This document shows, piece by piece, positions 1 through 64,000 of a stretch of DNA of 64,000 nucleotides. The position numbers were made by a program, and so were the translations under genes. The notes below the pieces were generated by a model. It searched no databases and was not told the DNA's origin. It saw nothing but the letters and a program-made list of their open reading frames with translations. Source of the stretch: Catellatospora sp. KI3 (GTDB taxonomy: Bacteria; Actinomycetota; Actinomycetes; Mycobacteriales; Micromonosporaceae); contig NZ_JASAMB010000009.1 in assembly GCF_029948125.1 (NCBI RefSeq), forward strand, positions 62,001 through 126,000. Direction: 5' to 3'. Numbering within the stretch: position 1 is the stretch's first letter; each line of letters opens with the position of its first letter.

Positions 1-171
1 ACCGACGGGCACGTAGACGAGGTTCGGCGGGATGTCGCTGCCGCCGAACTCCGGCGGCAGCAGGAGCAGCTTCTCCAGCGAGCCCTCGGCGGCGAGCGCG
101 GCCGCCGCCGACTCGGAGGTGATGTCGGAGAAGTCGGGCCCGTGCGGCTTCTTGCGGCGCAGTCCGAACAT
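1..171 (-). CDS. hypothetical protein, N-terminal part only (cut by window edge)
   Basis: Reading the minus strand from ATG at 171 gives an open frame of at least 57 codons that runs off the left edge. It begins MFGLRRKKPHGPDF and continues with an Ala/Glu-rich helix, then LEKLLLLPPEFGG and IPPNLVYVPVG. An AGGGG ribosome site lies 8 bases before this ATG. An in-frame ATG at 198 would add nine residues but has no better site. I do not recognise the family. Nothing in the visible part suggests a signal peptide or membrane segment, and its neighbour on the right diverges from it, so no operon partner is visible. Confidence 0.6.
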   Translation of the reverse strand, partial: MFGLRRKKPHGPDFSDITSESAAAALAAEGSLEKLLLLPPEFGGSDIPPNLVYVPVG

Positions 172-365
172 GGCGTCGTCCCCTTCGTCGGCGGGCATGA
201 TCGCGAGAGTTTAGCGGACACCGCTGAAGCGTTTGACCGCGCGAACTTTAGTTTGCCGATGCGTCGAATGCGCGTAGTTCGGCGCCGATGCGGTCTGGCC
301 GCGCCTGGTGCGGCCGCACTAGGCTGATCGTGACAGGTCCGAAGTGGGCGTAGACGAGGAGTTTC

Positions 366-950
366 ATGGACGCGGCGATGCTGCTGACCACCGTTATGAT
401 CTTCGGCGGCCCGGTCATCTGGTGGATTCTGCGCCGGACCGCGCGGTATCCCAGCCCGGCCGCCGCCAACGTCAGCTCGCTGGCCATGAAGCTGAGCCTG
501 CTCCTGTATGTCGTGGCCGGACTGACGCTGTTCCTGTCCGGCGTGTACAGCGTGGGCAACACCGTCGGCAGCGCGATCTGGCTGCTCGCCGGACTCCTCG
601 CCCTGTGGGCGACGACGCGGTGGCGGCTCGGGCTCCCGGCGATCATCGACCGCTGGTCGGCCGCGCGGGAGGCGTCCCTGCGGGCGGACGCGTCGGCGGG
701 CAACAACCAGGCGGCGTACCTGCTGGGGATGGGGCTGAAGCTGCGCGGCGAGCGCGAGGAGGCCCGCCGGTGGCTGCAGCAGGCCGCCGAGGCCGGGCTG
801 GTCGGCGCCCAGTGGGACCTGGCGCGGCTGGTCGACGAGATGGACGGCGCGGCGGCGGCCAAGCCGTGGTTCCAGGCCGCCGCGGACGCGGGGCACCCCG
901 GCGCGCGCCACCTGCTGCGCCCAGGCGGCGCGTACGACACCGCGAACTGA
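366..950 (+). CDS. membrane protein with Sel1/TPR-like repeats
   Basis: This 194-residue protein has two or three hydrophobic segments in its first 95 residues (LLTTVMIFGGPVIWWIL; LSLLLYVVAGLTLFLSGV; AIWLLAGLLALWA). A soluble C-terminal part follows with helix-turn-helix repeats of the Sel1/TPR kind, recognisable by GNNQAAYLLGMGLKLRG, ARRWLQQAAEAGLVGAQWDLARL and AKPWFQAAADAGHPGARHLL. Sel1 repeats usually hold protein partners, so this is probably a membrane-anchored adaptor facing the cytoplasm; its partner is unknown. It is transcribed alone and ends just before a strong hairpin terminator. Function beyond the repeat type is not inferable. Confidence 0.8.
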   Translation: MDAAMLLTTVMIFGGPVIWWILRRTARYPSPAAANVSSLAMKLSLLLYVVAGLTLFLSGVYSVGNTVGSAIWLLAGLLALWATTRWRLGLPAIIDRWSAAREASLRADASAGNNQAAYLLGMGLKLRGEREEARRWLQQAAEAGLVGAQWDLARLVDEMDGAAAAKPWFQAAADAGHPGARHLLRPGGAYDTAN

Positions 951-963
951 CCCGCGACCCCGA

Positions 964-998
964 GCAGGTGCCGGCCCGCAGGCCGGCACCTGCTTTTT
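964..998 (+). terminator. intrinsic terminator after the Sel1-type gene
   Basis: A perfect 13-bp stem (964-976 pairing with 981-993) with a CGCA loop is followed by five T residues at 994-998. It is a textbook rho-independent terminator 14 bases after the stop codon at 950. Confidence 0.92.
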
Positions 999-1058
999 CG
1001 TGGGGCCGGGTCCGGTGGGCGAAAGTGACCTCCGTCATGGGGCCCTCCGGTATCCTTG

Positions 1059-1108
1059 ACTCGGATACAAAACATCCGAGTAACATCTCGGACATAACTA
1101 GTCCGAGT
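1059..1108 (+). promoter_or_regulatory. double inverted-repeat operator upstream of the SDR gene
   Basis: ACTCGGAT at 1059-1066 and ATCCGAGT at 1074-1081 form a perfect 8-bp inverted repeat with a 7-base spacer. A second inverted repeat follows at once: CTCGGA 1087-1092 and TCCGAG 1102-1107. The first half-site overlaps a TTGACT hexamer at 1056-1061 that could be the -35 box. The ribosome site GGAGG begins only a few bases after the second repeat. This is the architecture of a tandem repressor site, probably for a TetR- or HxlR-type protein. No such regulator gene is adjacent. Confidence 0.75.
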
Positions 1109-1126
1109 TTCCGGAGGAAGCTGACC

Positions 1127-1882
1127 ATGAAGATCGTCATCATCGGGGGCACCGGCCTGATCGGCACCAAGCTGGGTGCGCTGCTGCGGGCCGACGGCCA
1201 CGAGGTCGTCCCGGCCTCGCCGAGCACCGGCGTCGACATCATCGCCGGTACGGGCCTGGCCGAGGTGCTGACCGGGGCCGACGTCGTCGTCGACGTCACC
1301 AACTCGCCGTCGTTCGAGGAGAAGGCCGTGCTCGACTTCTTCCGGACCGCCGGGCGCAACCTGCTCGCCGCCGAGGCCGCCGCGGGCGTCCGGCACCACG
1401 TCGTGCTGTCCATCGTCAACGCCGAACGCAACCCCGACAGCGGCTACATGCGCGCCAAGGTCGCCCAGGAGGAGCTGGTCAAGGCCGGGACGGTGCCGTA
1501 CACGATCGTGCGGGCCACGCAGTTCCTCGAGTTCGCGGGCGCGATCGCGGCCACGGCCGCCCAGGGGGACACGATCACGCTGCCCCCCGCCGCGATGCAG
1601 CCCATCGCCGCCGACGACGTCGCCGCCGCGCTGGCCTGGGCCGTCGAGCAGCCGCCCGCCGACGGCAGCATCGACATCGCCGGTCCGGAGAAGCTGGGCC
1701 AGGACGAGTTCGTACGGCGCTACCTCGCCGCCGTGCACGACCCCCGCAAGGTGGTCACCGACCCGGATGCGCGCTACTTCGGCGCGCTGCTCGACGACTC
1801 GTCCCTGGTCCCGCTCGGCCAGGCGCGCCTGGGCCGGATCAGCCTCGCGGACTGGCTCGCCACCCAGGACACCGCGGCCTGA
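1127..1882 (+). CDS. NAD(P)-binding SDR/NmrA-like oxidoreductase
   Basis: This 251-residue atypical short-chain dehydrogenase begins MKIVIIGGTGLIGTKL, with the glycine-rich Rossmann motif at residues 8-14. It then has the NmrA-like features VVDVTNSPSFEEKAVLDFF, a YMRAKVAQEELVKAG stretch with a Tyr-x3-Lys-like arrangement, and the FLEFAG region typical of cytosolic NAD(P)H-using reductases or NAD(P) sensors. The start is fixed by GGAGGAAG seven bases before ATG 1127; the longer open frame upstream crosses the terminator and operator and is not used. It stands alone behind an inducible-looking operator, which suggests a detoxification or stress enzyme. The substrate is unknown. Confidence 0.85.
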   Translation: MKIVIIGGTGLIGTKLGALLRADGHEVVPASPSTGVDIIAGTGLAEVLTGADVVVDVTNSPSFEEKAVLDFFRTAGRNLLAAEAAAGVRHHVVLSIVNAERNPDSGYMRAKVAQEELVKAGTVPYTIVRATQFLEFAGAIAATAAQGDTITLPPAAMQPIAADDVAAALAWAVEQPPADGSIDIAGPEKLGQDEFVRRYLAAVHDPRKVVTDPDARYFGALLDDSSLVPLGQARLGRISLADWLATQDTAA

Positions 1883-2056
1883 ACCGGTGCCGCCGCCCGT
1901 GCGCGCGGCGCCGCGCACGGGGCACGTGGCCGACCCGGGATCCGGCAACGGCCCCGGGCGGTGGCGGCGGACGTCATACGCTCGGTCTGGGCGCGGCACC
2001 GGCGGGGTCCGCCGGGCCGGCCGCGACCACACCCACGGCTCGGAGGTGCGAGTTCC

Positions 2057-2479
2057 ATGACAGACGGTGGACGGAAGCCCGGCTCCGACGCGTGGCAGAC
2101 GGCGCTCACCACACTCCAGGAGGCGACGCCTCCGTTCGTCCCGGCGGGCGCCCACGCGATGACCGTGGTCATCGAGTTCCCGCCCGGCGACCCCGGCACG
2201 CCACCGCACCGGCACTCCGGCCCGTGCTTCGGGTACGTGCTGGAGGGCGAGATGCTGTTCGAACTCGAGGGCGAGCCGGAACGCGTGATCCGCGCCGGTG
2301 AGGCGTTCTGGGAGCCGGGTGGCGACGTCATCCACTACCAGGACGGCAACAACCGCGCCGACACGCGGCTGCGTTTCCTCGTCACCATGCTGTGCGAACC
2401 GGGCAGGCCGATGCTGGCGCTGGTGCACGAGGAGGAACTCGGCCGGCGTCGGGACCGGCGCGCGCCGCGACCGGCCTGA
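2057..2479 (+). CDS. cupin-domain protein
   Basis: This small 140-residue protein consists of one cupin barrel. The first cupin motif is visible as PGTPPHRHSGPCFGYVLEGEM (His residues and Glu that normally bind a metal) and the second as AGEAFWEPGGDVIHYQDGNN, with PGxxxH. Start ATG 2057 is preceded by CGGAGGTGCG. An in-frame extension to 1961 is rich in Arg/Pro, lacks a ribosome site and is rejected. Cupins of this size are often small dioxygenases, isomerases or binding proteins. The family label is sure but the substrate is not. Confidence 0.85.
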   Translation: MTDGGRKPGSDAWQTALTTLQEATPPFVPAGAHAMTVVIEFPPGDPGTPPHRHSGPCFGYVLEGEMLFELEGEPERVIRAGEAFWEPGGDVIHYQDGNNRADTRLRFLVTMLCEPGRPMLALVHEEELGRRRDRRAPRPA

Positions 2480-2789
2480 CCTCGGCGGAAGGCGCGACCG
2501 ACGAGCGCGGGCGCGGACGGGCGGCTCGCCTGCCGCCTGCCGCCTGCCGCCTGCCGCCTGGCGCGATGATCGCTGTTCAGGGTCACTTCCTCGCCTGTGG
2601 GCGGGCTCTTTGACCGCGCGTGGTGATCAACGGGCGGAACGGACTCCAAGATCTGGAGTTGCGGTCAAGACGCTCGGCTCCGGACGAGGCTCGGGGCGGA
2701 AATTGTGCCGGAAATTTCCGATTCATCCCGTTTAAGCAGCAAATGGGCAGGGTAGTGCGGCGTTGCGTCGAACTCGATGGAGGTACGCA
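2480..2789. other. 310-bp non-coding spacer with a 7-bp tandem repeat
   Basis: No convincing gene is present. A run of about four and a half copies of the heptamer GCCTGCC occupies 2528-2559. The rest holds GATC-containing stretches (near 2566 and 2625) like those in other spacers of this window, an imperfect palindrome ACTCCA-N5-TGGAGT near 2643, and an AT-richer stretch before 2750 that probably carries the promoter of the secreted-protein gene. Confidence 0.5.
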
Positions 2790-3812
2790 ATGCAACGTCT
2801 CACCAGGAGACTGACCCGGTCGCAGTCGCGGCAGTACACCGCCTACGGGGTGGCGGTGCTCACCTTCGGAGCCGCGCTGGTGGCCACCACGGCCCTCGGC
2901 CAGCAGGCCGCGCAGGCGCAGGCGATCGCCAAGGCGACGGTCAGCATCGACCCGGCGAGCCTCGGTTTCACCGCCGCGGACTTCCCGCGCCACGCCTGCC
3001 AGCTGGACTTCGGCGGCGGCCCGTACGCCGACCAGGATGTCTGGGTGTTCAAGCTGCCCGGCGAGCACGACGAGACGGGGGAGTTCATCAACATCGAAGC
3101 CGAGTTCACCACCCCCGAGGGCGACACGACCGTCGTGACGATCCCCGGCGAGGGTGGCGGAACGCTGGTGCGGGCCGACACCGACAAGGCGTGGGCCGCG
3201 CTGCCGCAGGGCCTGACCCTGGTCAACGCGACCGCGGAGATCACCGGTACGGCCGACTCCTTCATCCTCGGCCGCACCTGCCCGGCGGGCGAGGCGGAGC
3301 CGTCGCCCTCGGCCTCGCCCGCGCCGTCGTCGTCCGCTACACCGCCGGTGGCGGCCGCACCGCTGCCCAGCGGCTCCGCCTCGCCCTCGGTCTCGCCGTC
3401 GGCGGGTGCGGTCCGTCCGGGGCGGCCGGGCCCGAGCCCGAGCGGCTCCGCCTCGCCCTCGGTCTCGCCGTCGGCGGGTGCGGTCCGTCCGGGGCGGCCG
3501 GGCCCGAGCCCGAGCGGCTCCGTGTCGCCGTCGGCCTCGCCGTCCACCGGCGCGGTCCGCCCGGGGCGGCCGGGCCCCAGCCCCAGCGCCTCGGCGTCGG
3601 CGGCGCCTATCGTGCTGCCGCCGGTCGCGCCGGTGCCGTCCGCGACCGCTGTGCCTGTGCCGTCCGGGTCCGCTGTGCCTGTGCCGTCCGCGACCGCCGC
3701 GCCGGCGCCGCCGCACCACCACGCGTCCGCGGTCCGGGCGGGTGGCGACCAGGCGCGGTGGGCGTCCGGGTTCCCCGAGCTCTGGGCGCAGATCGCCAAG
3801 ATCTTCAACTGA
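2790..3812 (+). CDS. secreted Pro/Ser-rich protein with 24-residue repeats
   Basis: The 340-residue product has a basic N-terminus and a hydrophobic signal segment (YGVAVLTFGAALVATTALGQQAAQA), so it is exported. Residues about 45-170 form a compact domain with two Cys and a GGPYADQDVWVFKLPGEHDETG stretch that I do not recognise. The last half is low-complexity Pro/Ser/Ala with three consecutive 24-residue units (PSGSASPSVSPSAGAVRPGR...), encoded by 72-bp DNA repeats. The chain ends in a His/Ala/Arg-rich tail without a sortase motif. The start is ATG 2790, 5-10 bases after GGAGG; an upstream in-frame TTG is less likely. It may be a wall-spanning or surface protein. Confidence 0.75.
   Translation: MQRLTRRLTRSQSRQYTAYGVAVLTFGAALVATTALGQQAAQAQAIAKATVSIDPASLGFTAADFPRHACQLDFGGGPYADQDVWVFKLPGEHDETGEFINIEAEFTTPEGDTTVVTIPGEGGGTLVRADTDKAWAALPQGLTLVNATAEITGTADSFILGRTCPAGEAEPSPSASPAPSSSATPPVAAAPLPSGSASPSVSPSAGAVRPGRPGPSPSGSASPSVSPSAGAVRPGRPGPSPSGSVSPSASPSTGAVRPGRPGPSPSASASAAPIVLPPVAPVPSATAVPVPSGSAVPVPSATAAPAPPHHHASAVRAGGDQARWASGFPELWAQIAKIFN
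3366..3581 (+). repeat. three 72-bp tandem repeats inside the secreted-protein gene
   Basis: Units 3366-3437, 3438-3509 and 3510-3581 each encode the same 24-residue Pro/Ser/Gly block. Units 1 and 2 are almost identical in DNA and unit 3 has diverged at several codons. Near-identity at silent positions points to recent duplication and possible copy-number variation. Confidence 0.85.
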
Positions 3813-3820
3813 GGTGACAG

Positions 3821-3865
3821 CGGCCGTGACGGCGTACGCCCCCAGGGCTGCCGCCGTCACGGCCG
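3821..3865. terminator. bidirectional terminator between convergent genes
   Basis: A perfect 14-bp stem (3821-3834 with 3852-3865) sits 9 bp after the stop of the secreted-protein gene and immediately abuts the stop of the minus-strand YjbR-type gene. It has no clear T tract, but serves both convergent transcripts by position. Confidence 0.75.
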
Positions 3866-3866
3866 T

Positions 3867-4259
3867 TCAGCCGAGGTCGGCGGTCCGGTCCGCGTCGAGA
3901 TCGGCGGCGAGTTCGTCGGGGGCGCGCATGCGCCAGGCGTCCAGGACGAGTTCGCTCAGCCGGGCGGCGTCGACTGTCGGCAGCCGCAGCATGACCAGCG
4001 GCAGGCCGTCGTACGCCGGGGTGGTGAAGAAGTGCTCGGGCTCGCCGAGCAGCAGCGCCTGCTTCTCCGCCTCGTCGCCGACGTACAGCACGGCGACGTC
4101 GGTGCGGATCACGCGCGGGCTGCCCGGGGTCCGCTCCGGGTAGGACCAGACGAAGCCCTTGTTCGCGACCCGGAAGTCGAAACCCTCGCTCGGGATCTCG
4201 ACCACATGCGGCAGGGCCAGCGCCAGACGGCGCACATCGTCAGCGTCGGCCATCGGCAT
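3867..4259 (-). CDS. MmcQ/YjbR family protein
   Basis: At 130 residues the length is normal for the MmcQ/YjbR family, a CyaY-like fold of unclear biochemical role. Typical features are the start DDVRRLALALPHVVEI, the central FVWSYPERTPG and RVIRTDVAVLYV strands, and the HFFTTPAYDGLPLVMLRLPTVD segment followed by a C-terminal helix LSELVLDAWRMRAPDEL. ATG 4259 or ATG 4253 could be used; both lie after a G-rich ribosome site. It converges with the secreted-protein gene and may be transcribed by read-through with the racemase-like gene located upstream of it on the same strand, 55 bp away. Confidence 0.85.
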   Translation of the reverse strand: MPMADADDVRRLALALPHVVEIPSEGFDFRVANKGFVWSYPERTPGSPRVIRTDVAVLYVGDEAEKQALLLGEPEHFFTTPAYDGLPLVMLRLPTVDAARLSELVLDAWRMRAPDELAADLDADRTADLG

Positions 4260-4314
4260 CCCACCCGTCTCCGCGCTCCGGCACGGTAACAGCCTACGGC
4301 CTGGCTTCGGGACG

Positions 4315-4941
4315 TCAGAGCGCCATCGCGGCGCGCAGCCCTGACCGCGGCGACGAGACGACCGGGATCGAGGTCCGCGCCTGCTCGGCGGCGGGCTCCA
4401 TCGACGCCTGGGCCAGCACGATCACGTCGGCGTCGGTGACCGCGGCCAGCGCCTCGACCACCAGGTCCAGATAGCCGGCGACGTCACCGGCTTCGAAGAG
4501 GTCCCACGCACCGGCGATCACCTGCGCCGACACGGACACCCCGCGGCCCGCCCGCGCGGCCTCCTCCTCGATCAGCCGGGTGGTCGGCTCGAGCGTGCTG
4601 GACAGCGCCGCGAGCACGGTGATCCGGGCGCCCGCCGCCACGGCCGCGGCCGCCATCGGCCGGTCGACGCGCAGCACCGGGATGCCCGCCTGCCGGGCGG
4701 CCTGCTCGGCGAGTTCGCCGATGGTGGAGCAGGTGCACAGCACCGCCCGCGCCCCCAGCTCGGCGGCCCGCTCGACCTCGCGGGCGACCTGGGCGGCGAC
4801 GGCGGCCGGGCCGCTGCGGCGGGCCTCGTCGAGCAGGTGCTCGGCCACGATGTGGTACAGCGTGCGGGATGGCGCCACCTCGTCGCGGAGGCGGTCGAAG
4901 GTCGGCACGTGAACCTGGGAGGTGTGCAGCAGAGCCAGCAT
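4315..4941 (-). CDS. aspartate/glutamate racemase superfamily protein
   Basis: The 208-residue protein starts MLALLHTSQVHVPTFDRL and has the first catalytic-cysteine region of the Asp/Glu/hydantoin racemase superfamily (ARAVLCTCSTIGELAEQA) followed by IPVLRVDRPMAAAAV. The place where a second catalytic cysteine is normally found reads VIVLAQASMEPAA, with no Cys. It may therefore not be a two-base racemase, but a decarboxylase- or isomerase-like relative, or a binding protein. The start ATG 4941 matches the family; upstream codons to 5031 lack homology-like character and are rejected. The ribosome site is weak (GGAAACG). Confidence 0.75.
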   Translation of the reverse strand: MLALLHTSQVHVPTFDRLRDEVAPSRTLYHIVAEHLLDEARRSGPAAVAAQVAREVERAAELGARAVLCTCSTIGELAEQAARQAGIPVLRVDRPMAAAAVAAGARITVLAALSSTLEPTTRLIEEEAARAGRGVSVSAQVIAGAWDLFEAGDVAGYLDLVVEALAAVTDADVIVLAQASMEPAAEQARTSIPVVSSPRSGLRAAMAL

Positions 4942-5136
4942 CGTCGATCGTTTCCGGTACGGGCGGACTGTCGGGCGGGTCAAGTTAGCACCGCCGCACC
5001 TGCCCGCGCTGTCCCGCGAGACAGCGGTCACAGGCCCCGTCCCGCGATCCGGTAACCGGCCGGTTCAGAGCAGCTGTCCAGCCGGTACGGTGGCCCGCGA
5101 CGTGCCGCGCGGGCGGCTGCCGGGAGAGGACGCGAG

Positions 5137-5937
5137 ATGGAGCCGGACCACCTGCACACCGCTGCCCGGCGCCACCTGATGGACCGGTACCAGCAGCTCA
5201 CCACGGCCTACTCCCGACTGCCGAACCACGGCCGGGCCGCCGACGGCTACCACTACACACCCGAGGCGCGGCAGATATTCCCCCGCTGCCACGTGGCGGC
5301 CGCGATCCTGGACGACGTCGAACGGCTCGACCCGGAGCGGCTGCCCCCGCCGGCGCAGCTGGCTGAGGCGCTGGTCCACTCCGCTCGGAGCGCGGCGTCG
5401 GTGTTCACCAGCGATGCCCGGGACGCCGGGGTGATCGCCGACGAGCGGCGCCGGTTCGAGGCCGTCGTGGCGGACTGGCTGCGCCCGGGTCGGCTCCCGG
5501 TGGTGGCGCCGCTGCCGTACCGGCGGGTGCTGGCTGCGGAGGAGTCCAGGCGGCGGCAGGAGCTCCTCGCGCAGCGGTGGGGTCTGGTCGGCCGGGTCTG
5601 GCATCCGATGCTGGGGCGGACGGCTCCGCCCGCCGAGGTGCTGGTGCTGAACCAGAACGCGGTGTATGACGAGGGCGCCGAACTCGTCCGGCGGATCCTG
5701 CGCGAGTACGGCGCGGGACGCGTCACCGAACTGCGGGAGGACGGCGCCGACCGGCTGCTCGACGTCGAGCTGGTCGAACTGGGCTACCACTGGGCCGAGG
5801 GCGTGTGGAGCGACGACAGTCTCAGCTGGATGGCGTACGCCTCGCACGAGGACACGGTCGCCGTCGGCGGTCGGCTGGCGGAGGCGCTGGCGGAGCGCCT
5901 GCCTCATCTCGACGAATGGCGCTGGCACGGCTGGTGA
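5137..5937 (+). CDS. conserved-looking hypothetical protein (266 aa)
   Basis: Start ATG 5137 follows GGAGAGGACGCGAG. The chain is soluble, rich in Arg, Trp and Glu, with no signal peptide or membrane segment. It has an alpha-helical N-terminal half (LERLPPPAQLAEALVHSARSAASVF) and a beta-rich C-terminal half ending LPHLDEWRWHGW. I recognise no catalytic motif or named family. A DUF402 gene follows 52 bp later in the same direction, but the gap and lack of overlap make co-function unsure. Confidence 0.65.
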   Translation: MEPDHLHTAARRHLMDRYQQLTTAYSRLPNHGRAADGYHYTPEARQIFPRCHVAAAILDDVERLDPERLPPPAQLAEALVHSARSAASVFTSDARDAGVIADERRRFEAVVADWLRPGRLPVVAPLPYRRVLAAEESRRRQELLAQRWGLVGRVWHPMLGRTAPPAEVLVLNQNAVYDEGAELVRRILREYGAGRVTELREDGADRLLDVELVELGYHWAEGVWSDDSLSWMAYASHEDTVAVGGRLAEALAERLPHLDEWRWHGW

Positions 5938-5989
5938 CGCGGGTCGAGGGGCGGACGTGGAGGGATCCGGCTTGGTATGGTTCCGCCCC

Positions 5990-6643
5990 ATGCGCTTCCA
6001 ACCGGGACAGACCGTGCTGCGTCGGTGCTGGCGCGGCGGGCAGATCACGTTCCTGCAGGCCACGCGGGTGATCGAGGACGGCGAACGGGGCCTGCTGCTG
6101 TGGCTGCCCGCCGGTACGACGTACTGGCGGATCATGACCGGCGACGGCCGGACCCACCACGACGGCACGCTCGCCGAGCTCGGCCCGGACGCGTCGCTGC
6201 GGCCGCTCACCTGGACCGGCCATGACCTGCTCATGTGGCAGCGCCCCGGCGAGCCCTGGTCGGTGTGGTGGTTCTTCCGCGACGGGCGGTTCGCCAGCTG
6301 GTACGGCAATCTGGAGGATCCGTACGTCGCCTGGCGCGACGGTGACGTGTGCGGCGTCGACTTCGCCGACAACGCGCTGGACCTGCTGGTGGAGCCCGAT
6401 CGGAGCTGGCGCTGGAAGGACGAGGCGGAGCTGGCGGCCAAGACCGGGCACCCGCACTACTGGGATGAGGCCGGGGCGGCGGCGATCCGGGCCGACGGGC
6501 GGCGCCTGGCCGACCTCGCGCAGGCGGGGGCGTTCCCGTTCGACGGGGCGTGGTGCGGTTTCCGCCCCGATGCGGCGTGGCCGCTGCCGCAGCGCCCGGA
6601 AGGCTGGGACCGGCCGCGCGCTGTTGCACCGTTTGCCCGGTAA
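5990..6643 (+). CDS. DUF402 domain protein
   Basis: The 217-residue protein carries the DUF402 fold, shown by GQTVLRRCWRGGQITFLQATRVIEDGERGLLLWLPAGT at the N-terminus and the diagnostic core WWFFRDGRFASWYGNLEDPYVAWRDGDVCGVDFADNALDLLVEPD. DUF402 members related to FomD and Ntdp act on nucleotides or phosphonate intermediates with metal-bound acidic residues; the Asp residues of VDFADNALDLLVEPD could supply these. ATG 5990 gives the usual N-terminus. However, a TTG at 5972 lies seven bases after GGAGGG and would add six residues (VWFRP...), so it is a serious alternative start. Confidence 0.82.
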   Translation: MRFQPGQTVLRRCWRGGQITFLQATRVIEDGERGLLLWLPAGTTYWRIMTGDGRTHHDGTLAELGPDASLRPLTWTGHDLLMWQRPGEPWSVWWFFRDGRFASWYGNLEDPYVAWRDGDVCGVDFADNALDLLVEPDRSWRWKDEAELAAKTGHPHYWDEAGAAAIRADGRRLADLAQAGAFPFDGAWCGFRPDAAWPLPQRPEGWDRPRAVAPFAR

Positions 6644-6664
6644 TCACCGGTATGCTGGCGGGTC

Positions 6665-8452
6665 GTGACCGCCGCCCGAGCCGAGCCCCCAGCCGTGACC
6701 GGTGCGCGGCGGCTGCGGCGCTGGGATCTCGCCGCCGTGGCCGTGATGGTGTCCGGCGCGCTGACCGTGGTCTGGAACCTGTGCCGCGACGTCTCCGGCA
6801 CGATGAACGTCAACTACGCCGACCAGCACCAGTTCGAGTTCTTCCTCGCCCACGGCGCCGCCGTCGTACGCGAGGGCCGCAATCCGTTCCACACCACGGC
6901 GATGAACTTCCCCGACGGTGTGAACACCATGGCCAACACCTCGGTGCTCGGCCTGTCCCTGCCGCTGTCGCCGCTGACCATGACGATCGGTCCGCACGCC
7001 ACGTTCCTGGTCCTGCTCGGTCTCGTGTTCGTGCTCACCGGCCTCGCCTGGTACGCGCTGCTGTCCCGGACCGTGGTCGCCTCCCCGGTCGCGGCGCTGG
7101 TCGGGGCGGCCTGGTGCGCGTTCGCCCCGGGCATGGTGTCGCACGGCAACGCCCATCCGAACCTGGTCGGGCAGTTCCTCGTACCCCTCATCGTCTGGCA
7201 GGTGATCCGGGCCGCGCGACGGCGGCGCCCCTGGCGCGACGGCGCGGTCCTGGCGCTGCTCGTGGTCTGGCAGGCGTTCATCAACGAGGAGATCCTGCTT
7301 TTCACCGCGGTCGGGCTCGCCGTCTTCACGGGCCTGGCCGCCGCCGTACGCCCGGACCTGCGCCGCCGGGCCCGGCCGCTCATCGCCGCGCTGGCCGTGA
7401 CCGCGCTGCTGGCCGGTGCGGCGCTGGCCTACCCGCTGTGGTGGCAGTTCGCCGGGCCGCAGGCCTACCACGGCCTGGGCGCGCACATCCCGACCTACGG
7501 CAACGATCTCGCGTCGCTGCTCACCTACTCCACTCAGTCGCTGGCCAGCGCGGTGCTGCCCGAGCACCTGGCGACTCCGGCGCCCGCGCCCAACCAGACC
7601 GAGGAGACGGCCTACTTCGGGCCGCCGCTGGTGCTGCTGCTGGCCGGGCTGGTGTGGTGGCTACGGCGGGACCGGACCGTGCTCGTGCTGGCCGCGGTCA
7701 CGGTCCTGTTCGGGGTGCTGTCCTGCGGCACCGCGATCAGCTGGTGGGGTCGGCCGCTGCTGGCCGGGCCGTGGCAGGCCGCGTCCCGGCTGCCCATCCT
7801 GGACTCGGTCGTGCCCGCGCGCTTGGCGCTGGTCAGCATCGCGGTAGCCGGGGTGCTGCTGGCGCTGGGGGCCGACCGGGCCCGGCGGGTCGCACCGCGC
7901 CCGGCGGCGGTCGCGCTGGGGGTCGCGTACGCCGTGGCGCTGCTGCCCACGGTGCCCACCCCGCTGGCCGCCGTGCCCCGCCACCGGACACCCGCGGTGC
8001 TGGTCAACGGCGTCCTCGACGCGTACGTCACCCCGGGACACGCGATCATGTTCATCCCGCCGACCCGGGTCACCGTGCCCGAGCCCATGGGCTGGCTCGC
8101 CGAGGGCGGCCTGCGGTACGCCATGACCGGCGGATACTTCCTCGGCCCCGGCGGTGACCGGGGCCGGGGCGTGTCCGCCCCGCCCGGCAGGTTCTTCGAC
8201 ACCTGGCTGTACGACATCCGCCGCACCGGCTACGTTCCGCCGATCACCGCGCAGCAGCGGGCGCTGGCCGTGGCCGACCTGCGGCACTGGCGAGTCGACG
8301 CCCTGGTCATGGGCCCCACCCGCCGCTCCGGCCGCCTCCGCGGCGCCGTCACCCGCCTGCTCGGCGTGACCCCCCAGTACTCCGGCGCCGAAGACTGGGT
8401 CTGGAACGTCCGCCCCCTCCTCTGGGGCCACTCGCACGCCCCCCTCCCGTAG
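6665..8452 (+). CDS. polytopic membrane protein, probable GT-C-type glycosyltransferase
   Basis: The 595-residue protein has about ten hydrophobic helices between residues 20 and 430 and a 160-residue extracytoplasmic C-terminal domain. The first loop (NYADQHQFEFFLAHG, NPFHTTAMNFPDGVNTMANTS) has the acidic residues and spacing seen in actinobacterial lipid-linked-sugar-dependent (GT-C) membrane proteins. By analogy it may move a sugar from a polyprenyl carrier at the outer face of the membrane. The GTG start at 6665 overlaps the promoter-like region after the DUF402 gene; there is no strong ribosome site. The function is inferred from topology only. Confidence 0.7.
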   Translation: MTAARAEPPAVTGARRLRRWDLAAVAVMVSGALTVVWNLCRDVSGTMNVNYADQHQFEFFLAHGAAVVREGRNPFHTTAMNFPDGVNTMANTSVLGLSLPLSPLTMTIGPHATFLVLLGLVFVLTGLAWYALLSRTVVASPVAALVGAAWCAFAPGMVSHGNAHPNLVGQFLVPLIVWQVIRAARRRRPWRDGAVLALLVVWQAFINEEILLFTAVGLAVFTGLAAAVRPDLRRRARPLIAALAVTALLAGAALAYPLWWQFAGPQAYHGLGAHIPTYGNDLASLLTYSTQSLASAVLPEHLATPAPAPNQTEETAYFGPPLVLLLAGLVWWLRRDRTVLVLAAVTVLFGVLSCGTAISWWGRPLLAGPWQAASRLPILDSVVPARLALVSIAVAGVLLALGADRARRVAPRPAAVALGVAYAVALLPTVPTPLAAVPRHRTPAVLVNGVLDAYVTPGHAIMFIPPTRVTVPEPMGWLAEGGLRYAMTGGYFLGPGGDRGRGVSAPPGRFFDTWLYDIRRTGYVPPITAQQRALAVADLRHWRVDALVMGPTRRSGRLRGAVTRLLGVTPQYSGAEDWVWNVRPLLWGHSHAPLP

Positions 8453-8460
8453 CGATTCGG

Positions 8461-8526
8461 GCTGCGGTTTCGGGGAAAGTGCCGGAATCCGAGCCGAGAT
8501 TCGTGCACTTTCCCCGAAACCGCAGC
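8461..8526. repeat. palindromic repeat family 1, copy 1
   Basis: There are perfect 22-bp arms (8461-8482 and 8505-8526) around a 22-base loop. The arm contains TTTCGGGGAAA. The element lies between convergent genes, so it may also end transcripts. Two further copies occur at 14208 and 54417. Confidence 0.9.
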
Positions 8527-8578
8527 CTGAAGACGGCCCGCCGGCGCCTGGCGGGACGTCTCACAGCCCGGAGGGCTG

Positions 8579-9163
8579 TCAGCGGGCGGCGAGTTCAGGC
8601 TGCTCCGACGGGTTGGGCTCGACCGGGGCGACCGGCGGGGAACCGGCGTCACGCCAGGCCTGGCACACCGCGTCGGCGGCGGCCTTGCCCTGCGCCGCGT
8701 CCAGGCCGGGCGCGCTGACCGAGCAGTCGCCGTTCGCGACGGTCAGCGTCAGCACGCCGCCGCCGGTCAGCGGCAGGGTGAGCGAGCCGTCGGCCTGCCA
8801 GCCCAGGTCCATCGGCAGCTCCGCCAGCGACACCCCGCCGGGCAGCGCACCGGCCACCGCGTCGACCGCGCTGCCCAGCGGGAAGCCGGTCGGCAGCTGG
8901 GTGCCGGCGTTCGGGTCGACCAGCTGCGGCGACGGCGAGGGCTGCGCCAGCGGCTGCGTTGTCGGGGCCTGTGTCGGCCGGGCCGCCAGGGCCACCGCAC
9001 CGGCCAGCAGCGGCACCGCCACCAGCGCGCCGATCGCGGTGAAGCGGCGGTTGCGGCGGCGGATGCCGCGCTGCTCGATGTCGGCGCTGCCGCCGGGCAG
9101 GTCGGGTTCGTCGGCGACGAGCGCGGCCAGGGCGGCCCGCACCTCGTCCTCGTTCTCTGTCAC
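8579..9163 (-). CDS. membrane-anchored partner of SigE-family sigma factor
   Basis: The 194-residue product starts with a GTG at 9163 that overlaps the sigma-factor stop (GTGA), so the two are translationally coupled, with GAAGGAG in the end of the sigma gene as ribosome site. Residues 1-45 are cytoplasmic and end in a basic run (RGIRRRNRRF), then one membrane helix (IGALVAVPLLAGAVALAA), then an extracytoplasmic Thr/Pro/Gln linker and a small domain with two Cys (NGDCSVSAPG, DAVCQAWRDAG). By position and topology it should be an anti-sigma factor or sensor, though no zinc-binding anti-sigma motif is seen. Confidence 0.75.
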   Translation of the reverse strand: MTENEDEVRAALAALVADEPDLPGGSADIEQRGIRRRNRRFTAIGALVAVPLLAGAVALAARPTQAPTTQPLAQPSPSPQLVDPNAGTQLPTGFPLGSAVDAVAGALPGGVSLAELPMDLGWQADGSLTLPLTGGGVLTLTVANGDCSVSAPGLDAAQGKAAADAVCQAWRDAGSPPVAPVEPNPSEQPELAAR

Positions 9164-9660
9164 GCGGGTTCTCCTTCCAGGGCGCCGGAGTGTGCCAGCG
9201 CCGTGCGTAGGTGCACCAGGCCGCGGGAGGCCTGGCTCTTGACGTTGCCTTCGCTGCAGCCCAGCGCGGCGGCGGTCTGCTCGACCGACAGGTCCTCCCA
9301 GTAGCGCAGGACCACGACCGCGCGCTGCGACGGGTGCAGTCGCGCCAGCGCCCGCAGCAGTACGTCGCGGGTGCCGTCGTCGGCCGGCCCGGCCACGGCG
9401 GTCTCCGGCAGGTCGGCGACGGCGACCTCGCGCCGCCAGCTCCGCCGGTGCGTGGCCAGGTAGCCGTTGACGAGCATGCGGCGCACGTACGGGTCGACGT
9501 CGCCCCCGGCGCGGACCCGCCGCCAGCGCACGAACAGTCCGGCCAGCGCGTCCTGCACCAGGTCGTCGGCGAGATGCCAGTCCCCGCACAGCAGGTACGC
9601 GGTGCGGCGCAGGGCGGCCCGCCGGTCGGCGGCGTACTCGCGGAATCCCGTATCGGTCAT
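9160..9660 (-). CDS. SigE-family ECF-like RNA polymerase sigma factor
   Basis: The 166-residue sigma factor has region 2 (RRTAYLLCGDWHLADDLVQDALAGLFVRW) and region 4 (LHPSQRAVVVLRYWEDLSVEQTAAALGCSEGNVKSQASRGLVHLR) of the actinobacterial SigE (SIG54-unrelated, ECF41-free) family. Length is normal. It is the first gene of a two-gene operon with a membrane-anchored partner, which probably holds it inactive until a surface signal arrives. There is no visible self-type promoter that I can name. A second, similar pair lies at 11780-13466. Confidence 0.9.
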   Translation of the reverse strand: MTDTGFREYAADRRAALRRTAYLLCGDWHLADDLVQDALAGLFVRWRRVRAGGDVDPYVRRMLVNGYLATHRRSWRREVAVADLPETAVAGPADDGTRDVLLRALARLHPSQRAVVVLRYWEDLSVEQTAAALGCSEGNVKSQASRGLVHLRTALAHSGALEGEPA

Positions 9661-9748
9661 GCGGTCTCCCGCCCGACCCGTTCATGGCACATGCTCATGC
9701 CTCCTCCATGCACCCGACACCCGTCCGGGTTGCACGCCCTCTCAAGCT

Positions 9749-9797
9749 GCCGGGCAATCGGGCGAATCCTGGTCACATCCGTGCCCGATTGCCCGGC
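9749..9797. terminator. 15-bp inverted repeat spanning the stop of the TetR gene
   Basis: GCCGGGCAATCGGGC at 9749-9763 and its perfect complement at 9783-9797 enclose a 19-base loop. The right arm lies inside the last codons of the minus-strand TetR gene (stop at 9773-9775). The hairpin probably ends that transcript. Confidence 0.75.
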
Positions 9798-10423
9798 AAC
9801 TCGCCGGCCGCGGCGGCGGGTGGGTGGGTGGTGGTGGTCCAGTGGGACCACATCCGCACGAACAGGTGGTAGGCGGCGTCGGTCTGGGCGGGGTCGGCAC
9901 CGGCGAGCAGCTCCAGGAGCAGGCCCCGGCTGGTGGCGATGCCCAGCAGCAGGGCCTCGCGGTCCAGTGGCAGGCCGAGTCGGCGCGCGGTCGCCTCAGC
10001 CTGGTCGAGCCAGGGCCGGGTGAGGCCGTCCAGGAAGGACTCCGTGCCGGGGGTGCCGTGTACGGCCACGCCGACGACCTCGAAGAACAGGCGCACGAAC
10101 GGGCGCAGGGCCGGGTCGGAGACCTGCCGCCACAGGGCGAGCATCAGCGCTGCGGCGGCCTCGGGGCCGGTCGCGGGCTGTCCGGCGGTGCGGGCGAGCT
10201 GGTCGGGCAGGTCGGCGAGCAGGTCCCGCTGCCGCTGCTCGATCAGGGCGACGATCGCCCCGAGCATGCCTTCGCGGGAGCCGAAGTGGTAGATGAGCAT
10301 CCGGTGGCTGGTGCCGACCCCGGCGGCGATCTCCCGCAGGCTCCGGCCTGTGATCCCCTCGGCTGCGGCGTACGCGATCACTCGGTCCAGCATCTCGCGG
10401 GTGCTGGGGTTGTCCGTAGGCAT
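9773..10423 (-). CDS. TetR-family transcriptional regulator
   Basis: The 216-residue repressor-type protein has an N-terminal helix-turn-helix, GITGRSLREIAAGVGTSHRMLIYHFGSREGMLGAIV, at about residues 23-60, and a helical ligand-binding C-terminal part. It diverges from the SRPBCC gene with only 23 bp between the two start codons, and a perfect palindrome lies in that gap, so it most likely represses itself and the SRPBCC gene. The last residues (ELPGNRARM) are encoded inside a long inverted repeat, so the C-terminus may have been reshaped by that element. No ribosome site precedes ATG 10423, suggesting a leaderless message. Confidence 0.88.
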   Translation of the reverse strand: MPTDNPSTREMLDRVIAYAAAEGITGRSLREIAAGVGTSHRMLIYHFGSREGMLGAIVALIEQRQRDLLADLPDQLARTAGQPATGPEAAAALMLALWRQVSDPALRPFVRLFFEVVGVAVHGTPGTESFLDGLTRPWLDQAEATARRLGLPLDREALLLGIATSRGLLLELLAGADPAQTDAAYHLFVRMWSHWTTTTHPPAAAAGELPGNRARM

Positions 10424-10439
10424 GTACCAGATGGTACAT
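10422..10439. promoter_or_regulatory. TetR operator between divergent TetR and SRPBCC genes
   Basis: ATGTACC-AGAT-GGTACAT is a perfect 7-bp inverted repeat with a 4-base centre. It includes the first bases of the TetR start codon and lies 7 bp before the SRPBCC start. Binding there would block both genes. Confidence 0.82.
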
Positions 10440-10446
10440 TGGCGTT

Positions 10447-10881
10447 ATGAGATGGGAGAACGCACTCGTCATCGACGCGCCGGTCGAGGCCGTCTGGGCG
10501 CTGACCCTCGACGTCGAACGCTGGCCCGACACCACCCCGACCGTCACCCGCGTGGTCCGCCTCGACGACGGCCCGCTGCGCGTCGGCAGCCGCGCCCGCA
10601 TCAAGCAGCCAGCACAGTCGGAGGCGGTGTGGACGGTCACCCGGCTGACCGAGCACCGCGAGTTCACCTGGCAGACCCGTCGGCTCGGCCTGACCATGAC
10701 CGGCTCCCACCTGCTCGAACCCGTCGGCGACGGCTGCCGCAACACGCTGTCCGTGGAGGTCGCGGGGCTGGCCGCCGGCGTGTTCGGGCTGCTGTTCGGC
10801 GCGCTGATCCGCCGTTCGATCACGCTGGAGAACGCGGGCTTCCGGCAGGCGGCAACGTCAGTCGAGAAAGGACGGAGCTGA
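10447..10881 (+). CDS. SRPBCC/polyketide-cyclase-like lipid-binding protein
   Basis: The 144-residue START/SRPBCC-fold protein begins MRWENALVIDAPVEAVWALTLDVERWPDTTPTVTRV, the classical first strand and helix of the family. It continues with VGSRARIKQPAQSEAVWTVTRLTEHREFTW and ends with the long amphipathic C-terminal helix. Such proteins enclose a hydrophobic ligand; some are cyclases or dehydratases. The divergent TetR gene and shared palindrome indicate ligand-induced expression. No ribosome site is seen before ATG 10447 and only 23 bp separate it from the opposite start, which points to leaderless translation. Confidence 0.87.
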   Translation: MRWENALVIDAPVEAVWALTLDVERWPDTTPTVTRVVRLDDGPLRVGSRARIKQPAQSEAVWTVTRLTEHREFTWQTRRLGLTMTGSHLLEPVGDGCRNTLSVEVAGLAAGVFGLLFGALIRRSITLENAGFRQAATSVEKGRS

Positions 10882-10972
10882 TCACCGGTCCGGGTGCCTG
10901 CGCTGTGCCGGGGCCGAGCGACGGCACTAAAATGGCGGGCGATACGACCGAACGCAGAGTCAGGCCGCGAGC

Positions 10973-11713
10973 ATGGACGCCAGCGCACTACCGCCGAACA
11001 TCGCCGCCGCCTGGGGTCTGCGCGAACGTCCGGGCAAGGGGCCCCGGCCGGCGCTCAGCCTGGACCTGGTCGTAGCCGCGGCCATCCGGGTGGCCAGGGC
11101 CGACGGCATCGGCGCGGTGTCGATGAGCCGGGTCGCCACGGAGGCGGGCGTGTCGACCATGGCCCTCTACCGGTACGTGCGCGCCAAGAACGAACTGCTG
11201 GAGCTGATGGTCGACGCGGCCGTCGGCTCCCCGCCGCAGCACGACCCCGAGCTGGACTGGCGGGCCGGGCTGGCCCGCTGGGCCTGGGCCGTGCGCGCGA
11301 GCTTCCAGCGCAATCCGTGGATGCTGCGGGTGCCGATCAGCGGGCCGCCGGCCACGCCGAACCAGCTGGCCTGGCTGGACGCCGGGCTGCGGTACCTGAC
11401 CGGCACCGGGCTCACCCCGGCCCAGCAGATGTCGGTGATCCTGCTGCTGAGCGGATACGTGCGCAACGAGGCGTCGCTGGGGGCGGATCTGCAGGCCGGG
11501 CCGCTCGGCGCGGCCGGGACCGCGGCCGAGGACCCGATGGCCGAGTACGGCCGCATGCTGCGGCTGCTGGTCGACCCGGCCCGCTTCCCCTCGCTGAGCC
11601 AGGTCGTCGCGAGCGGGGTGCTGGACCGGGCCGACGGCCCCGACGACGAGTTCGTCTTCGGGCTCGACCGCATCCTGGACGGCATCGCCGTGCTCACCGC
11701 GGCCCGGCGCTGA
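10973..11713 (+). CDS. TetR-family regulator with tetracycline-repressor-type C-terminus
   Basis: The 246-residue protein has an N-terminal helix-turn-helix (LDLVVAAAIRVARADGIGAVSMSRVATEAGVSTMALYRYVRAKNELLELMVD, residues about 28-80). The C-terminal domain is of the TetR_C type, where LDWRAGLARWAWAVRASFQRNPWML is typical. ATG 10973 is chosen; a TAAAAT hexamer at 10928-10933 could be the -10 box. It is 91 bp from the SRPBCC gene in the same direction and is followed by a strong hairpin. No divergent target gene is visible, so its regulon is unknown. Confidence 0.85.
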   Translation: MDASALPPNIAAAWGLRERPGKGPRPALSLDLVVAAAIRVARADGIGAVSMSRVATEAGVSTMALYRYVRAKNELLELMVDAAVGSPPQHDPELDWRAGLARWAWAVRASFQRNPWMLRVPISGPPATPNQLAWLDAGLRYLTGTGLTPAQQMSVILLLSGYVRNEASLGADLQAGPLGAAGTAAEDPMAEYGRMLRLLVDPARFPSLSQVVASGVLDRADGPDDEFVFGLDRILDGIAVLTAARR

Positions 11714-11730
11714 CCGGCCCGGCCGACTGG

Positions 11731-11763
11731 CGGTACCGCGGAGCCCGGGGCTCCGCGGTACCG
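11731..11763. terminator. bidirectional terminator, 15-bp perfect stem
   Basis: The stem 11731-11745 pairs with 11749-11763 around a CGG loop. It lies between the convergent TetR gene (stop 11713) and the minus-strand BNR-type gene (stop 11780). No T tract is present, as is usual in such genomes. Confidence 0.82.
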
Positions 11764-11779
11764 GCTTGAGCTGCTCGGG

Positions 11780-12970
11780 TCAGAGCCGCAGCTCGGTCCA
11801 GGTGACGCCGTCGGTGGAGTGCAGGACGGTCAGCCGGTCGGGGTCGTCGCCGGTCCAGCGCAGGTAGCGCTTCCCCGCCCTGCCCATGTACAGGGCTCCG
11901 CTCGTCTCCGCGAACGACGTGCCCGTGGCGGTCACCGCGTACTGCTTCTGCTGCTCGCTGTCGAACAGCAGCAGGCCGCCGTCGAAGCGGAGCACCGCGT
12001 CGAGGCCGTGGTCGGTCCGGCGGGGGGCCAGCCGCACCTGCAGCTGCCGCCAGTGCCGGCCGTAGTCGGTGCTGCGCCACACCAGTCCGTGCGCGTCGTC
12101 GACGGCGTACAGGATGTCGCCCTGTGCGGTCCTGATGGGGTCACCGCCGCGGTAGGGGCGGGCGCCCAGGTCGCCGGGCAGCGGCACCAGCTGCCAGCTG
12201 CGGCCGCGGTTCCGGCTGTGCCACAGCACGGTCCCGTGGTCGTCACCGCCGTACATCCAGAGGCCGCCGTCAGCGGAGACGCGTACATCGGTCTCGCCGA
12301 ACCGCGCCTTCGTGGCGGGCGGCGTGGCCAGGCGCGCGGCCGTGCCGTCGGGGCTCAGCACGGTGAGCTGGACCTCGGTGCCGCCGTAGTCGCTGATCCA
12401 CGCGAGGCCGCCCGGTGGAACCTGGGCGATCGTCCCCTTCGGCGCGGCGGGGGGCTGCGACCAGCTGAGCCCCGCGTCGTCGGTGAACCAGCGGTTCCGG
12501 CCGTCGTAGCTGTCCAGCGCCACCCTCCGCGCGTCCAGCACGTGCAGGGCGACCGGCGGCCCCTGGCCGCCCACCCGGTAGGTCATGCCCGGCACCGGAT
12601 GAGCGGTCCAGGTCGTGCCGCCGTCCGCGGTAGTGGCCAGGAGCCCCTGGCAGACATGGTCCGGACAGGACTCGGCGATGGCGAAGCCGTGCTCGGGGTC
12701 TGGGAACTCCACCTGCAGCGGCAGCGTGATCAGGCGTATCGCGGCGGTCGGGCTCGGCGCGGCCGGGGCGGGCGGTGCCACCGGACGCGACACGATCAGC
12801 CCGGCAGCCGTGGCGGCGATGGCGGTCACCCCCAGCGCGGCCAGGGCCGCGGTCCGGGTGCGGCGTCGCCGCTGCCGGTGTATGCGGGCCAGCATGGCGT
12901 CCGAACCCGACCCCGGCAGGGCGCCGAGCCGGTCGACCTCCTCCCGCAGCACCTGCTCAAGATCCTGCAC
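11780..12970 (-). CDS. membrane-anchored protein with BNR/sialidase-like propeller, SigE partner
   Basis: The 396-residue protein has a short cytoplasmic head (VQDLEQVLREEVDRLGALPG, then RIHRQRRRRTR), one membrane helix (AALAALGVTAIAATAAGLIVS), and an extracytoplasmic domain of repeated BNR/Asp-box-like units: TADGGTTWTAHPVP, TDDAGLSWSQPPAA, SRNRGRSWQLVPLP, STDYGRHWRQLQ, STDGVTWTEL. The propeller probably senses or binds a surface ligand. GTG 12970, eight bases after GGGAGG, fits better than GTG 12979, which lies in the ribosome site itself. It overlaps the sigma gene by 14 bp, so an anti-sigma role is likely. Confidence 0.78.
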   Translation of the reverse strand: MQDLEQVLREEVDRLGALPGSGSDAMLARIHRQRRRRTRTAALAALGVTAIAATAAGLIVSRPVAPPAPAAPSPTAAIRLITLPLQVEFPDPEHGFAIAESCPDHVCQGLLATTADGGTTWTAHPVPGMTYRVGGQGPPVALHVLDARRVALDSYDGRNRWFTDDAGLSWSQPPAAPKGTIAQVPPGGLAWISDYGGTEVQLTVLSPDGTAARLATPPATKARFGETDVRVSADGGLWMYGGDDHGTVLWHSRNRGRSWQLVPLPGDLGARPYRGGDPIRTAQGDILYAVDDAHGLVWRSTDYGRHWRQLQVRLAPRRTDHGLDAVLRFDGGLLLFDSEQQKQYAVTATGTSFAETSGALYMGRAGKRYLRWTGDDPDRLTVLHSTDGVTWTELRL

Positions 12971-13466
12971 GGGTACCACCTCCCACTGGCTGGACGGCGA
13001 GCTGCCCGCGCAGCGCGGCCAGGCCGCGGGCGCGCAGCGAACGGACCGTCGCTGGTCTGCGGCTCAGCATGGCCGCCATCTGGTCGTCGGACAGGTCGTC
13101 CAGGAAGCCGAGCACCAGCACCGCGCGCTGGTCGCGCGGCAGCGACGCCAGCGCCCGGCGCAGCTGGTCGCGCAGGTCGACCGTCGCGTACGAATCGGGC
13201 CCGGCCCGGTCCACGTCGAGCGGCACCAGCTGCGGCCGGTTGCGCCGCAGCCGCCAGGCGCTGAGGTACGTGTTGAGCATCGCCGTCCTGGCGTACGCCG
13301 TCGGATTGCCGTCGCGATGCACCCGCCGCCACGCCCCCGCCACCTTCACCAGCGTGTCCTGGATCAGGTCGTCGCCCGCTGCCGCCGAGCCCGTCAGGGC
13401 ATAGGCGTAGCGGCGGAGCGTGGGCAGCGTGGCGCGTACGAACTCGTCGAACGAATGATCTGGCAC
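12957..13466 (-). CDS. SigE-family RNA polymerase sigma factor
   Basis: At 169 residues it has region 2 (LRRYAYALTGSAAAGDDLIQDTLVKVAGAWRRV) and region 4 (LASLPRDQRAVLVLGFLDDLSDDQMAAMLSRRPATVRSLRARGLAALRGQL). It is the first gene of a two-gene unit with the BNR-type membrane protein. It resembles the sigma factor at 9160-9660 in size and in being coupled to a single-pass membrane partner, but the sequences differ clearly, so this is not a recent duplication. Confidence 0.9.
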   Translation of the reverse strand: MPDHSFDEFVRATLPTLRRYAYALTGSAAAGDDLIQDTLVKVAGAWRRVHRDGNPTAYARTAMLNTYLSAWRLRRNRPQLVPLDVDRAGPDSYATVDLRDQLRRALASLPRDQRAVLVLGFLDDLSDDQMAAMLSRRPATVRSLRARGLAALRGQLAVQPVGGGTRAGS

Positions 13467-13542
13467 CGATCGCCACCTCCCACCATCGAGTACGCGGAAC
13501 GCCCCGGTTCTGTTGCAGCGGGCGGGAGATGATCGCCTTGCC

Positions 13543-13556
13543 TAAGATCGGGCCCC
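13543..13556 (+). promoter_or_regulatory. -10 box placed for a leaderless transcript
   Basis: TAAGAT at 13543-13548 ends eight bases before ATG 13557, so transcription should begin at or next to the start codon. No ribosome site is present in the interval, which agrees with leaderless translation. Confidence 0.55.
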
Positions 13557-14150
13557 ATGCACCCCTTCCGCAACCTCGAACTGCCCGGCTTCCGCTCCGT
13601 CGACCAGGACGTGTGGGTCGACGACGCCGGCGTCGTCGTCCGGGCCGTCCGGTTCGACCTCGTACCTGACCTGCCCGCCGCCCTCACCGACCGCCCCGCG
13701 CTGCGGCGCGGGATGACCGCGATGGCCGCGCAGCAGGGCGGCACGCTGATCGACGCGGACATCGTCGGCGTCGGCGGCCAGCCCGCCCTGCGCCAGCTGG
13801 TCAAGGTGCCGCTGCCGGACCAGCCGCACGGCGAGGCGTTCCTGGGCAGCTTCACCGTGCCCAAGGCGGCGGCCAGCGCCGTGCTGCTGGTGCAGGCGGC
13901 CGAGCGCGGGATGACCGGCATCCGCGAGGCGGTGATCCTCGGCGAGGTCGGCCCGCAGGACTACTTCCAGCCGCACCCGTACGCGCCCGAGGTGGCGCTG
14001 CGGCTGCCCTTCCACGTCGCCGACGACGAGAGGTACGACGAGCGCTTCCCGCTGCACCCGCTGACGCTGGTCCGGCGGCTGATGGCCCGGCTCGCCGAGC
14101 AGGTCACCCTCGAGCCGGGGTTCGCGGCGCTGCCGCCCTTCGCAGGTTGA
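13557..14150 (+). CDS. hypothetical protein (197 aa), alpha/beta, soluble
   Basis: The protein begins MHPFRNLELPGFRSVDQDVWVDDAGVVVRAVRFDLVPDLPAAL. It looks like a complete small alpha/beta protein with no membrane or signal segment. It contains VPKAAASAVLLVQAAERGMTGIREAVILGEVG and ends in a helical LVRRLMARLAEQVTLEPGFAALPPF stretch. I do not recognise a family with known function. It is transcribed alone, from a promoter whose -10 box abuts the start codon, and is followed by a family-1 palindromic repeat. Confidence 0.7.
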   Translation: MHPFRNLELPGFRSVDQDVWVDDAGVVVRAVRFDLVPDLPAALTDRPALRRGMTAMAAQQGGTLIDADIVGVGGQPALRQLVKVPLPDQPHGEAFLGSFTVPKAAASAVLLVQAAERGMTGIREAVILGEVGPQDYFQPHPYAPEVALRLPFHVADDERYDERFPLHPLTLVRRLMARLAEQVTLEPGFAALPPFAG

Positions 14151-14207
14151 GCCCGGCCTGGTCCCAGCGGCCGGGCCGGCCTGCGCGGCGTCACCGTCGG
14201 GTGGCGG

Positions 14208-14273
14208 GCTGCAGTTTCGGGGAAAGTGCGCGAATCTTGGGCCGCTTAGCTGCACTTTCCCCGAAACTGCAGC
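14208..14273. repeat. palindromic repeat family 1, copy 2
   Basis: There are perfect 22-bp arms (14208-14229 and 14252-14273) around a 22-base loop. The geometry matches the copy at 8461 and the arm differs from it at one position. It lies between the stop of the preceding gene (14150) and the furA promoter. Confidence 0.9.
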
Positions 14274-14344
14274 GATCATCGAGGCGACCGATCGCCCGAC
14301 TCATAGGTATTTGCGTCGTTCGTCTGTGACACCCGCGCCGTTTC

Positions 14345-14380
14345 TTGACTGATTCCAGAAAAGGGTCCAGACTGCGAGAC
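14345..14380 (+). promoter_or_regulatory. furA-katG promoter, probably leaderless
   Basis: TTGACT at 14345-14350 and a CAGACT hexamer at 14368-14373 are spaced 17 bases apart. The GTG start of furA follows seven bases after the -10 box. Leaderless furA messages are known in mycobacteria. The stretch between and upstream of these boxes should hold the FurA operator, but I see no clear palindrome. Confidence 0.55.
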
Positions 14381-14812
14381 GTGGCCACGACCCTGGACTT
14401 CGAGCAGATGCTCCGCGGGGCCGCGCTACGAGTCACCCGGCCGCGGCTGGCGGTGCTGGGCGCGGTGTTCGCGCATCCGCACGCCGACACCGACGCGATC
14501 ATCGGGGCGGTCCGTGCGGACCTGCCCGAGGTGTCCCACCAGGCCGTGTACGACTGCCTGCACGCGCTGACAGCCGCGGGCCTGGTCCGCCGCATCCAGC
14601 CGTCCGGTTCCACGGCCCGCTACGAGTCGCGGGTCGGGGACAACCACCACCACATGGTGTGCCGGTCGTGCGGGCTCATCGCCGACGTCGACTGCGCCGT
14701 CGGCGAGGCGCCCTGCCTCACCGCGTCCGACGACAGCGGTTTCGTCATCGACGAGGCCGAGGTCGTGTACTGGGGCCTGTGCCCCGCCTGTTCCACCGGC
14801 GGCGACGCCTGA
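14381..14812 (+). CDS. furA: FurA, Fur-family peroxide/iron-responsive repressor
   Basis: The 143-residue Fur-family protein has a winged helix with LRVTRPRLAVLGAVFAHPHADTDAIIGAVRADLPEVSHQAVYDCLHALTAAGLV, the metal-binding HHHMVCRSCG region (Cys-x2-Cys) and a second Cys pair, CPAC, near the C-terminus, together forming the structural zinc site. The catalase-peroxidase gene follows 33 bp later. This arrangement is standard for actinobacteria, where FurA represses katG and itself and is released by peroxide. GTG 14381 matches known N-termini; a TTG at 14345 is part of the promoter and is rejected. Confidence 0.9.
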   Translation: MATTLDFEQMLRGAALRVTRPRLAVLGAVFAHPHADTDAIIGAVRADLPEVSHQAVYDCLHALTAAGLVRRIQPSGSTARYESRVGDNHHHMVCRSCGLIADVDCAVGEAPCLTASDDSGFVIDEAEVVYWGLCPACSTGGDA

Positions 14813-17077
<2,265 letters not shown>

Positions 17078-17092
17078 GCCGGAGCTCGATCG

Positions 17093-17133
17093 ACGGTGCC
17101 CGTCGCTGACCTGCGGTCGGCGGCGGGCACCGT
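17093..17133. terminator. terminator between katG and ligA
   Basis: A 10-bp perfect stem (17093-17102 with 17124-17133) with a 21-base loop lies between the convergent katG and DNA ligase genes. Confidence 0.65.
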
Positions 17134-17141
17134 CCGTGCGG

Positions 17142-19271
<2,130 letters not shown>

Positions 19272-19349
19272 TCAAGCTGCACCCAACATATCCGCAGGGT
19301 ATGACACTTTTTCCGGGCCGGAACGAGCCTGCGGAGCAACATTCTCGGC

Positions 19350-19802
19350 TCAGTCGGGAATGGATCGCACGGTCGTGAAGACCTTCAGGAGCAGGGCGTG
19401 CAGGCGGGTCCGCTCGGCCGCGGTGAGCCCGGCCAGCAGCTGCCGGTCCACGTCGGCGGCCGCGCGCGTCAGCTCGGCGAGCAGCTCGCGCCCGGGTCCG
19501 GTGAGGTCGATGAGGACGCGGCGGCGGTCGGCGTCGTCGCGGGTGCGCGCGATGTGGCCGCCGTCGGCCAGCTGGTCGATCACCTTCGCCATGTCGCTTG
19601 GGTCCACCCCCAGCCGCGCGCACAGGTCGCGCTGGGCGTGCGGGCCGAAATCGGCGAGTGCGGCGAGCACGGCCATGTGCCACAGCCGCAGCCCGCGAGC
19701 GGCGAGCCGGTCGGCGATGCGGTTGCGCCCGGCCTTGCCGGTCAGCGACAGAAGGTAGCTGTCGATCGAGGTCAGGGTGGGCGGCGGGTCGCGCGGGTCC
19801 AT
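19350..19802 (-). CDS. MarR-family transcriptional regulator
   Basis: The 150-residue winged-helix protein has the DNA-binding core LRLWHMAVLAALADFGPHAQRDLCARLGVDPSDMAKVIDQLADGGHIARTRDDADRRRVLIDLT, with the wing residues D-x-R-R-R typical of MarR. It diverges from the glyoxalase-like gene, and a perfect palindrome sits between the two starts, so it is probably the repressor of that gene and of itself. ATG 19802 is chosen. The reading frame extends to 19841, but that extension crosses the operator and would start inside it. Confidence 0.88.
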   Translation of the reverse strand: MDPRDPPPTLTSIDSYLLSLTGKAGRNRIADRLAARGLRLWHMAVLAALADFGPHAQRDLCARLGVDPSDMAKVIDQLADGGHIARTRDDADRRRVLIDLTGPGRELLAELTRAAADVDRQLLAGLTAAERTRLHALLLKVFTTVRSIPD

Positions 19803-19826
19803 GGTGCCGATTGTAGGGCACAACCT

Positions 19827-19848
19827 ATAGTGGGTCTGCACCCACTAT
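19827..19848. promoter_or_regulatory. MarR operator, perfect 9-bp palindrome
   Basis: ATAGTGGGT (19827-19835) and ACCCACTAT (19840-19848) flank CTGC. The site lies between the divergent MarR (start 19802) and glyoxalase-like (start 19863) genes, 14 bp before the latter. Confidence 0.88.
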
Positions 19849-19862
19849 TTTTGGAGCGAGTC

Positions 19863-20252
19863 ATGGACGCACTGCACCCCCGCCTGCTGGTCGCCGACTT
19901 TCCCGCCGCGTTCGGCTTCTACGAGGCGGTGCTGCCCGAGCTGGCGGGCGCGAAGCTCGCCGCGGGCGGGCCGGGCGGGCCGTACGCCAGCTGGGACGTC
20001 GACGGCCAGGGCCTGCTGTCGCTGTTCGACCGCCGGGGCATGGCCGCTGTCGTCGGCGGCGAACCCGGCGCGACCGGCCCGGTCATGCTGGTCTGCCGGG
20101 TGGGCGACGTCGACGCGGGCACGCGGCTGTGCCTCGCGCACGGCGCGACCCTCGTCGCGGCGCCGGCCGACCGGCCCGACTGGGGTCCGGGGCTGCGTAC
20201 GGCGCACCTGCGCGACCCCGAGGGCGTGCTGATCGAGCTCCAGTCGTACTGA
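19863..20252 (+). CDS. glyoxalase/VOC-superfamily protein
   Basis: The 129-residue single-domain VOC protein begins MDALHPRLLVADFPAAFGFYEAVLPELAGAKL (first beta-alpha-beta unit). The second unit ends TAHLRDPEGVLIELQSY, with the conserved DPEGxxIEL motif. VOC proteins are metal-dependent lyases, dioxygenases or drug-binding resistance proteins. His at residue 5 and the final Glu could be metal ligands. The ribosome site GGAGCGAG precedes ATG 19863. The MarR gene and palindrome upstream suggest induction by a toxic small molecule. Confidence 0.87.
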   Translation: MDALHPRLLVADFPAAFGFYEAVLPELAGAKLAAGGPGGPYASWDVDGQGLLSLFDRRGMAAVVGGEPGATGPVMLVCRVGDVDAGTRLCLAHGATLVAAPADRPDWGPGLRTAHLRDPEGVLIELQSY

Positions 20253-20260
20253 GGCCCGAG

Positions 20261-20300
20261 TCCGTGCCGGTCCCGGCTGCACCTCCGGGACCGGCACGGA
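20261..20300 (+). terminator. terminator after the glyoxalase-like gene
   Basis: A perfect 16-bp stem (20261-20276 with 20285-20300) with an 8-base loop starts 8 bp after the stop codon. It separates this gene from the five-gene operon downstream. Confidence 0.85.
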
Positions 20301-20396
20301 GCGTCGGTCACCAGTAGGCGAACGTGGCCACCACGGGACAGGTCGATCTGTTCGGCCGTGGGCGCAGGATGGCACGGCCGGCCTGGCGGTGATCGC

Positions 20397-20494
20397 ATCG
20401 TTGGACATCGTTGGACGCGGCGCCGGAGTGGAAAGTGTCGGGCGGCGCCGGTAGTTTCCACCGCGCCGCCGCAGCCGAACTCGGCCGGTGGAAA
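20397..20494 (+). promoter_or_regulatory. repeat-rich control region before the MoxR-vWA operon
   Basis: Two perfect tandem copies of ATCGTTGGAC occupy 20397-20416. They are followed by GTGGAAA at 20428-20434, its inverse TTTCCAC at 20455-20461 and GTGGAAA again at 20488-20494. No regulator gene is adjacent. These repeats lie within 125 bp of the first start codon and probably contain the operon promoter and a binding site. Confidence 0.5.
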
Positions 20495-20518
20495 CACCGA
20501 CGAGGAGGTGGATTGCGG

Positions 20519-21022
20519 GTGAATGCTGCCCTGACACCGTTCGAGCAGCGCAGCGCCGCGCGGGTGGTCGCCCCGGCCCGGCCGCGCAAGCTGGCCAAGG
20601 TGCCGTTCGTGGAGCTGGCCGACGGCCGCCTGCAGGGAGTCGTGTCGAGCGGTTCGGACATCGAGCGGGTGTACGTCTCCTCGCTGTCCGCCGCCGACCA
20701 CACGTTCCACTGCAGCACCAACAACAACCGCCCCTGCGGCGGCATCCGGCTCAGCGGCTGCAACCACCTGCGCGCCCTGGCCGACGAGGCGGTGCTGCAG
20801 TACGGCATCGACCGCGTCGCCCGCTACCTGCGCGCCGACCTGCCCGAGGGCGCGTCGACGGGCTGGGACGTGCTCGTGGCGGTCAAGGCCGGGCACGCGG
20901 TCACGCCGGGCGCCCCGGTGTTCGCGCGGTTCCTGCGGCACCTGGCGTACCTGGAGTTGTCCGCCTCCACCGAGCCGGTCACCGAGATGCACTGGTTCCC
21001 GGCGGGCGGGGCGGTGCGCTGA
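20519..21022 (+). CDS. SWIM-like zinc-finger protein, first gene of MoxR-vWA operon
   Basis: The 167-residue protein contains a Cys/His cluster C65-x7-C73-x7-C81-x-H83 within HTFHCSTNNNRPCGGIRLSGCNHL, preceded by a strand VYVSSLSAAD. This resembles a SWIM zinc finger (CxC...CxH) with wider spacing. SWIM zinc-finger proteins are regular members of MoxR-vWA-DUF5682 operons, which supports the call. The N-terminus is basic (ARPRKLAKVPF) and may bind nucleic acid. The GTG start 20519 follows GAGGAGG by about seven bases. Its stop codon overlaps the next start (TGATG), so the genes are coupled. Confidence 0.7.
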   Translation: MNAALTPFEQRSAARVVAPARPRKLAKVPFVELADGRLQGVVSSGSDIERVYVSSLSAADHTFHCSTNNNRPCGGIRLSGCNHLRALADEAVLQYGIDRVARYLRADLPEGASTGWDVLVAVKAGHAVTPGAPVFARFLRHLAYLELSASTEPVTEMHWFPAGGAVR

Positions 21023-22401
21023 TGCGGTTCGACCTGCTGGCCACGGCCCCGGAAGGCGTCGACGCGGCGTACGAGGTGGTCGCCGGCTTCGACGGGGCAC
21101 TGGTGCCGGGCCTGCTGCGGCCCGGCGCGGAGCAGATCACGGCCCTGCACGCGCTGGCCGCCGCGGTGGCGGGCACCCCGCTGTCCGGCCGGGCCGCCGA
21201 GGCGGTGGAGAAGACCGTGGCCGGCTCGATATCCGACGAGCACCTGGCGGCGCTGGTCGCGGCCCGCTCGGCGCTGCTGGGCGCCTGCCACGACGAGCTG
21301 CTGTCCCGGCTGGACGATGCTTCGGGGCATACCCGGCCGGGGTGGTCCGGTGCGGCCGCGGCCGCGACCGGGGGCGAGAACCTGCTCGCCGCGGCCCGGT
21401 CCTGGCTGTCCGAACTGGCCGTCGCGGGCTGGCGCGGCCTCGACCACGACCTGGTGTCGCACGCCGACCAGCTGATCCAGGCGCTGCTGTCCGACCCGGT
21501 GCTGCGCCGCCTCGGGCTGCTGCTCGACGGCTTCGCCGGTGAGCTGCGCGCCTGCGCGCCGGGCGCGACCATGCCCCGGGTGCCGGTACGCCGCTGGGCC
21601 GACCTGTGGTCGCGGGCGGTGCTGCTGGCGCAGCCGGGCGCGCTCGCGCCGACACCCGGCGGCACCGTCTCCGGGCGGCTGCTGCCGCTCGGCGTCGACC
21701 TCCAGGAGCACCCGACCGCGGTGCAGGCGCAGGTGCACGCGGTGCTGGAGACCGCCGACGGGGCCCGGCTGGTGCGGGCGAGCGTGTCCGCGCCGAAGGT
21801 CGACACCCTGGTCGGCCCCGGCACCTGGCAGCTGCTGCGTGGGCACTGCTCGCTGCTGGCGGCGGTCACCGAGCAGCGGGCGATGGACCTGACCGACATG
21901 CCGGTCACGGCAGGCGGCGACCTGCTGTGGTCGAACTCCCACGCGGCGATGGGCGCACCGGCCGACGCCTTCGCCACCGCCCGGGTGCAGCTCGCGACCG
22001 CCGCCGCACCCGCCGTCGCGCCGCTGGAGCGGCACCCGGTCCGCATCGCCGAACCGGTCCTCATCGAGGGCTACACCGCTGCGGCCACCGACGACGGCGT
22101 CACCCTCGCCCTGGCCGGGCTGGAACTGGCCGTCGACATCGACCGGCTGCACAACGCCGGTCCGCTCACCCCCGAGCTGGTCGCGGCCTCGACCGCCTGC
22201 CTGGGTCTGCTGCGCTGGGACGGCCGCTGGAGCATCCAGCCGATCGCGGTCGAGGCGCCGGTCAAGCGCAAGACCGCCGCCGTGCACGCCGGGGCCTGGG
22301 CAGGCGGCGCCACCGACGCGGCGGGTGCCAAGGTCGAGGCGGCCGCCGCCGACGCGGTGAAGGTGCTGCGCGAACGCGCGGGAAGGCTGCTGCGGCGATG
22401 A
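21022..22401 (+). CDS. unknown protein of the MoxR-vWA operon (459 aa)
   Basis: I do not recognise this family. The chain is soluble, Ala/Leu-rich and mainly helical in residues 1-180 (EQITALHALAAAVAGTPLSGRAAEAVEKTVAGSIS; LLAAARSWLSELAVAGWRGLDHD). A beta-rich middle follows (VSGRLLPLGVDLQEHPTAVQAQVHAVLE; WQLLRGHCSLLAAVTEQRAMDL), then a C-terminal helix with Ala/Lys/Glu repeats that could be a coiled coil (AGAKVEAAAADAVKVLRERAGRLL). It starts with ATG overlapping the zinc-protein stop and ends with ATGA overlap into the vWA gene, so it is an obligate operon member. In related operons this place is often taken by a DUF5691 protein, but I see no DUF5691 signature. Confidence 0.75.
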   Translation: MRFDLLATAPEGVDAAYEVVAGFDGALVPGLLRPGAEQITALHALAAAVAGTPLSGRAAEAVEKTVAGSISDEHLAALVAARSALLGACHDELLSRLDDASGHTRPGWSGAAAAATGGENLLAAARSWLSELAVAGWRGLDHDLVSHADQLIQALLSDPVLRRLGLLLDGFAGELRACAPGATMPRVPVRRWADLWSRAVLLAQPGALAPTPGGTVSGRLLPLGVDLQEHPTAVQAQVHAVLETADGARLVRASVSAPKVDTLVGPGTWQLLRGHCSLLAAVTEQRAMDLTDMPVTAGGDLLWSNSHAAMGAPADAFATARVQLATAAAPAVAPLERHPVRIAEPVLIEGYTAAATDDGVTLALAGLELAVDIDRLHNAGPLTPELVAASTACLGLLRWDGRWSIQPIAVEAPVKRKTAAVHAGAWAGGATDAAGAKVEAAAADAVKVLRERAGRLLRR

Positions 22402-23720
22402 CCACCGACTCCGACCTCAACCGCCGCCAGGTCCTCTACTGGCGGCTCATCGCCCGGCTGTTCAGCCGCGAGGAGCAGGCCACCCTGGAGCAGGCCAGCC
22501 TGGCCGTCGTGGAGGATGCGGGCCTGCCCGCCGCCCTGCTCGACCCACAGGTGTCGGTCGACACCATCGTGCAGCGGTTTCCCGACCTGGCGACCGAGTT
22601 CGACGGGCTGATGAAGCCGGAGACCACGGACGGCGAGCGCGACGGCGCCGCCGAGGTGCGCCGGGCCGCGCTGGCGGCGAAGCTGCTGCTCAACGTGTTC
22701 GACACCGGCTCGGGCCAGGTGTCGGCGACCAAGCTGGCCCGCTGGCAGTCCGACGCGGGCTGGCTGGAACGGGCGCTCGGGCAGGAGCCCGGCAGCCTGC
22801 GCCGCCAGGGCGGCGGGCAGGACGGCGGGGGTATGGGCACCACCCTCGGCGAGCTGGAGGGTGACCTGGTGGGCCGGATGCAGCTGCGCGAGGTGCTGGC
22901 CGATCCGAAGCTCGCCGCGCAGCTCACCCCGAGCATGTCGCTGATCGAGCAGCTGCTGCGGGACAAGTCCAACCTGTCCGGGGTGGCGCTGGCCAACGCG
23001 AAGTCGCTGATCCGGCGGTTCGTCGACGAGGTCGCGGCGGTGCTGCGTACGCAGGTGGAGCGGACGGCGGTGGGGACGATCGACCGCAGCGTGCCGCCCA
23101 AGCGCGTGTTCCGCAACCTGGACCTCGACCGCACCATCTGGAAGAACCTGACCAACTGGAGCCCCGAGGACCAGAAGCTCTACGTCGACAAGCTGTTCTA
23201 CCGGCACACCGCCAGCAGGACCACGCCGTCGCGGCTGATCGTGGTGGTGGACCAGTCCGGGTCGATGCTCGACTCAATGGTCAACTGCACCATCCTCGCC
23301 TCGATCTTCGCGGGGCTGCCGAAGGTCGACGTGCACCTGATCGCGTACGACACCAGGGCCATCGACCTGACCCCGTGGGTGCACGACCCGTTCGAGGTGC
23401 TGCTGCGCACCAAGCTCGGCGGCGGCAACGACGGCCCGATCGCGATGGCGATGGCCCGCCCGAAGATCTCCGAACCGCGCAACACGGCCATGGTCTGGAT
23501 CTCGGACTTCTACGAGTTCGACCGGTCCCAGCCGCTGCTCGACGGGATCACCGCCGTGCACCGCTCCGGTGTCAAGTTCATCCCCGTCGGGTCGGTGACC
23601 AGCTCCGGCCAGGGCATCGTCAACCCCTGGTTCCGGCAGCGGTTCAAGGACCTCGGCACGCCGGTGATCTCCGGCCACATCAGCAAGCTCGTGTTCGAAC
23701 TCAAGAACTTCCTGGCTTAG
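22398..23720 (+). CDS. von Willebrand factor A domain protein paired with MoxR
   Basis: The 440-residue protein has a helical N-terminal part with a Gly/Gln linker (RRQGGGQDGGGMG, about residue 135) and a C-terminal vWA domain. The metal-ion-dependent adhesion site is intact: D285-Q-S-G-S289 in IVVVDQSGSML, Thr in the DPFEVLLRTKLGGGNDG region, and the late Asp in AMVWISDFYEF. In MoxR-vWA systems this protein is the adaptor that presents a client to the AAA+ ring. It overlaps the upstream gene by 4 bp (ATGA) and ends 11 bp before the MoxR gene, whose ribosome site AGGAG is formed at its stop codon. Confidence 0.9.
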   Translation: MTTDSDLNRRQVLYWRLIARLFSREEQATLEQASLAVVEDAGLPAALLDPQVSVDTIVQRFPDLATEFDGLMKPETTDGERDGAAEVRRAALAAKLLLNVFDTGSGQVSATKLARWQSDAGWLERALGQEPGSLRRQGGGQDGGGMGTTLGELEGDLVGRMQLREVLADPKLAAQLTPSMSLIEQLLRDKSNLSGVALANAKSLIRRFVDEVAAVLRTQVERTAVGTIDRSVPPKRVFRNLDLDRTIWKNLTNWSPEDQKLYVDKLFYRHTASRTTPSRLIVVVDQSGSMLDSMVNCTILASIFAGLPKVDVHLIAYDTRAIDLTPWVHDPFEVLLRTKLGGGNDGPIAMAMARPKISEPRNTAMVWISDFYEFDRSQPLLDGITAVHRSGVKFIPVGSVTSSGQGIVNPWFRQRFKDLGTPVISGHISKLVFELKNFLA

Positions 23721-23731
23721 GAGAACCACCG

Positions 23732-24844
23732 ATGTCTGACATGCTGCGCGCCCCCGCCGAGACGAAGTACGCCGAGGAGCTGGACTGGCTGGAGTCGATC
23801 GACACCGGCCCGAAGCCGTTCTCGTGGCGCCTGTCCCCGCGCATGGTGCGCCTGTTCATCCTCGGCTCCGAGCGCGCCGACGGCCTGGACCGCGAGGTCC
23901 CGCAGAAGTGGTTCGGCGACCGCAGCTTCGTCGAGCGGGCCATCGTGACGCTGGCCTCCGACCGGGGCCTGCTGCTCATCGGCGACCCGGGCACCGGCAA
24001 GAGCTGGCTGGCCGAGCTGCTGGCCGCCGCGATCTGCCGCAACTCGACCCTGGTCGTGCAGGGCACCGCGGGCACCACCGAGGACCACATCAAGTACTCG
24101 TGGAACGTGTCGGCGGTCATCGCCAACGGCCAGTCCCGCGCCTCGATGATCCCGTCGCCGATCATGACCGCGATGGAGCAGGGCGTCATCGGCCGGTTCG
24201 AGGAGCTGACCCGCTCGACCAGCGACGTCCAGGACGCCCTGATCTCGATCCTGTCCGAGAAGTACGTCTCCATCCCCGAGCTCGACGACGACAACATCGT
24301 CTTCGCCAAGCCCGGCTTCTCCATCATCGCCACCGCCAACAGCCGCGACCGGGGGGTCAACGACCTGAGCTCGGCGCTCAAGCGCCGGTTCAACTTCGTG
24401 CGCATCCCGGTGGTGACCAACAAGAAGAGCGAGGCCGAGATCGTCCGGTTCCGCACCGTGGAACTGCTGCGCCGCCACCAGATCGAGCTGGACGTGCCGC
24501 CGACGCTGCTCGACATCCTGCTGCAGAGCTTCGCCGACCTGCGTGCCGCCGCCGCGTCGGCGGGCAGCGACGACGAGAAGCTGGAGTCGGCCCTGTCGAC
24601 CGCCGAGCAGATCGGCGTGCTGGAGGACGCGATCCTGCACAGCAACTTCTTCGGCGACCGGTCCCTGCAGCCGCAGACCCTGGCCGGGTCGCTGGTCGGC
24701 TCGCTGGCCCGGCGCACCCCCGAGGACCTGGCCATCCTCAACAAGTACTGGCACGGCGTGGTCGAGCCGCGCAGCAAGGCCGAGGGCGGCCTGTGGCCGC
24801 AGTTCCTCGAAGGCGGCCGCGAAGCGATCAAGACCCTGTCGTGA
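23732..24844 (+). CDS. MoxR-type AAA+ ATPase
   Basis: The 370-residue AAA+ protein has Walker A GDPGTGKS at 84-91, Walker B in GVIGRFEELTRS (about 151-162), sensor 1 in FSIIATANSRDRGVNDLS (about 196-213) and an arginine-finger region SALKRRFNF (214-222). The N-terminal 60 residues (ELDWLESIDTGPKPFSWRLSPRMV) are specific to this subfamily. MoxR ATPases form rings that remodel or load cofactors into client proteins together with vWA partners. Here the vWA gene lies just upstream and the DUF5682 gene overlaps by 4 bp (GTGA), so all three are made together. Confidence 0.93.
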   Translation: MSDMLRAPAETKYAEELDWLESIDTGPKPFSWRLSPRMVRLFILGSERADGLDREVPQKWFGDRSFVERAIVTLASDRGLLLIGDPGTGKSWLAELLAAAICRNSTLVVQGTAGTTEDHIKYSWNVSAVIANGQSRASMIPSPIMTAMEQGVIGRFEELTRSTSDVQDALISILSEKYVSIPELDDDNIVFAKPGFSIIATANSRDRGVNDLSSALKRRFNFVRIPVVTNKKSEAEIVRFRTVELLRRHQIELDVPPTLLDILLQSFADLRAAAASAGSDDEKLESALSTAEQIGVLEDAILHSNFFGDRSLQPQTLAGSLVGSLARRTPEDLAILNKYWHGVVEPRSKAEGGLWPQFLEGGREAIKTLS

Positions 24845-27645
24845 CCACCTTCGACGCGCTGCGCTCGCAGCTGCTCGACGCCGCCGCGGCGATGTCGGAC
24901 ACCCCGGACGCGCTGTCGGGGATCCTGTCCGGCATCGTCGACGACGTCGGCCGGGCCCTGGCCGAGCCGCTGGAGATCTTCCCCGTCTGCCACCACTCGC
25001 CCGCCTCGGCGGTCGCGATGGCCCGGCGGCTGCGCGAGAAGCAGCCCAAGGTCATCTACCTGGAGCTGTGCGAGGACATGACGCCGCTGCTCACCGAGCT
25101 GCGCAACTGCAAGCTGCCGGTGGCGGTGCAGGCGTTCGCGTCCGAACTGGACGGCTTCCCGCAGGACTGGGCACCGCTGTCGGTGGTCGCGCCGGTCACC
25201 GAGGCGTCGGCCGAATACCAGGCCATCGCGTACGCGCTGGACACGCCCGGGGTCGAGCTGGTGCTCGTCGACCGGTCCACCGACCACGTGTTCCAGTGGC
25301 AGCCGCGCAAGGACAAGGCGGCTGCCGAACCGGCCGCCGCACCTGCGGAAGGCGAGCCGGTCGAGGGTGCCGAGCTGCACGGCGACGCCGTCGGCGTGGA
25401 GATCGGCGACCTGCGGCCGCGCTTCGCCGAGCTGGAGCAGCACCTGCTGCACCACGGCAAGGTGCGGCACTGGTCGGAGTGGTGGGACCAGTACGTCGAG
25501 CAGCCGCTGGGCGACGCCGACTATGACACGTACCGGCAGGTCATGGTCCTGGTCGGCAGCCTGTTCCGGCGGCTGGCGCCCGGCGCGCACGACCGCGTCG
25601 CCTCCGACGAGGAGCGCGAGCGCTACATGTGGACCCGGATGCGGCAGCACCTGGCCGCCTCCGGCGCCGACAGCGGCGACTGCCTGTACGTCTGCGGCGC
25701 CTTCCACGCCGCCAGCCACGTGGCCGAGTTCGGGCTGCACGGCGACGACTCGTACGAGATCAGCCCCCGCACCGCCACCAAGTGGCACCACGGCCTCATC
25801 CCGTCCAGCCACTCGGCGATCGAGGCGCAGTTCGGGCTGGCCTCGGGGTCGGTGTCGATCGCGGCGGCGGTGTTCGCCAAGTCGGTCACCCGCACCGGGG
25901 TGGTGCCGTACCGGCTGGAGGGGCAGCAGGGCGGCAGCGCGGCCGGGAAGAAGAAGGCCAGGGCGTCGGCCGTGGTGTCGGTGGAGTCGCAGCAGGTCGC
26001 CGACCGGCTGTCGGGGTTCCTGGCCCGGCCGCCCGTGCTGGACGCGCTCGACGAGGACGAGCTGCTCGGCTGGTCGGTCGAGATCGTGCGGCTGGCCCGG
26101 CGCAACGGCTACCTGTCCAGCACCGCCGACGCGATCGCCGTGTTCGAGACGTCGATCCTGCTGGCGGGCATGCGCGGGCGGGCCCGGCCAACGCCGTACG
26201 ACTTCCAGGACGCCGCCGTCACCTGCATCGAGAAGGACAGCGTGCCCGGCCGGCGCGACGTCCGGCGGCTGTGCGAGATCATGCTCGGCGGCGACCGGAT
26301 CGGCCAGGTCGGCTACGACTCGCTGCCGCCGCTGGCCCGCGACGTGCACGACCGCCTCGCCCCGCTGAACCTCAAGCTGGAGCAGCGCGGCGTGCAGCGG
26401 GCGCTGCTCGACATCGCCGGTGACCCGGCCCTGGCCCGGTGCTCCGATCTGCTGTGGATCCTGCGCTACCTGCTGCCGCGCAGCGCCGTACGCCCGATCA
26501 TGGGGGAGCGGCGGCTGGGGGAGAAGCCGATCCAGGAGTCGTGGGACCTCGCCCTCGGCACCCACCAGCGCGAACTGATCGAGCTCGGCTACGAGGGCAT
26601 CACCGTCGAGCAGGTGCTGGAGCAGCGGCTGCGGCGCGCCGTGTACGGGCCGCAGGCCACCGCCGCGGTCGCCCTCGGCGCGGTCGAGGACGCCACGCTG
26701 TACCTGCGCAGCCGCCGCTTCGCCGACGAGCTCGGCTCGCGGGCCGTCGACCTGCTCGCCGCCGAGCGCACCGTCGACGACGCACCCGAGGTGCTGCGGC
26801 GGGCCCGGCGGCTGCTGGCCCACTACCGGGCCACCGAGCCGGTGCTGCCCGCCTGGCTGGAGTCGTTCGTCAAGGCCGGGTACGCGCACTACTGCACGCT
26901 GCTGCCCAACGCCTTCGTCGACGCCGAGTCCGGCACCCGGCAGGTCGCGGCGATGCTGGGCTTCCTGTTCAGCATGGAGAGCCTGGCCCTGTCGCTGGGC
27001 TGCGACCGGGCGCAGCTGGAGCTGGCGGTGGCGCAGTCGCACCCGACCACGCCCGCCAAGACCGCGCTGCTGTGGGCGGCCCAGCACCAGCTCGGCGTGC
27101 TCACCCGCGCGGAGCTGCGGGAACGGACCTCGCAGCTGCTCGACAACCCGCTGGTCCTGCCCGCGTACCCGCACTACCTGAGCGGGTTCGTGCAGGCGCT
27201 CGAACCGGTTCCGGCGCTGACCGGGTTCGTGGTCGAGGTGATCTCGCAGGCGTTCGCGCGGCTGCCCGACCCGATCCTGCTGCCGTGGCTGCCCACCCTG
27301 ATCACCACGCTGCGCAAGGAGGGCGGCGACCACGTCGCCCTGCTGGCCCGCGAGGCCGGCCGCATGTTCCCCGGCAACCTCGCCACCCTGGACACCTGGA
27401 CCCCGCCCTGGTCGGCGACGGTCCCGCCCACCGCTGCGGCACCGGCAGGCCCGACGGCCGCAGTCCCGGTCGCCACCCTGCTGACCAGCCGTCCAGACAC
27501 GACAGACGCCCTCGCCGCCCTACTCGGCTGCGACGACCCCTGGACGGTGACCATCCCCACCGCCCCCGACAACTCCCTCCACGCCCTCCTCACCCGCCAC
27601 CCCACCCCCGCCACCGCCCTGGCCCACACCATCGGCGCCCACTGA
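24841..27645 (+). CDS. DUF5682-family protein, effector candidate of MoxR-vWA operon
   Basis: The 934-residue protein starts with a GTG that overlaps the MoxR stop. Residues 40-130 contain the features I associate with DUF5682: a His-His pair (H51-H52 in EIFPVCHHSPASAVAMARRL), acidic VIYLELCEDM (E75, E78) and SAEYQAIAYALDTPGVELVLVDRSTDH. A variable Ala/Glu linker lies near residue 165, followed by HGKVRHWSEWWDQYVEQPLGD, then CGAFHAASHVAEFGLHG and a long helical C-terminal half. The His/Glu pattern suggests a metal-dependent hydrolase, but activity is unproven. It ends in a Pro/Thr-rich tail rich in CCAC codons just before a family-3 repeat. Confidence 0.82.
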   Translation: MTTFDALRSQLLDAAAAMSDTPDALSGILSGIVDDVGRALAEPLEIFPVCHHSPASAVAMARRLREKQPKVIYLELCEDMTPLLTELRNCKLPVAVQAFASELDGFPQDWAPLSVVAPVTEASAEYQAIAYALDTPGVELVLVDRSTDHVFQWQPRKDKAAAEPAAAPAEGEPVEGAELHGDAVGVEIGDLRPRFAELEQHLLHHGKVRHWSEWWDQYVEQPLGDADYDTYRQVMVLVGSLFRRLAPGAHDRVASDEERERYMWTRMRQHLAASGADSGDCLYVCGAFHAASHVAEFGLHGDDSYEISPRTATKWHHGLIPSSHSAIEAQFGLASGSVSIAAAVFAKSVTRTGVVPYRLEGQQGGSAAGKKKARASAVVSVESQQVADRLSGFLARPPVLDALDEDELLGWSVEIVRLARRNGYLSSTADAIAVFETSILLAGMRGRARPTPYDFQDAAVTCIEKDSVPGRRDVRRLCEIMLGGDRIGQVGYDSLPPLARDVHDRLAPLNLKLEQRGVQRALLDIAGDPALARCSDLLWILRYLLPRSAVRPIMGERRLGEKPIQESWDLALGTHQRELIELGYEGITVEQVLEQRLRRAVYGPQATAAVALGAVEDATLYLRSRRFADELGSRAVDLLAAERTVDDAPEVLRRARRLLAHYRATEPVLPAWLESFVKAGYAHYCTLLPNAFVDAESGTRQVAAMLGFLFSMESLALSLGCDRAQLELAVAQSHPTTPAKTALLWAAQHQLGVLTRAELRERTSQLLDNPLVLPAYPHYLSGFVQALEPVPALTGFVVEVISQAFARLPDPILLPWLPTLITTLRKEGGDHVALLAREAGRMFPGNLATLDTWTPPWSATVPPTAAAPAGPTAAVPVATLLTSRPDTTDALAALLGCDDPWTVTIPTAPDNSLHALLTRHPTPATALAHTIGAH

Positions 27646-27681
27646 CCCCACCCCCACCCCACCCCACCCGCCCACCTCTCG

Positions 27682-27741
27682 GTTGATCATGAACTTATGG
27701 CAGGGGTCGACGGTGTGCCGCCACCCTGGCGCCGTGATCAC
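27682..27741 (+). repeat. 60-bp intergenic repeat family 3, copy 1
   Basis: It begins GTTGATCATGAACTTATGG and ends CACCCTGGCGCCGTGATCAC. A second copy of exactly the same length, differing at about nine bases, lies at 39317. Its ends carry related GATCA words in opposite orientation. Both copies follow C-rich tracts at gene 3' ends. Confidence 0.88.
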
Positions 27742-27776
27742 TGTCGGGTGGTGCGGGGTGGCCGACCGGGGAGCGA

Positions 27777-27815
27777 CCGCAGGTGGCGATCTTGACGGAA
27801 GATCGCCGCCTGCGG
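27777..27815. terminator. 17-bp hairpin with GCGATCTT/AAGATCGC core
   Basis: Arms 27777-27793 and 27799-27815 pair with a single G-T wobble around a 5-base loop. It is followed by CCAAAAAGCCC rather than a T tract. It may terminate the long operon, and shares its core with palindromic words at 40304 and 60346. Confidence 0.65.
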
Positions 27816-27942
27816 CCAAAAAGCCCTGTTTAAGTGGGCGTTCTGACCGCAGGCAGTGATCTTCGCGGGGTGCGTCGCGCGACACGTGGTTAGGTGCGGG
27901 GCGGTTTGTCGGATTTGGCGCCATCCCGCCTACGCCAAGTGA

Positions 27943-27972
27943 TTGACAGGTGTCTTTGCGTGGTTCTAGGGT
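27943..27972 (+). promoter_or_regulatory. vegetative-type promoter of the secreted CBM protein
   Basis: TTGACA at 27943-27948 and TAGGGT at 27967-27972 are 18 bases apart. Both match the principal-sigma consensus of actinomycetes well. The start codon is at 28046. Confidence 0.72.
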
Positions 27973-28045
27973 CCGGACGCAGCACGTAATCGGCGACCTT
28001 CCGGGTGGGCGCCCCTCGTTCACCATCCCCCGGAAGGGAACAGCC

Positions 28046-29386
28046 ATGCACCTTCGTCCGTCATGGACGCTGGCCGTCGTCGGCGTCCTCGCCCTGACCA
28101 TCTCATCCGCCGCGGCAGCCGCCCCGCCGACCGGCCCTGCCGCTTCGGCCGGACTGGCCCGGCCCGTGGCGGACTCACCCGCCCTGCGTGGCGCCGTCGC
28201 CCCCATCGGCGGCGTGGTGCCCGGCCTCACCGGCGCCGCCGCGCAGCAGGCCGCCGGTGCGGCCGCCGAGCACTTCCGGTCCACCCGCACCTCGGCACTC
28301 GCCGCCGCTCAGCTGCACACCTCGTGGGGCATCCGCTTCCCGATCAACGCCAGCCAGGGCCTGCGCGCGACGCAGAGCGTCGTGACCGGCGCGGGCACCA
28401 CGACCACCGGCGGCGACTACGTGTACGCGCCGACCGCGATCCCGGTCGGCAGCGCCTGCATCGAGATGACCACCGCGTACACGCCGACGGGGCCGAACCT
28501 GTGGGCCTGGGACTGGTGCGGCGGACGCGACGGCGTCGGCAAGCTCACGCCCATGAACGCGTCGTTCCTGGCCGCGTACACGACGATGGTCAACGGGCGG
28601 CCCGCGTACAGCTTCGACGAGCACAAGACGTCGACCACGGCCAACACCTGGACGGCGTACCTGTACAACTTCACCACCCACGCCTGGGACGTGTACTTCA
28701 CCAGCTCCGGGGTGTACGACCTGCCGCAGTTCCCGTTCGGCTGGGACATGTTCGAGGTTTACACGTCGGTGAACCCGGCCACGGGTGCCGGCTACTACTG
28801 CAAGGACATGGCCGGCAGGGCGTTCGAGAGCAGCAGCATCCAGCTGTCGGTGAACGGGACCTGGACCCCGGCCACCGCCGCGAACGCGCCGACCGACACC
28901 ACCCGGCCGCCGTCGGGCAGCAGCTTCGACTGCCCGGCGCTCACCTTCTCGATGGTGCACGCCAACGACGACTGGCTGGACCAGATCGGCACCGCACCGC
29001 CGGCCACCACCTCGTACGAGGCCGAGGCGAGCGGCAACACCCGGGGCGGTCAGGCGGCCGTTCGGAGTCTGGCGGGCGCGTCGGGAGGTGCGGTCGTCGG
29101 CTACGTCGGCAACGGCACAGCCAACTACCTGCAGGTCAACAACGTCAACGCGGCCACGGCGGGCAGCCGTGCGGTGACGGTCTACTACGCGTCCGGGGAG
29201 AACCGGTCGGTGACTCTCAGCGTCAACGGCGGCACCCCGGTCTCGGTCAGCACACCCGGCACCGGCGGCTGGAACACGATCGGCTCGGTCAGCGTCACGC
29301 TGAACCTGGCGGCCGGAGCCAATACGATCCGCTTCGCCAACGCGACCGGCTGGGCGCCGGACCTGGACCGCATCGTCGTGTCCTGA
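28046..29386 (+). CDS. secreted protein with C-terminal carbohydrate-binding (CBM35/CBM6-like) module
   Basis: The 446-residue protein starts at ATG 28046 after GGAAGGGAAC. It has a signal peptide (SWTLAVVGVLALTISSAAAA). The central domain of about 230 residues, with four Cys and many aromatic residues (NLWAWDWCGGRDGVGKL; WTAYLYNFTTHAWDVYFTSSGVYDLPQFPFGWDMFEVYTS), is not one I can name. The last 125 residues, from YEAEASGNTRGGQAAV to WAPDLDRIVVS, are a typical galactose-binding-fold CBM35/CBM6 module. It probably acts on or binds an extracellular polysaccharide. It converges with the heparinase-like gene, so the two may address related substrates. Confidence 0.85.
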   Translation: MHLRPSWTLAVVGVLALTISSAAAAAPPTGPAASAGLARPVADSPALRGAVAPIGGVVPGLTGAAAQQAAGAAAEHFRSTRTSALAAAQLHTSWGIRFPINASQGLRATQSVVTGAGTTTTGGDYVYAPTAIPVGSACIEMTTAYTPTGPNLWAWDWCGGRDGVGKLTPMNASFLAAYTTMVNGRPAYSFDEHKTSTTANTWTAYLYNFTTHAWDVYFTSSGVYDLPQFPFGWDMFEVYTSVNPATGAGYYCKDMAGRAFESSSIQLSVNGTWTPATAANAPTDTTRPPSGSSFDCPALTFSMVHANDDWLDQIGTAPPATTSYEAEASGNTRGGQAAVRSLAGASGGAVVGYVGNGTANYLQVNNVNAATAGSRAVTVYYASGENRSVTLSVNGGTPVSVSTPGTGGWNTIGSVSVTLNLAAGANTIRFANATGWAPDLDRIVVS

Positions 29387-29399
29387 CGGGGTGGGTACC

Positions 29400-29427
29400 G
29401 GGCGGGAGTCGGCACCGGCTCCCGCCC
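29400..29427. terminator. terminator between CBM-protein and heparinase-like genes
   Basis: GGGCGGGAG at 29400-29408 pairs with CTCCCGCCC at 29419-29427. The hairpin is 13 bp after the stop of the plus-strand gene and 47 bp before the stop of the convergent gene. Confidence 0.7.
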
Positions 29428-29474
29428 TGCCGGTGCCCGCCGCCGCCGGGCCGCCGTGCGCCCGGCGGAACCGC

Positions 29475-31124
29475 TCAGGCCAGGTAGAACCTGAACTCGC
29501 GGGTGGACCGTCCGGCTGGGGCCGTGAACGCGCAGCGCAGCCGGTATACGCGGTCGGGCCGGGCGTGGAGGTCGGGGGCGACCTCCTCGTCCAGCGACAC
29601 GGCCGGGCAGGTGTGGGAGAGGGTGACCAGGCCGCCCCAGTCGGCGGCGCCGCTCGACAGCGCCGGTCGGCGGCGGCTGACGAAGACCTCCTCGATCGGC
29701 AGCGGCCGGTCGGCGACGATCTCGTCGGTCAGTTCCAGCCGCCCCGTCGGCGACCAGCGGAACCGGCGGATCAGCGAGCGCAGCCCGTCCACCTCGTACG
29801 CGGCGGTCAGGTCGAGGTCGAAGTGGGTCGCCTCCGCGTCGGCCGCGTAGCGCAGCACCTTCGCCGCCCTGTCCCGCCCCGGCAGCTGGAGGCGGCCGTC
29901 GACGACCGGGACGGAGTGGCCGCGGGCCGACGGGTGGAGCGAGTCGTAGCGGCGGTCGCCGAAGTAGTCGGCGGTGTACTCGCCCGGGCCGAGGTCGTCG
30001 AGCACGCTCTCGCCGTGCGTGTGCAGGACGAAGTGCCCGAGGTCGTTGTGGTTGTGCGGCTCGCCGTTGTGGCCGCCTCTGGCGGCGAACGTGTGCCTGC
30101 CGCGATGGAGCACCCACCCGAGGTCGGGCAGGAAGGTCGCCGGTTCGGCGGCGGCCTGCCGCGCGCTGGGACGGTACCAGGCCAGCGTGCGGGCGAGGTG
30201 CGCCCAGCGGTAGCAGTGGTCGTCGTGGAAGGACGGCACGACCTGCGGCGGCGGGGTGCCGAAGCGCTCAGCCAGCCGCGTGAGCAAACCGGCGGGCAGC
30301 CAGGGCCGTTCGGTGGCGTCGGAGAACGGCACGTAGGCGCCGTCGCCGAGGGCTACGCGGTGCGGGAACGCGGCGATCTCGCGTACCTTCGGGGCGGCCA
30401 GCAGGTCCTCGCCGGTGTGCTCGCGCAGCCCCTCGGCGAAGTAGACGAAGTAGCCGAAGCCGTAGACCCAGTAGTCCACGCCCTCGACGCAGCCGCCGTC
30501 GTCACCGAACCCGGCCAGGTAGCGGTCCATCGCCCGGCGGCCGCGCGCCAGCATCGCGGCCAGCCGGGGAGCGTCGGCCGCCGAGTCGCCGAGCAGCGCC
30601 AGCGCCGCCATCCCGGTGGCGCCGCCGCACACGGCCTCCCAGTTGTTGCCGAACCCCTCCCAGCTCAGCGCCTGCTCGTCGAGGTACGGCGCGAAGACGC
30701 GGCGGTCGATCTCGGCGCGGACCCGGTCGCGGACCCGGGGGTCGAGGCGGTCGCCGAGCCCGGCGACGGTCTCGGCCAGGGTGTGCGCGGTCTCGGCGGC
30801 GAACAGGTCCAGGCACCGCAGCGGATCTCCGCCGTAGTGGATGTGCGCGGGCAGCGCCCAGGTGTACTCGTCGCAGACCGACCACAGGGTGTCGGCCAGC
30901 GGGCCGAGGTCGGCGGCCGGGTCGAGCAGCGCCTGGGCGGCGCGGGCGGCCAGGCGGGCGCGGCGGCGGAAGTACAGCCGCTCGTACCGCACGCGGTTGC
31001 CGGTGTCGAAGAAGTCGCGGTACGCCGTGAAGCTCAGCTCGGGCACCGGCCCGTCGGCAGCCGCGCGGATGTCGCGCAGCAGCGAGGTCAGCGCCGCGGC
31101 CGGAGGGGCGAATCCACTGGGCAT
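29475..31124 (-). CDS. heparinase II/III-family protein (polysaccharide lyase-like)
   Basis: The 549-residue protein has an alpha-toroid N-terminal half (LSWEGFGNNWEAVCGGATGMAALAL; GCVEGVDYWVYGFGYFVYFAEGL) and a beta-sandwich C-terminal half containing the signature GEPHNHNDLGHFVLHTHGESVLDDLGPGEY near residue 350. This matches heparinase II/III-type lyases and hydrolases, which cleave uronic-acid-containing chains. His and Tyr residues typical of the catalytic site are present. No signal peptide is visible, so it should act on imported oligosaccharides in the cytoplasm. It follows the DeoR/LacI regulator by 43 bp on the same strand. Confidence 0.85.
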   Translation of the reverse strand: MPSGFAPPAAALTSLLRDIRAAADGPVPELSFTAYRDFFDTGNRVRYERLYFRRRARLAARAAQALLDPAADLGPLADTLWSVCDEYTWALPAHIHYGGDPLRCLDLFAAETAHTLAETVAGLGDRLDPRVRDRVRAEIDRRVFAPYLDEQALSWEGFGNNWEAVCGGATGMAALALLGDSAADAPRLAAMLARGRRAMDRYLAGFGDDGGCVEGVDYWVYGFGYFVYFAEGLREHTGEDLLAAPKVREIAAFPHRVALGDGAYVPFSDATERPWLPAGLLTRLAERFGTPPPQVVPSFHDDHCYRWAHLARTLAWYRPSARQAAAEPATFLPDLGWVLHRGRHTFAARGGHNGEPHNHNDLGHFVLHTHGESVLDDLGPGEYTADYFGDRRYDSLHPSARGHSVPVVDGRLQLPGRDRAAKVLRYAADAEATHFDLDLTAAYEVDGLRSLIRRFRWSPTGRLELTDEIVADRPLPIEEVFVSRRRPALSSGAADWGGLVTLSHTCPAVSLDEEVAPDLHARPDRVYRLRCAFTAPAGRSTREFRFYLA

Positions 31125-31167
31125 GGGTGCATCCCGTTCTCTCGTGGCGCGGGCACGCCGTGGCCGG

Positions 31168-32307
31168 TCACGGGCGGGCGCGGACCCGGCTGGAGTCGCG
31201 TACGATCAACTGCGGGCTGATCCGCACCCGGTGCACGGGCCGGTCCGCGCCGCCCTGGATGCGCCTGGCCAGCAGCTGCATCGCGGTCTCGCCGATGGTG
31301 TACTTCGCCGGGCGGACGGCGCTCAGGGCCGGGTTGGTCAGGCCCGCGATCTCGTCGTCGTAGGCGACCACGGCCAGGTCGCGGGGGACCTGGATGCCGC
31401 GGTCCTCGCACCGGGCGACCAGCGAGATCGCCTCCCGGTCGGAGTGGACCAGCAGCGCGGTGGTGCCGGTGGCCAGGCAGGCGTCGATGGTACGGCCGAC
31501 GTCGTCGCTCCAGCTCGGCTCGCGGTGGTCGGCGCAGATCACCTCCGGTGTGCCGTCCAGTTCGAGGCCCAGTTCGACGGCGGTCCGCTGCCAGCCGCGC
31601 CGCACCGCGGCGGTGGTGGGGCTGCTGCCGGAGGCGAGGAACCCGATCCGCCGGTGGCCCTCGGCGACCAGGTGCCGCACGGCCAGGCTCGCGCCGAAGG
31701 CGTGGTCGGTGGAGACGGACTCGACGTACTCGTGGAAGGGGCCGACGGTGGCGGTGCGCTCGACGAACACCACCGGGACGGCGAGTCCGGCGAGCCAGGT
31801 GATCAGCGCGGCGGCCTCGTCGCCGAGGGTGGGCGGCGCGATCAGCAGGCCCTGCGCGCCGACGGTGTCGACCAGCCAGGACGCCTGGCGGTGCACGTCG
31901 GCGACGTCCGCATAGGAGGAGCCGCGCAGCACGACGCGCACGCCCGCGTCGGGTGCCGCGTCGCGGGCGCCGCGGATGATCTCGGGCCAGTAGTAGTCCA
32001 GCGACGGCACGACCATGCCGACCACGGGCAGGGTCGCCTCGTCGCCGCCCGGGGGCCGGGCCGGGTCCTCCACCGCGGCGGTGACCTGGGGCTGCGCCTC
32101 GGTGCCGCGCGGCAGCCGGACCCCGCCGTGGACGCGTTCGATGGCGCCCTCGTCGACGAGCTGGGCGATGTCGCGGCGCACGGTCACGGTGGTGACGCCC
32201 AGCGCGCGGGCGATCTCGCTGACCCGCAGTGAGCCGTGTGCGCGCAGGTCGGCCAGGAGCCGCTCGCGGCGCTGGTCCGCCAGCAGCGGGGGCTCGGGCA
32301 GGGTCAC
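31168..32307 (-). CDS. DeoR-HTH/LacI-sensor hybrid regulator of the sugar locus
   Basis: The 379-residue protein joins a DeoR-type winged helix (LADQRRERLLADLRAHGSLRVSEIARALGVTTVTVRRDIAQLVDEGAIERVHGGVRL) to a periplasmic-binding-like LacI sensor domain (LPVVGMVVPSLDYYWPEIIRGARDAAPDAGV ... GHRRIGFLASGSSPTTAAVRRGW ... DLAVVAYDDEIAGLTNPALSAVRP). GTG 32307, eight bases after GGAGG, is preferred to ATG 32322, which lies before that ribosome site. It is divergent from the transporter operon, and CGAACA arrays lie between them, so it should respond to the imported sugar and control both sides. Confidence 0.87.
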   Translation of the reverse strand: MTLPEPPLLADQRRERLLADLRAHGSLRVSEIARALGVTTVTVRRDIAQLVDEGAIERVHGGVRLPRGTEAQPQVTAAVEDPARPPGGDEATLPVVGMVVPSLDYYWPEIIRGARDAAPDAGVRVVLRGSSYADVADVHRQASWLVDTVGAQGLLIAPPTLGDEAAALITWLAGLAVPVVFVERTATVGPFHEYVESVSTDHAFGASLAVRHLVAEGHRRIGFLASGSSPTTAAVRRGWQRTAVELGLELDGTPEVICADHREPSWSDDVGRTIDACLATGTTALLVHSDREAISLVARCEDRGIQVPRDLAVVAYDDEIAGLTNPALSAVRPAKYTIGETAMQLLARRIQGGADRPVHRVRISPQLIVRDSSRVRARP

Positions 32308-32392
32308 GGACGGGACCTCCATGGTGTACGCGCGTCGGCTCGATTGTGCACGGCTGCCCTGCCGCGACTGCCCCGTGCCCCGCAAGGTCAAA

Positions 32393-32524
32393 CGAACAAA
32401 TTCGAACAGAAGAGAAGACCAGGCACAATGCCTTTCCGTGTTACAGAACGATAACAGCCACTTGTCGGGCCGTTGTGGACGCTGGTCTACTCTCTGCACC
32501 TGTTCGAACGAACAGAAACGAACA
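32393..32524. promoter_or_regulatory. two CGAACA direct-repeat operators between regulator and transporter operon
   Basis: CGAACA occurs at 32393 and 32403, exactly 10 bp apart, and again at 32509 and 32519, also 10 bp apart. The second pair is preceded by an inverted TGTTCG at 32501-32506. The pairs lie about 116 bp from each other, one near each divergent gene. TTGTCG (32462-32467) and TCTACT (32486-32491), 18 apart, may be the promoter of the transporter operon, with the second array at its transcription start. Helical spacing suits a DeoR-type tetramer and looping. Confidence 0.72.
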
Positions 32525-32559
32525 TTCAGGTACCACAAAGGAACGGAGGGGCAGCCCGC

Positions 32560-33570
32560 ATGCATCGGCCGCAGGCACTGCTCGTGATGCAGCCGGAGAC
32601 GTTCCGGATCCAGTTCGGTCCGCAGGAGCTGCGGCGGCTGCGGTCGCTCGCCGACCTCGGCGATCCGATCTGGTCCGACGACCTCGACGCGCCGCACACC
32701 CGGGCCCGCCTGGCCGAGACGGAGGTGCTGCTCACCTCCTGGGGCTGCCCGCGGCTGACCGCGTCCCGGCTGAATGCCGCGCCCCGGCTGCGGGCCGTCC
32801 TGCACTGCGCGGGCAGCGTACGCGGGCTGGTCTCCGACGACGTGTGGCGGCGCGGCATCCTGGTCACCAGCGCGGCCGAGGCCAACGCGACCCCGGTGGC
32901 CGAGTTCACCTTCGCGGCGATCGTCTTCGCGGGCAAGAAGGCCCACCTGCTGGCCGCCGAGTCGCGGCTGCGCCCGGCCGACTGGGCCGCGGTGCACCAC
33001 CGCGAGGACCTGTCCAACTACGGGCGCACCATCGGCATCGTCGGCTTCTCCCGGATCGGCCGCCGCGTCGTCGAGCGGCTGCGCACCCTCGACACGGCCG
33101 AGATCCTGGTCACCGACCCGTACGCCGACCCGGCCGCTGTAGCCGCCGCCGGTGGCCGCCTGGTGAGCCTGGACGTGCTGCTGGCCGCCTCGGAGATCGT
33201 CTCGCTGCACCTGCCGGAACTGCCGCAGACCCGGCACGCCATCGGCGCCCGGGAACTGGCCCTGCTGCCCGACGGCGCGACCGTGGTCAACACGGCCCGG
33301 GGCGCCGTGCTCGACACCGCGGCGCTGGAGCGCGAGTGCGCCACCGGCCGGCTCAACGCCATCCTCGACGTCACGGACCCCGAGCCGCTGCCCGCCGGAT
33401 CACTGCTGGCCCAGCTGCCCAACGTCATGATCACGCCGCACATCGCCGGTTCGCTGGGCGCCGAGACCCGGCGGCTCAGCACCCAGGCCCTGGACGAGCT
33501 GGAACGGTACGTACGCGGCGAGCCCGCGCTGGACGCGGTCACCAGCGAGGCACTGGAGGTCATCGCATGA
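32560..33570 (+). CDS. D-isomer-specific 2-hydroxyacid dehydrogenase family protein
   Basis: The 336-residue NAD-dependent dehydrogenase has its Rossmann motif TIGIVGFSRIGRRVVERL at about 155-172. The catalytic set is Arg in LVLNTARG-like VVNTARGAVLDTAALERE (about 245), an acidic residue in ILDVTDPEPLP and His in PHIAGSLGAE (about 290). It reduces or oxidises a 2-hydroxy or 2-keto acid, possibly derived from a uronic acid. ATG 32560 follows GGAACGGAGGGG. It is first in the transporter operon and overlaps the DUF2264 gene by 4 bp. Such an enzyme at the head of a sugar operon is less usual than an Inositol/GFO-type oxidoreductase. Confidence 0.88.
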   Translation: MHRPQALLVMQPETFRIQFGPQELRRLRSLADLGDPIWSDDLDAPHTRARLAETEVLLTSWGCPRLTASRLNAAPRLRAVLHCAGSVRGLVSDDVWRRGILVTSAAEANATPVAEFTFAAIVFAGKKAHLLAAESRLRPADWAAVHHREDLSNYGRTIGIVGFSRIGRRVVERLRTLDTAEILVTDPYADPAAVAAAGGRLVSLDVLLAASEIVSLHLPELPQTRHAIGARELALLPDGATVVNTARGAVLDTAALERECATGRLNAILDVTDPEPLPAGSLLAQLPNVMITPHIAGSLGAETRRLSTQALDELERYVRGEPALDAVTSEALEVIA

Positions 33571-35570
33571 GCGAGCCGAACATCTCGCCGTACACCGGCT
33601 GGACGCGCGCCGACTGGGCCGCCCTGGCCGACCGGATGCTGGCGGCCGCCTGGCGCCACGCCTCACCGACCGGCGCCCGGATCACCCCGCCCGGGGCGCC
33701 CGGCGGGTACGGCACCGCCGTCGACGGCCTGGAGGGGTTCGCCCGGACGTTCCTGCTCACGGGCTTCCGCATCGCGGGCGAGCAGGGCCGCGACCCCGGC
33801 AACCTGCTGGAGCGGTACGCGCGCGGCATCGCCGCCGGCACCGACCCGGCCTCGCCCGAACGCTGGGTGACCCCGCGCGAGCACGGCCAGGCCAAGGTCG
33901 AGGCGGCCTCGACCGCGCTGATCCTCGACCTGACCCGGCCCTGGCTGTGGGACCGCCTCGACGCGGGGGTCCAGGAGCGCGTCGTGGACTACCTCGCGCA
34001 GGTCGTCGGCGACCACACGTACCCGCAGAACAACTGGGTGTGGTTCCGGATCGTGGTCGAGCAGTTCCTGTCCTCGGTGGGCGGCCCGTGGTCCCCCGAG
34101 GACATGGAGGCCGACCTGGCCCGGCACGAGTCGTTCGTCCGCGCGGGCGGCTGGTACAGCGACGGCGACGAGCGCAGCTACGACCACTACGTCGGCTGGG
34201 CCCTGCACCTCTACCCGATCCTGTGGGCCCGCATGGCGGGCGCGGCCGAGGCTGCCGCGCCCCGGCTGCCCGAGTACCGGCGCCGCCTGGACGAGTTCCT
34301 GCTCGACGCGGTACGGCTGGTCGGCGCGGACGGCTCGCCGCTGCTGCAGGGCCGCAGCCTGGTGTACCGGTTCGCGGCGGCGGCGCCGTTCTGGGCCGGT
34401 GCCGTCGCCGGATCCGAGGCGCTCGACCCGGGGCTGCTGCGCCGGGCCGCCTCCGGGATCGTCAGGCACTTCGCCGACCGGGGCGCCCCCGACGCCGACG
34501 GGCTGCTCACCCTCGGCTGGTTCCACCCGTGGCGGCGGATGGCGCAGCGCTACTCCGGCACCGCCTCGCCGTACTGGGCGAGCAAGGGCATGCTGGGACT
34601 GGCGCTGCCCGCCGACCATCCGGTGTGGACCGCCGTCGAGCAGCCGCTACCGGTGGAGCGGGCCGACCAGCTCGCCGTCATCGCCGCGCCCGGCTGGGCG
34701 GTGGCCGCGACCAGGGCCGACGGCGTGGTACGGGTCTACAACCACGGCACCGACCACGCCCGCCCCGGCGCCCCGACCACCGACTCCCCGCTGTATGCGC
34801 GGCTGGCCTACTCGACCGCGACCGCCCCGCTGATGGGCGACGACGGCTGGGACACCCCGCTCGACCAGTCGGCGGTGCTGCTCGACGCCGCCGGCCGGGC
34901 CACCCACCGCAGCGGCTTCACCACCCTAGACGTGCGGCCGGCCGACGGCGGCGAGGCCGCGGTGCTGGGCTCGCGGGCCCGCTGCCGCTGGGTCGACCCG
35001 GACCGCACCACCCCCGACCACGGCAACGGCCTGCCCGGCGCGGCGGTCGACGCGGGCACGGTGACCACGGTGTCGCTGGTCCGCGCCGCCTGGGAGGTCC
35101 GGCTGGTCCGCGTCGACCCGGACGGCGCCGAGGGCTGGGCGCGGGTCACCGCCCTGCGCCTCGGCGGCTGGCCGGTCCCCACCGCCCCGCATCCGGACCG
35201 CATGGAGCGGCAGGGCGCTGCCGAAGGGCAGGGCTTCGCCGAGGTCACGGGCACGGCGCACACCTCCACCGCAGCCGGGCTGTACGGGCTGGACGCGGCC
35301 GGGGTGCGGCTGGACCGCGACGCGAGCCCGCTGGGGGAGTGGACCGCGACGCCGTGGCTCTCGGCCGTACCCACACCCGGGTCCTGGCTGGTCGCGGTGC
35401 TCGCGCTCAACGGCGGCGCGCGAGCACCGCTGGCACAGATCTCCGGACCCGAGGACGCGCCGGTCGTCCGGGTCACGTGGCCCGACGGGGCCACCACGAC
35501 GGCGGCGCTGCCCGCGCCGCCGACCGGCCCGCACCACCACCACGCACCGCACCTGTCCGACGCCGCGTGA
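33567..35570 (+). CDS. DUF2264 family protein
   Basis: The 667-residue protein starts with ATG overlapping the preceding stop (ATGA). The N-terminal two-thirds is an alpha-barrel with the DUF2264 features TRPWLWDRLDAGVQERVVDYLAQVVGDHTYPQNNWVWFRIVVEQFL, GGWYSDGDERSYDHYVGWALHLYPILWARM and SRLVYRFAAAAPFWAG-like GRSLVYRFAAAAPFWAGAV, followed by a beta-rich C-terminal domain. DUF2264 proteins are found in pectin and other acidic-polysaccharide loci and resemble uronyl hydrolases. The length is normal. No signal peptide is present, so it acts inside the cell. A stretch of His codons near the end (GPHHHHAPH) is a minor curiosity. Confidence 0.88.
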   Translation: MSEPNISPYTGWTRADWAALADRMLAAAWRHASPTGARITPPGAPGGYGTAVDGLEGFARTFLLTGFRIAGEQGRDPGNLLERYARGIAAGTDPASPERWVTPREHGQAKVEAASTALILDLTRPWLWDRLDAGVQERVVDYLAQVVGDHTYPQNNWVWFRIVVEQFLSSVGGPWSPEDMEADLARHESFVRAGGWYSDGDERSYDHYVGWALHLYPILWARMAGAAEAAAPRLPEYRRRLDEFLLDAVRLVGADGSPLLQGRSLVYRFAAAAPFWAGAVAGSEALDPGLLRRAASGIVRHFADRGAPDADGLLTLGWFHPWRRMAQRYSGTASPYWASKGMLGLALPADHPVWTAVEQPLPVERADQLAVIAAPGWAVAATRADGVVRVYNHGTDHARPGAPTTDSPLYARLAYSTATAPLMGDDGWDTPLDQSAVLLDAAGRATHRSGFTTLDVRPADGGEAAVLGSRARCRWVDPDRTTPDHGNGLPGAAVDAGTVTTVSLVRAAWEVRLVRVDPDGAEGWARVTALRLGGWPVPTAPHPDRMERQGAAEGQGFAEVTGTAHTSTAAGLYGLDAAGVRLDRDASPLGEWTATPWLSAVPTPGSWLVAVLALNGGARAPLAQISGPEDAPVVRVTWPDGATTTAALPAPPTGPHHHHAPHLSDAA

Positions 35571-35598
35571 GCGGCCGTCCCTGTTGGAAGGAACGTTC

Positions 35599-36858
35599 GT
35601 GATCAGAAGGAAGATGCTGGCTGCGGTAGGCCTGGCGATGGCCGCGCTGCTGCCGCTGACCGCGTGCGGCTCCGGTGACGACACCGAGTCCGGCCCCGTA
35701 GAACTCACCGTCGCCGTGTGGAGCCTGGCGTCCACGCCCGAGTTCCAGACCCTGTTCGACGCCTTCCACAAGGCGAACCCCGACATCACCGTCAAGCCGG
35801 TCGACATCCTGGCCGCCGACTACCCGACCAAGGTCACCACCATGCTCGCCGGCGGTGACACCACCGACGTCATCACCATGAAGACGCTGGCCGACTATGT
35901 GCGCTTCTCCGGCCGGGGCCAGCTGCAGGACCTCACCGCCTCGGCCACCGCGCAGGCGGGCAAGCTCGCCGGGCTCGACGCCTACAACCAGGGCGGCAAG
36001 TACTTCGCGCTGCCCTACCGGCAGGACTTCTGGGTCCTGTACTACAACAAGAAGCTGTTCGACGCCGCCAAGCAGCCGTACCCGGAGAACCTCACCTGGG
36101 ACCAGTACGTCGAGCTGGCCAAGAAGCTGACCTCGGGCAGCGGCGAGACCAAGGTCTACGGCGCCTACCAGCACGTGTGGCGCTCGGTCGTGCACGCCAT
36201 CGCGGCCGCGCAGACCGGCGGCGACCAGCTCGGCGGCGACTACAAGTTCCTGGCCGACCAGTACCGGACCGCGCTGGCGCTGCAGGATGCGGGGGCGACG
36301 CTCGACTACGGCACCGCGGTCACCCAGAAGACCGGGTACGCCTCGATGTTCGAGTCGGGCAAGGCCGCGATGGTGCCGATGGGCAGCTGGTTCATCGCCA
36401 AGATCCTGGCCGACAAGAAGGCCGGCACCACCGACGTCGACTGGGGCATCGCGCCGATGCCGCAGCGCACCGGCACCACCGGGGTCACCACGTTCGGGGC
36501 GCCGACCGCGTTCGCGGTCAACAAGAAGGCCAAGCACTCGGCGGCGGCGCAGAAGTTCGTGGAGTTCGCCAGCTCGCTGGAGGGCGCCAAGGCGATCACC
36601 GGGATCGGCGTGGTCCCGGCGTTCTCCAGCGACGAGATCCGCGCGCAGTACTTCACGCTGCCGGGCATGCCCACCGACGACCTGTCCAAGAAGGCGTTCG
36701 CGCCGGACAAGGTCAACCCCGAGATGCCGGTCAGCGACAAGACCGCGAAGGTGGACACGATCCTGGCCGAGGAGCATCAGCTGATCATGACCAAGGAGAA
36801 GGCCATCGACGACGGGATCAAGGAGATGGAGACCCGCGTCAAGAACGAGGTCAACTGA
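35599..36858 (+). CDS. sugar ABC transporter substrate-binding lipoprotein
   Basis: The 419-residue extracytoplasmic protein has a lipoprotein signal (MLAAVGLAMAALLPLTACGSG) with lipidated C23. The family-1 extracellular solute-binding fold is seen in VELTVAVWSLASTPEFQTLFDAFHKANPDITVKPVDI and AAMVPMGSWFIAKILADKKAG. It captures an oligosaccharide and delivers it to the two permeases downstream. GTG 35599 is chosen because GGAAGGAAC lies eight bases before it. An upstream TTG at 35584 overlaps that site and is rejected. Confidence 0.95.
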   Translation: MIRRKMLAAVGLAMAALLPLTACGSGDDTESGPVELTVAVWSLASTPEFQTLFDAFHKANPDITVKPVDILAADYPTKVTTMLAGGDTTDVITMKTLADYVRFSGRGQLQDLTASATAQAGKLAGLDAYNQGGKYFALPYRQDFWVLYYNKKLFDAAKQPYPENLTWDQYVELAKKLTSGSGETKVYGAYQHVWRSVVHAIAAAQTGGDQLGGDYKFLADQYRTALALQDAGATLDYGTAVTQKTGYASMFESGKAAMVPMGSWFIAKILADKKAGTTDVDWGIAPMPQRTGTTGVTTFGAPTAFAVNKKAKHSAAAQKFVEFASSLEGAKAITGIGVVPAFSSDEIRAQYFTLPGMPTDDLSKKAFAPDKVNPEMPVSDKTAKVDTILAEEHQLIMTKEKAIDDGIKEMETRVKNEVN

Positions 36859-36919
36859 CAGACCCGTTCGCGGGCGGTGCCGCCCGGCGCCGCCCGCGAA
36901 CCTGAGGAGGAAGGACGAC

Positions 36920-37816
36920 ATGGCACACCCGCCCACCGCGCGCTCCCGGCGCGGCCTGCGCACCACGCTCATCGGCTGGAGTTTCATCCTGCCGAACTTC
37001 CTCGGCTTCGCGCTGCTCACGCTGGTGCCGATGCTGGCGGCGTTCGTGCTGTCGTTCATGGACTGGGACTCGTACAACCCGCCGGAGTGGGTCGGGCTGA
37101 AGAACCTCGAGCGGCTGCTGGACGACGAGTCCACCAAGGTGGCGCTGCGCAACACGGCCCTCTACGCGCTCGGGCACGTGCCCCTCACCGCGCTCGCGGC
37201 ACTGGCCCTGGCCCTGCTGCTGAACCGGCGGATGGCCGGGGTCGGCTTCTTCCGGGCGGCGGCGTTCTTCCCGTACGTCACCTCGATGGTCGCCGTCGCC
37301 GTGGTCTGGAACATGCTGTTCAACCCGAGCTTCGGCCCGGTCAACCAGTTCCTGCACCTGCTCGGCGTCGAGAACCCGCCCGGCTGGACCACCAGCACCG
37401 ACTGGGCCATGCCCGCCGTGGTGCTCACCAGCGTATGGCGCGACATGGGCTACTACATGGTCCTGTTCCTGGCCGGGCTGCAGGCCATCCCGCAGGAGCA
37501 CTACGAGGCCGCCCGCGTCGACGGCGCCGGGCCCTGGCAGCGCTTCCGCGCCGTCACGCTGCCCGGACTGCGGCCGGTGACGTTCCTGGTGCTGATCCTG
37601 CTGACCGTGCAGAGCTTCAAGGTCTTCGACCTCATCGTGGTGATGACCGACGGCGGGCCCGGCCGGGCCACCCTCGTGCTCTCCCAGCAGATCTACCGCC
37701 AGGGCATCATCGAGGGCGAGTTCGGCTACGCCTCGGCCATCTCGCTGGTGCTGTTCCTGCTCGTACTGGTCCTGACCCTGATCCAGTTCTGGTTCAACAA
37801 CCGAGGGGAGCGCTGA
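36920..37816 (+). CDS. sugar ABC transporter permease (MalF-like)
   Basis: The 298-residue protein has six membrane segments and the permease EAA loop YEAARVDGAGPWQRFRAVTLPGLRPVTFLVLILL, which contacts the ATPase. The N-terminal sequence LRTTLIGWSFILPNFLGFALLTLVPMLAAFVLSFMDW is typical of the CUT1 carbohydrate family. GAGGAGGAAGGACGAC precedes ATG 36920. It overlaps the second permease by one base (TGATG). No ATPase gene follows, as is usual in actinomycetes that share an MsiK-type ATPase. Confidence 0.95.
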   Translation: MAHPPTARSRRGLRTTLIGWSFILPNFLGFALLTLVPMLAAFVLSFMDWDSYNPPEWVGLKNLERLLDDESTKVALRNTALYALGHVPLTALAALALALLLNRRMAGVGFFRAAAFFPYVTSMVAVAVVWNMLFNPSFGPVNQFLHLLGVENPPGWTTSTDWAMPAVVLTSVWRDMGYYMVLFLAGLQAIPQEHYEAARVDGAGPWQRFRAVTLPGLRPVTFLVLILLTVQSFKVFDLIVVMTDGGPGRATLVLSQQIYRQGIIEGEFGYASAISLVLFLLVLVLTLIQFWFNNRGER

Positions 37817-38670
37817 TGACCACCGCCGCGTCGCGCCCGGCGCGCGGACCGCTGGCGCTGCTGCGGCGCGCCGCCCTGTACACGGTGCTGGCCGCCCTGG
37901 CCGCCGCGATCCTGGTGCCGTTCGGCTGGATGGTCAGCGCCTCGCTCAAGCGCAACAACGAGGTGCTCACCATCCCGGTCCGGTGGATCCCGAAGGACCT
38001 CCAGTGGCACAACTTCGCCGACATCTGGGCGAAGATCCCGCTTGGCACCTACCTGGGCAACACCGTGCTGCTGAGCCTGGCCATCACGTTCCTGCAGGTG
38101 CTGACGGGCAGCTTCGCCGCGTACGGCTTCGCCAAGGTGCGCTTCCGGGGCCGCGACACCCTGTTCCTCGCGTACGTCGCGACGATCGCGGTGCCGTGGC
38201 AGGCGTACATGATCCCGCAGTACATCCTGATGCAGAAGGCCGAGCTGACCGACACGTTCTGGTCGCTGATCCTGCTCCAGGCGTTCGGGGCGTTCGGGGT
38301 GTTCCTGATGCGGCAGTACTACCTGACCATCCCGGACGAGCTGTGCGAGGCGGCCCGCGTCGACGGACTCAGCGAGTACGGCATCTGGGCGCGGATCGTG
38401 CTGCCGCTGTCGAAACCCGCGCTGGCCAGCCTGGCCCTGCTCACCTTCGTCAACACCTGGAACGACTACATGGGGCCGTTCATCTACCTGACCAGCAACG
38501 ACCTGTGGACGATCCAGCTGGGGCTGCGGTCGTTCGTGGGCCAGTTCGACGCCGACTACGCCATGATCATGACGGGGTCGGTGCTGTCGGTGCTGCCGAT
38601 CGCGGTCATCTTCCTGCTCGGCCAGCGCTACTTCATCCAGGGCATCGCCACCTCCGGCATGAAGGGCTGA
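37816..38670 (+). CDS. sugar ABC transporter permease (MalG-like)
   Basis: The 284-residue second subunit of the CUT1 transporter channel has six membrane segments, the EAA loop CEAARVDGLSEYGIWARIVLPLSKPALASLALLTF and the usual MalG ending FIQGIATSGMKG. ATG 37816 overlaps the stop of the first permease. It is followed after 6 bp by the YesL-like gene, so the whole set from 32560 to 39321 reads as one operon. Confidence 0.95.
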   Translation: MTTAASRPARGPLALLRRAALYTVLAALAAAILVPFGWMVSASLKRNNEVLTIPVRWIPKDLQWHNFADIWAKIPLGTYLGNTVLLSLAITFLQVLTGSFAAYGFAKVRFRGRDTLFLAYVATIAVPWQAYMIPQYILMQKAELTDTFWSLILLQAFGAFGVFLMRQYYLTIPDELCEAARVDGLSEYGIWARIVLPLSKPALASLALLTFVNTWNDYMGPFIYLTSNDLWTIQLGLRSFVGQFDADYAMIMTGSVLSVLPIAVIFLLGQRYFIQGIATSGMKG

Positions 38671-38676
38671 TCCTCC

Positions 38677-39321
38677 ATGCGACTGCTGGCCCGCCTGCCC
38701 TACGACACCATCTTCAACACGGTGTACGCCGGACTGAAGCTCAACCTGTGCCTGCTCGCCGCCTGCTCGCCGCTGCTGCTCGCGCTGGCGGCCAGCCGCG
38801 AGCCCCTGTCCGCCTGGCCGTTCTTCACCGCGCTGGCGGCGTTGTGCGGCCCGGCCGTCCGGGCCGCCTTCGCCACGTTCGCGGGACTGGCCGAGGGCGA
38901 CGACCGGGTCGCGCGGACCTTCCTCGCCGCCTACCGCACCTCGTTCGGCCGGTCGCTGGGCGTGGCCGCCGTCGCGGCGGCGCTGGTCATCGTGCTGGCC
39001 GCCGACTTCCAGCTCGCGTTGGGCGGCCCCTTCGGCGCGGTCACCCCGCTGCTCGCGCTGCTCATCGCCCTCGTCGTCGCGACCGCCGTCGCCGCCTTGA
39101 CCGCGGCCGCCCCGGTCCGGCCCAAGCCCCTGCTGGCCTGCGCCTACCTGTCCCTGCGCCACTGGTACCTCACCCTGGTCAACCTCGCCGTCCTGGCCGT
39201 CCTCGCCGCCGCCGTGGTCACCCGACCCGCCCTCGGCCTCTTCCTCCTGCCCGCCCCCGCCCTCTACCTCGTCTGGGCCAACACCCGCCACCTCACCCAC
39301 CCCCACCCCCTGCCACGTTGA
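38677..39321 (+). CDS. YesL-like (DUF624) membrane protein
   Basis: The 214-residue protein has five or six membrane helices. The start RLPYDTIFNTVYAGLKLNLCLLAACSPLLLAL and the later FLAAYRTSFGRSLGVAAV and YLSLRHWYLTLVNLAVLAVL agree with the DUF624/YesL family, which accompanies oligosaccharide ABC transporters in rhamnogalacturonan and other glycan loci. The role is unknown, possibly transporter assembly. The C-terminus (LTHPHPLPR) is encoded in a C-rich tract, and the stop codon itself lies inside the family-3 repeat copy that starts at 39317, so that repeat may have set the end of the gene. Confidence 0.82.
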   Translation: MRLLARLPYDTIFNTVYAGLKLNLCLLAACSPLLLALAASREPLSAWPFFTALAALCGPAVRAAFATFAGLAEGDDRVARTFLAAYRTSFGRSLGVAAVAAALVIVLAADFQLALGGPFGAVTPLLALLIALVVATAVAALTAAAPVRPKPLLACAYLSLRHWYLTLVNLAVLAVLAAAVVTRPALGLFLLPAPALYLVWANTRHLTHPHPLPR

Positions 39322-39376
39322 TCATGAACTTATGGGCGTGTTCGACGGTGTGTCTCCACCCTGGCGCCGTGATCAC
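39317..39376 (+). repeat. 60-bp intergenic repeat family 3, copy 2
   Basis: It has the same length and orientation as the copy at 27682. It differs mainly in the six bases after ACTTATGG and in a three-base block after GACGGTGTG. Its first five bases include the stop codon of the YesL-like gene (39319-39321). Confidence 0.88.
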
Positions 39377-39581
39377 CGCCGGGCCGGGTGCTGGGCGCCG
39401 GGTGCCCGGCGCGGGGCGCGGGGCGCGGGGCGGGGCGACGTCCTTGGACCGCGATCATCGGCGGTGATCGCGGTCTGGGGTCACAGCCTCGGTTGGAGGA
39501 CCACGTTTCGACCCGGGGTGGCGATCACCATGGGAGAGGCGGCGATGATCGCGGCCTGTGGGCAGAGGGGCGGGTCTGGGG

Positions 39582-40259
39582 TCAGCGCCATGAGGCGGAG
39601 TCGGGGCGGCGGGTGCGGGCCAGGGCGGAGGCGGCTGTCGCGAGCAGCAGCAGGGCAGCGAGCCACAGCGGTGAGGCCGGCACGCTCGTGTGGAGCAGCA
39701 TGCCGCCTGCCCAGGCGCCGAGCATCAGCGCCACGATCGAGGCGAGCCGCCTGAGCCGTACCGCGGTCGGGGAGGCTTCGGCGAAGAGGCCGGTCATCGT
39801 CCTGGTCAGCACGGTGGTGGTCAGATCCGGGACGCCGAGCCTGCCCACGACCGCGTTCTGCCCGCCCATCGCGACCGCGAGCAGGCCGACCAGCAGCAGG
39901 GTGACCCCGTCGGGGCGTACGCCGGCGCGGGTGACCGTGATCGCGGAGAGGACGAAGACAGCCGCCTGGATCGAGCAGGCCGCGGCCACCAGCAGCCCCC
40001 GGTGCGGGCGGGCTTCGCGGGCCACCCGGCCGCCGATCGCGGCACCGGCGACGAAGGCCGCGATCGCGACCAGGGTCGACCTGACCGAGATGTCTCCGAC
40101 GCCCGCGAGCGCGAACCCGAAGAACACCACGTTGCCGGTCATGTTGGCCACGAAGACGTGCCCCATGGTCAGGTAGCTGAACGCGTCGACCAGCCCGCTG
40201 ACCACCGTCAGCGCGAGCAGCATCCCCGGTAGCGGCCCGTGGTCGGGCGCGGTGGCCAT
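39582..40259 (-). CDS. DUF1275 (YoaK-like) membrane protein
   Basis: The 225-residue protein has about six membrane helices. The family features are LLALTVVSGLVDAFSYLTMGHVFVANMTGNVVFFGFALAG, close to the N-terminus, and MGGQNAVVGRLGVPDLTTTVLTRTMTGL in the middle. Members are small integral membrane proteins of unknown function. The length is normal. The gene is on the opposite strand to the sugar operon and is probably transcribed alone, since the next minus-strand gene is 128 bp upstream. Confidence 0.88.
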   Translation of the reverse strand: MATAPDHGPLPGMLLALTVVSGLVDAFSYLTMGHVFVANMTGNVVFFGFALAGVGDISVRSTLVAIAAFVAGAAIGGRVAREARPHRGLLVAAACSIQAAVFVLSAITVTRAGVRPDGVTLLLVGLLAVAMGGQNAVVGRLGVPDLTTTVLTRTMTGLFAEASPTAVRLRRLASIVALMLGAWAGGMLLHTSVPASPLWLAALLLLATAASALARTRRPDSASWR

Positions 40260-40303
40260 GGCCTCATTCTGGACATACCAACTGCGTGCTGCCGGTGAAG
40301 CGG

Positions 40304-40372
40304 CGAAGATCGCCGTCGCGGGTCATGCGGCGGAGCCGGACCGCGGCGGCAGACCGGTGATGGCGATCTTCG
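40304..40372. repeat. 11-bp inverted repeat with GCGATCTT core
   Basis: CGAAGATCGCC at 40304-40314 and GGCGATCTTCG at 40362-40372 are perfect complements 47 bases apart, in the spacer between two minus-strand genes. The core word is shared with the hairpins at 27777 and 60346. Confidence 0.6.
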
Positions 40373-40387
40373 AGGGTGGTGCGGTGC

Positions 40388-41269
40388 TCACTTCGACTTG
40401 CGGGCGCCGAGCAGGAGGCCGAGGACGCCGCCGACGACGAGCACGATCGCGGCGTACCGGATGCGGGTCGGGTCGGTGAACAGGGCCGCGCCGACGGCGC
40501 CGCCGGGCGTGGCGGACAGGGCCCTGGCGGTGGCGTCGCCGAGCGCCTCGGTGGCCAGCAGGTACACGCCGGGCAGGGCACCGGTCAGCGGGTACCAGAG
40601 CAGGGCCGGGCGGTCCATGCGCAGCCACGTGACCGAGTGGACCGCGGCGAGCAGGCCGGCGGCGACCGGTTGCAGGTAGCCGAAGCGGGTCTCGGCGGTG
40701 GCCTGGGCCGCGTCGGTCGCGGCCGGGCCGCCGCCCAGCACGGTCAGCAGCGGGTCCTTGAGCACGGTCAGGATCAGCCCGGCGAACAGCACCCAGGTCA
40801 TCGCCCAGAGGCTGGAGTCGAGCACCGGTCCGGGCAGCACCGCGAAGGCGCCGCCGAGCACGCACGCGGCGGCGACGGTGAGGCACAGCGTCGTCACGGA
40901 GGTCTCGGCACCGTACGCCCAGCGCACGCCCACGGCCGTGACCAGTCCGAATCCGGCACCGACCGCGAGCCCGACGAGCAGGCGCCCCAGCGCGCTCCCG
41001 CGGCGCGAGCCGGCCGCCGCCGCGATCGCCGCCGCCGTGATCAGGGACGAGGTGATCAGGTCGGGCATGGCCTGGATCGCGGCTTCGAGCGGACCGGGCC
41101 CGCCCGGGGCCCCGTGCAGCGTCGCGTACGCGGTGAAGACGCTGATGCCGAGCCAGAGCAGCCCCGTGAAGACCTCGGTCCTGGTGCCGGTGCTCTCCGC
41201 CGGCTCCTCGACGTCGGAGTCCTCGACGTCGGTGAGCGGATCGTCTTCGGCGATGGTGTCGTCGGCCAC
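40388..41269 (-). CDS. polytopic membrane protein of unknown function
   Basis: The 293-residue protein has an acidic N-terminal cytoplasmic stretch (VADDTIAEDDPLTDVEDSDVEEPAES) and about eight membrane helices, ending in a basic tail (LLLGARKSK). I recognise no transporter or enzyme signature. GTG 41269 is preferred; a TTG four codons upstream (41281) is possible and neither has a strong ribosome site. The longer open frame to 42010 runs through the GNAT gene on the other strand and is rejected. Confidence 0.65.
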   Translation of the reverse strand: MADDTIAEDDPLTDVEDSDVEEPAESTGTRTEVFTGLLWLGISVFTAYATLHGAPGGPGPLEAAIQAMPDLITSSLITAAAIAAAAGSRRGSALGRLLVGLAVGAGFGLVTAVGVRWAYGAETSVTTLCLTVAAACVLGGAFAVLPGPVLDSSLWAMTWVLFAGLILTVLKDPLLTVLGGGPAATDAAQATAETRFGYLQPVAAGLLAAVHSVTWLRMDRPALLWYPLTGALPGVYLLATEALGDATARALSATPGGAVGAALFTDPTRIRYAAIVLVVGGVLGLLLGARKSK

Positions 41270-41386
41270 GCTGGCGTCCAATGAGGTCGGTGGGGGTACG
41301 GGGCGAGGCGATCCTACGCCGCGGGCGATCGGCTTCGGCGGCGCCCTGCGGCTGATGCGAGGAGCACCCGCGTTAGCCTGCCGATC

Positions 41387-41866
41387 ATGGTGAACTGGCG
41401 GTTGCGGCCCGCGTCGGCGGCCGACCTCGAGCCGATGGCGGAGCTGCGCGCGGTGGTGCTGCGGTCGGATCTGGAGCGGCTGGGCCGCTACGACGACCAC
41501 CGGGTGCGCCAGATCCTGCGGGACCGGTACGCGCCCGAGTGCACCCGCATCATCGAGGTGGCGGGCGCGCTGGTCGGCAGCGTGTCCCTGCGCCCGGCCG
41601 ACGGCCACGTCTGGCTGGAGAACTTCTACCTGGCCGCCCACCTGCAGGGCAGCGGCATCGGCACGGCGGTGCTGCGCGGCCTGCTGGCCGACTGCGACCG
41701 CGACCGCGTCCAGGTGCGCCTGGTCGTGCTGAGCGGAAGTCCGGCCCGCGGCCTGTACGAGCGGCACGGCTTCACCGTCGAGTCGGAGGGCCCGGTCGAC
41801 GTGCTGATGGTCCGCGAACCCGGCCGGCCGACGGAAAAGGGAGGACTCCGGTCCTCCCTGCCGTAA
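41387..41866 (+). CDS. GNAT-family N-acetyltransferase
   Basis: The 159-residue GNAT protein begins LRPASAADLEPMAELRAVV. Motif A for acetyl-CoA is in ENFYLAAHLQGSGIGTAVLRGLL (Q-G-x-G-I-G), and the C-terminal GLYERHGFTVESEGPVDVLMVREP is the usual end of the fold. The substrate is unknown. It is transcribed alone. A 9-bp hairpin (41838-41846 with 41851-41859) overlaps its last codons and may end transcription before the helicase-like gene. Confidence 0.9.
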   Translation: MVNWRLRPASAADLEPMAELRAVVLRSDLERLGRYDDHRVRQILRDRYAPECTRIIEVAGALVGSVSLRPADGHVWLENFYLAAHLQGSGIGTAVLRGLLADCDRDRVQVRLVVLSGSPARGLYERHGFTVESEGPVDVLMVREPGRPTEKGGLRSSLP

Positions 41867-41978
41867 CCAGTGTAACCGGTGCACCAGGCCCTTTTGATCC
41901 GACCAGATGATGATTTTTGTGTTCTGAACTGCACATAGCCTCGTCAAGCCACCCACTGTCGCCTTCCCGGGGAGCACT

Positions 41979-44264
41979 GTGCCTGACGTCAGAACGCAGG
42001 AGATCGCCATCGAGCAGGTCGTCGTCGACCGCGTCTACGAGCGGGTCGAGGTGATGCGCGGCCAGGCGCGGGCCCTGGCCCGCGAGGGCCACCAGCGCGC
42101 GACCGCCGGGCCGACCACCGGCCTGGTCGAGCGCGACGCGCTGGTGCTGCGCGCCGACAGGCAGCTGCGGACGCTGGACGCCGAGGAGGAGGGGCTGGTC
42201 TTCGGGCGGCTCGACTTCGACGACGGCGACGCCTTCCGCATCGGGCGGCTGGGGCTGCGCGGCGACGACTTCGAACCGCTGCTGGTGGACTGGCGGGCTC
42301 CGGCGGCGTCGGCGTTCTACCGGGCCACCTCCGGCGAGCCGCTGGGCGTCGTACGCCGTCGGGTGATCATCTGCCGGGGGCCGGAGGTGGTCGACCTCGA
42401 CGACGACGTGCTGACCCCCGACGCGGTCGGCGACCTGCGCGTGCTCGGCGAGGGCGCGCTGCTGGCGGCGCTGCGGCGCTCGCGCGGGCCGCAGATGCGC
42501 GACATCGTCACCACCATCCAGCGCGAGCAGGACGAGGCGATCCGGGCGCCCGCGCGCGGCGTGACGCTGGTGACCGGCGGGCCGGGTACCGGCAAGACGC
42601 AGGTCGCGCTGCACCGGGCCGCGTACCTGCTCTACACCGACCGGGGGCGGTTCGCCGATGGCCGGGTGCTGGTCGTCGGACCGTCGACGGTGTTCACCAA
42701 CTACATCAGCCGGGTGCTGCCCGCGCTCGGCGAGGAGAGTGTGCACCTGCGTGCCGTGGGTGAGCTGGTCGACGGGGTGTGCGCGACCCGCCGCGACCCG
42801 GCGCACGTGGCCGAGGTCAAGGGCGCCGAGCTGATGCTGCGGGTGCTGGCCGACCTGATGTGGCAGGTGCCGCCGGACGCGCCGGACCGGCTGCGGCTGG
42901 TGTACGCCGGGCAGGTGCTCACCCTCGACGCGCCGACGCTGACCAGGGTCCGCGACCGGGTCCGCGTCCGCGCACAAACCGACGGCGTCCAGCCCAACGG
43001 GGCGCGCCGGCACGCGGCGGCGGTGCTGCTGGAGGCGCTGTGGGCGCGGGTCGACGGCGAGCACCTGGACCGGACGCTGTTCGCCGACGAGGTCGTCGGC
43101 CGCGGCGAATTCCTGCGCTTCCTGTACGCGTGGTGGCCCCGGCTGGAGCCGCAGGCGGTGCTGGCGTGGCTGGCCGACCCCGCCCGCTCGCGCGGGGTGC
43201 TGGCCGAGGCGCAGGCCGAGGTGCTGGCGGCGTCGTACCGGGACGGGGCGGAGTGGTCGGTGGACGACGTGCCGCTGCTCGACGAGCTGGCGGAGCTGCT
43301 GGGGCAGGCACCCGCCCCGAAGGCGGCCCCGGCCGACGCCGGGGTGCGCCTGCGTGAGCTGCGGTCCGGCCCCCGGCCGGTCGAGACGTTCGTGATCAGC
43401 TGCAGCCTGCACGACGGGTGGAGCCTCTACGCCCCCGGCCATCCGACCCCGATCGCGCTGGCCGGGCAGGGGATCGACAACGACGCGACGGCGGCGGCGC
43501 AGCGCTGGGCCGAGGCGGTGATCCTGCGCGAGGGGCACACGGTGGTGGGCTGGACCGACGGGTTCGACCCGTACGGCGAGGACGGGTACGTGCCGCTGCT
43601 GGCCGAGCCGCTGCCGCCGGGCGAGCCGGTCGACGACGCCCCGGTGCCGGTGGACTACGCGCACGTGGTGCTGGACGAGGCGCAGGACCTGTCGCCGCTG
43701 GAGTGCCGGATGATCGCCCGGCGGGCGGCGTACGCGTCGATGACGATCGTCGGCGACCTCGGCCAGGCGACGCATCCGCTGGCCGCGCACGCGTGGCCGG
43801 AGCTGCTGGCGCGGCTGGGCCGGCGCGACAGCCGCACCCTGGAGCTGCGCACCGGTTACCGGGTGCCGCAGGCGATCGCCGACTACGCCTCGCGGCTGCT
43901 GCCGCCGGAGATCGCGCCGACGCGGTCGTACCGCGAAGGCGGGTCGCTGTCGGTGCGCCGGGTCGACGACCTGGTCGCGGCGGTGCGGGAAGCGGTGCGG
44001 GAGGCGCCGCGCGGCGGCACGGTCGCGGTGATCGCCGCCGACGAGCGGGCGCGGGCGCTGGGCGAGGCGGTCGACGGGGTGCCGGTCCTGCCCGCGAGCC
44101 TGGTCAAGGGCCTGGAGTACGACCACGTGATCGCGGTGGAGCCGGCCGAGATCCTGGCCGCCGAGCCGCGCGGCGCCAGCCGCCTGTACGTCGTGCTCAC
44201 CCGGGCGGTGGCCGGGCTGGTGGTGCTCCACGAGCAGCCGCTGCCCGCCGTACTGGCCGCCTGA
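41979..44264 (+). CDS. HelD/HelR-type RNA polymerase recycling ATPase (SF1 helicase-like)
   Basis: The 761-residue protein has an N-terminal charged helical region (IEQVVVDRVYERVEVMRGQARALAREG) that fits the coiled-coil arm of HelD. A UvrD-like motor follows: Walker A GGPGTGKT at 200-207, Walker B DEAQD at 566-570, GDLGQATH and a C-terminal ASRLYVVLTRAV motif VI region. HelD removes stalled RNA polymerase from DNA using ATP, and some actinobacterial members protect against rifamycins. The order of NTPase motifs and the early arm distinguish it from repair helicases. GTG 41979 follows GGGGAGC. No rifampicin-associated inverted repeat is recognisable in the 110 bp upstream. Confidence 0.85.
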   Translation: MPDVRTQEIAIEQVVVDRVYERVEVMRGQARALAREGHQRATAGPTTGLVERDALVLRADRQLRTLDAEEEGLVFGRLDFDDGDAFRIGRLGLRGDDFEPLLVDWRAPAASAFYRATSGEPLGVVRRRVIICRGPEVVDLDDDVLTPDAVGDLRVLGEGALLAALRRSRGPQMRDIVTTIQREQDEAIRAPARGVTLVTGGPGTGKTQVALHRAAYLLYTDRGRFADGRVLVVGPSTVFTNYISRVLPALGEESVHLRAVGELVDGVCATRRDPAHVAEVKGAELMLRVLADLMWQVPPDAPDRLRLVYAGQVLTLDAPTLTRVRDRVRVRAQTDGVQPNGARRHAAAVLLEALWARVDGEHLDRTLFADEVVGRGEFLRFLYAWWPRLEPQAVLAWLADPARSRGVLAEAQAEVLAASYRDGAEWSVDDVPLLDELAELLGQAPAPKAAPADAGVRLRELRSGPRPVETFVISCSLHDGWSLYAPGHPTPIALAGQGIDNDATAAAQRWAEAVILREGHTVVGWTDGFDPYGEDGYVPLLAEPLPPGEPVDDAPVPVDYAHVVLDEAQDLSPLECRMIARRAAYASMTIVGDLGQATHPLAAHAWPELLARLGRRDSRTLELRTGYRVPQAIADYASRLLPPEIAPTRSYREGGSLSVRRVDDLVAAVREAVREAPRGGTVAVIAADERARALGEAVDGVPVLPASLVKGLEYDHVIAVEPAEILAAEPRGASRLYVVLTRAVAGLVVLHEQPLPAVLAA

Positions 44265-44367
44265 AAGGACGGTTCTTCCTGCTTGCGGTGTTGTCCGCGG
44301 GGCGTTGCCCAGCCTGTTCCGGTCGCTAGATTGGTTTACATAGGTCGATCTCGCGAAGGGCAGTCAG

Positions 44368-45246
44368 TTGATACTCGTCACCGGGGCCACCGGCCTGAGC
44401 GGTTCTGCAGTCGTGCGTGAGTTCTCCCGGCAGGGCGTCCCGGTGCGGGGTCTCTACCGGGACCCCGAGAAGGCCAAGCAGCTCGGCGACCTGCCCGGCG
44501 TGGAGCTGGTCCAGGGCAACATGCTGGAGCCGGAGTCGCTGGGCGCGGCGCTGCGCGGGGTCGACCGCGCGCTGATGATCTCGACGCCGTTCGAGCGGAT
44601 GATCGAGACGCAGCAGACGTTCACGGAGGCGGCGAAGGCCGCCGGGGTGCGGCACATCGTCAAGTACTCCGGCAAGGAGTCCGGGATCGGGTTCGACCCG
44701 GCGGCGTTCCTCGGCACCCAGGAGCACGTCGAGATCGAGCAGTGGCTGGAGGGGGCCGGGATCGCCTACACCCTGCTGCGCCCCAGCCAGTTCATGCAGT
44801 ACTACCTGCCCTGGACGCTGACCGGCGTCGACCCGGTCAAGCACGAGCTGGTGCTGCCGATCGGCGGCAGCCGCCTGGCCCCCGTCGACGTCGAGGACAT
44901 CGCCAAGGTGTGCGTGGCGCTGCTGACCTCCGAGGGGCACGAGGGCAAGACCTACGACATGACCGGGCCGCAGGCGCTGACCATGGCCGAGGTCGCCGAG
45001 GCGATCACCGAGGGCACCGGCGTGCCGTTCCGGTACGTGCCGGTGACGCTGGAGGAGAAGTCCCAGGCCCTCATCGGCATGGGCGTGCCGCCGCCGGTGG
45101 CGGGCCTGCTCGGCGGGATCTTCGCCGAGCGCGCCCGGGTCACCGAGTCGCGGGTCGTGCTCGACACGCACCGCGCCTTCGGCGTCGAGCCCACGCCGTT
45201 CGCCGAGTTCGCCCGCAGGAACGCCGCCGCGTTCCTGGGCCGCTGA
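44368..45246 (+). CDS. NmrA/SDR-family NAD(P)H-dependent reductase
   Basis: The 292-residue atypical SDR starts with TTG at 44368 (ILVTGATGLSGSAVVREF), supported by GCGAAGGG upstream. It shows the NmrA-like pattern: MISTPFERMIETQQTFTEAAKAAGVRHIVKYSGKES, SQFMQYYLPWT and SRLAPVDVEDIAKVCVALL. Such proteins reduce quinones or imines or sense the NADP state. It is flanked on the right by a convergent esterase gene with a strong terminator between. It is not closely related to the SDR at 1127. Confidence 0.88.
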   Translation: MILVTGATGLSGSAVVREFSRQGVPVRGLYRDPEKAKQLGDLPGVELVQGNMLEPESLGAALRGVDRALMISTPFERMIETQQTFTEAAKAAGVRHIVKYSGKESGIGFDPAAFLGTQEHVEIEQWLEGAGIAYTLLRPSQFMQYYLPWTLTGVDPVKHELVLPIGGSRLAPVDVEDIAKVCVALLTSEGHEGKTYDMTGPQALTMAEVAEAITEGTGVPFRYVPVTLEEKSQALIGMGVPPPVAGLLGGIFAERARVTESRVVLDTHRAFGVEPTPFAEFARRNAAAFLGR

Positions 45247-45256
45247 GCTCATCTTG

Positions 45257-45289
45257 AGCCGGTCCGCGGAGCACCGCCGCGGACCGGCT
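45257..45289. terminator. bidirectional terminator, 13-bp stem
   Basis: AGCCGGTCCGCGG (45257-45269) pairs perfectly with 45277-45289 around a 7-base loop, between the convergent reductase and esterase genes. Confidence 0.82.
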
Positions 45290-45299
45290 GCCGCCCGCG

Positions 45300-46268
45300 T
45301 CAGGGCTTAGGGTGGGCCAGGAAGAAGTCCCAGGTCAGGTTGCTGGCGTCCGGACCGGACGGGTCGCCGTAGAGGCTGCAGGAGCAGCCGCCCGGGTACG
45401 CGTGCCCGGCGCCGTCGATCAGGTACTGCTCGATCAGCGACCGGCCCGCCGCGTCACGGTAGGTCAGCCGGGTGTACGTGCGCCCGCCCGGCACCTGACC
45501 GGAGGTGACCGTGTCGGCGGTGCTGTCGATGCCGTCGACCACGGCCCACTGCTGCGCGATGCGGTACGCGGTGGACGGCGGCACCACCAGGTCCGCGGTG
45601 CCCTGGAAGATGATCGCGGGCACCGGCCGCGCCCGGCTGCCCATCTCCTGCAGCGCCTTGCGCCCCGACTCCTGCGCCGACTGCAGCCGCAGCACGTCGC
45701 AGTCGTACTCGCAGCCGGCCATGACCGAGGTTGCGGCATAGATGTCCGGGTAGGTGACGGCCATGATGTTCGTCATCACCCCGCCCGCCGAGACGCCGGT
45801 GGCGTAGATCCGGCGCGAGTCCACCGTGTACTGCGCCCGGATGCGGCTGGTGATCCCGGCGATGATCGCGGGTTCGCCCCAGCCGCGGTGCTGATTGGTC
45901 TCCAGGTACCAGTTCCAGCAGGTGGCGGGGTTGACGAGGTTGCTCTGGTCGGGGAACACGACGATGAAGCCGCGCTGCTCGGCCACCCGGCTCCAGCCCG
46001 ACAGCAGGTCGAAGCCGACGTCGTTCTCGGTGCAGCCGTGCAGCGCCACCAGCAGCGGCATCGGCGTGCCCGGCCGGTATGACGACGGCACGTAGCCGTG
46101 GTAGTCGCGGGTGCCGTAGACGCTGGCGTAGACGCCGTAGAAGGCGCCGCCGGCCGCGTGCGCCGGGGCGGGCGCGACCAGCGTCGCCAGCAGCGCGGCC
46201 AGCGCGGTGAGCACGACGGCGGCGAGCCTGCGGGGCGGAGCGGAGCGGTCTGGGGACGGGGCAGACAT
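45300..46268 (-). CDS. secreted PHB-depolymerase/feruloyl-esterase-like alpha/beta hydrolase
   Basis: The 322-residue protein has a signal peptide (LAAVVLTALAALLATLVAPAPAHAA). Its alpha/beta-hydrolase fold is of the poly(hydroxyalkanoate) depolymerase/LpqC type: PLLVALHGCTENDVGF, nucleophile in TGVSAGGVMT (G-x-S-x-G), Asp in QGTADLVVPPSTA and His in GAGHAYPGG. It should hydrolyse an extracellular ester. ATG 46268 has GAGAGGAGAG just before it; the frame continues to 46301 without a ribosome site. It diverges from a TetR gene and shares a palindrome with it. Confidence 0.88.
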   Translation of the reverse strand: MSAPSPDRSAPPRRLAAVVLTALAALLATLVAPAPAHAAGGAFYGVYASVYGTRDYHGYVPSSYRPGTPMPLLVALHGCTENDVGFDLLSGWSRVAEQRGFIVVFPDQSNLVNPATCWNWYLETNQHRGWGEPAIIAGITSRIRAQYTVDSRRIYATGVSAGGVMTNIMAVTYPDIYAATSVMAGCEYDCDVLRLQSAQESGRKALQEMGSRARPVPAIIFQGTADLVVPPSTAYRIAQQWAVVDGIDSTADTVTSGQVPGGRTYTRLTYRDAAGRSLIEQYLIDGAGHAYPGGCSCSLYGDPSGPDASNLTWDFFLAHPKP

Positions 46269-46296
46269 GTCTCTCCTCTCAAGAACCAAGCTGCCA

Positions 46297-46363
46297 ACCA
46301 ATCGATTGATTGGTCAGTGCTTGGCACTATCCGCTTCGTGTAATACGGTGTCAACCAATCGAT
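46297..46363. promoter_or_regulatory. TetR operator(s) between esterase and TetR-hydrolase genes
   Basis: ACCAATC-GATT-GATTGGT at 46297-46314 is a perfect 7-bp inverted repeat. The word CAACCAATCGAT occurs there and again at 46352-46363, just before the ribosome site of the TetR gene. The pair of sites could control both divergent units. Confidence 0.78.
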
Positions 46364-46377
46364 CGCTGGAGGAGACG

Positions 46378-47034
46378 TTGACCGGTCCGAGGTGGGAACC
46401 GCGGCGGCTCAGCGCGGTCGCCGTCGAGCTGCCCCCGGGCGTGACCCCGGCCGGCACCAGGGGCCGCATCCTGCTCGCCGGGCTGCAGCTGTTCGCCGAG
46501 TACGGCTTCCACGGCACCTCCATCCGCGACCTGGCCACCGCCGTCGGGATCAACTCCGCCACCCTGTACGCGCACTACCCGGCCAAGGAGCACGTGCTGG
46601 CCGAGCTGGTGCTGCTCGGGCACGAGGAGCTGCACCGGCGCCTGCAGCAGGCGCTCGTCGAGGCGCCGCCCGGCCCCGCCGCGCAGCTGGCCGCACTGGT
46701 GCGCGCCCAGGTCGGCGCACACGCCGACTTCCCGCTGCTGGCCCTGGTGGCCAACGCCGAACTGCACGCGCTGTCGCCCGAGCGCGCCGCCCCCGCGCTC
46801 GCCCTGCGCGAGCAGTCCCGGCAGCTGGGCCTGCGGGTGCTGCGGCTCGGCGCCGACCGGGGCGAGTTCCGGGTCGCCGATCCGGTCCTCGCGGCGACCG
46901 CGATCGGCTCGATGGGCATGCAGGTGGCCCACTGGTTCGGCCCCGACCAGCCGTACACCCGCGACCAGGTGGCCGACGCCTACGCGGACTTCGCCCTCCA
47001 GCTCGTCGGCGCCGACCCCGTCCAGAAAGGCTGA
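46378..47034 (+). CDS. TetR-family transcriptional regulator
   Basis: The 218-residue protein begins at a TTG seven bases after TGGAGGAG. The helix-turn-helix is GRILLAGLQLFAEYGFHGTSIRDLATAVGINSATLYAHYPAKEHVLAELV. The C-terminal part is a helical ligand-binding domain of the TetR type. It is followed after 2 bp by an alpha/beta hydrolase in the same operon and is divergent from the secreted esterase. The palindrome in the divergent spacer is its likely binding site. Confidence 0.87.
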   Translation: MTGPRWEPRRLSAVAVELPPGVTPAGTRGRILLAGLQLFAEYGFHGTSIRDLATAVGINSATLYAHYPAKEHVLAELVLLGHEELHRRLQQALVEAPPGPAAQLAALVRAQVGAHADFPLLALVANAELHALSPERAAPALALREQSRQLGLRVLRLGADRGEFRVADPVLAATAIGSMGMQVAHWFGPDQPYTRDQVADAYADFALQLVGADPVQKG

Positions 47035-47036
47035 CC

Positions 47037-47900
47037 ATGCACTCCCTTCAGTTCCCGGTGGCCGGTGGTGTACTGCACGCGCTGCGGTTCGGCACGGGCG
47101 AGCGGATCGCCGTCGCCGCGCACGGCATCACCGCCTCGGCCATGTCGTTCCGGACCGTCGCCCGCCACCTGCCCGCCGACTGGAGCCTGGTCGCGGTGGA
47201 CCTGCGCGGGCGCGGCGGCAGCGCGGACCTGCCCGGCCCGTACGGCATGGACGCCCACGCCGCCGACCTGGCCGCGGTCGCCGAGCAGCTGGGCGCGCCG
47301 GTGGCGCTGACCGGCCAGTCCATGGGGGCGTACGCCGCGCTGCGGGCCGCCGTACGCACCCCGCACCTGTGGAGCCGGCTGGTGCTCGTCGACGGGGGCC
47401 TGCCGCTGCCCACCCCGGCGCAGTTCGACGCCGACCAGCTGCTGGAGCTGACCATCGGGCCGGCCGTCGCCCGGCTGCGCGAGACGTACCCGTCCGTCGA
47501 CGCGTACGTCGACTTCTTCCGGGCCCACCCGGCGCTGTCCGGCGACTGGAACGACGACATGGACGCGTACGTCCGCTACGACGCCGTCGGCGAGCCCGGC
47601 GCGGTCCGCTCCCGTACCAGCGCCGAGGCCGTGTACGCCGACGGCCGCGACCTGCTGGTGCACGCCGCCTCGTTCGGCGCCGACCTGCTCGGCCTGACCA
47701 TGCCCGCCACGCTGCTGCACGCCCCGCGCGGGATGTTCGGCCAGGAGCCGGGCCTGCTGCCCCAGCCGGTGGTCGACCACTGGGCCGCGAGCGCCCCGAA
47801 CCTGGCCGCGGAGCTGGTCGCCGACACCAACCACTACACCGTCCTGATGACCGACCGCCCGGCCGCGCTCATCGCCGACCGCCTCACCACGCCCGCCTGA
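47037..47900 (+). CDS. cytoplasmic alpha/beta hydrolase
   Basis: The 287-residue hydrolase has the oxyanion region AVAAHGITASAMSF, the nucleophile elbow LTGQSMGAYAA (G-Q-S-M-G), the acid in the DLRGRGGSADLPGPYGMDAHAADLA-to-middle segment and a late His in DTNHYTVLM. It lacks a signal peptide. ATG 47037 lies two bases after the TetR stop, with GAAAGG as ribosome site, so it is controlled by that regulator. The substrate may be a lactone or ester related to what the divergent secreted esterase releases. Confidence 0.88.
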   Translation: MHSLQFPVAGGVLHALRFGTGERIAVAAHGITASAMSFRTVARHLPADWSLVAVDLRGRGGSADLPGPYGMDAHAADLAAVAEQLGAPVALTGQSMGAYAALRAAVRTPHLWSRLVLVDGGLPLPTPAQFDADQLLELTIGPAVARLRETYPSVDAYVDFFRAHPALSGDWNDDMDAYVRYDAVGEPGAVRSRTSAEAVYADGRDLLVHAASFGADLLGLTMPATLLHAPRGMFGQEPGLLPQPVVDHWAASAPNLAAELVADTNHYTVLMTDRPAALIADRLTTPA

Positions 47901-48043
47901 ACAGGGGGTATGTCCGCTGGTCGGTGCTTTGGCGACTGCCGTCGGGATGCGGGGCGGGCGGGTTGGCGCGAACCGGGCCCCTGCCCCCGCGCACCCTGCG
48001 AGCATGCAGGAGGACAAGCCCCACCGGGTGGAGGGAGTCGACC

Positions 48044-48856
48044 ATGTTCTCCGTGCGTCCACTGCGCACCACGGTCCTGGCCGCGTCGTTCGTCGCCGCC
48101 GTCGCACTGGGCGCCTGGACCGAGCCGGCAGCGGCGGCGCCGACGCCGCAGGCGGACAAACCGACCGTGGTGCTCGTGCACGGAGCGTTCGCCGACTCCT
48201 CCAGCTGGAACGGTGTGATCTCGCAGCTGCTCGGGCAGGGCTATCCGGTCATCGCGGTGGCCAATCCGCTGCGCGGGGTCAAGAGCGACGCCGCCCAGGT
48301 CAAGGCGGTGCTCGACTCGATCGACGGCCCGATCGTGCTGGTCGGGCACTCGTACGGCGGGTCGGTGATCAGCACCGCCGCCGAGGGCAACCCGGACGTC
48401 AAGGCCCTGGTCTACGTCGCGGGCTTCGCCCCCGACACCGGCGAGAGCGCCGGGGACCTGGCCGCGAAGTTCCCCGGCGGCACGCTCGGGCAGGCGCTTG
48501 CCCCGCCGGTGGCCGTCCCCGGCGGCAGCGACCTCTACATCCAGCCGGACAGGTTCCACGACCAGTTCGCCGCCGACGTGCCCGCAGAGCAGTCCGCGCA
48601 GATGGCCGTCGGCCAGCGGCCGGTCGCCGAGGCGGCCCTGGCCGAGAAGGCCGAGGCCGCGGCCTGGAAGACGGTCCCGTCCTACTTCGTGTACGGCTCG
48701 GCCGACAAGAACATCCCGGCGGCGGCGCAGGACTTCATGGCCAAGCGGGCGAACGCCAAGCAGACCGTGGTCGTCGACGGCGCGTCGCACGTGGTCATGG
48801 TGTCCCATCCCGACGCCGTCGCCAAGCTGATCCAGGACGCCGCGAGCGCCTCCTGA
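48044..48856 (+). CDS. secreted alpha/beta hydrolase
   Basis: The 270-residue protein has a signal peptide (LRTTVLAASFVAAVALGAWTEPAAA). Its compact hydrolase domain has TVVLVHGAFADSSSW, the nucleophile VGHSYGGSV, the acid VYGSADKNIP and the His GASHVVMVSHP. It resembles salicylate- or pheophorbide-esterase-like small hydrolases. ATG 48044 follows GGAGGGAGTCGACC. It is separated from the preceding hydrolase by 143 bp, so probably has its own promoter. It converges closely with the kinase gene (12 bp between stops). Confidence 0.88.
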   Translation: MFSVRPLRTTVLAASFVAAVALGAWTEPAAAAPTPQADKPTVVLVHGAFADSSSWNGVISQLLGQGYPVIAVANPLRGVKSDAAQVKAVLDSIDGPIVLVGHSYGGSVISTAAEGNPDVKALVYVAGFAPDTGESAGDLAAKFPGGTLGQALAPPVAVPGGSDLYIQPDRFHDQFAADVPAEQSAQMAVGQRPVAEAALAEKAEAAAWKTVPSYFVYGSADKNIPAAAQDFMAKRANAKQTVVVDGASHVVMVSHPDAVAKLIQDAASAS

Positions 48857-48868
48857 CCCGCCACCGGA

Positions 48869-50269
48869 TCAGGTCTGCTTGCAGACGCCGAGCGGCTTGC
48901 CGATCACCACGTCGACCGGGGACCCCACCGCCAGGACCGTGCCGCCGTCCGGCGTCTGGGCCAGCACGGAGCAGTCGTCCAGGGTGGTCTGATACTTGAT
49001 CTGCACGATGAAGCCGAGGCGGGTCATCTCCGACCTGACGTTGTCCTCCGGCCAGCCGAGCATCTTGGGCACGGGATGCGCGGTGGGGCTCGGTCGGGGC
49101 GGGGTCGGGCTGGTGCCGGCCGGGTTGCCCGGCGTGGTCGACCGCGCCGGGTTGCTCCTGCTCGGCACGGTCGACGGCGTGCCGCGGGTCGACGCGGGGC
49201 TCGGGGCGGATGCGGTGCCTGCCGGTGCGGTGAGTGCGGGTGCGGCACCGCTGGCAGCCGGGCCGGACTGGCTGCCCGGAGCCTGCGCCTGCGGGTCGCC
49301 GTCTCCGGTCGGCCAGAGGGCGAAGGTGACGGCCGCGGCGACGGCCGCCGCTGCCACGGCGGCGACCAGGACGAGCGGTCGCCGCCCGGCGGGATCGCCG
49401 CCGGTCTGCGCGCGGGTGGCGCTGTGCCGGGCTGCCGTCGTGCGGACGGTGGCGGCCGACTCGGCGGCGTGGGCCAGGGCGGCGGCGGTGGGCCAGCGGT
49501 CGGCGGGCTCCTTGGCCAGGGCCCGGGCGACCAGGTCGCGCACCGGCTCCGGGACGTCGGGCGGCAGCGGGGGCGGCGGCTCGTGCACGTGCTGGAGCGC
49601 GACCGACAGCGGCGTGTCGCCGGTGAAGGGCCTGCGCCCGGTGAGCAGCTCGTAGGCGACGACGCCCAGGGCGTACACGTCGGTGGTGGCGGTTATCTCC
49701 TCGCCGGTCACCTGCTCCGGGGCCAGGTAGGACGCGGTGCCGTGGATCTCGCCGGTGGCGGTGAGGCGGTCGCCCGCGACGATGCGGGCGATGCCGAAGT
49801 CGGTGAGGGCCAGCCGGCCGTCGGCGCGCAGCAGCAGGTTCGCGGGTTTGACGTCGCGGTGCACGATGCCCTGCAGGTGCGCGGCGTGGATGGCCCGGGC
49901 CGCCTGCGCCATCAGCCGCATCGCGTGGCCGGGCTCCACCGGCCCGGCCCGGCGGACCAGCGACGACAGCGACTCGCCCTCCACGAACTGCATCACCAGG
50001 TACGCGATGCCGTCGGCCTGGCCGTAGTCGTAGATCTCGACGATGCCCGGGTGGCTCAGCGCCGCCATCGCCCGCGCCTCGGCCCGGAACCGGGCGGAGA
50101 AGCCGGGATCGGCGGCGAGGTTCGGCAGCAGCACCTTCACCGCCACCTGGCGGCCGAGGACCGTGTCCTGGGCGCGCCAGACCTCGCCCATGCCGCCGCG
50201 GGCGATCAGAGTCGCCAGCTCGTAGCGGCCGCCGAGCGTCACCCCCGGGTCAAGCATGGGCGCAAGCAT
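48869..50269 (-). CDS. Ser/Thr protein kinase with single PASTA-like domain
   Basis: The 466-residue kinase has the glycine loop ARGGMGEVW, catalytic Lys K45 (VAVKVL), HRDVKPAN with D139, DFG at 157-159 and the activation segment GTASYLAPEQVTG. One membrane helix (LVLVAAVAAAAVAAAVTFALW, about 300-320) is followed by a long Ser/Thr/Pro linker. The extracytoplasmic domain, GWPEDNVRSEMTRLGFIVQIKYQTTLDDCSVLAQTPDGGTVLAVGSPVDVVIG, is one PASTA-like unit with two Cys. It should sense cell-wall fragments and phosphorylate cytoplasmic proteins. Two ATG codons (50269, 50257) compete, neither with a good ribosome site. Confidence 0.92.
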   Translation of the reverse strand: MLAPMLDPGVTLGGRYELATLIARGGMGEVWRAQDTVLGRQVAVKVLLPNLAADPGFSARFRAEARAMAALSHPGIVEIYDYGQADGIAYLVMQFVEGESLSSLVRRAGPVEPGHAMRLMAQAARAIHAAHLQGIVHRDVKPANLLLRADGRLALTDFGIARIVAGDRLTATGEIHGTASYLAPEQVTGEEITATTDVYALGVVAYELLTGRRPFTGDTPLSVALQHVHEPPPPLPPDVPEPVRDLVARALAKEPADRWPTAAALAHAAESAATVRTTAARHSATRAQTGGDPAGRRPLVLVAAVAAAAVAAAVTFALWPTGDGDPQAQAPGSQSGPAASGAAPALTAPAGTASAPSPASTRGTPSTVPSRSNPARSTTPGNPAGTSPTPPRPSPTAHPVPKMLGWPEDNVRSEMTRLGFIVQIKYQTTLDDCSVLAQTPDGGTVLAVGSPVDVVIGKPLGVCKQT

Positions 50270-50658
50270 TGGCCATCGATCACTTGCCAGTCAAACCGGC
50301 AGCACATCGGATAGTGGACAGTCATTTCCGGCTGCCCTTTCGCCGCCGGTCGCCGCTCTCGCACCTCGGTGCGACCTCCCATTTCGGAGCGGGATGCCGA
50401 TCGGTGCGGACGAGGCGACGGTATGGCCGAAAGTCGTGATCTTCGGGGCTGTTTCCCCTGATGATCGCCCCTGGCGGTCTGAATGTGGACTTATGGGCGA
50501 AAGGATGACCTGAGACGCTGGTCTTCGCCGTGGAGATCGGAATTTGATCGCCGTCGGAGGACGGAAAGTGGTGGCGTCGCCGCGAGCCGTCCGGGGTTTG
50601 CCGGGAAGCGGGCGTGTCGTCCCCGGTTACCGGCGATGATGGGCGGAGGGGGTGGCCT
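50270..50658. other. 389-bp spacer without a recognisable gene
   Basis: The divergent spacer contains the kinase promoter on one side. Near 50436-50505 are GATCTT/GATGATCGCC words and GGACTTATGGGCG, which recall parts of the family-3 and GATC-type repeats seen elsewhere but do not form a full copy. I see no open frame with a ribosome site and no other structure. Confidence 0.4.
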
Positions 50659-50976
50659 GTGTCGATCGGTCAGGGGACGTTGCGGGTGACTTTCGCGTAC
50701 CCGGCGTTCACCCGGCTCTACCGCACCAGCTCGCCGCGGCTGCAGGTCGACGGGGTCGAGCAGCCGGTCCGCACCTGGGGTACGCACACGATCGCCGTCG
50801 GCGCGGGACCGCACCGGGTCAGGGCGTGGGTGGTGCCCGACTCCGGCACCGACTTCGGCGTGGCCGAGGAGGCGGTGGTCGTGGAGTTCGGCGCGCGGAC
50901 GGAGCTGTCCTACCGGGCACCGCACTTCCACGGCGCCCACGGCCGGATCAAGGTGCTGGCCCTCAGCGGTACGTAG
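50659..50976 (+). CDS. small beta-rich hypothetical protein (105 aa)
   Basis: GTG 50659 follows GGAGGG. The protein is entirely beta-like: LRVTFAYPAFTRLYRTSSPRLQVDGVEQPVRTWGTHTIAVGAGPHRVRAWVVPDS. This reads as an immunoglobulin/PEGA-like sandwich that lifts an aliphatic or basic surface, with no signal peptide. I do not recognise a named family. The HEAT-like gene follows 10 bp later in the same direction, so the two form a small operon. Confidence 0.65.
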   Translation: MSIGQGTLRVTFAYPAFTRLYRTSSPRLQVDGVEQPVRTWGTHTIAVGAGPHRVRAWVVPDSGTDFGVAEEAVVVEFGARTELSYRAPHFHGAHGRIKVLALSGT

Positions 50977-50986
50977 ACTCCTGGCG

Positions 50987-51880
50987 GTGAGTGGCGGACC
51001 GCTGGACGGCGTCGACACGGTGCGGTGGCACCGGCTGCACCACGCGTACGGGGCGGCGACCGACGTGCCCGATCAGCTTCGCGCGCTGCGCGGCCCCGAC
51101 CCGGACCGGCGCGGCGCGGCCCTGTCGCGGCTGTCCGGCAGCGTCTACCACCAGGGCACCAGGTGGCAGGCCAGCCAGGCGGTCGTGCCGTTCCTGGTCG
51201 CGCTGGTCGACGACGCCGGGACGCCGGACCGGGCCGCCGTCCTCGAACTGCTGCGCAAGGTCGCGATCGGCGACCGGCGCGACGACGAGCTGCCCTTCGA
51301 CCCGGCGCGCGCGTTCGCGGCGGCCGACGCTTTCGACAGCGTCCGCGACGGGAGCCTGCTGCTGCGGTTCTTCGCGGAGGAGGACGAGTTCACCGAGGAC
51401 GAGATCGGCGTGCTGGACGGCGCGGCGGTGAGCTGGGCGGCCGACAGCTACTTCGGCGCGGCGGCCTGCCTGGACGCCGTCGTCAGCTGGGTGTCGGACC
51501 CGGACGACGAGGTGGCCGCCAGGGCGGCGGCCCTTACCGCCTGGTTCCAGCCCACGGCTGCTCGCGTGGCCGCGCTGGTCGCGGTGCCCGAGGGCCGGAC
51601 GCGGGTCAGGGCGAGCGCGAACCTGGTGCTGGCCCATACGCCGTCGGCGGATCCGCGCGTCGACCTGCTGCTGCGCGAGCTGACCGGTTCGGACAGCGAG
51701 ACGGTCGCGGTCACGGCGGCTGTCGCCGAGGCGTACCGCCGCGGGGGAGCGGTGTCCGAGGAGGCGTTGTCGGTCCTGGCCGGCGTGGCCGAGCGGGACG
51801 ATCTGGCGGCGGTCGCGGGGTGGGACCGGGCCCTGCGCGGTTTCGTGATGCTCGCGCTGCGGCGTCTCGGCCTGGGCTGA
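50987..51880 (+). CDS. HEAT-repeat-like protein
   Basis: The 297-residue, almost fully helical protein has repeated helical pairs: VYHQGTRWQASQAVVPFLVALVDDAGTPDRAAVLELLRKVA, SYFGAAACLDAVVSWVSDPDDEVAARAAALTAWF and RVRASANLVLAHTPSADPRVDLLLREL. These fit HEAT/PBS-type repeats used for protein binding. There is no catalytic motif. It is the second gene of a small operon. GTG 50987 is used, with GGCG-rich sequence but no strong ribosome site; translation may depend on the upstream gene. Confidence 0.75.
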   Translation: MSGGPLDGVDTVRWHRLHHAYGAATDVPDQLRALRGPDPDRRGAALSRLSGSVYHQGTRWQASQAVVPFLVALVDDAGTPDRAAVLELLRKVAIGDRRDDELPFDPARAFAAADAFDSVRDGSLLLRFFAEEDEFTEDEIGVLDGAAVSWAADSYFGAAACLDAVVSWVSDPDDEVAARAAALTAWFQPTAARVAALVAVPEGRTRVRASANLVLAHTPSADPRVDLLLRELTGSDSETVAVTAAVAEAYRRGGAVSEEALSVLAGVAERDDLAAVAGWDRALRGFVMLALRRLGLG

Positions 51881-51893
51881 GAAACGGCTCGGG

Positions 51894-51921
51894 CCGTGGC
51901 CGCCGGTGTCGGCGGCCACGG
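51894..51921. terminator. terminator after the HEAT-like gene
   Basis: CCGTGGCCGCC (51894-51904) pairs with 51911-51921 around a 6-base loop between two convergent genes. Confidence 0.75.
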
Positions 51922-51945
51922 TCCGGGGTGAGCGGAGCCGGGGCG

Positions 51946-53505
51946 TCAGCCGACCTGAGCGTGGCCGGCGGCGTCGCGGCGGCCCAGGTGCGGGTGCAGC
52001 TCGACCGGCTCGGCGGGCAGGTCGGCCACGCCCGCCGCGACGGACTCGGCCCGGCGGCGACGGGCCGAGGGCAGGATCAGCGACGCGACCACGGCCAGTA
52101 CCGCGACCCCGGCGCACACCCAGAAGCCGGAGGTGAACGCCTGGTCGGTGGGCAGGCCGCGGGGCGTGGTGTGGCCCGCGATGACGGCCGCGACCACGGC
52201 CGTGCCGATGCTGCCGCCGATGGTGCGCACGATGCTGTTGACGCTGGTCGCCTCACCGGTGTGCGTCGCGGGGACCGACTCGATGATGGCGTTGGACATG
52301 GCCGCGAAGGCCAGGCCCATGCCCGCGCCGGTGAGCAGCCCCGAGACGACCAGCTGCCAGAGCTCGTCGTGGACGGCGGCGGGCAGCGCGTACGCGGCGG
52401 TGACGAGGGTGGCGCCCAGGAACAGCGGCAGCTTGGGGCCGTAGCGGCGGTCCAGCAGGCCGGACAGGGGACCGAACACCAGCATCATCAGCGTGGTCGG
52501 CATCAGGAACAGGCCCGCCTGCGAGACGGTCTTGCCGAAGCCGTACCCGGTGGCGGCGGGCAGTTCCAGCAGCATCGGGATGAGCAGGAACGTGCCGAAC
52601 ATGGCGAACCCGAACGCCAGGCCGACCAGGTTCGTCGCCCAGACGCCCCGGATGGCGAGCAGGCGCATGTTGATGAGCGGCTCGCGTACCCGCAGCTCGA
52701 CCAGGACGAAGGCGATCAGCGCGACCACGCCCACGGCCAGCAGGGTGACGGTCTTGGTCTGGTCCCAGCCCCACTCGCGGCCCTTGCTGATCGCCAGCAG
52801 CAGCGACACCAGCGACACCGACAGGATCGCGGCGCCGAGCACGTCGAGACGGCCGGGGGTGCGCACCGGCGACTCGGGCACGCCGAACAGCACGCCCAGC
52901 AGGGCCACGCCGATCAGCATCAGCGGGAACCAGAACAGCCACTCCCAGGACAGGTGCTCCACGATCGGCCCGGCCAGCACGATGCCCAGGCCGGCGCCGA
53001 TACCGAAGATGGCCGAGAGCAGGCCGACGGTGACGCTGACCTTCTCGCGCGGCAGCTCGTCGCGGACGATGCCGATCGACAGCGGCATGATCGCGCCCGC
53101 CGCGCCCTGCAGCGCCCGCGCCGCCACCAGCACCGGCAGCGTCGTGGACAGCGCCGCCAGCAGCGTGCCCGCCGCGAGCAGCACCAGCACGACCAGCATC
53201 ATCTTGCGCTTGCCCACCATGTCGCCCAGGCGGCCGAGGATCGGCGTCAGCACCGACGCCGACAGCAGGTACGCCGTGAGCACCCAGCTGATGTCGCCGG
53301 TGGAGCTGTGCAGGTCCTGGGCGATGATCGGCAGCGCCGGGGCGACCAGCGACTGCAGCACCGCGAAGGCGAGGCCGCCCAGTGAGAGGAACAGCACCAC
53401 CAGGGTGCTGTTGGCGTGGCGGCCGCTGCGGACCGCCGGTTCGGGCACGGCGGCCGGGTGGGCCGCGCCGGTGGGCGCGCCCACCGTCTTCACTACGTGT
53501 TCCAT
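51946..53505 (-). CDS. MFS drug exporter, DHA2 family (14 TM)
   Basis: The 519-residue transporter has 14 predicted membrane helices. DHA2 features include AFAVLQSLVAPALPIIAQDLHSSTGDISWVLTAYLLSASVLTPILGRLGDMVGKRKMM (motif A at its end) and the motif-C-like IFGIGAGLGIVLAGPIVEHLSWEWLFWF. It exports hydrophobic or cationic drugs using the proton gradient. GGGAAGCA precedes ATG 53505. It is divergent from a TetR gene with shared inverted repeats, so the TetR protein is the likely repressor. Confidence 0.94.
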   Translation of the reverse strand: MEHVVKTVGAPTGAAHPAAVPEPAVRSGRHANSTLVVLFLSLGGLAFAVLQSLVAPALPIIAQDLHSSTGDISWVLTAYLLSASVLTPILGRLGDMVGKRKMMLVVLVLLAAGTLLAALSTTLPVLVAARALQGAAGAIMPLSIGIVRDELPREKVSVTVGLLSAIFGIGAGLGIVLAGPIVEHLSWEWLFWFPLMLIGVALLGVLFGVPESPVRTPGRLDVLGAAILSVSLVSLLLAISKGREWGWDQTKTVTLLAVGVVALIAFVLVELRVREPLINMRLLAIRGVWATNLVGLAFGFAMFGTFLLIPMLLELPAATGYGFGKTVSQAGLFLMPTTLMMLVFGPLSGLLDRRYGPKLPLFLGATLVTAAYALPAAVHDELWQLVVSGLLTGAGMGLAFAAMSNAIIESVPATHTGEATSVNSIVRTIGGSIGTAVVAAVIAGHTTPRGLPTDQAFTSGFWVCAGVAVLAVVASLILPSARRRRAESVAAGVADLPAEPVELHPHLGRRDAAGHAQVG

Positions 53506-53517
53506 TGCTTCCCGCCG

Positions 53518-53580
53518 AAGTAAACGTCTGATTACTTCGACGTTATGCCGGAGCTTCCCGCTAAGTCAACAGTCGTTTAC
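53518..53580. promoter_or_regulatory. TetR operator region between MFS exporter and TetR genes
   Basis: AAGTAA-N8-TTACTT at 53518-53537 is a perfect 6-bp inverted repeat. GTAAACG at 53520-53526 recurs inverted as CGTTTAC at 53574-53580. The two sites lie on either side of the presumed divergent promoters. Confidence 0.72.
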
Positions 53581-53626
53581 ATCACATGACTCGGCAGTTA
53601 CGCTATTGACGGAGGAGGACGAGCCG

Positions 53627-54241
53627 ATGACTGTGGGAACCGACCGGGACTCGGGTACCCGGCGACGCGACGCGGCCAAGACGCGCCAGCTGCTGCTGGA
53701 GGTCGCGCGACGCCGCTTCGCCCGCGACGGGTACGCGGCCGCCACCGTGCGCGACATCGCCGACGAGGCGGGTGTCAACGTCGCACTGATCAACCGCTAC
53801 TTCGACTCCAAGGAAGGGCTGTTCGAGGCCTGCCTCGGCTACGCCGTCGAGGAGCTGGCCCGCGCCGCGGGCGACGTGCCGCGCACCGACATACCCGCCG
53901 CGATCGCGCAGCAGGCGGCGGGCACCACCCCCGAGGGCGGGCCCAACCAGGTGCTGCTCCTGCTGCTGCGCTCCTCCGGCGACGAACGCACCGAGCAGAT
54001 GCGGCTCGGCGTGCTGCGCCGCTTCGCCGAACGCCTGGCCGCGACCGCGGGCTGGCAGCCCGACCGGCCCGACGACGGCCAGCTCATGCTGCGCGCCCAG
54101 CTGGTGCTCTCCGCCGCCATCGGCGTCACCCTGCTGCGCGCCTCCGGCCTGCAGCCCCTCACCTACGCGGGCGAACGGGACCTGGTCGAACCCCTGCGCG
54201 ACCTCGTCAACGGAGTCCTGCGCGCCACCCGCCCCGAGTAG
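53627..54241 (+). CDS. TetR-family regulator of the adjacent MFS exporter
   Basis: The 204-residue protein has the helix-turn-helix KTRQLLLEVARRRFARDGYAAATVRDIADEAGVNVALINRYFDSKEGLFEACLGYAVEEL at residues 18-75. The rest is a helical ligand-binding domain. GGAGGAGGACGAGCCG precedes ATG 53627. The divergent arrangement with the exporter and the palindromes between them make it the probable drug-responsive repressor. The longer frame starting at 52493 lies over the exporter and is rejected. Confidence 0.9.
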   Translation: MTVGTDRDSGTRRRDAAKTRQLLLEVARRRFARDGYAAATVRDIADEAGVNVALINRYFDSKEGLFEACLGYAVEELARAAGDVPRTDIPAAIAQQAAGTTPEGGPNQVLLLLLRSSGDERTEQMRLGVLRRFAERLAATAGWQPDRPDDGQLMLRAQLVLSAAIGVTLLRASGLQPLTYAGERDLVEPLRDLVNGVLRATRPE

Positions 54242-54276
54242 GCGCACCGGTCGAGACGCTCGGCGCCGGATCGAGG

Positions 54277-54314
54277 CCCTGTCGGACGGCACGTGGCCGC
54301 GCCGCCCGACAGGG
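54277..54314 (+). terminator. hairpin after the TetR gene
   Basis: CCCTGTCGG (54277-54285) pairs with CCGACAGGG (54306-54314) around a 20-base loop, 36 bp after the TetR stop codon. Confidence 0.55.
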
Positions 54315-54416
54315 ACTCGATCGAACGCGAGGCCAGTCGAGGTCTTGCAGCTCCGCACGCAGCCCGGCCACCCGCGCCATGTAGTCGCTCTCGGCGAGCT
54401 CCCCGGGCTCCGGGCG

Positions 54417-54478
54417 TGCAGTTTCGGGGAAACTGCACGAAAGGCAGCCGAGATTCGTGCAGTTTCCCCGAAACTGCA
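54417..54478. repeat. palindromic repeat family 1, copy 3
   Basis: There are perfect 25-bp arms (54417-54441 and 54454-54478) with a 12-base loop. Each arm is itself a palindrome (GCAGTTT-CGGGG-AAACTGC), so the element can fold either as one long hairpin or two short ones. It shares AGCCGAGATTCGTGCA of its right half with the copy at 8461. Confidence 0.9.
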
Positions 54479-54530
54479 GACGGCTCGGGCGCCCGCGTCC
54501 GCGCCCGCGCGGAGTCTGGTGTGGGCGGGG

Positions 54531-54740
54531 TCAGTGGTCGGCGAGGCCGCCGGGCCAGACGACGGCCTGGGCCGCGATGATCTTCTCGCCGTCGAAGGTG
54601 ATCGAGGCGCTGCCGTGCAGGCGGTAGCCCAGGTCGAGCACCTCGCTGACCCTGCGGCAGAACTTGTCGTCGTCCGCCCCGGTCAGCAGCCGGTATCGGG
54701 GCAGCCCCTGCGGAGGCTGGTTCGGCAGGCCATCGCTCAT
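54531..54740 (-). CDS. DUF1737 small protein
   Basis: The 69-residue protein consists of the DUF1737 core PRYRLLTGADDDKFCRRVSEVLDLGYRLHGSASITFDGEKIIAAQAVVW. The fold is small beta-alpha-beta with unknown role. ATG 54740 is chosen because the family begins close to there. The frame is open to 54821, but the extra sequence is of unlike composition. It stands alone upstream of the two-component genes on the same strand, separated by the family-1 repeat from the TetR gene. Confidence 0.85.
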   Translation of the reverse strand: MSDGLPNQPPQGLPRYRLLTGADDDKFCRRVSEVLDLGYRLHGSASITFDGEKIIAAQAVVWPGGLADH

Positions 54741-54884
54741 ATCGCCAGCATGGCACGAACCGCCGCCCCAGCTCAGGCGGTCGCGACGGTGGTCGTCGCG
54801 ATCATCCGAGTCGCCGGGCACCCGGGCGTATCTTGACCGCCCGTACCCCCCGATCGCCCGGCGACTCGACCCGCACCCGGCCGG

Positions 54885-55529
54885 TCAGGGGAGGAGGCGG
54901 TGCTCCCAGGCCCAGGCGGCGATCTCGACGCGGTTGCGGGCGCCGAGTTTGGCCTGGACGCTGCCCAGGTGGGTCTTGACCGTGCCCAGCGAGATGAACA
55001 GCTGCGCGGCGATCTCGGCGTTGGTCAGGCCCCGGGCGGTCAGCTTGACCACGTCGAGTTCGCGCGGGGACAGGCCCTGGTCGTCGCCGGTACGGCCGGG
55101 CAGGTGCGGCGTCAGGTGCGCCAGTAGCCGCACCGTGACGGAGGGGCTGATCAGCGAGTCGCCCGACGCGGCCGCCCGCACCGCCTCGACCAGCAGCGCC
55201 GGTCCGGAGTCCTTCAGCAGGAAGCCGCAGGCGCCGTTGCGCAGCGCGGCATGCACGTACTCGTCGAGGTCGAAGGTGGTCACCACGACGACCTTCGGCG
55301 GGTCGGCCACGCCGGGGCCGGCGAGCTGGCGCAGCGCCTCCAGCCCGTCGAGGCGGGGCATCCGGATGTCCATCAGCGCCACGTCGGGCCGGAGGCGGCG
55401 GGCCAGGGCGACCGCTTCGACCCCGTCGGCGGCCTCGCCGACCACCTCCATGTCCGGCTGCGCCCCGATGATCATGCCGAAGCCGGTACGCACCATCGCC
55501 TGGTCATCGGCGATCATCACCCGGATCAC
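54885..55529 (-). CDS. NarL/LuxR-type response regulator
   Basis: The 214-residue regulator has a receiver domain with phospho-acceptor D54 (VALMDIRMPRLDG), acidic pair D8-D9 and a conserved Lys in GFLLKDSGPA. The C-terminal LuxR helix-turn-helix is LSPRELDVVKLTARGLTNAEIAAQLFISLGTVKTHLGSVQAKLGARNRVEIAAWAWEH. GTG 55529 overlaps the stop of the kinase gene (GTGA), so the pair is coupled. It probably activates the divergent ABC transporter operon at 56848. Confidence 0.94.
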   Translation of the reverse strand: MIRVMIADDQAMVRTGFGMIIGAQPDMEVVGEAADGVEAVALARRLRPDVALMDIRMPRLDGLEALRQLAGPGVADPPKVVVVTTFDLDEYVHAALRNGACGFLLKDSGPALLVEAVRAAASGDSLISPSVTVRLLAHLTPHLPGRTGDDQGLSPRELDVVKLTARGLTNAEIAAQLFISLGTVKTHLGSVQAKLGARNRVEIAAWAWEHRLLP

Positions 55530-56701
55530 AGCGCCTCCCGCCAGGTCAGCGGCATCGCCACGTCGACGAGCCAGCCTCGCTCGATACCCGGACCGGCGTT
55601 GATCCGGCCACCGACTGCCCGGACCCGCTCGCCCAGCCCGACCAGCCCGTAACCGCGCTCCCGGGCACCGACCGGGCGCGGCGGGGCGCCGTCGTCGGCC
55701 ACCCGGACGAACAGCCAGCCGGACGCGCGGCGCACCGACACGTCCACTACCCGCGCGTTGACCGCGTGCCGCCGTACGTTGGTCAGCGCCTCCATCACCA
55801 CCCGGTAGGCGCTGGTGGAGACCTCGACCGGCAGGTCGTCCAGCAGCCCGTCGACATGCAGCCGGGCCACCGCGGGGCTGGACTGGTTGAACCGCTCCAG
55901 CAGCGGCGGCAGGTCGCCCGCCCCGGCCAGCGGCGCCAGCGGCGCCTCCGGTTCGCGCAGCACGCTGACCATCCGGCGCATCGACGCCATGGTCTCGGCT
56001 CCGGCCGCCTCGATCTGTTCGAGGGCGACCAGTGCCCGCCGCGGGTCCTGCTCGGCGACGTACCGGGCGCCCTGGGCCTGCACGATGATGCCGGTCACGT
56101 GGTGGGCGATGAAGTCGTGCAGGTCGCGCGCGAACTCGGCGCGCTGGGCCGTGCGGACCTCCTCCAGTGCGCGCCGCCGCCCGGTGTCCATCATCCGCAT
56201 GTACACCCCGGCGGTGCCCACGCCCGCCGCGGCCAGGCCGAGCAGCATCCCGATGATGATCATCCGGTTGTCGGTGCCGCTGCGCAGCGGCAGCAGCGTC
56301 ACGGCGGCGCCCAGGCCCAGCACGGCCCACGGCGCGGTCCAGGCCGGTGCCAGCCGAGCGGTGACGTACAGCAGCCCCAGCAGCCCGGCCGTCTCGGCCA
56401 GCCCCCAGCTGCCGCCGCCGTAATCGGCGGACCGGCCGAGCAGGAAGAGCAGCCCGGTGACGCCGAGTGACCCCACCGCGCCGAGCAGCGCGAACCACGG
56501 CAGCGGCTTCGAGCCGGGTCGGTGCGGGAACAGCCAGATCGCGGCGACGGCCAGGGCGGGCAGCACCCGGACCAGGATGTGCAGCGGGTTCTCGTACAGC
56601 ATGCCGTAGCGCAGGTCGATTAGGCCGAGCACGGCGAGGCCGACGAAGGCGGCGAACCGGCCCAGGAGCAGCAGCCAGGGGCGCAGGGGGGAGGTCGTCA
56701 T
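55526..56701 (-). CDS. two-component sensor histidine kinase (HisKA_3)
   Basis: The 391-residue kinase has five or six membrane helices in residues 8-165 and almost no extracytoplasmic domain, which suggests sensing within the membrane. The phospho-acceptor H195 lies in FARDLHDFIAHHVTGI and the ATP-binding domain in VVMEALTNVRRHA and RERGYGLVGLGERVRAVGG. ATG 56701 is preferred. The frame continues to 56827 without a ribosome site. It is coupled to the response regulator and diverges from the FtsX-type ABC transporter, a common pairing for peptide-antibiotic detection. Confidence 0.93.
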   Translation of the reverse strand: MTTSPLRPWLLLLGRFAAFVGLAVLGLIDLRYGMLYENPLHILVRVLPALAVAAIWLFPHRPGSKPLPWFALLGAVGSLGVTGLLFLLGRSADYGGGSWGLAETAGLLGLLYVTARLAPAWTAPWAVLGLGAAVTLLPLRSGTDNRMIIIGMLLGLAAAGVGTAGVYMRMMDTGRRRALEEVRTAQRAEFARDLHDFIAHHVTGIIVQAQGARYVAEQDPRRALVALEQIEAAGAETMASMRRMVSVLREPEAPLAPLAGAGDLPPLLERFNQSSPAVARLHVDGLLDDLPVEVSTSAYRVVMEALTNVRRHAVNARVVDVSVRRASGWLFVRVADDGAPPRPVGARERGYGLVGLGERVRAVGGRINAGPGIERGWLVDVAMPLTWREAL

Positions 56702-56847
56702 CGTCACCCAGGGTAGCCACTGGTCGGCGGGGCCGGATCGGCCGAAAGTCATAGCGGCGCCGGGGGCGAACCCCGCCCGCGGCCGATGCGCCGGGCACCG
56801 CCGCCACGGCAGGCTCTGCTGCGACAACGGGCTTCCCTGGAGGACAT

Positions 56848-57606
56848 GTGAGTACGCAGCAAACCGTCACCACACCGGTCTACGCGGTGGCCGCGGTGGA
56901 CCTGGTCAAGGTGTACGGCCGCGGCGACGCCGCGGTGCGCGCCCTGGACGGCGTGACGGTCGGCTTCACCCGGGCCGAGTTCACAGCGATCATGGGCCCG
57001 TCCGGGTCCGGCAAGTCGACGCTGATGCACTGCCTGGCCGGGCTGGACAACGCGACCTCGGGGCAGGCGCTGCTCGGCGGGACGGACCTCACCCGGCTCG
57101 ACGACCGGGTGCTGACCAAGGTCCGGCGGGAGCGGATCGGCTTCGTCTTCCAGTCGTTCAACCTGCTGCCGCAGCTCAGCGCGGTACGCAACATCACCCT
57201 GCCGCTGGACCTGGCCGGGCGCAGGCCGGAGCCGGAGCTGTTCGACTACCTGGTCAGCTCGCTGGGGCTGGGGGACCGGCTCGACCACCGGCCCAGCGAG
57301 CTGTCCGGCGGGCAGCAGCAGCGGGTGGCGCTGGCCCGGGCGCTGGTGTCGCGGCCGGAGGTGGTCTTCGCCGACGAGCCGACCGGCAACCTCGACTCGG
57401 CCTCCGGCGCGCAGGTGCTGGCGCTGCTGCGCGACGCGGTGCGCGACCTCGGCCAGACGGTCGTCATGGTCACCCACGATCCGACCGCCGCCGCGTACGC
57501 CGACCGGGTCGTGCTGCTGGCCGACGGGCGGGTCGCCGGTGACCTGGACCGGCCCGAGCGGGCCGCCATCGTCGAGGCGCTGGCGCAGCAGGCGGTGCCG
57601 CGATGA
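56848..57606 (+). CDS. ABC transporter ATP-binding protein (LolD/MacB-type)
   Basis: The 252-residue ATPase has Walker A GPSGSGKST, signature LSGGQQQRVALARAL, Walker B VVFADEPTGNLD and H-loop VTHDPTAAAYADR. The sequence class is the MacB/LolD family that powers FtsX-type permeases. GTG 56848 follows GGAGGAC; an ATG two bases earlier is out of frame. It overlaps the permease gene by 4 bp (ATGA). With the divergent two-component system it looks like an antimicrobial-peptide sensing or resistance module. Confidence 0.95.
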   Translation: MSTQQTVTTPVYAVAAVDLVKVYGRGDAAVRALDGVTVGFTRAEFTAIMGPSGSGKSTLMHCLAGLDNATSGQALLGGTDLTRLDDRVLTKVRRERIGFVFQSFNLLPQLSAVRNITLPLDLAGRRPEPELFDYLVSSLGLGDRLDHRPSELSGGQQQRVALARALVSRPEVVFADEPTGNLDSASGAQVLALLRDAVRDLGQTVVMVTHDPTAAAYADRVVLLADGRVAGDLDRPERAAIVEALAQQAVPR

Positions 57607-60164
57607 ACCGGGCGGTGCTGCGTACGCAGCTGGCCGGGGTGGCCCGGCACCCGGCCCGGCTGCTGCTCACCGGGCTGGCCGTGCTCGTCGCCTCGTTCAC
57701 GGTCTGCGCCACGATGCTGGCCCAGCAGGTCACCGAGCGCACCCTGCTGCAGAACCTGAGCGGCACGCCGGAGCAGGTCGCGTTCGTGCTGGGCGACGAG
57801 TCGGCCCCGGCGCCCGCGCACGCCCTGGACCGGGTCCGGGCGGTGCCGGGCGTGGCCGAGGCGGTGGGCAGGTTCGCCACCGGGGTGCAGCTGGGCACCG
57901 GGTCGTCCGGCGCGTACCTGCAGGTGACCGCCGATCCGGGCACCGGCCCGCTGGCGCTGGCCCGTGCGGTCGAGGGGCGGTATCCGCAGGCCCGGTACGA
58001 GATCGCGATCACGCCGCGTACCGCCGACCGGATGAGCCTGGCCGTTGGCTCGGTCCTGCACGCCCGGACGGGTCCGGACACGCCGCCGGTGGACCTGACC
58101 GTGACCGGCGTCGTGGAGACGCCGTACGACTTCGGCGCCCAGTCGTACGCGCTGGCGGAGACCGTGGTCGCGCTGGCGCCCGACGGCCCGAGCGGCCGGA
58201 TCGAGGTGCGGCTGGCCGACGGGGCGTCGGAGTCCGAGGTGCGGTTGCGGCTGCGGCAGGTGCTCGACAGCGAACCCCGCCCGACCATGTCCGACGGGCA
58301 GCAGCTGCCGGTCCCGGGCCTGCGCACCGGCGCCGAGGTACGCGCCGAGGAGGCGGTCGCCGCGCTGGAGGAGATCGAGACGATCTTCACGTTCGTGTCC
58401 GTCTTCGTGGCCGTCGCCGTGATCGCCGCCGCGCTGGTAGTCGCCTCCACCTTCCGGATCGTGTTCGCCCAGCGCACCCGGCAGCTCGCCCTGCTGCGCG
58501 CGATCGGCGCCGGCCGGGGCGGCATCGCCCGGGCGCTGGCCGTCGAGGGCGCGGTCACCGGCCTGGTCGCCAGCGTCACCGGGGTCCTGGCCGCGTTCGC
58601 CGTCGGCTACGGCCTGCCGCCGCTGTCCGGGCTGTTCGGCGCGCAGATCCTGGGGCCCGGCACGCCTCCGCCCGCCGCGCTGGCCGTGGTCGCGGGCGCG
58701 GTGCTGCTGACCGTCGGCGCGGTGCTGGCCCCGGCGCGCTCGGCCGCCCGCGTCGCCCCGCTGGCCGCCCTGCGGACGGCGCAGACCACCGCGTCCCGGC
58801 GCGACATCGGGGTGCTGCGGTTGGGGGCCGGACTGCTGCTCGCCGCCGCGGCGGTCGGGTCGGCGCTGCTCGTGGGGACGATGCTGCCGGGCCGGGACCC
58901 GGAGAACTACGACCCGATGCCGGTACTGCTCGGCGTCGTGGCCTCCGGCCTGCTGGCGTTCCTCGCCCTGATGCTGCTGGGCCCGCTGCTGGTACGCCCG
59001 GTGCTGTGGATCGTCGGGTGGCCGCTGCGCCGCCTCGGCCCGGTCGGGCGGCTGGCCGTCGGCGGCATCGGCGGGGCGCCGCGCCGCGCCGCCGCGATCT
59101 CGGTCGTCGTCGCCCTCGGCGTGACCCTGATCGCCGGGGTCCTGGTCGGCAGCGCGTCGATCCAGGTCCTGGCCGACCGGGAGATGGCCCTGTCCACCCC
59201 CGCCGACTTCGAGGTCACCGCCGACGGGCAGCCGATCCCGGCGGCCGTGGCCGACCAGGTCCGGTCCCGCCCCGAGCTGGCGCACACCGCCGGGTACCGG
59301 CGCCTGGACGAGCTGCACGTCGACGCCGACCCGCAGGCCGCGTACGACGCCAACGACCTCGACCTGGCCGCGCTGCCCGCGCTGGGCGGAGTCGACGTCG
59401 AGGCCGGGTCGCTGGCCGAGGCGGGGCCGGGCCGGGTGGTGCTGGCCGGGTACCTCGCCGACATCCTGGGCAAGCACTCGGGCGACCAGCTCACGCTGTC
59501 CCGGGAGGGCCGCAGCGTGCAGGTGAAGGTGGTCGCGGTCCTGCCCGGAGCGGCCCCGCTGCACTCGTCGATGATCCTCGACCGGACCGACCTGGACCGG
59601 CTCGGCGCGGCGGCCGGGTTCACCGGCATCCTGGCCGACGCGGCCCGACCCGGTGAGGACGGCCGCACCGCCGGTCAGCAGGCCCTGCACCGGATCGCCG
59701 CCGACAGCGGCGGGCTGGGGGTCGTGGTGCTTGCCGACGAGCGCGACGCGCACCAGGACGTGCTAAACGCGGTGCTCTGGATCGCGATCGGCCTGGTCGG
59801 GCTCACCGTCCTGATCGCCGTGGTCGGGGTCGGGGCGACCACCGCGCTGTCGGTGGTGGAGCGCATCCGGGAGTCGGGGCTGCTGCGGGCGGTGGGCCTG
59901 TCCCGGGCCGGGCTGCGGACCATGCTGACGACCGAGTCGGGGCTGTACGGCGTCCTCGGGGCGGTCCTCGGGCTGCTGCTCGGGGTGCCGTACGCGTGGC
60001 TGGCGGTGCGGGCGCTGGGCCTGGACGCGCCGCTGGTGCTGCCGGTGCCCGCCCTGGCCGGACTGTTCGCGGCCCTGGTCGCGCTCACCGCCCTGGCCGG
60101 GGTGCTGCCCGCCCGGCGCGCGTCACGGGTCAGCCCGGTCACCGCCCTGGGCGCCGACGACTGA
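57603..60164 (+). CDS. FtsX-like ABC transporter permease
   Basis: The 853-residue permease has a first helix near residues 17-40 (LLLTGLAVLVASFTVCATMLAQQ), a large extracytoplasmic domain, three FtsX helices (about 260-370), a second cluster with a further extracytoplasmic domain (about 500-690), and three C-terminal FtsX helices ending in LPARRASRVSPVTALGADD. This double-FtsX architecture is typical of MacB-like or BceB-like systems that act on membrane-embedded substrates by mechanotransmission. ATG 57603 overlaps the ATPase stop. It is followed by a structured repeat. Confidence 0.94.
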   Translation: MNRAVLRTQLAGVARHPARLLLTGLAVLVASFTVCATMLAQQVTERTLLQNLSGTPEQVAFVLGDESAPAPAHALDRVRAVPGVAEAVGRFATGVQLGTGSSGAYLQVTADPGTGPLALARAVEGRYPQARYEIAITPRTADRMSLAVGSVLHARTGPDTPPVDLTVTGVVETPYDFGAQSYALAETVVALAPDGPSGRIEVRLADGASESEVRLRLRQVLDSEPRPTMSDGQQLPVPGLRTGAEVRAEEAVAALEEIETIFTFVSVFVAVAVIAAALVVASTFRIVFAQRTRQLALLRAIGAGRGGIARALAVEGAVTGLVASVTGVLAAFAVGYGLPPLSGLFGAQILGPGTPPPAALAVVAGAVLLTVGAVLAPARSAARVAPLAALRTAQTTASRRDIGVLRLGAGLLLAAAAVGSALLVGTMLPGRDPENYDPMPVLLGVVASGLLAFLALMLLGPLLVRPVLWIVGWPLRRLGPVGRLAVGGIGGAPRRAAAISVVVALGVTLIAGVLVGSASIQVLADREMALSTPADFEVTADGQPIPAAVADQVRSRPELAHTAGYRRLDELHVDADPQAAYDANDLDLAALPALGGVDVEAGSLAEAGPGRVVLAGYLADILGKHSGDQLTLSREGRSVQVKVVAVLPGAAPLHSSMILDRTDLDRLGAAAGFTGILADAARPGEDGRTAGQQALHRIAADSGGLGVVVLADERDAHQDVLNAVLWIAIGLVGLTVLIAVVGVGATTALSVVERIRESGLLRAVGLSRAGLRTMLTTESGLYGVLGAVLGLLLGVPYAWLAVRALGLDAPLVLPVPALAGLFAALVALTALAGVLPARRASRVSPVTALGADD

Positions 60165-60489
60165 GCGCCGCCCCACCGGCTCGGCGTCACCGCCGCGGCG
60201 ACGTTGGGAAGGGTCCCTTCCACATCGGATTCCGATAAGAAGGGACCCGTCCTTTCGTGCGGGTAGGTTCGGCCGTCGCCGCTTGTCGATGTTCGTCGTC
60301 TATGGACAGAATGTGCTCTGGCGGCTGACCGGTTGACCGCGAACGGCGATCTTGCTGGGTTTGTGGGCGAAGATCGCGGCCCGTGGCAGAATTCGCGGCA
60401 GCCCGGGGGGCGGGGGAGCGCGCAGGTGTCGAGGGCACTTCTCGACCGGCGGCGGCGCCCCTCAGGCAGAGAAGGGGAGGCGCGGGTCG
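60165..60489. other. 325-bp spacer before the oxygenase pair
   Basis: It contains repeat family 2 copy 1, then an inverted GCGATCTT (60346-60353)/AAGATCGC (60370-60377) pair with a 16-base loop, then a G-rich stretch and the ribosome site AGGGGAGG at about 60472. No gene is seen. The promoter of the oxygenase pair should lie here but no clear hexamers stand out. Confidence 0.5.
60203..60257 (+). repeat. structured repeat family 2, copy 1
   Basis: It begins GTTGGGAAGGGTCCCTTC, continues with the palindrome ATCGGATTCCGAT (60224-60236) and ends with GAAGGGACCC. Left and right GGG(T/A)CCC words can pair, so the element folds as a long hairpin with palindromic modules. It follows the permease stop by 39 bp and may terminate that operon. 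The second copy is at 63443. Confidence 0.88.
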
Positions 60490-61719
60490 ATGCGCACAGC
60501 AGCACGGGCGGAAGCCCGCCTCGATGACGCGGGCAGCATCCTGGTCGCGCCACCGGCGCTGCGGGACCATGACCTGACCAGGGACTTCTTCGGGCGCGTG
60601 ATCACTCCGGAGGAACTTTCCTCCGGTGTGCCCGGGGTCGCCGGCAAGACCGTCTACCTGTGCGGAGACGTGTCGGCGGTGCGCGGCCGCGAACTCGACG
60701 GGGCCGCGAGGGTCTTCGTCGTCAGGGAGCTGTCACAGGGTCACGACGAGGTCGCGGGTGGACCTCGGCCGGTCGTGGACATCGGCCGGGTCCCTGTGCG
60801 CGTACACGGCGTGGGCGTGTACTACCGGCGCTTCTTCGACCGCGGCTCCGATCGCTTCGACCGGATCTGTGCGGAGCACACCTTCCAGTCCCTCACGGAG
60901 TCGACCAAGCCCGGTACGTCCCACCGCACCGGAATCTATCTGACCCCCGTCACGCAGGACCGCGACGAACTGCACTTCCGCCTGCTCCGGTGCTCCACGA
61001 ACCTGTCCGGGCCGACCGAGAACTTCCGGGCGACGGACACCGGCATCGTGGACGCCCTGAACGTCGAGGCGGCCGCTGTCTTCCGGAACCACGCACCGCT
61101 GAACCACGTGCTTGCGCAGGTCTACCGCAACACCCCGACCACCGCCGAGCGCAAGCAGGCCAAGGCGAAGATCTCGGCGCATGCCGACAAGACCAAGGAC
61201 ATGCCCGCCGACGGCATCATGGCCTTCTGCACCTTCTACGACGGTATCGAGCAGCTGCGCCCCATGGCCGACGACGCCTTCGACCACGGTGCGAACGGTG
61301 TCAGCGGCCTCACCAGGCTCCACTTCCGCCTCAAGGAGCCGGCCGGAGAACCTGCCGGACAGGCGCTCCCGCTCCAGTTCACCCTGACCCTGTATCCCGA
61401 CTCCGTGTTCTTCATGCCGCTGTCCACCAACCGGCTGTACACGCACGAGATCCGGCCTTCGACGCTGGACGCCCGCCTGCTCCCGACCCGCCTGGGGTAC
61501 GTGGTCCGCTGCTCCGGCGCCGAAGCCGTGCACAAGGACGGCCGGACGTTCCTCAAGCGGAGCGGCGACCTGGTCGAGCTGGGACCGCCCACCCCCGAGG
61601 GCATGGACGAGCTGCGCAGGCTGTACGCCGAGGAGAACCGGACCCGAGCCGTCGTCGACTACGGCGACGGGTTCCGCTTCAGCATGAACGCGGGAGACTA
61701 CCGTGCCCCCCGAATCTAG
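60490..61719 (+). CDS. AlkB-fold 2OG-Fe(II) oxygenase-like protein, large member of pair
   Basis: The 409-residue protein of unknown family shows a 2-oxoglutarate/iron oxygenase pattern in its second half. H231-x-D233 in KAKISAHADKTKD is followed by strands (GIMAFCTFY; PLQFTLTLYPDSVFFMPLSTNRLYTHEI with H319), then R340 in RLGYVVRCS for the 2OG carboxylate. HxD...H...R is the complete metal and cosubstrate set of the AlkB-like class. The first 200 residues (LTRDFFGRVITPEEL; VHGVGVYYRRFFDRG) are an extra domain that could hold a substrate. ATG 60490 has AGGGGAGG nine bases upstream. It overlaps the next oxygenase gene by 17 bp. Confidence 0.72.
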   Translation: MRTAARAEARLDDAGSILVAPPALRDHDLTRDFFGRVITPEELSSGVPGVAGKTVYLCGDVSAVRGRELDGAARVFVVRELSQGHDEVAGGPRPVVDIGRVPVRVHGVGVYYRRFFDRGSDRFDRICAEHTFQSLTESTKPGTSHRTGIYLTPVTQDRDELHFRLLRCSTNLSGPTENFRATDTGIVDALNVEAAAVFRNHAPLNHVLAQVYRNTPTTAERKQAKAKISAHADKTKDMPADGIMAFCTFYDGIEQLRPMADDAFDHGANGVSGLTRLHFRLKEPAGEPAGQALPLQFTLTLYPDSVFFMPLSTNRLYTHEIRPSTLDARLLPTRLGYVVRCSGAEAVHKDGRTFLKRSGDLVELGPPTPEGMDELRRLYAEENRTRAVVDYGDGFRFSMNAGDYRAPRI

Positions 61720-62473
61720 CCTGCCGGACGAAGTCCGCTCCTACGCACTGGTCGCCGCCGCCGATCTCTTCGAAGAGCTGTTCGCCTCGGCCCGGTTCGA
61801 GGACCTGGGGAAAGGCAGACTCGGGACCACAGTGGTCAAGTGCGACGAGACGGGTGGCATACCGCTGGTGCGGACGACCACCCGCTACCGCACCCCGGCG
61901 CAGCACTTCCAGCCCGTGCACGAGCGGCTGGCGCGACAGATCCAGGAGCGGGCGGAGTTGTCCGTCGGCTTCGACAACGCCCTCGTCGAGTGCTACACGA
62001 ACGCCTACCGGACCATGGGCAGCCACTCCGACCAGGCTCTCGACCTGGCGGACGGGTCGTTCATCGCCGTCTTCTCCTGCTACCGGCACCCCGGCGTGAG
62101 CCAGCCTCGGAAGCTGGTCTTCGAATCGAAGGAGCCCGGGGCCGACGGTTTCGAGATCCCGCTGGCGCACCACGGTGTCGTCGTGTTCTCCGTCGCCACG
62201 AATCGACTGCTCAGGCACAGGATCGTGCTGGACGCGGCCGGCCCGGTGCCCGACAACCAGTGGCTGGGCGTGACCTTCCGTACGTCGAAGACCTTCGTGC
62301 GGTTCCGGGACGGGGACGCGTACCTCCCGGACGGTGCGCGCCTTCTGCTGGCCGATGAGGAGCAGCGGGCCGAGTTCTACCGACTGCGGCGCCGGGAGAA
62401 CCAGGAGACGGACTTCGCCTACCCCCTCCTGACGTACACGGTCAGCGGGAGTGATCTGGTGCCGCCCGTCTGA
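61703..62473 (+). CDS. AlkB-like 2OG-Fe(II) oxygenase, small member of pair
   Basis: The 256-residue protein matches the AlkB plan closely: NALVECYTNAYRTMGSHSDQ gives H108-x-D110, the strand IAVFSCYRHPG, GVVVFSVATNRLLRHRIVL gives the distal H172, and WLGVTFRTSKTFVRF gives R193. All residues for iron and 2-oxoglutarate are present, so it should be active. AlkB-like enzymes hydroxylate or demethylate nucleic acids, proteins or small molecules; the substrate here is unknown. It starts inside the end of the upstream oxygenase gene (17-bp overlap), which implies coupled synthesis. Its N-terminal 90 residues are unlike those of its partner. Confidence 0.78.
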   Translation: MPPESSLPDEVRSYALVAAADLFEELFASARFEDLGKGRLGTTVVKCDETGGIPLVRTTTRYRTPAQHFQPVHERLARQIQERAELSVGFDNALVECYTNAYRTMGSHSDQALDLADGSFIAVFSCYRHPGVSQPRKLVFESKEPGADGFEIPLAHHGVVVFSVATNRLLRHRIVLDAAGPVPDNQWLGVTFRTSKTFVRFRDGDAYLPDGARLLLADEEQRAEFYRLRRRENQETDFAYPLLTYTVSGSDLVPPV

Positions 62474-62487
62474 CGACTGCGGGGAGC

Positions 62488-63019
62488 GTGGTCAGTAGGG
62501 TCCGCAGCGTGGCGGTGGAACTTGACGGGGTACGGGAAGTGGCGGCGCGGATCGCCGGTGAGTTGACCGCCGCCGGGGCCGTGGCGGTGGTGCTGGTCGG
62601 CAGTGTGGCGCGCGGTGACGCCCGGCCGACCTCGGACGTCGACCTGGTGGCGGTGGGCGAGGGGCCGGAGTACCGGTTGTCGGTCCGCGACGGGCGGCAG
62701 CCCCCGCGCCGCGGCGGTGATGCGCGGCCTGCTCGCGGTGCGGCTGGCCACGATCCTGGCGGTGCACCACCGCCTCCTCTACGACACCGAGAACCGGCTG
62801 TGGGATCTGGTTGCCGAGGCCGAGGGGCCGCAGTGGTCGGCCGCGCAGGACCTGGCCCTCGGCGTCACCCCGGGCACCGGCGGGGCGGCGGACCGGGCCG
62901 CCCTCGACCTCTATGCCGCGACCGCGCGGCGTACGCGGGAGCTGCTCGACGCGGAGCAGTCGGCGGTCGTGCGGCTGGCGCTGGAGACGGCGGGAATCCG
63001 GCAGCTTCCGTTGACATAA
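62488..63019 (+). pseudogene. nucleotidyltransferase gene with internal deletion and frameshift
   Basis: From GTG 62488 the first frame encodes a nucleotidyltransferase head with the active-site motif VLVGSVARGDARPTSDVDLVAV, where Gly-Ser and Asp-x-Asp bind nucleotide and metal. Soon after SVRDGRQ, near 62700, that frame becomes Arg/Pro-rich. A plausible tail continues in another frame from about 62715: MRGLLAVRLATILAVHHRLLYDTENRLWDLVAEAEG to residue IRQLPLT, stop 63019. Full-length relatives that I know have an additional helical region between these parts, so I infer a deletion plus frameshift. It begins 14 bp after the oxygenase stop. Sequencing error is possible but would not explain the missing middle. 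Confidence 0.6.
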
Positions 63020-63041
63020 TCTTAGATATAGCATTCGATCT
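63011..63041 (+). promoter_or_regulatory. AT-rich promoter immediately before the small secreted protein
   Basis: TTGACA at 63011-63016 is followed 17 bases later by TTCGAT (63034-63039), three bases before ATG 63042. The stretch is far more AT-rich than its surroundings and there is no ribosome site, so transcription may begin at the start codon or the true -10 lies elsewhere in TTAGATATAG. Confidence 0.5.
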
Positions 63042-63431
63042 ATGCGAAAGATTGCTCTCTTCTTTGCCGCTATTGCCGCGACGGTGCTGATGGGCGCCAC
63101 TCCGGCCGCGGCCGCGACCGGCTGGACCTTCCACAGCGGCGGGTACGACGACGACGTCTTCTTCCAGACGCCGTGCATGGACAAGGGCGCGCAGCTGCTG
63201 GCGGCCGGCACCATCGCCGACTACCAGTGCCGGGTCAACTCCGGCAACGGCTACTGGGACCTGTTCGTCGTCAGCGGCACGTGGACCTACCGCAGCGCCC
63301 ACTACAACAACGACGTCTTCGGCACCGCCTGCGCCAACGCCGGTCAGGCGCTGATCGCCAACGGCACCATCACCACGTACCAGTGCCGCTTCGACAACAC
63401 CAACTACGTCAAGCTCTGGGTCATCGTCTAA
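63042..63431 (+). CDS. small secreted protein with internal duplication (129 aa)
   Basis: It has a clear signal peptide (RKIALFFAAIAATVLMGATPAAAA). The mature part is two tandem units of about 50 residues: WTFHSGGYDDDVFFQTPCMDKGAQLLAAGTIADYQCR and WTYRSAHYNNDVFGTACANAGQALIANGTITTYQCR, each with two Cys. I do not recognise the family. It may be a small extracellular inhibitor, lectin or toxin-like protein stabilised by disulfides. The 5' end is AT-rich, with no ribosome site, suggesting leaderless expression and perhaps foreign origin. Confidence 0.82.
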   Translation: MRKIALFFAAIAATVLMGATPAAAATGWTFHSGGYDDDVFFQTPCMDKGAQLLAAGTIADYQCRVNSGNGYWDLFVVSGTWTYRSAHYNNDVFGTACANAGQALIANGTITTYQCRFDNTNYVKLWVIV

Positions 63432-63442
63432 CCCTCGCCGGA

Positions 63443-63495
63443 GTTGGGAAGGGACCCTTCTACATCGGATTCCGATAAGAAGGGTCCCTTCCTTG
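63443..63495 (+). repeat. structured repeat family 2, copy 2
   Basis: It is nearly identical to the copy at 60203 and in the same orientation, but the left word is GGGACCC and the right word GGGTCCC, the reverse of the first copy. Pairing is therefore kept in both. It lies between the convergent small-secreted and MFS genes. Confidence 0.88.
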
Positions 63496-63501
63496 CGCGG
63501 G

Positions 63502-64000
63502 CTAGGCGCGCCGGCGGTCGGCGGCGGCCTGGACCTCGTCGAGGGTGTCGGCGATGTCGGCGCCGGCCACCGCGTCGGGCAGGTCGTCCTCCATCCGGCG
63601 CAGCGGGCGGTAGGCCAGCCCGAGCAGGCCCCAGACCGCCAGCAGCAGGCCGCAGCCGACCAGGATGAGCCCGTTGCCGCGGCCGTCGCCCACGCCGACG
63701 ATCCGGCCGACGGTGCCGGCCAGCGCCCCGCCGGGTGCCAGCAGCGGCTGGACCGCCTCGGCCAGCGGCGGTGCGGTGAGGAACGCCAGCGGTGTCATCG
63801 CCACCGCGAGCATCTGGTTGGTCGCCAGCACCCGCCCCTGCAGGTCCAGCCCTACCTTGACCTGGATGATGGACAGCCAGTGGGCGTTGAGGACGCTCAG
63901 CGAGGCGTACCAGATGAGGCTGCCCACGGCCGCGACGGCCAGGGTCGGCCGCACTCCGACCAGCAGCGCGCCGAGGCCGACGCCGGAGACGAAGCCGACC
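63502..64000 (-). CDS. MFS transporter, C-terminal part (cut by window edge)
   Basis: The minus-strand frame is open from the right edge to the stop at 63502. It reads VGFVSGVGLGALLVGVRPTLAVAAVGSLIWYASLSVLNAHWLSIIQVKVGLDLQGRVLATNQMLAVAMTPLAFLTAPPLAEAV, then a final helix and a charged tail (DDLPDAVAGADIADTLDEVQAAADRRRA). This is the last third of an EntS-like major-facilitator exporter, where the VGLDLQGRVLATNQM segment is typical. The start lies outside the window. An internal GTG at 63954 is not the true start. Confidence 0.85.
   Translation of the reverse strand, partial: VGFVSGVGLGALLVGVRPTLAVAAVGSLIWYASLSVLNAHWLSIIQVKVGLDLQGRVLATNQMLAVAMTPLAFLTAPPLAEAVQPLLAPGGALAGTVGRIVGVGDGRGNGLILVGCGLLLAVWGLLGLAYRPLRRMEDDLPDAVAGADIADTLDEVQAAADRRRA

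Follow-up and report, generated by a model that had tools for sequence, protein, structure and literature searches.

In the window, i.e. the whole stretch of 64,000 nucleotides that was analysed, two genes lie on the same strand and overlap by 17 bp, with the downstream gene (P2) in the +1 frame relative to the upstream gene (P1). The overlap, pointed out in the initial annotation, is present as described and is exact in 74 of 80 related loci; in three of the six others the P1 stop lies 12 nt further downstream, and the remaining three are an artefact of start extrapolation in which TGA was given as the 'start'. The following features were located:

60472..60480, plus strand: Shine-Dalgarno-like AAGGGGAGG, 9 nt upstream of the P1 start, read from the sequence
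60490..61719, plus strand: P1 gene, 409 amino acids, ATG start; N-terminal extension and AlkB-like domain, with both arginines in its predicted Fe(II)/2OG site
60490..60843, plus strand: P1 residues 1-118, the N-terminal extension
60847..61710, plus strand: P1 residues 120-407, homologous to P2 residues 20-255 (hhalign)
61180..61188, plus strand: P1 H231-A-D233, predicted metal ligands (196/196 split rows, 117/117 fused rows)
61444..61446, plus strand: P1 H319, predicted third metal ligand, from row conservation in split and fused forms
61489..61509, plus strand: P1 R334-LGYVV-R340, the AlkB RxxxxxR pair with both Arg present
61692..61696, plus strand: GGGAG, predicted P2 ribosome-binding site in the P1 coding sequence (Gly402 codon GGA)
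61703..61705, plus strand: P2 start codon GTG within P1 (NTG in 98/98 loci)
61703..61719, plus strand: the 17-bp P1/P2 overlap
61703..62473, plus strand: P2 gene, 256 amino acids, GTG start; AlkB-fold partner, PF13532
61988..61996, plus strand: P2 E96-x-Y98, with Glu at the Asn position of AlkB enzymes and Tyr kept
62024..62032, plus strand: P2 H108-S-D110, predicted metal ligands (186/186 split rows, 117/117 fused rows)
62216..62218, plus strand: P2 H172, predicted third metal ligand, from row conservation in split and fused forms
62261..62281, plus strand: P2 W187-LGVTF-R193, in which Trp replaces the 2OG-clamping Arg and the second Arg is kept

P1 reached no Pfam model at E 1, and its profile gave nothing meaningful against the PDB sequences (best E 0.14). 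P2 barely matches PF13532 (31.8 bits, with a cut-off of 31.2), and among PDB sequences its profile reached ABH2 at no better than E 0.034. Some databases annotate relatives of P2 as ordinary AlkB proteins. In the 8.2-Mb genome P1 and P2 each match once, namely themselves.

The BLASTP match between P1 and P2 is weak (23% over 226 columns), and their mutual identity amounts to 22-24%. Comparison of their profiles with hhalign gave 95.2% (E 2.9e-8) when each profile had 14 rows and 97.1% (E 6e-11) for a wider set of split and fused sequences, and the match spans the oxygenase core as well as a common C-terminal tail. By profile comparison the two proteins are clearly homologous. Different N-terminal domains had been assigned to them previously; P1 does carry about 118 extra N-terminal residues, but P2 has no separate domain, as its residues 20-255 align with residues 120-407 of P1. 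Structure prediction had been proposed as a check of the fold, and the P2 model shows the double-stranded beta-helix of AlkB. Both proteins were modelled as single chains with alignments from close relatives only; the P2 model is of moderate quality (mean pLDDT 63.6, five models 38-64), and that of P1 reached a pLDDT of 33.6, so the P1 fold rests on its profile homology to P2. A Foldseek search of BFVD placed giant-virus 2OG proteins (Sylvanvirus, Fadolivirus, Klosneuvirus) at the top, with 14-18% identity, which is a likeness in fold only.

Both halves also occur in one chain. A search of proteins of 366-1164 amino acids (7999 scored candidates) yielded at least 202 with a P2-like domain, and among 120 of these long homologues that were examined, 117 carry most of P1 in front of it and 3 begin inside P1. 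The order in the 117 is always P1 and then P2, there is no linker, and they are 58-69% identical to the joined P1 and P2 of the window. Their sources include Nannocystis, Sorangium, Pseudonocardia, a Pseudomonadales MAG and the dinoflagellate Polarella glacialis, with other fused homologues coming from MMETSP and EukProt transcripts, and in seven that were checked singly both halves were found in each. The Polarella, MMETSP and EukProt sequences that were read have a hydrophobic N-terminal stretch. From P1 Y404 to P2 S13 the fused junction measures 14 residues in 104 of the 117 proteins and 15 in the other 13. In a tree, all 98 split rows (89 distinct) fell on one side of a branch with a support of 1.0. 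When P1 and P2 were used to root each other in three random samples (25 split and 35 fused sequences each), the root was placed among the fused proteins in four of six cases and on the branch between split and fused forms in two, with weak support. This pattern would correspond to one change of state, perhaps in the direction from fused to split.

For the active sites, conservation was counted over length-filtered locus translations together with the listed homologues (196 rows, 190 of them distinct, for P1; 186 rows for P2) and over the 117 fused proteins. The residues H231, D233, H319 and R340 of P1 and H108, D110, H172 and R193 of P2, on which the initial annotation was built, are present and go beyond a chance pattern; they are invariant in all 196 and all 186 rows, respectively, and both HxD...H triads and both arginines are kept in 117/117 fused homologues. 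The conclusion that both sites are intact is wrong for P2, in which the 2OG-clamping Arg has become W187 and the usual Asn has become E96. This loss had been missed because the arginine tallied in each protein was the second of the RxxxxxR pair; the first is R334 in P1 and is absent in P2, where W187 takes its place.

In the literature, Arg204 and Arg210 of AlkB hold the two carboxylates of 2OG (PMC6943663), and in ALKBH5 the C5-carboxylate is bound by Arg277 and Tyr195 and the C1-carboxylate by Asn193, with a proposed role in oxygen activation, common to isopenicillin N synthase, for Arg283 (PMC3985658). In P1, Q210, Y212, R334 and R340 are found in 196/196 rows (190 distinct), and R334, at the position of the 2OG clamp, also in 117/117 fused rows. 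Q210 provides an amide at the usual Asn position and Y212 matches the Tyr. By sequence, P1 has the features that a 2OG oxygenase requires. In P2, W187 and E96 are each found in 186/186 split and 117/117 fused rows, and Y98 in 185/186 and 117/117. W187 was placed on P1 R334 in both hhalign comparisons; the last aligned residues put P2 197 on AlkB 214 and on ABH2 258, so that W187 falls on AlkB 204 if the alignment is free of gaps in between. Taken alone, E96 is weak evidence, because the other AlkB-like protein of the genome has Cys at this position (read by eye) and P1 has Gln. P2 looks like a predicted iron site that lacks the usual 2OG clamp and, since its iron ligands are invariant in all rows, the site seems to be kept in use.

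It could be argued that both halves are active 2OG oxygenases acting sequentially on the same substrate, with the 2OG of P2 held by, for example, R136 or R57. Each of these two arginines is kept in 98.5% or more of the split and fused sequences taken together, H108, D110, H172 and R193 are found in every row, and Y98 is almost as constant. A moved clamp is conceivable by analogy: in most JmjC enzymes, as described in PMC3985658, a Lys holds the C5-carboxylate of 2OG from strand IV and not from strand VIII, and R57 and R136 could likewise hold it from another strand, which would also count against the reading that we prefer below. However, the normal clamp position is Trp throughout the split and fused proteins and the C1 contact is Glu. 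Moreover, ABH2, which has the normal clamp, also has Arg at the position of R136 in its alignment with P2, so this residue need not be a clamp. We regard two sequential 2OG oxygenases as rather improbable.

How P2 is translated could be assessed from the overlap. Over 98 loci the start codon of P2 was always NTG (TTG 73, GTG 20, ATG 4 and CTG 1), and its T, which is the third base of P1 codon 405, was kept in 98/98. As kinship inflates such counts, the other columns of the same alignment served as a control: T fills 7.4% of third positions in the same genes and does not exceed 78% at any other of the 409 columns. Of the 98 loci, 85 encode Gly402 by GGA and 12 by GGG; GGA makes up 14.4% of the Gly codons in the same genes, and its share at Gly402 is the highest among 19 Gly columns. 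Together with a fixed G after Gly402 this gives GG(A/G)G, which ends six bases before the P2 start in 97/98 loci. Uncommon codons are retained at a small number of other columns, too (T up to 78%, GGA up to 71%). Nine of the 98 loci are repeat sequences, and with the distinct ones only the counts are 89/89 for NTG and 88/89 for GGA or GGG. This codon analysis shows selection on the start and ribosome site of P2 in the split form. Because the embedded site and start are selected, P2 is most likely made as a polypeptide of its own, with its translation coupled to that of P1.

Another explanation for the overlap is that programmed +1 ribosomal frameshifting at the overlap proline codon normally turns the two reading frames into a single chain. 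Skipping one base would give the junction length of most fused proteins, since the window count is then also 14 residues, and CCN followed by C is present in 83 of the 89 distinct loci. Nevertheless, the more specific CCC followed by C is found in only 62 of the 89, and frameshifting leaves the invariant NTG unexplained, which together with the preceding GG(A/G)G suits a separate start. Frameshifting as the normal route is in our opinion unlikely, and a minor frameshift product may be made beside the separately started P2.

The initial annotation had suggested a genome survey for conserved adjacency, and in 80/80 GTDB loci, the best 80 of 168 confirmed relatives, P2 adjoins P1 on the same strand. 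By NCBI name these loci are from Streptomyces (49), Actinomadura (13), Kitasatospora (5), Catenulispora (3), Actinocorallia, Embleya and Streptacidiphilus (2 each), and Virgisporangium and Dactylosporangium (1 each), and the last two are from an actinobacterium and a MAG labelled Planctomycetota. Within one genus 18 of 246 genomes contained P1, and exactly these contained P2, always next to P1. A nineteenth P1 match in that genus (20.8 bits) was rejected as chance, since at its locus no match to either protein went below E 0.60. With the same match dropped, P1 was found in 3 of 296 genomes across the class, and a fused homologue used as the query across the class found 4 of 394 genomes, each as two separate matches. 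In the plasmid collection, all three records with P1 carry P2 too. The copy in a Nonomuraea plasmid record looks damaged from its matches, the one to P1 ending at residue 375 and the one to P2 starting at residue 11, 9 bases on.

The genes around the pair are not shared. When 83 loci were clustered by gene calls, only P1 (83 loci) and P2 (79) were common, and the next cluster comprised 16 loci, in which its offset was scattered. For 6 of the 80 loci the gene caller did not place P1 and P2 side by side and no neighbours were taken from these. In the other 74, the nearest upstream neighbour runs in the direction of the pair in 43 and the nearest downstream one in 25. In Pfam scans, in which the proteins left out were mostly the shortest, no family occurred in more than 2 of 69 upstream or more than 5 of 64 downstream neighbours (out of 74 on each side). 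With these mixed orientations, no wider operon was seen. The neighbourhood was also considered as a guide to function and rejected, as no conserved neighbour points to a pathway. The pair is lower in G+C than its flanks in 80/80 loci (medians 65.3% and 71.9%). In the window, third-position G+C is 0.89-0.90 for P1 and P2, 0.94-0.98 for 11 of the 13 called neighbours and 0.79 and 0.92 for the other two. The low G+C and the patchy occurrence point to horizontal spread of the pair as a stand-alone, self-sufficient two-gene unit.

A patchy, apparently mobile and self-contained pair of genes with a nucleic-acid-type fold and a G+C below its surroundings at every locus might be a module that serves in anti-phage defence, or in anti-defence, by altering nucleic acid. 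Against this, P1, searched whole with its N-terminal extension, and P2 had no match in PADLOC at E 1 or in PHROGs at E 0.01. The nearest neighbours gave scattered PADLOC matches at E 1e-10, with no listed family in more than two proteins and no repeated defence system. No relative was found by tblastn over 50,697 phage records, nor in scans of viral contigs guided by two short peptide patterns for each of the two protein profiles or by a DNA pattern derived from the HxDKTKDM motif of P1. Fused forms, in addition, exist in a eukaryote. A role in defence or anti-defence appears improbable on these grounds. That an AlkB repair enzyme was simply duplicated in tandem in recent times, leaving P1 and P2 as redundant copies, would account for their homology, but is hardly credible for halves that share so little identity, differ in site residues that are invariant within each half and are found as one unit in organisms as far apart as actinomycetes and a dinoflagellate, in a genome that has its own AlkB-like gene with RxxxxxR elsewhere.

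Taken together, three observations speak for a one-to-one complex: the natural fusions, the invariable pairing and the start embedded in P1. We consider it likely that P1 and P2 correspond to the halves of an AlkB-like protein with two domains and work as a single oxygenase, with P1 as the predicted 2OG catalyst and P2 as its partner. The roles were assigned in this way because P1 keeps the 2OG residues, P2 lacks the clamp, and the fungal pair TlxI/TlxJ is the nearest functional parallel. A coupled pair that may form a heterodimer had been suggested at the outset, and a coupled pair that probably forms one is now backed by the natural fusions, the adjacency and the selected internal ribosome site.

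In such a complex, the ribosome site and start inside the end of P1 would launch P2 within the 17-nt overlap, as the selection on these bases indicates, and P2 would be made beside P1 and probably in step with it. The C-terminus of P1 would then meet the N-terminus of P2 as in the fused form, where a few residues join them. P1 is predicted to bind Fe(II) through H231, D233 and H319 and 2OG through Q210, Y212, R334 and R340, and to oxidise the substrate. P2 is predicted to bind iron through H108, D110 and H172 and keeps R193, whose counterpart in AlkB enzymes has been proposed to assist in activating oxygen, but given its W187 and E96 it would not hold 2OG in the usual way. The most likely roles of P2 are to shape the site of P1, to bind a portion of the substrate or to serve as a sensor of iron or oxygen. 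From the fold alone, the default guess for the substrate is a nucleic acid or a nucleobase-like metabolite.

The predicted metal ligands of P2 are as invariant as those of P1 across kingdoms, more than a dead helper would need, and this counts against the view of P2 as a pure helper. A bolder version, which we put forward tentatively and think somewhat doubtful, is a two-iron AlkB oxygenase with unlike sites, in which P1 would form a ferryl from 2OG and the iron site of P2 would react O2 with the substrate without 2OG, in the manner of isopenicillin N synthase, giving two different oxidations on one molecule. If true, this would be, as far as known, the first 2OG-independent oxidase of the AlkB family and the first two-chain AlkB enzyme, in the form of a self-contained cassette in actinomycetes and a single chain in myxobacteria and dinoflagellates.

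For the one-to-one complex of P1 and P2 in general, the findings concern a large, unnamed family that pairs two AlkB-like domains, one with the textbook arginines and one with the clamp replaced in every member examined. Across the range between actinomycetes and a dinoflagellate, P2 has lost the clamp with its iron ligands unchanged, which suggests that the role for which this second iron site is kept lies outside ordinary 2OG chemistry. As split and fused versions exist in nature, the predicted heterodimer could be made from two genes or from one, and each site could be switched off singly. The data also call for caution in annotating such genes as ordinary AlkB proteins.

To our knowledge, the AlkB-fold enzymes known so far have one such domain per chain and are taken to be self-sufficient 2OG oxygenases. 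Like AlkB, ALKBH2 and ALKBH3 (PF13532), both halves have the HxD...H pattern and P2 the fold; P1 in addition has the RxxxxxR pair and the Tyr, and its Gln supplies an amide where those enzymes have Asn. The second Arg near the iron (AlkB Arg210, ALKBH5 Arg283) is matched by P1 R340 and P2 R193 in every row, whereas the 2OG-clamping Arg of strand VIII (AlkB Arg204, ALKBH5 Arg277) has a counterpart in P1 (R334) and none in P2 (W187). Unlike AlkB, ALKBH2 and ALKBH3, P1 and P2 form a set of two homologous domains with an N-terminal extension and a common C-terminal tail. Isopenicillin N synthase, from the same superfamily, is an Fe(II)/O2 oxidase that uses no 2OG. P2 resembles it in keeping the iron triad and the near-iron Arg, which isopenicillin N synthase shares according to PMC3985658, and this is a likeness in residue pattern only.

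The P1/P2 family has no name of its own, and in the literature searched, i.e. PMC papers, with subscription literature mostly outside, no description of a comparable AlkB protein, whether tandem, fused or two-chain, was found. TlxI and TlxJ belong to a class of phytanoyl-CoA-hydroxylase-like meroterpenoid enzymes. According to PMC12141560, TlxI/TlxJ and TlxA/TlxC are Fe/2OG oxygenases that act as heterodimers in the biosynthesis of talaromyolides in fungi; the Arg required for 2OG is missing from TlxI, a loop of TlxI is needed for substrate binding, and the kcat/Km of TlxJ is 0.02 per min per μM alone and 1.63 with TlxI. The initial statement that no such system had been described holds for the P1/P2 family itself in the PMC literature, but not for the principle, as a heterodimer with one partner lacking the 2OG Arg is known from TlxI/TlxJ (PMC12141560). 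The likeness lies in a related pair of 2OG-type proteins of which one member (TlxI, and here P2) lacks the 2OG Arg. In contrast to P1/P2, a bacterial two-gene unit without a cluster, TlxI/TlxJ are encoded in a ten-gene cluster and are not AlkB-like. P1/P2 further differs in having single-chain versions in other lineages and in that the putative helper, P2, keeps its iron triad. Close relatives are the single-chain double-AlkB proteins of Nannocystis, Sorangium, Pseudonocardia and Polarella, which have the same two domains in the same order with the same fixed site residues, in one chain where P1 and P2 are two.

The overlapping genes for the AlkB-like protein P1 and its AlkB-fold partner P2 are bracketed by a palindromic repeat, with one copy on each side at a spacing of 3240 bp and both copies in the same orientation. 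The neighbourhood contains the following features, of which the genes upstream of P1 were assigned by reading their translations.

Within 54885-60164, minus strand: response regulator and histidine kinase
Within 54885-60164, after the regulator and kinase genes, plus strand: ABC transporter ATPase and large FtsX-type permease
60178-60257: palindromic repeat, core ACATCGGATTCCGATAAGAAGGG
62488-63090: start of a nucleotidyltransferase (Pfam NTP_transf_2, E 2.7e-8, residues 32-63)
63042-63431: small protein whose N-terminus is signal-like and which contains a pair of similar repeats, each about 53 residues long
63418-63497: palindromic repeat, second copy

No further copies of the palindromic repeat were detected in the rest of the window with up to 3 mismatches allowed. 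In the genome, 33 copies were found at no more than 2 mismatches, compared to 0 for the control. It could belong to a dispersed class of intergenic repeats, or be a small mobile element whose copies delimit an inserted segment. The regulator, kinase and ABC transporter cluster did not occupy any fixed place beside P1/P2 in the other genomes compared. Downstream of P2, the nucleotidyltransferase gene looks broken: the part that probably continues it, at 62717-63019, is in a different frame and matched no Pfam family. The gene for the small protein contains direct repeats at 63123/63282 and 63194/63350, and a Pfam scan of its product gave no match.

Elsewhere in P1, unusual third bases are also kept at columns 145, 150 and 341 and at Gly142 and Gly336 among the 98 aligned loci with the split pair, with T reaching up to 78% and GGA up to 71%. 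They may be the trace of a donor of lower G+C content or further RNA signals.

One copy of the split pair is in a MAG labelled Planctomycetota (L036, 10001-11227; identity 70% and 64%), and either this contig is mislabelled or the pair was transferred out of Actinomycetota. Another, in Nonomuraea gerenzanensis (NZ_LT559118.1, 6195726-6197584), is without the end of P1 and the start of P2 around the overlap, suggesting a deletion or a damaged copy. Among the homologues with both domains fused in a single chain, those from Polarella, MMETSP and EukProt (P0284, P0251 and P0313) have by eye a hydrophobic N-terminal stretch, as if, judged from sequence, these proteins were membrane-anchored or sent to an organelle.
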